A stretch of DNA of 13,008 nucleotides from Pseudomonadota bacterium (lineage in GTDB: Bacteria; Pseudomonadota; Gammaproteobacteria; Burkholderiales; Burkholderiaceae), in the NCBI GenBank assembly GCA_021783435.1, contig JAJXUC010000112.1, positions 1 through 13,008 of the forward strand, given 5' to 3'. The notes below the pieces were generated by a model. It was not told the origin of the DNA. It saw nothing but the letters and a program-made list of their open reading frames with translations, and did not search any database. Below are positions 1-13,008 of this stretch, piece by piece. A program made the translations under genes and the position numbers. Every line of letters starts with the position of its first letter. The first letter of the stretch is position 1.

Positions 1-429
1 GCCCTGCCGCACCAGGTCTCCCATGGCGCCGACGCTGTCTTCGACCGGGACATTCTTGTCCAGGCGATGCAGGTAGTAAAGGTCGATTGTCTCGGTGCGC
101 AGCCGGCGCAAACTGTCCTCGCAGTTAAGGCGCAGGGTTTGCGGCCGGCCATCGATCACGCGCTGACCATCGACCCCCGCCATGCCGCCTTTGCTCGCCA
201 GGGTGAACCGTGCGCGGTGCGGTGAAAGAATCTGGCCGAGCAATGTCTCGTTGCTGCCGAAGCCGTAGAGCGCGGCAGTGTCAAACAACGTCACGCCCAG
301 ATCGAGCGCCTCGAGCAACAGCGCCCCCGCCTCCTGCGCGGATGGCGGGGTACCGTAAGCATGACTCAAGTTCATGCAACCCAGCCCGATGGGGGATAGG
401 TCAAATGGGCCAATGCGGCGTGTGCTCAT
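1..429 (-). CDS. Aldo/keto reductase, partial (C-terminal part lies outside the window)
   Basis: This is the N-terminal 143 residues of an NAD(P)H-dependent aldo/keto reductase; the rest runs off the left edge. The protein starts MSTRRIGPFDLSPIGLGCM. The family's catalytic tetrad is visible: Asp50 and Tyr55 (in LFDTAALYG), Lys80 (LASKGG) and His121 (YYLHRLD). The fold is a cytosolic TIM barrel and the usual reaction is carbonyl to alcohol. The ATG at 429-427 has only a weak AAGG as ribosome binding site. It lies 164 bp downstream of pmdC on the same strand, beyond a strong hairpin, so it is probably a separate transcript and not clearly part of PCA catabolism. The substrate cannot be told from the sequence. 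Family assignment is firm; pathway role is unknown. Confidence 0.9.
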   Translation of the reverse strand, partial: MSTRRIGPFDLSPIGLGCMNLSHAYGTPPSAQEAGALLLEALDLGVTLFDTAALYGFGSNETLLGQILSPHRARFTLASKGGMAGVDGQRVIDGRPQTLRLNCEDSLRRLRTETIDLYYLHRLDKNVPVEDSVGAMGDLVRQG

Positions 430-540
430 GGTCAAAACCTTGGAGCGGAAAGAGAGTGAGAAGGCAACAACGGGCACGCACAACGCCCACCGTCACGCCA
501 AGCGCACAAGGCGTGAATTCGTGATGGCTTTCGCTCACGC

Positions 541-572
541 GAGCCATCCCGACTGGGCCCAGGGATGGGCTC
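541..572 (-). terminator. Hairpin downstream of pmdC, probable transcription terminator
   Basis: On the minus strand GAGCCCATCCC and GGGATGGCTC form a 10-bp stem with a single bulged base. The loop is about 11 nt and holds the self-complementary CTGGGCCCAG. It starts 21 nt after the pmdC stop. There is no clear U-tract, so termination is inferred from position and stem strength. A weaker GCGTGA/TCACGC repeat follows at 511-540. Confidence 0.5.
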
Positions 573-593
573 GGAATCACGCCCGAGCCGCGG

Positions 594-1556
594 CTACAAG
601 CTGCGCTCGAGCTGCTGTTCGAGTTCGTCGAGGATGCGGTAACAGGGCAAGACCTGCGCCACGCTGGCATTCGGTTCGCGCCCCTCGCGAATCGCCGCAA
701 AGAACTCACGATCCTGCAGCTCGATCCCGTTCATGGAGACATCGACCTTGGAGACATCGATTTTTTCATCTTTGCCGGTGAACAGATCGTCGTAGCGGGC
801 GATGTAGGTTCCGTTGTCGCCGATGTAGCGAAAGAAGGTGCCCAGCGGGCCATCGTTGTTGAAACTGAGCGACAAGGTGCAGATCGCCCCACTGGCGGCC
901 CTGAGTTGAATCGACATGTCCATCGCGATGCCGAGCGTTGGGTGGATCGGGCCCTGGATGGCATGGGCCTCGACAATCGGTGAACGGGCCTGATACGCGA
1001 ACAAATCCACGGTGTGCGCGGCGTGATGCCACAGCAGATGGTCGGTCCAACTGCGCGGTTGACCCAGCGCGTTCATGTTGGTGCGGCGGAAAAAGTAGGT
1101 TTGCACGTCCATCTGCTGGATGTTCAATGCGCCGGCCACGATGCGCTGCCGGACCCATTGGTGGCTGGGGTTGAAACGGCGCGTGTGGCCACACATCGCC
1201 ACCAGCCCGGTGCGCTGCTGCAGATCGACCACGGCCTGCGCGCCCTGCAGGCTGTCGGCCAGTGGAATTTCCACCTGCACATGCTTGCCCGCGCCCAGGC
1301 ATTGAAGGGTTTGGGCCGCATGCATCGGGGTGGGGGTGCAGAGAATCACGGCATCCACCTCGGGAATGGCCAGGCTGGCTGCAAGATCCGTGGTGACATG
1401 CGGGATCGCAAATCGGGCCGCCACTTCGTGCGTCTTGTCCAACTCGCGACCGACCAGCGAGATGACCTCGACGCCATCGATGTTCCCGATGCCATCGAGA
1501 TGCTTGATGCCGAATGCGCCCGCCCCGGCGAGCGCGACCTTGATTGTCTTGGCCAT
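594..1556 (-). CDS. pmdC/ligC: 4-carboxy-2-hydroxymuconate-6-semialdehyde (CHMS) dehydrogenase
   Basis: This cytosolic enzyme oxidises the ring-cleavage product CHMS, as its cyclic hemiacetal, to 2-pyrone-4,6-dicarboxylate with NAD(P)+. The 320-residue protein belongs to the Gfo/Idh/MocA dehydrogenases: an N-terminal Rossmann fold with GAGAFG at residues 11-16, VILCTPTPMHA near 70-80, then a C-terminal alpha/beta domain with the LLWHHAAHTVDLF segment. Where most Gfo/Idh enzymes have EKP, this one has EIP (residues 96-98). I believe this is usual in LigC-type CHMS dehydrogenases, which oxidise a hemiacetal. The start follows the pmdB stop after one base, so the genes are translationally coupled. 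It is the last gene of the pmdDABC block and is followed by a hairpin. Identity is secure from family features and context. Confidence 0.96.
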   Translation of the reverse strand: MAKTIKVALAGAGAFGIKHLDGIGNIDGVEVISLVGRELDKTHEVAARFAIPHVTTDLAASLAIPEVDAVILCTPTPMHAAQTLQCLGAGKHVQVEIPLADSLQGAQAVVDLQQRTGLVAMCGHTRRFNPSHQWVRQRIVAGALNIQQMDVQTYFFRRTNMNALGQPRSWTDHLLWHHAAHTVDLFAYQARSPIVEAHAIQGPIHPTLGIAMDMSIQLRAASGAICTLSLSFNNDGPLGTFFRYIGDNGTYIARYDDLFTGKDEKIDVSKVDVSMNGIELQDREFFAAIREGREPNASVAQVLPCYRILDELEQQLERSL

Positions 1557-1557
1557 A

Positions 1558-2844
<1,287 letters not shown>

Positions 2845-2848
<4 letters not shown>

Positions 2849-3783
2849 CGCTCCACTTCAGGCCAGTACAGGCGCATCGGGTTGTCCACCAGCAGCTTGC
2901 GCTGCAGTTCCGGGGTGACGGCAATATGGGGAATGAAATCCACCAGCAGCCCATCGTCGGGCATGTGGTCCTTGAGGTTCGGATGCGGCCAGTCCGTTCC
3001 CCACAACACCCGGTCGGGAAAGGTTTCCACGATGCGCCGGGCAAACGCCACCACGTCCCGATAGGCGCTGCGCTCACCAAGCAGCGCCGCAGGTCCGGAC
3101 ACGGTCAGGCGCTCCGGGCAACTGACCTTGCTCCAGACGTTGGGATGCTCGCGCATGAACTGCACGAACAAGGAGAACTCGGGCCCGTCGAGGGGCTGGC
3201 TGACGTCCGGCCGTCCCATGTGATCGACCACGACGGTGGTCGGCAGCGCCGTGAAGAACTCCCACAGATCGGGCAGATCCCGAGCCTCGAAGTAAATCAC
3301 GACATGCCAGCCCAGACCGGCGACGCGCGCGGCGATCTCCATCAATTCATCCTTGGGCGTGAAATCCACCAGGCGCTTGACGAAGTTGAAGCGCACGCCA
3401 CGCACGCCGGCCGCATGCAACTGGAGCAGGTCGGCGTCGCTGATGTTGCGCTTCACCGTGGCCACCCCGCGCGCCATACCCCCGCTGTGCAGCAGGGCAT
3501 CGACCATGGCGCTGTTATCGGCGCCGTGGCAGGTGGCCTGCACGACGACGTTGCGAGCAAAGCCGAGGTGGTCGCGCAACGCGAACAACTGCTCTTTCGA
3601 GGCGTCACAGGGCGTGTATTTGCGTTCCGGCGCGAAGGGAAAAACCGCGCCAGGGCCAAAGACATGGCAGTGCGCGTCGACCGCGCCTGCGGGAACTGCG
3701 AACCGTGGCTTGCTGGGATTGGCATACCAGTCGAGCCAGCCGGGCGTTTGAACGAAAGGATGCGTCGTGATCGTGGATGACAT
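2845..3783 (-). CDS. pmdD/ligI: 2-pyrone-4,6-dicarboxylate (PDC) hydrolase
   Basis: This enzyme hydrolyses the lactone PDC to 4-oxalomesaconate. The 312-residue protein is an amidohydrolase-superfamily TIM barrel of the metal-independent LigI type. The HxH at residues 38-40 (DAHCHVFGPG), Arg131 and Arg137 (VRFNFVKR), His188 (VVVDHMGRPD) and the catalytic Asp264 (WGTDWPHPN) match the LigI pattern. The first residues MSSTITTHPF form a short extra N-terminal tail. The ATG at 3783 has no recognisable Shine-Dalgarno sequence. It is the first gene after a 330-bp gap and so may have its own promoter; it overlaps pmdA by four bases. Assignment is firm from motifs and order. Confidence 0.97.
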
Positions 3784-4113
3784 GGAGCGATGGAGTGTCT
3801 TGAAGATGCGCGCGAACGGAGATCAGCACCGACCCGGACGAGGATGATCGGCTGGATGAAGGCGGATCAAGGCGGAATGCCGGCTCTGGATGCCGGCAGT
3901 CGGCATGCCCACTCCCGCCATCCGGGCTTCTCCATCATTGCATGGGCCCCAGCGTTGCGGCGGTGAACCATGCCCGCCACTGCAGGTAGGACGGACGATG
4001 GCTGTCACGCTGGCCAGGGTACGGGGCGAGTTTCCTGGATCGCAGAAAACCGGTGAAGCGAACAGCTTGACCAAACCGGAGCAGCCCCCGGATAGGATAC
4101 CCGGTGCCAGCCA
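3784..4113. other. 330-bp gap between the dehydrogenase gene and pmdD, rich in short repeats
   Basis: I see no convincing gene here. The possible short frames lack a ribosome binding site and resemble nothing known. The pmdD-proximal half is full of short repeats (ATGCCGGC twice, CGGCAT, and tandem CCGCCTTGAT / CCGCCTTCAT on the minus strand). No good -35/-10 pair for pmdD was found. The gap splits the pmd genes into a UEF-plus-dehydrogenase block and a DABC block, so it may hold a regulated promoter, an attenuator or a processing site. That is inference. Confidence 0.6.
3877..3906 (-). repeat. ATGCCGGC repeat cluster able to form alternative hairpins
   Basis: ATGCCGGC occurs at 3877-3884 and 3890-3897, with an inverted CGGCAT at 3901-3906. 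Because GCCGGC is self-complementary, the two copies can form a 7-bp stem (TGCCGGC/GCCGGCA) with a 7-nt loop, or the second copy can pair with CGGCAT instead. It lies about 95-125 bp upstream of the pmdD start, in its leader or promoter region. Function is unknown: a regulator site, a weak terminator or a dispersed repeat are all possible. Confidence 0.5.
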
Positions 4114-5079
4114 TCATGCTTGCGCTGACTTGCCGCGGTCGGCGAGGATGCGGTCGGCCTCGGTGCGCCAGTCGGCGCTGCGCGCGAACGCGGCGGCGCC
4201 CCGGGAGCCGAACACACCCGCATCGGCCAGGTCCGCAACCCACGCCTGGCGCTCGGCCGTGCCCTGCGCAGACCAGGGCGTGAGCCCGATCTCACGCACG
4301 GTCTCGGCCACCTCCCGGACCTCCTCGGCACGGCGGCGTCCATGCTCGATGACCCGCTGGAAAAAATAGGCAGCCTGCTTTTCCCAATCGATGCCGGGAA
4401 AGGTTTCCTGGAGCGAGGCGACAACGGCGTCTTCGACACCGTAGGCGCGCGCCGTGGTGAAACTCTCGATGACCATCGCCTCCAGGCCCTTGATCATCAC
4501 GCTGCGGCACATCTTTGTCGCCGAAGCGACGCCGAGCGTGGCGCTGGCGACCTGAGCCTTGAAGCCGAGCAGGGCGAGCAAGGGTTGCAGAGTGGCGGCA
4601 TGGCTGCCGCCCAGCAGCAGTGGCACGCGCAGGCGGTAGGGCGGGACCGATGTCATGACCGCCGCTTCGACATATCGGCCGCCTGCGGCATCGATCCCTT
4701 CGGCGGCGCGCTGCTTCGCCCCTGGTGAAGCCGAGTTGAAGTCAAGAAACCAGGCGCCATCCCGGATCGCCGGCGCGCAGGCCTGGGCCGCACGCACAGT
4801 CTGGCTGGCGGTCACGGCGCAGACGATGCAATCGGCTGCCGCCGCCAGTTCGGCATGGGACGCCGCCAGCCTCACGCCATGAGCCGCGGCATGCTCACGC
4901 AGCGCCGCCTCGGCGCTCGAACCGAGCTTGGAGTCGTAGGCCGTGACACGCGCCACGCCCGCCGCCCGGAGATCCTCGGCCAGAATGCGGCCGACCTCGC
5001 CATAACCGACGAGGCCGACATGCCACTGCAACGGGTCGCTGGCCACGACCTTGGCGCCCAAGCCGGATTCAGTCGACAT
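4114..5079 (-). CDS. NAD(P)-binding dehydrogenase, 6-phosphogluconate/3-hydroxyisobutyrate dehydrogenase-like with DUF1932-type C-terminus; role unknown
   Basis: This 321-residue protein has an N-terminal Rossmann domain ([18 protein letters not shown], GxGxxG at residues 25-30), a [12 protein letters not shown] segment typical of the beta-hydroxyacid dehydrogenase substrate loop, and a helical C-terminal domain with [21 protein letters not shown]. That last segment carries the candidate catalytic lysine and resembles DUF1932 proteins. It should bind NAD(P) and act on a hydroxy or keto acid in the cytosol. The chosen ATG (5079) overlaps the pmdF stop by 11 bases, so the two are co-translated; its ribosome binding site is poor. 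It is not one of the known enzymes of PCA 4,5-cleavage. It could act on a pathway hydroxyacid or ketoacid, detoxify a side product, or serve a related aromatic substrate. The fold is confident; the reaction is unknown. Confidence 0.9.
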
Positions 5080-5752
5080 ACCGGAGGCCCGCCTTTTCAA
5101 GCGGCTCGCGCATCTTGTACATGTCCAGGCCGAGCACCCCGGCGGCGAGTTTTTCGCGTTTGAGCACCTCGTTGTCCTCGCGTGCCTGGGCCGCATCGGC
5201 CGTCTGCCGGGCCATCGCGGCCGGGACGATGACCACGCCGTCGTCGTCAGCGACCACCACGTCGCCGGGGTTCACCAGCGCTCCGGCGCAGACAACCGGG
5301 ATGTTGACCGAACCGATCGTCGCCTTGATGGTGCCCTTGGCGCTGATGGCCTTGCTCCACACGGGAAACGGCATCGCGGTCAGTTCCTTCACGTCGCGCA
5401 CGCCGGCGTCGATGATCAGACCTTTGGCGCCACGCGCACGGAAACTGGTGGCCAGCAAATCGCCGAAGTAGCCATCGGAGCAATCGGCGGTCACGGCGGC
5501 CACAACCACATCCCCAGGCTGGATTTGTTCAGCCACGACATGCAGCATCCAGTTGTCACCGGGTTGCAGGAGCACGGTGACCGCCGTGCCGCACACATGC
5601 GCATGGTTGTAGATGGGCCGCATGTACGGCTTCATCAGTCCGATCCGGCCCATGGCTTCGTGGAGCGTGGCCACTCCGTAGCGTGCCAAGGCCTCGACCG
5701 CAGCGCGATCGGGGCGCTGCACATGGCGTTTGACGATGCCCAGTTGGTTCAT
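5069..5752 (-). CDS. pmdF/ligK: 4-carboxy-4-hydroxy-2-oxoadipate (CHA) aldolase / oxaloacetate decarboxylase
   Basis: This is the last step of the pathway: cleavage of CHA to pyruvate and oxaloacetate by a divalent-metal class II aldolase, usually with oxaloacetate decarboxylase side activity. The 227-residue form begins [13 protein letters not shown], which lines up with the usual start of LigK/ProA proteins and has GAAGGA nine bases upstream. An in-frame ATG at 5776 (MAFEGQTD, 235 residues) overlaps the pmdE stop as TGATG and also has a purine-rich AGGGGA in front, so the longer form is possible. Visible active-site residues in the shorter numbering are Asp98 (GDLLATS), Arg119 and Asp120 (AGVRD), with the conserved [12 protein letters not shown] near the C-terminus. 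Identity is firm; the start is the uncertain point. Confidence 0.95.
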
Positions 5753-5775
5753 GTCGGTTTGTCCTTCGAATGCCA

Positions 5776-6801
5776 TCACAGTCCCCTGGCCTGCAGGGCG
5801 GCATGCAGACGGGGGTAGACGCGGCGCGCATTGCCTTCGTAGATCTTGAAGCGCTGCTCCGGGTCGATGGCGGCGGCTTCGACGTAGCGCTTGGTGTCGT
5901 CGTAGGGATGGCCCGTGGTGGGGTCGATGCCGCGCACGGCGCCGATCATTTCGCTGGCGAACACGATGTTGTCGATCGGGATGACCCGGGTCAGCAGGTC
6001 GATGCCGGGTTGATGGTAGACACAGGTGTCGAAGAAGATGTTGTTGAGCAAGTGCTCCTGCAGCAACGGCTTCTTCAACTCTTGCGCCAGGCCGCGAAAG
6101 CGCCCCCAATGGTAGGGAACCGCCCCGCCGCCGTGGGGGATCACGAATTTGAGCGTTGGGAAATCCTTGAACAGATCGCCGGCCAGGCACTGCATGAAGG
6201 CGGTGGTGTCGGCGTTCAGGTAGTGCGCTCCGGTGGTGTGGAAACAGGCGTTGCAACTGGTGCTGACATGGATCATGGCGGCCAGGTCGTACTCGACCAT
6301 CTTTTCATAAATCGGGTACCAGTGGCGGTCGGTGAGCGGCGGTTCCTGCCAGTGCCCGCCGGAAGGATCGGGATTGAGGTTGATGCCGACAAAGCCGTAA
6401 TCGTTCACGCACCTCTCGATCTCGTGAACGCAGGTTTTCGGATCGACGCCCGGCGACTGCGGCAGCATCGCGGCACCGATGAAGTGATCCGGGAAGAGTT
6501 GCGAGACACGGTAGCAAAGCTCGTTGCAGATGCCGGCCCAGGTGCTGCTGGTGTTGAAGTCGCCGATGTGATGCGCCATGAAACTCGCGCGCGGCGAGAA
6601 GATCGTGAGATCGGAACCTCTCTGGCGCATGAGCCTGAGCTGATTGCTCTCGATCGACTCGCGCAACTCGTCGTCACTGATCCGCAGATCCGCGACCTTG
6701 GGCCCAAGCTCGGGGGTGCTCAGGTTGGCGATCTGGAGCTTTCGCCAGTCCTCCAGCGCTTTGGGGGCGGTCGTGTAGTGGCCGTGGCAATCGATGATCA
6801 C
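5776..6801 (-). CDS. pmdE/ligJ: 4-oxalomesaconate (OMA) hydratase
   Basis: This enzyme adds water to the tautomerised 4-oxalomesaconate to give 4-carboxy-4-hydroxy-2-oxoadipate. The 341-residue protein is a zinc-dependent amidohydrolase-superfamily TIM barrel (cog3618/LigJ type). Its residues match the published LigJ active site at identical numbers: zinc ligands His6 and His8 (DCHGH), His178 (MIHVS) and Glu284 (FASEM), plus His223 (IPHGGG). The start codon is GTG at 6801-6799 and overlaps the pmdU stop as GTGA, so translation is coupled. Its stop meets the possible upstream start of pmdF. In Comamonas a transporter gene, pmdK, sits between pmdU and pmdE; here they overlap directly. Assignment is very secure. 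Confidence 0.97.
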
Positions 6802-7889
6802 GGTTGGTTTCCTTTCCAGATGGATGCGGGGATCATGACCTCGCCCCGCATCAACAGGCGCGCCGTGCGCAGCAGCGCAGCGCGCGTGACGTTCTGGGGG
6901 TTGTCCGGATCGAGTCCGAGTTCGACGCCGAATTCACCTGTCGGGTGCTCCACGGACATGGTCTTGGTCGCACCGCCGGGCATGATGGCCATGCCGGCGC
7001 AGACGGAACCGTCGAGCACGCAGGCCGTGGCCACCGTGACGGCGGCCAGCACGCCGATGGCGTCATGGCAGACATGCGGGATGAAGCTGCGGGTGCAGAG
7101 ACTGCCGCCCGCGCGTGGCGGCGCGATCAGGGTCATCTTGGGATAGTTCCTGGCGGACACGTCGCCCAGCCCCATGGCGTGGCCGCAGGCCAGACGCAAC
7201 CGTTCGAGGCGGACCTTGAGCTCGACATCGGCATTGAGCTCGGCTGCGCTTTCGTAGCCCGTGCAGCCGAGGTCCGCCGCCCTGAACAAGACCAGGGGCA
7301 TGCCGTTGTCGATGCAGGTCACTTCGACACCGTCGATGACATCGCGCACATGGCCGGTGGGCAGCAGCCCCGCACAGACCGAGCCGGCGGTCTCCAGAAA
7401 TTGGATGGCGATCGGCGCCGCGGTTCCCGGAACGCCGTCGATCCGCGCATCGCCCTCGTAGGCCACCTGACCCCCTGGCGTCTGCACGGTCACATCGCAT
7501 TGCATGTCGGTGTTGCGCGTCAGCACACGCAAGGTGGTGGTCGCGCCTTCGGGTACGACCAGGCCCGTTTCCAAGGCGAACGGGACGACTGCGGCAAGCA
7601 TGTTGCCGCAGTTCGGGGTGGTATCGACCTTGTCCTGGTCGGGTTGCAGTTGCGCGAAAAGAAAGTCGAGATCGACTCCGGGCACCTGGCTGCGACGCAC
7701 GATGCCGACCTTGCTGGTCAGGGGGTGCGCGCCACCCAAGCCATCGATCTGGCGCTTGTCGGGCGAACCCATCACGGCCAGCAGGACGCGATCGCGTGTG
7801 GCAAGGTCGGAGGGCAGGTCGGCCTCATTGAAAAATGGGCCTCTCGACGTCCCCCCGCGCATAAAGAGGCAGGGAATCGGTGTTTGCAT
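6798..7889 (-). CDS. pmdU/ligU: 4-oxalomesaconate tautomerase (PrpF superfamily)
   Basis: This enzyme isomerises the double bond of 4-oxalomesaconate to give the substrate of the hydratase PmdE. The 363-residue protein is of the PrpF/GalD type with two diaminopimelate-epimerase-like halves. The N-terminus MQTPIPCLFMRGGTSRG is typical. Lys60 (HPLTSKVGIV) and Cys94 (TTPNCGNM) keep the 34-residue spacing of the catalytic Lys66/Cys100 that I recall for LigU. GFO-type or crotonase domains are absent. It is the first gene of the catabolic operon, 84 bp after the LysR regulator on the same strand, with a good promoter in that gap, and it overlaps pmdE by four bases. Methylaconitate isomerase (PrpF) is the main alternative, but the context rules strongly for OMA. 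Confidence 0.95.
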   Translation of the reverse strand: MQTPIPCLFMRGGTSRGPFFNEADLPSDLATRDRVLLAVMGSPDKRQIDGLGGAHPLTSKVGIVRRSQVPGVDLDFLFAQLQPDQDKVDTTPNCGNMLAAVVPFALETGLVVPEGATTTLRVLTRNTDMQCDVTVQTPGGQVAYEGDARIDGVPGTAAPIAIQFLETAGSVCAGLLPTGHVRDVIDGVEVTCIDNGMPLVLFRAADLGCTGYESAAELNADVELKVRLERLRLACGHAMGLGDVSARNYPKMTLIAPPRAGGSLCTRSFIPHVCHDAIGVLAAVTVATACVLDGSVCAGMAIMPGGATKTMSVEHPTGEFGVELGLDPDNPQNVTRAALLRTARLLMRGEVMIPASIWKGNQP

Positions 7890-7920
7890 GACGCGCTGTT
7901 GTTGTCAGTACGGCCGCTTC

Positions 7921-7949
7921 ATTATGGTGCAGCACAAGACCACGTCCAA
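7921..7949 (-). promoter_or_regulatory. Predicted sigma-70-type promoter for pmdU
   Basis: On the minus strand -35 TTGGAC (7949-7944) and -10 CATAAT (7926-7921) are separated by exactly 17 bp. The predicted start site is near 7914, about 25 bases before the pmdU ATG. A GTGCTGCAC palindrome sits in the spacer just upstream of the -10 and could be an operator. This is the only good promoter match in the lysR-pmdU gap. Confidence 0.65.
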
Positions 7950-7973
7950 GTCGGTTTGCTGCGCTAGCTGGTA

Positions 7974-8924
7974 TCACGATTTGTTATGGTCGCGCCCACT
8001 CGCACGCAGCAACAACAAGCCGCCGAGCATGCGCATGACGTGGCGCATCAACGGGGTCATCGGCTTATGCGCCGAGGCTGCCAGGCACATTTTGCTGACG
8101 AGGCGCGGCTTGACCAGTGGGCGCACGCGGAACACCTGGGATTGCCCCGTGGCAATCACGGCGCCCTGGCTGAGGACGGCGTGGCCATGGCCGAAACGCA
8201 CCAGGTCGAGAATGGACGGCACACCCGACACTTCCCAGGCGATCTGCAGTTTGAAGCCTGACAGAGCGGCCTGCGCCTCCACCAACTTACGGATGACGTG
8301 CGTGCGATCCGGGATGATCAAGGGATAGTCTGCGAGTTCGGCAAAGGGCATGGCGGCATCAACGCGCAGGCGCGATGCCTGCCGTGATGCGCGGCCAGCG
8401 GCGGGCGCCACCGCCGGACTCACCAGGCACAGCGGCTCATCGAGCAGTGGATGGAGTTCGATGGCTGCGCCCGGTTCGGGATTGAGCAGCACCCCGATAT
8501 CCACGCGCCCGGTGGCAATCCATTCGGTGATGTGGGTGGACAACCCCTCGACGATGGTCAACTGCGCTTTCGGCAGGTCTTCACGAAAGCATTCCACCAG
8601 GGGCAGCGTGACGAGGCGCCCTACACTCGGGGTCAGGCCGATCACCACCTTTCCGGAGGGCTCATCCCTCCCGCTCTCCACGTCTTCGCGTGCTTGTGCA
8701 ACAAGCTGCAGGATGCCCACGCTGTGGCTGAACAGACGCTTGCCGGCTTCGGTGAGGATGACCCCGCGCCCGGTGCGTTGCAGCAACTGGGCGCGCAAAT
8801 CGGTCTCCAACAAACGCACTTGGCGGCTCAAGGCCGGTTGGGCAATGTCCAGCACGATCGACGCCTTGCTGAAGCTGCCGAGCTCTGCGACCCGCACGAA
8901 GTATTCGAGCTGTTTGAGGTTCAT
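7974..8924 (-). CDS. LysR-type transcriptional regulator, probable regulator of the pmd (PCA 4,5-cleavage) genes
   Basis: The 316-residue protein starts MNLKQLEYFVRVAELGSFSK, with a winged helix-turn-helix over about residues 1-60 (ASIVLDIAQPALSRQVRLLE as recognition region) and a periplasmic-binding-protein-like effector domain from about residue 90 to the end. The ATG at 8924 has GGGGGAGG close upstream; in-frame codons farther upstream are not conserved LysR sequence. It lies 84 bp before pmdU and points the same way, whereas many LysR regulators are divergent from their targets. By position it is the likely counterpart of PmdR or LigR, which respond to PCA. The effector and the sign of control are inferred, not seen. 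The C-terminal tail (LLLLRASGRDHNKS) is variable. Confidence 0.92.
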   Translation of the reverse strand: MNLKQLEYFVRVAELGSFSKASIVLDIAQPALSRQVRLLETDLRAQLLQRTGRGVILTEAGKRLFSHSVGILQLVAQAREDVESGRDEPSGKVVIGLTPSVGRLVTLPLVECFREDLPKAQLTIVEGLSTHITEWIATGRVDIGVLLNPEPGAAIELHPLLDEPLCLVSPAVAPAAGRASRQASRLRVDAAMPFAELADYPLIIPDRTHVIRKLVEAQAALSGFKLQIAWEVSGVPSILDLVRFGHGHAVLSQGAVIATGQSQVFRVRPLVKPRLVSKMCLAASAHKPMTPLMRHVMRMLGGLLLLRASGRDHNKS

Positions 8925-9136
8925 GCCTCCCCCGGAGAAATGAGTTGCTGCCGCGGTGCGAGATTCGGCGGGCAGACGTGATGACCCGCCAAGACGGCCC
9001 ACACAGCACCTGGAAATCATGGGTCGTTCCTGAGTTCCCGGACCCCGGAGGACAAGCAACAAGCCGATTCAGGAGCGCCCTGGGTTCATTATCGGCCGGC
9101 CCCGAGACATCGCAGGCCGGTCTTCGCAAACGCCGT

Positions 9137-11417
<2,281 letters not shown>

Positions 11418-11451
11418 GTACCGGGCCGGCACTCGACAGCACCGATGCAAG

Positions 11452-11883
11452 TTATTCGCCGAGTGTCAACTGAACGTCGATATTGCCGCGCGTTGCATTG
11501 GAGTAGGGGCAGACCTGGTGGGCTGCGTCCACAAGGTCTTGCGCCGCGGCGCGATCCATGCCCGGCAGATGGATGACCATCTTCACGGCAATGCCAAATC
11601 CAGCCGGGATCGGACCGATGTCGACGCTGGCGTCGATCGAGGCGTTCGCTGGAACCACCACTTTCTTCATGCCGGCCACATGCTTCATGGCTCCCATGAA
11701 GCATGCGGAATATCCAGCGGCAAAAAGCTGCTCCGGGTTGGTGCCGTTGCCGGCACCGCCCATGACCTTGGGCGGTGAGAGCTTGACCTCGAGCAAACCA
11801 TCATCGGTCACGGAGCGGCCTTCACGCCCTCCGGTGGTATGCGCATGCGCGGTGTAAACAACCTTGTCGAGTTTGGTGGTCAT
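11452..11883 (-). CDS. ohr: Organic hydroperoxide resistance protein (Ohr), thiol peroxidase
   Basis: This protein reduces organic and lipid hydroperoxides in the cytosol, using a cysteine pair recycled by lipoylated proteins. The 143-residue protein is full length for the Ohr/OsmC family. Peroxidatic Cys61 (AAGYSACFMGAMKHVA), resolving Cys125 (VCPYSNATRGNIDV), Arg20 (GGREGRS) and Glu51 (NPEQLFAAG) are all present. The ATG at 11883 has AGGA eight bases upstream. It lies 37 bp downstream of ohrR on the same strand with no operator-like palindrome between them, so it is probably co-transcribed from the ohrR promoter. It converges with pobR, leaving 34 bp and no obvious terminator. It has no link to aromatic catabolism other than general oxidative stress. 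Confidence 0.97.
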   Translation of the reverse strand: MTTKLDKVVYTAHAHTTGGREGRSVTDDGLLEVKLSPPKVMGGAGNGTNPEQLFAAGYSACFMGAMKHVAGMKKVVVPANASIDASVDIGPIPAGFGIAVKMVIHLPGMDRAAAQDLVDAAHQVCPYSNATRGNIDVQLTLGE

Positions 11884-11920
11884 GGTGACGTCCTGGGGTT
11901 GAAGAAAAAGGCCAAGAAAA

Positions 11921-12385
11921 TCAGGTGAGCAAGTGCTGCCGAAGCACTTGAATGTCCTGACGAAGGGCAAGCAACTCGGGCACGGAGCACTGGCTGCGGG
12001 CGACGATATGCCCGGGGATCTTCGCTGCGGAAGCTTTCAACGCACGCCCCGCAGCACTGAGCTTGACACGCACGCAGCGCTCGTCGTTCACATCGCGCAG
12101 GCGGGTCATCAGACCTGCCGCTTCAAGACGCTTGAGCAGGGGCGTCAAGGTTCCGGAGTCCAGAAGAAGCCGCTCCCCCAGACTCGACACGGTCAGGCCG
12201 TCGGTTTCCCACAAAACCAGCATCACAAGGTACTGGGGGTAGGTCAGCCCGAGTTTGGCGAGCAAGGGCTTGTACACCTTGGTCATGGCCAGCGACGCGG
12301 AATACAAGGCAAAGCAAACTTGATTGCCGAGCAGCAGGGATTGATCGGCTTTGGCCGTCTTCGTTGTCGCAGTCGTGTCCGTCAT
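11921..12385 (-). CDS. ohrR: MarR-family organic hydroperoxide sensor-repressor OhrR (two-cysteine type)
   Basis: OhrR represses ohr until an organic hydroperoxide oxidises its reactive cysteine. The 154-residue protein matches Xanthomonas OhrR: reactive Cys24 (GNQVCFALYSA), the tyrosines Tyr38 and Tyr49 (Tyr36/Tyr47 in Xanthomonas, offset two), and a second cysteine Cys133 (RSQCSVPEL) suited to the intersubunit disulphide of two-Cys OhrR. The winged helix covers about residues 60-110 (VSSLGERLLLDSGTLTPLLKRLEAAGL, wing DVNDERCVRVKLS), with an additional Cys104 in the wing. The ATG at 12385 has no ribosome binding site and lies only seven bases after the predicted -10, so the mRNA may be leaderless. 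The operator overlaps its promoter, so it is autoregulated. Confidence 0.96.
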   Translation of the reverse strand: MTDTTATTKTAKADQSLLLGNQVCFALYSASLAMTKVYKPLLAKLGLTYPQYLVMLVLWETDGLTVSSLGERLLLDSGTLTPLLKRLEAAGLMTRLRDVNDERCVRVKLSAAGRALKASAAKIPGHIVARSQCSVPELLALRQDIQVLRQHLLT

Positions 12386-12391
12386 GGAATG

Positions 12392-12420
12392 AATTTAGCA
12401 CACAATTCAATTGCGCACAA
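12392..12420 (-). promoter_or_regulatory. Predicted ohrR-ohr promoter
   Basis: On the minus strand -35 TTGTGC (12420-12415) and -10 TAAATT (12397-12392) are 17 bp apart. The -35 and the whole spacer lie inside the palindromic operator, the usual arrangement for repression by exclusion of RNA polymerase. The expected start site falls at or within a base or two of the ohrR ATG (12385). Confidence 0.6.
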
Positions 12421-12434
12421 TTGAATTGTGTGCT
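12397..12434. promoter_or_regulatory. Probable OhrR operator: perfect inverted repeat with 17-bp arms
   Basis: AGCACACAATTCAATTG (12397-12413) and its exact reverse complement CAATTGAATTGTGTGCT (12418-12434) flank the spacer CGCA. AT-rich CAATT/AATTG cores resemble known OhrR operators (TACAATT-AATTGTA type). The site begins 12 bp upstream of the ohrR start and overlaps the predicted promoter. The arms are long enough for two dimers or one extended site. Confidence 0.85.
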
Positions 12435-12794
12435 GTTTGATGGAAGCCCGCATGGCACATGAGTATGTGCGCCTGATTTTTGATGCAGGTGCAGTGAAAG
12501 GCATGACTTCGTCGAGCGGGGAACATGCGCGAGACGCAGATCCTCAGGCACGGCGCGCCCCCAAGCATCGGCACGGCACAACTGCAGCAGCGTGCGGCCG
12601 TGAACTTCGAGCCTCGGTGGCAGCCCGATGCTCAAGCCTGTCGTGGGTGGCATGGGATACTGCAGTGCGTAAACATCCAGGCACACGAGCGCCTCCATGC
12701 AACGAACACCTGCGGGTCGGCCCCCGACGGCCGGCTGCAGCTAGAGTGGGGTTGCTGGCTGCTCGGTCAACCCGGGATTGTCAAGGCAGAGCCG
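12435..12794. other. 360-bp stretch without a recognisable gene, between ohrR and mutS
   Basis: Both strands have open frames (plus strand 12428-12805, minus strand 12698 down into ohrR), but neither has a convincing ribosome binding site or a sequence I recognise. The minus-strand frame from 12698 to about 12500 ([18 protein letters not shown]...) reads somewhat like coding sequence but continues through the operator into ohrR in another frame, so at best it is a remnant. A short GTCGG/CCGAC hairpin lies at 12716-12728. The mutS promoter should be in this stretch but was not identified. Confidence 0.5.
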
Positions 12795-13008
12795 ATGCGC
12801 CGTGAAAATTCGCAAGGTCTCGCTCCCCTCACAAATGGCTCCATCTTCTCGGTCATTGATTTGGACAACATCACCAACCACACGCCCATGATGCAGCAGT
12901 ACCTGCGCATCAAGGCCGAGCACCCTGACGTGCTGGTGCTCTACCGCATGGGCGACTTCTACGAACTGTTCTACGCCGACGCCGAAAAGGCCGCACGCCT
13001 GATTGACC
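12795..13008 (+). CDS. mutS: DNA mismatch repair protein MutS, N-terminal fragment (continues beyond the window)
   Basis: MutS recognises mismatches and small loops in DNA and recruits MutL. Only about 71 codons are present. The segment [42 protein letters not shown] is the start of MutS domain I and includes the mismatch-contacting Phe-Tyr-Glu (F-x-E) in MGDFYELF. The start is uncertain. ATG 12795 has AAGG eight bases upstream but gives about 20 residues more than E. coli MutS before TPMM; TTG 12861 would match the usual length but lacks a ribosome binding site; ATG 12888 would cut into the conserved start. The gene is unrelated to its neighbours and reads away from ohrR. Confidence 0.95.

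Follow-up and report, generated by a model that had tools for sequence, protein, structure and literature searches.

PCA 4,5-cleavage and gallate degradation are regarded as complete pathways and serve to convert lignin-derived aromatics to products. The route from PCA to pyruvate and oxaloacetate in Comamonas is given, in the excerpt available from PMC10154247, as six enzymatic steps. What, then, is the function of a further dehydrogenase gene embedded in an operon for this pathway? The gene in question lies in contig JAJXUC010000112.1 of a member of the Burkholderiaceae, the whole analysed stretch of which (13,008 nucleotides) is referred to here as the window, and its product carries the DUF1932 domain. 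Those excerpts of PMC10154247, PMC8431788 (a comparison of clusters) and PMC6592069 that describe the PCA 4,5 pathway or its gene clusters name no DUF1932-family dehydrogenase, and among the matches listed from the open-access literature there was no paper on the gene or on the function of DUF1932.

Results

The gene and its operon

The preliminary description of this locus recognized an intact NAD(P)-binding DUF1932 dehydrogenase located between pmdF and pmdD, and our data agree on both points. The frame at 4114..5079 (-) is uninterrupted over all 321 aa, from an ATG start to a TGA stop, and the protein carries both domains expected of the DUF1932 family: PF03446 (NAD_binding_2; 41.6 bits, cut-off 21), a Rossmann domain, lies N-terminal to PF09130 (DUF1932; 68.6 bits, cut-off 25). 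A chance match was dismissed as an explanation of the gene, since all 7999 of the 7999 scored candidates in a homologue search with the window protein matched at E<=1e-3 and the top two of the 120 matches listed were 98% and 92% identical. Membership of a known NCBIfam subfamily was ruled out, as all models scored below cut-off.

The operon runs on the minus strand and begins with a gene for a LysR-type regulator (7974..8924; PF00126 and PF03466), followed by those for a PmdU/GalD-type 4-oxalomesaconate (OMA) tautomerase (6798..7889; NF033377, 537.1 bits, cut-off 440), a LigJ/PmdE-type amidohydrolase as OMA hydratase (5776..6801; Amidohydro_2, without an NCBIfam match) and the CHA aldolase/oxaloacetate decarboxylase LigK/PmdF (5069..5776; TIGR02798, 408.7 bits, cut-off 304.5). 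Downstream of the DUF1932 gene come a LigI/PmdD-type amidohydrolase as PDC hydrolase (2845..3783; Amidohydro_2), the alpha subunit LigA/PmdA (2402..2848; TIGR02792, 225.9 bits, cut-off 108.6) and beta subunit LigB/PmdB (1558..2400; PF02900 and NF009903, the latter at 560.9 bits, cut-off 317) of PCA 4,5-dioxygenase, and a LigC/PmdC-type Gfo/Idh/MocA dehydrogenase as CHMS dehydrogenase (594..1556; PF19858 and PF01408). The names LigJ, LigI and LigC are our assumption, taken from operon position and Pfam class. For LigI/PmdD the name is putative and follows operon place because the protein passes no NCBIfam LigI model, its best score being that for 4-sulfomuconolactone hydrolase (206.5 of 500 bits); it is 79-90% identical to the counterpart at the same site in 23 related operons. 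The enzyme set around the DUF1932 gene is the same as in the Comamonas pmd operons.

Genes of the operon overlap or are 1 bp apart, except for 84 bp between LysR and PmdU and 330 bp between DUF1932 and LigI. Tight coupling of the DUF1932 gene to pmdF through an 11-bp overlap had also been described, and it finds support: the overlap results if translation starts at the ATG at 5079, the LigK stop codon lying at 5071-5069. However, aligned relatives mostly start near residue 12-15 of the 321-aa reading, and a start at the in-frame GTG at 5046 would put 22 bp between the gene and LigK instead, so that we regard the overlap as probable but not certain. The 330-bp gap (3784..4113, minus strand) contains what is left of an MFS transporter gene: an intact 442-aa MFS_1 gene (11047-12375) occupies its place in the closest relative (L005, 92%), and the gap matches an internal part of that gene (81% over 68 columns) and its 3' end with the spacer behind (70% over 246 columns).

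Outside the operon, the window encodes 4-hydroxybenzoate 3-monooxygenase (PobA; 9211-10389 (-)) and a divergent AraC-type regulator (10446-11417 (+)), so that it spans the route from 4-hydroxybenzoate to central metabolism. It also contains an OsmC-family gene (by Pfam) with an adjoining MarR-family regulator gene (11452-11970 (-) and 11921-12385 (-)), which we presume may be an Ohr/OhrR-type pair.

Fold and conserved residues

An AlphaFold2 model of the window protein (40 sequences, mean pLDDT 89.0, pTM 0.81) found its first structural matches in 4ezb (Sinorhizobium meliloti), 3qsg (Alicyclobacillus acidocaldarius) and 1i36 (MTH1747), followed by 3-hydroxyisobutyrate and gamma-hydroxybutyrate dehydrogenases. 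The first three are DUF1932 structures of 28-37% identity, all deposited without an assigned function. Residue conservation was counted in 157 homologues from the surveyed loci, a set biased to lig/gal-linked genes, in which K189 is present in 157, R192 in 155, S193 in 156, K197 in 157, H246 in 156, R249 in 157 and R250 in 155; all are present in the window protein, and if R242 is considered with the lysines, the other arginines and H246, the range is 151 to 157 of 157. Lys189 aligns with the lysine of the HIBADH K-x-x-N-N motif, Arg192-Ser193 standing in place of both Asn, and the window protein has both the fold and the lysine by which the beta-hydroxyacid dehydrogenase superfamily is recognized. 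H246, R249 and R250 of the DUF1932 domain, together with R192, could bind carboxylates. Asp49, which closes the second strand, is found in 154 of the 157 homologues, and Asp at that position is the usual mark of a preference for NAD over NADP. Sequence and fold point to an NAD-linked hydroxyacid dehydrogenase.

Unlike the 3-hydroxyisobutyrate and gamma-hydroxybutyrate dehydrogenases, the window protein has no PF14833 match at E<=1e-3, and it reaches 39.8 of the 291.6 bits set for the 3-hydroxyisobutyrate dehydrogenase equivalog TIGR01692. Imine reductases characteristically carry Asp or Tyr instead of Lys at the catalytic place, and in one of them, 6smt, Asp occupies the position of Lys189 of the window protein; with Lys in 157 of 157 homologues, identity as an imine reductase was rejected. 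The fldX gene of a Sphingomonas fluorene cluster may be a further member of the DUF1932 family.

Conservation of gene neighbourhood

Gene order in relatives was surveyed at the best 80 of 406 loci from a scan of GTDB contigs, a sample biased to Bradyrhizobium and Burkholderiales, in which gene labels are best tblastn matches to chosen reference proteins rather than curated annotation and order counts as kept where no other reference gene intervenes. A full PCA 4,5-cleavage operon was found at 23 of the 80 loci, with the order LigK, DUF1932, LigI kept in 23/23; about 1 kb of other sequence separates LigK and DUF1932 at L017 and L067. PCA 4,5-cleavage operons broken off by contig ends account for 10 loci, GalB-LigK clusters for 16 and GalB without LigK for one, while a 4,5-dihydroxyphthalate-decarboxylase-like gene was the sole recognized neighbour of DUF1932 at 12, LigI the sole reference neighbour at three, and no reference gene lay near DUF1932 at 15, some of them on short contigs. 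Where the LigK region was read in genomes of these last two kinds, LigK lay at another site, in a GalB-LigK-decarboxylase-VOC cluster that has no DUF1932 (five of five). In Azospirillum lipoferum, a LigK-DUF1932 pair has a PmdU-like fragment alongside, on account of which its interpretation as a minimal module was dropped; the arrangement suggests a decayed operon. An aldo/keto reductase gene behind LigC closes many PCA 4,5 operons (L001 12168-13190, L091, L092, L095, L106, L107, L131 and others) and represents a further redox gene to which no known step corresponds; no such gene was seen in the window.

Co-occurrence was counted in genome draws from the order and phylum of Azohydromonas caseinilytica (G005), taken as Burkholderiales and Pseudomonadota. 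Conserved association with lig/pmd clusters had been set beforehand as the test of the preliminary description, and it was found both in the unvarying order of the full operons and in the Burkholderiales draw (349 genomes; LigB at E<=1e-90, DUF1932 at E<=1e-60), where LigB occurred in 32 genomes, DUF1932 in 20 and both in 14. In all 14 the two genes are on the same contig and <=14 kb apart (p 4e-12 for co-occurrence, a value that overstates independence because the genomes are related). The view that the established PCA steps do without this enzyme is likewise upheld, 18 of the 32 LigB-positive genomes being without DUF1932 at the cut-off used, so that its step appears to be optional. Six genomes have DUF1932 (44-56% identity, one with an internal stop) without LigB at the cut-off; among these loci, L096 and L099 have LigJ and LigK nearby, L100 has LigJ, and L097, L098 and L101, two of the three on short contigs, have neither near DUF1932. 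A PmdU-type tautomerase (>=56% identity) is absent from 24 of the 32 LigB-positive genomes, where OMA isomerisation would thus be spontaneous or carried out by another protein.

The Pseudomonadota draw (398 genomes) gave 58 PF09130 loci in 50 genomes, with 149 RraA-like loci listed. At 36 of the 58 PF09130 loci a LigK/RraA-type gene was no more than 5 kb away, against 0.35 expected, and at 38 an RraA-like gene was no more than 10 kb away, against 0.71 expected; at 22 the distance exceeded 5 kb. The enrichment of DUF1932 next to LigK/RraA genes is therefore ~100-fold. Of the control family PF14833, the ordinary beta-hydroxyacid dehydrogenases, none of the best 150 of 207 loci was within 5 kb of a LigK/RraA gene, and on these figures a chance neighbour was rejected. 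The genome sets contain kin, including several Bradyrhizobium and the near-identical clusters of L133 and Rhizobium daejeonense, so that p-values overstate independence; the association is large despite related genomes.

The pathway segment shared by linked loci

We read 28 of the 38 near loci (<=10 kb from an RraA-like gene). A LigK-type aldolase was present in 27, a hydratase in 27 (LigJ in 12, GalB in 15) and a tautomerase in 20, with LigI in 16, LigC in 15 and LigB as best match in 14. LigK was present with LigC and LigI both absent at 11 of the 28, and without a recognized dioxygenase in the stretch at four; Tct or SDF transporter genes occurred at seven. According to annotation, the galB-galC-galD operons on plasmids of Sodalis, Klebsiella and Pantoea have DUF1932 as their last gene, with ~42% identity to the window protein and with no LigC or LigI annotated there, and Rhizobium daejeonense has the order GalB-GalC-DUF1932-TctA-TctC-TctB-tautomerase. 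In Thermus the order is PIG-L/LigK/DUF1932, with an 11-bp overlap. The DUF1932-LigK association is seen in several gene orders, DUF1932 accompanies the last pathway steps in Thermus as well as in alpha-, beta- and gammaproteobacteria, and its genomic linkage with the PCA 4,5-cleavage/gallate pathway is conserved.

What the linked clusters share is the OMA/CHA segment; the aromatic substrate differs among them. Since LigK loci without LigC and LigI make up 11 of the 28, gene content makes CHMS and PDC unlikely as the common DUF1932 substrate. The preliminary description had suggested a role on a hydroxyacid or ketoacid of the pathway, and this can now be narrowed: DUF1932 also accompanies gallate genes and occurs in clusters that lack LigC or LigI, which favours the OMA/CHA level and renders a PCA-specific role at PDC or CHMS unlikely. 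Its other two suggestions, salvage of a dead-end metabolite and extension of the pathway to another substrate, stay candidates alongside the first.

Other contexts of DUF1932

Nineteen genomes were chosen to cover different DUF1932 contexts, and in four of these a close DUF1932 was present with true LigK absent. As close homologues occur in genomes without LigK, this strong association has its exceptions. In the 10 DUF1932 genomes outside the PCA-operon type (Bradyrhizobium-type), LigC was found in none (E<=1e-25) and a LigB relative (47%, E<=1e-15) in one. Bradyrhizobium loci of the L030 type have a TetR gene, then a 4,5-dihydroxyphthalate-decarboxylase-like gene, then DUF1932 with a 1-bp overlap; the L034 copy of the decarboxylase-like gene matches 9jp7, a homologue of 4,5-dihydroxyphthalate decarboxylase (E 7e-28). 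A 9jp7-like decarboxylase homologue is regular in Bradyrhizobium GalB-LigK clusters (L030 9150-10019 (+), L034 9129-9998 (+), L085-L089), and LigK-less genomes have a TetR-decarboxylase-DUF1932 mini-operon.

TcuA-TcuB tricarballylate-type clusters with DUF1932 were found at L128 (3390-8962) and at L163 and L166, the latter being two of the 15 far loci examined, out of 20 farther than 10 kb from an RraA-like gene. No aldolase was found in the Tcu-cluster stretch, and at L128 and L163 the cluster includes an isocitrate/isopropylmalate-type dehydrogenase. In Priestia, Methylobacterium and Aminobacter, DUF1932 adjoins or is near RraA proteins in non-aromatic settings, and in Shinella HZN7 it has no LigK, RraA or Tcu-type neighbours. 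At six of the 15 far loci (L152-L157) none of the reference proteins, the DUF1932 queries among them, gave a match at E<=1e-12; these loci are probably a separate, more distant DUF1932 subfamily with another context; at L161 an SDR query alone matched at this threshold. Tricarboxylates would be the best common denominator of the DUF1932 contexts.

Discussion

We consider it somewhat more probable than not that the reaction of the DUF1932 dehydrogenase lies at the OMA/CHA level, to which three C7 oxo-tricarboxylates belong: OMA, KCH (an isomer of OMA) and CHA. Our current working hypothesis is more specific and is offered tentatively. It is that the enzyme, as an NAD-dependent member of the DUF1932 branch of the beta-hydroxyacid/6-phosphogluconate dehydrogenase superfamily, would use NAD+ to oxidize a hydroxy-tricarboxylate to the corresponding oxo acid, OMA, KCH or CHA, in the segment common to PCA 4,5-cleavage and gallate degradation, after which the neighbouring tautomerase, hydratase and LigK would yield pyruvate and oxaloacetate. 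In this scheme we infer the NAD preference, the hydroxy-tricarboxylate substrate, the oxidative direction and the physiological role. The latter may take either of two forms: in a salvage version, the hydroxy acid would come from side reduction of OMA or CHA by housekeeping dehydrogenases, and in an entry version, hydroxy-tricarboxylates would be taken up by the neighbouring Tct/SDF transporters. According to the excerpt available from PMC5065237, some species that have neither PCA nor gallate clusters likewise carry HMG/CHA aldolase genes, with an unknown role there, and this leaves room for an aldolase-dehydrogenase pair to function outside aromatic metabolism.

A different product is conceivable, though we think it rather unlikely, namely that a beta-hydroxy (tri)carboxylate is oxidized to a beta-keto acid, from which an RraA/LigK-type oxaloacetate decarboxylase or the 4,5-dihydroxyphthalate-decarboxylase-like partner removes CO2. 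The superfamily typically acts on beta-hydroxyacids, and such a reaction would account for the RraA proteins that accompany DUF1932 in Priestia and Methylobacterium, for the 1-bp overlap of DUF1932 with the decarboxylase-like gene in Bradyrhizobium, and for the isocitrate/isopropylmalate-type dehydrogenase beside DUF1932 in a Tcu cluster. However, we know of no secondary beta-hydroxy acid among the intermediates from OMA to pyruvate, the hydroxyl of CHA being tertiary. LigK-type enzymes do decarboxylate oxaloacetate, as the same excerpt reports (PMC5065237).

The evidence from context and residues would be the same for a reaction in the reductive direction, dehydrogenases being reversible, and the enzyme might then reduce OMA, KCH or CHA with NADH for overflow protection or redox balance. 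We judge this to be unlikely, since there is no obvious benefit in draining the main pathway to a hydroxy acid and since Asp49 suggests NAD(H) over NADP(H), a better fit to catabolic oxidation, although this second argument is weak. We regard it as quite improbable that the enzyme works ahead of PCA, for instance by dehydrogenating a dihydrodiol or an alicyclic acid on the way to 4,5-dihydroxyphthalate or PCA. The decarboxylase homologue as recognized neighbour in 12/80 loci would be congruent with such a role, as would the two such genomes searched (G007 and G010), which have no true LigK and no LigB or LigC match; against this, the galB-galC-galD-DUF1932 operons and the clusters without a recognized dioxygenase need no such step, and an ORF and Pfam check recognized no ring-hydroxylating dioxygenase beside the window operon.

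It is very improbable that the protein is a second CHMS dehydrogenase, a PDC-acting enzyme or a replacement for the OMA tautomerase. Such functions would be in keeping with the position of DUF1932 next to LigI in 23/23 full operons, with the lack of LigC in 10/10 Bradyrhizobium-type DUF1932 genomes and with the absence of PmdU from eight of the 23 full operons, but LigC and PmdU are both present in the window. An enzyme at the CHMS/PDC level was rejected because LigC and LigI are missing from many partner operons (neither is present in 11/27 LigK-linked near loci), and replacement of the tautomerase because there is no mutual exclusion with PmdU, which at >=56% identity occurs in 3/14 DUF1932-positive and 5/18 DUF1932-negative LigB genomes (p = 1) and is present together with DUF1932 in the window. 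That the gene is a bystander, retained fortuitously or to serve some unrelated purpose, would suit the 18/32 LigB genomes without it at the cut-off used, but is likewise very improbable given the enrichment near LigK/RraA genes, the several gene orders, the occurrence in Thermus and the conservation of the key residues.

The oxidation of hydroxy-tricarboxylates at the OMA/CHA level would have wider consequences, which we put forward as speculative and somewhat doubtful: DUF1932 would be an undescribed enzyme of gallate/PCA 4,5 degradation in more than one phylum, providing a non-aromatic entrance for imported or self-made hydroxy-tricarboxylates, and its Tcu-linked cousins would do likewise for tricarballylate-type acids. 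The retention of a redox gene beside the last steps of the pathway suggests a missing step, a leak needing repair, or an extra substrate. This study would also provide a short, testable list of candidate substrates for DUF1932, a domain with three crystal structures of unassigned function, and suggests that two aromatic pathways involve a redox reaction so far unassigned.
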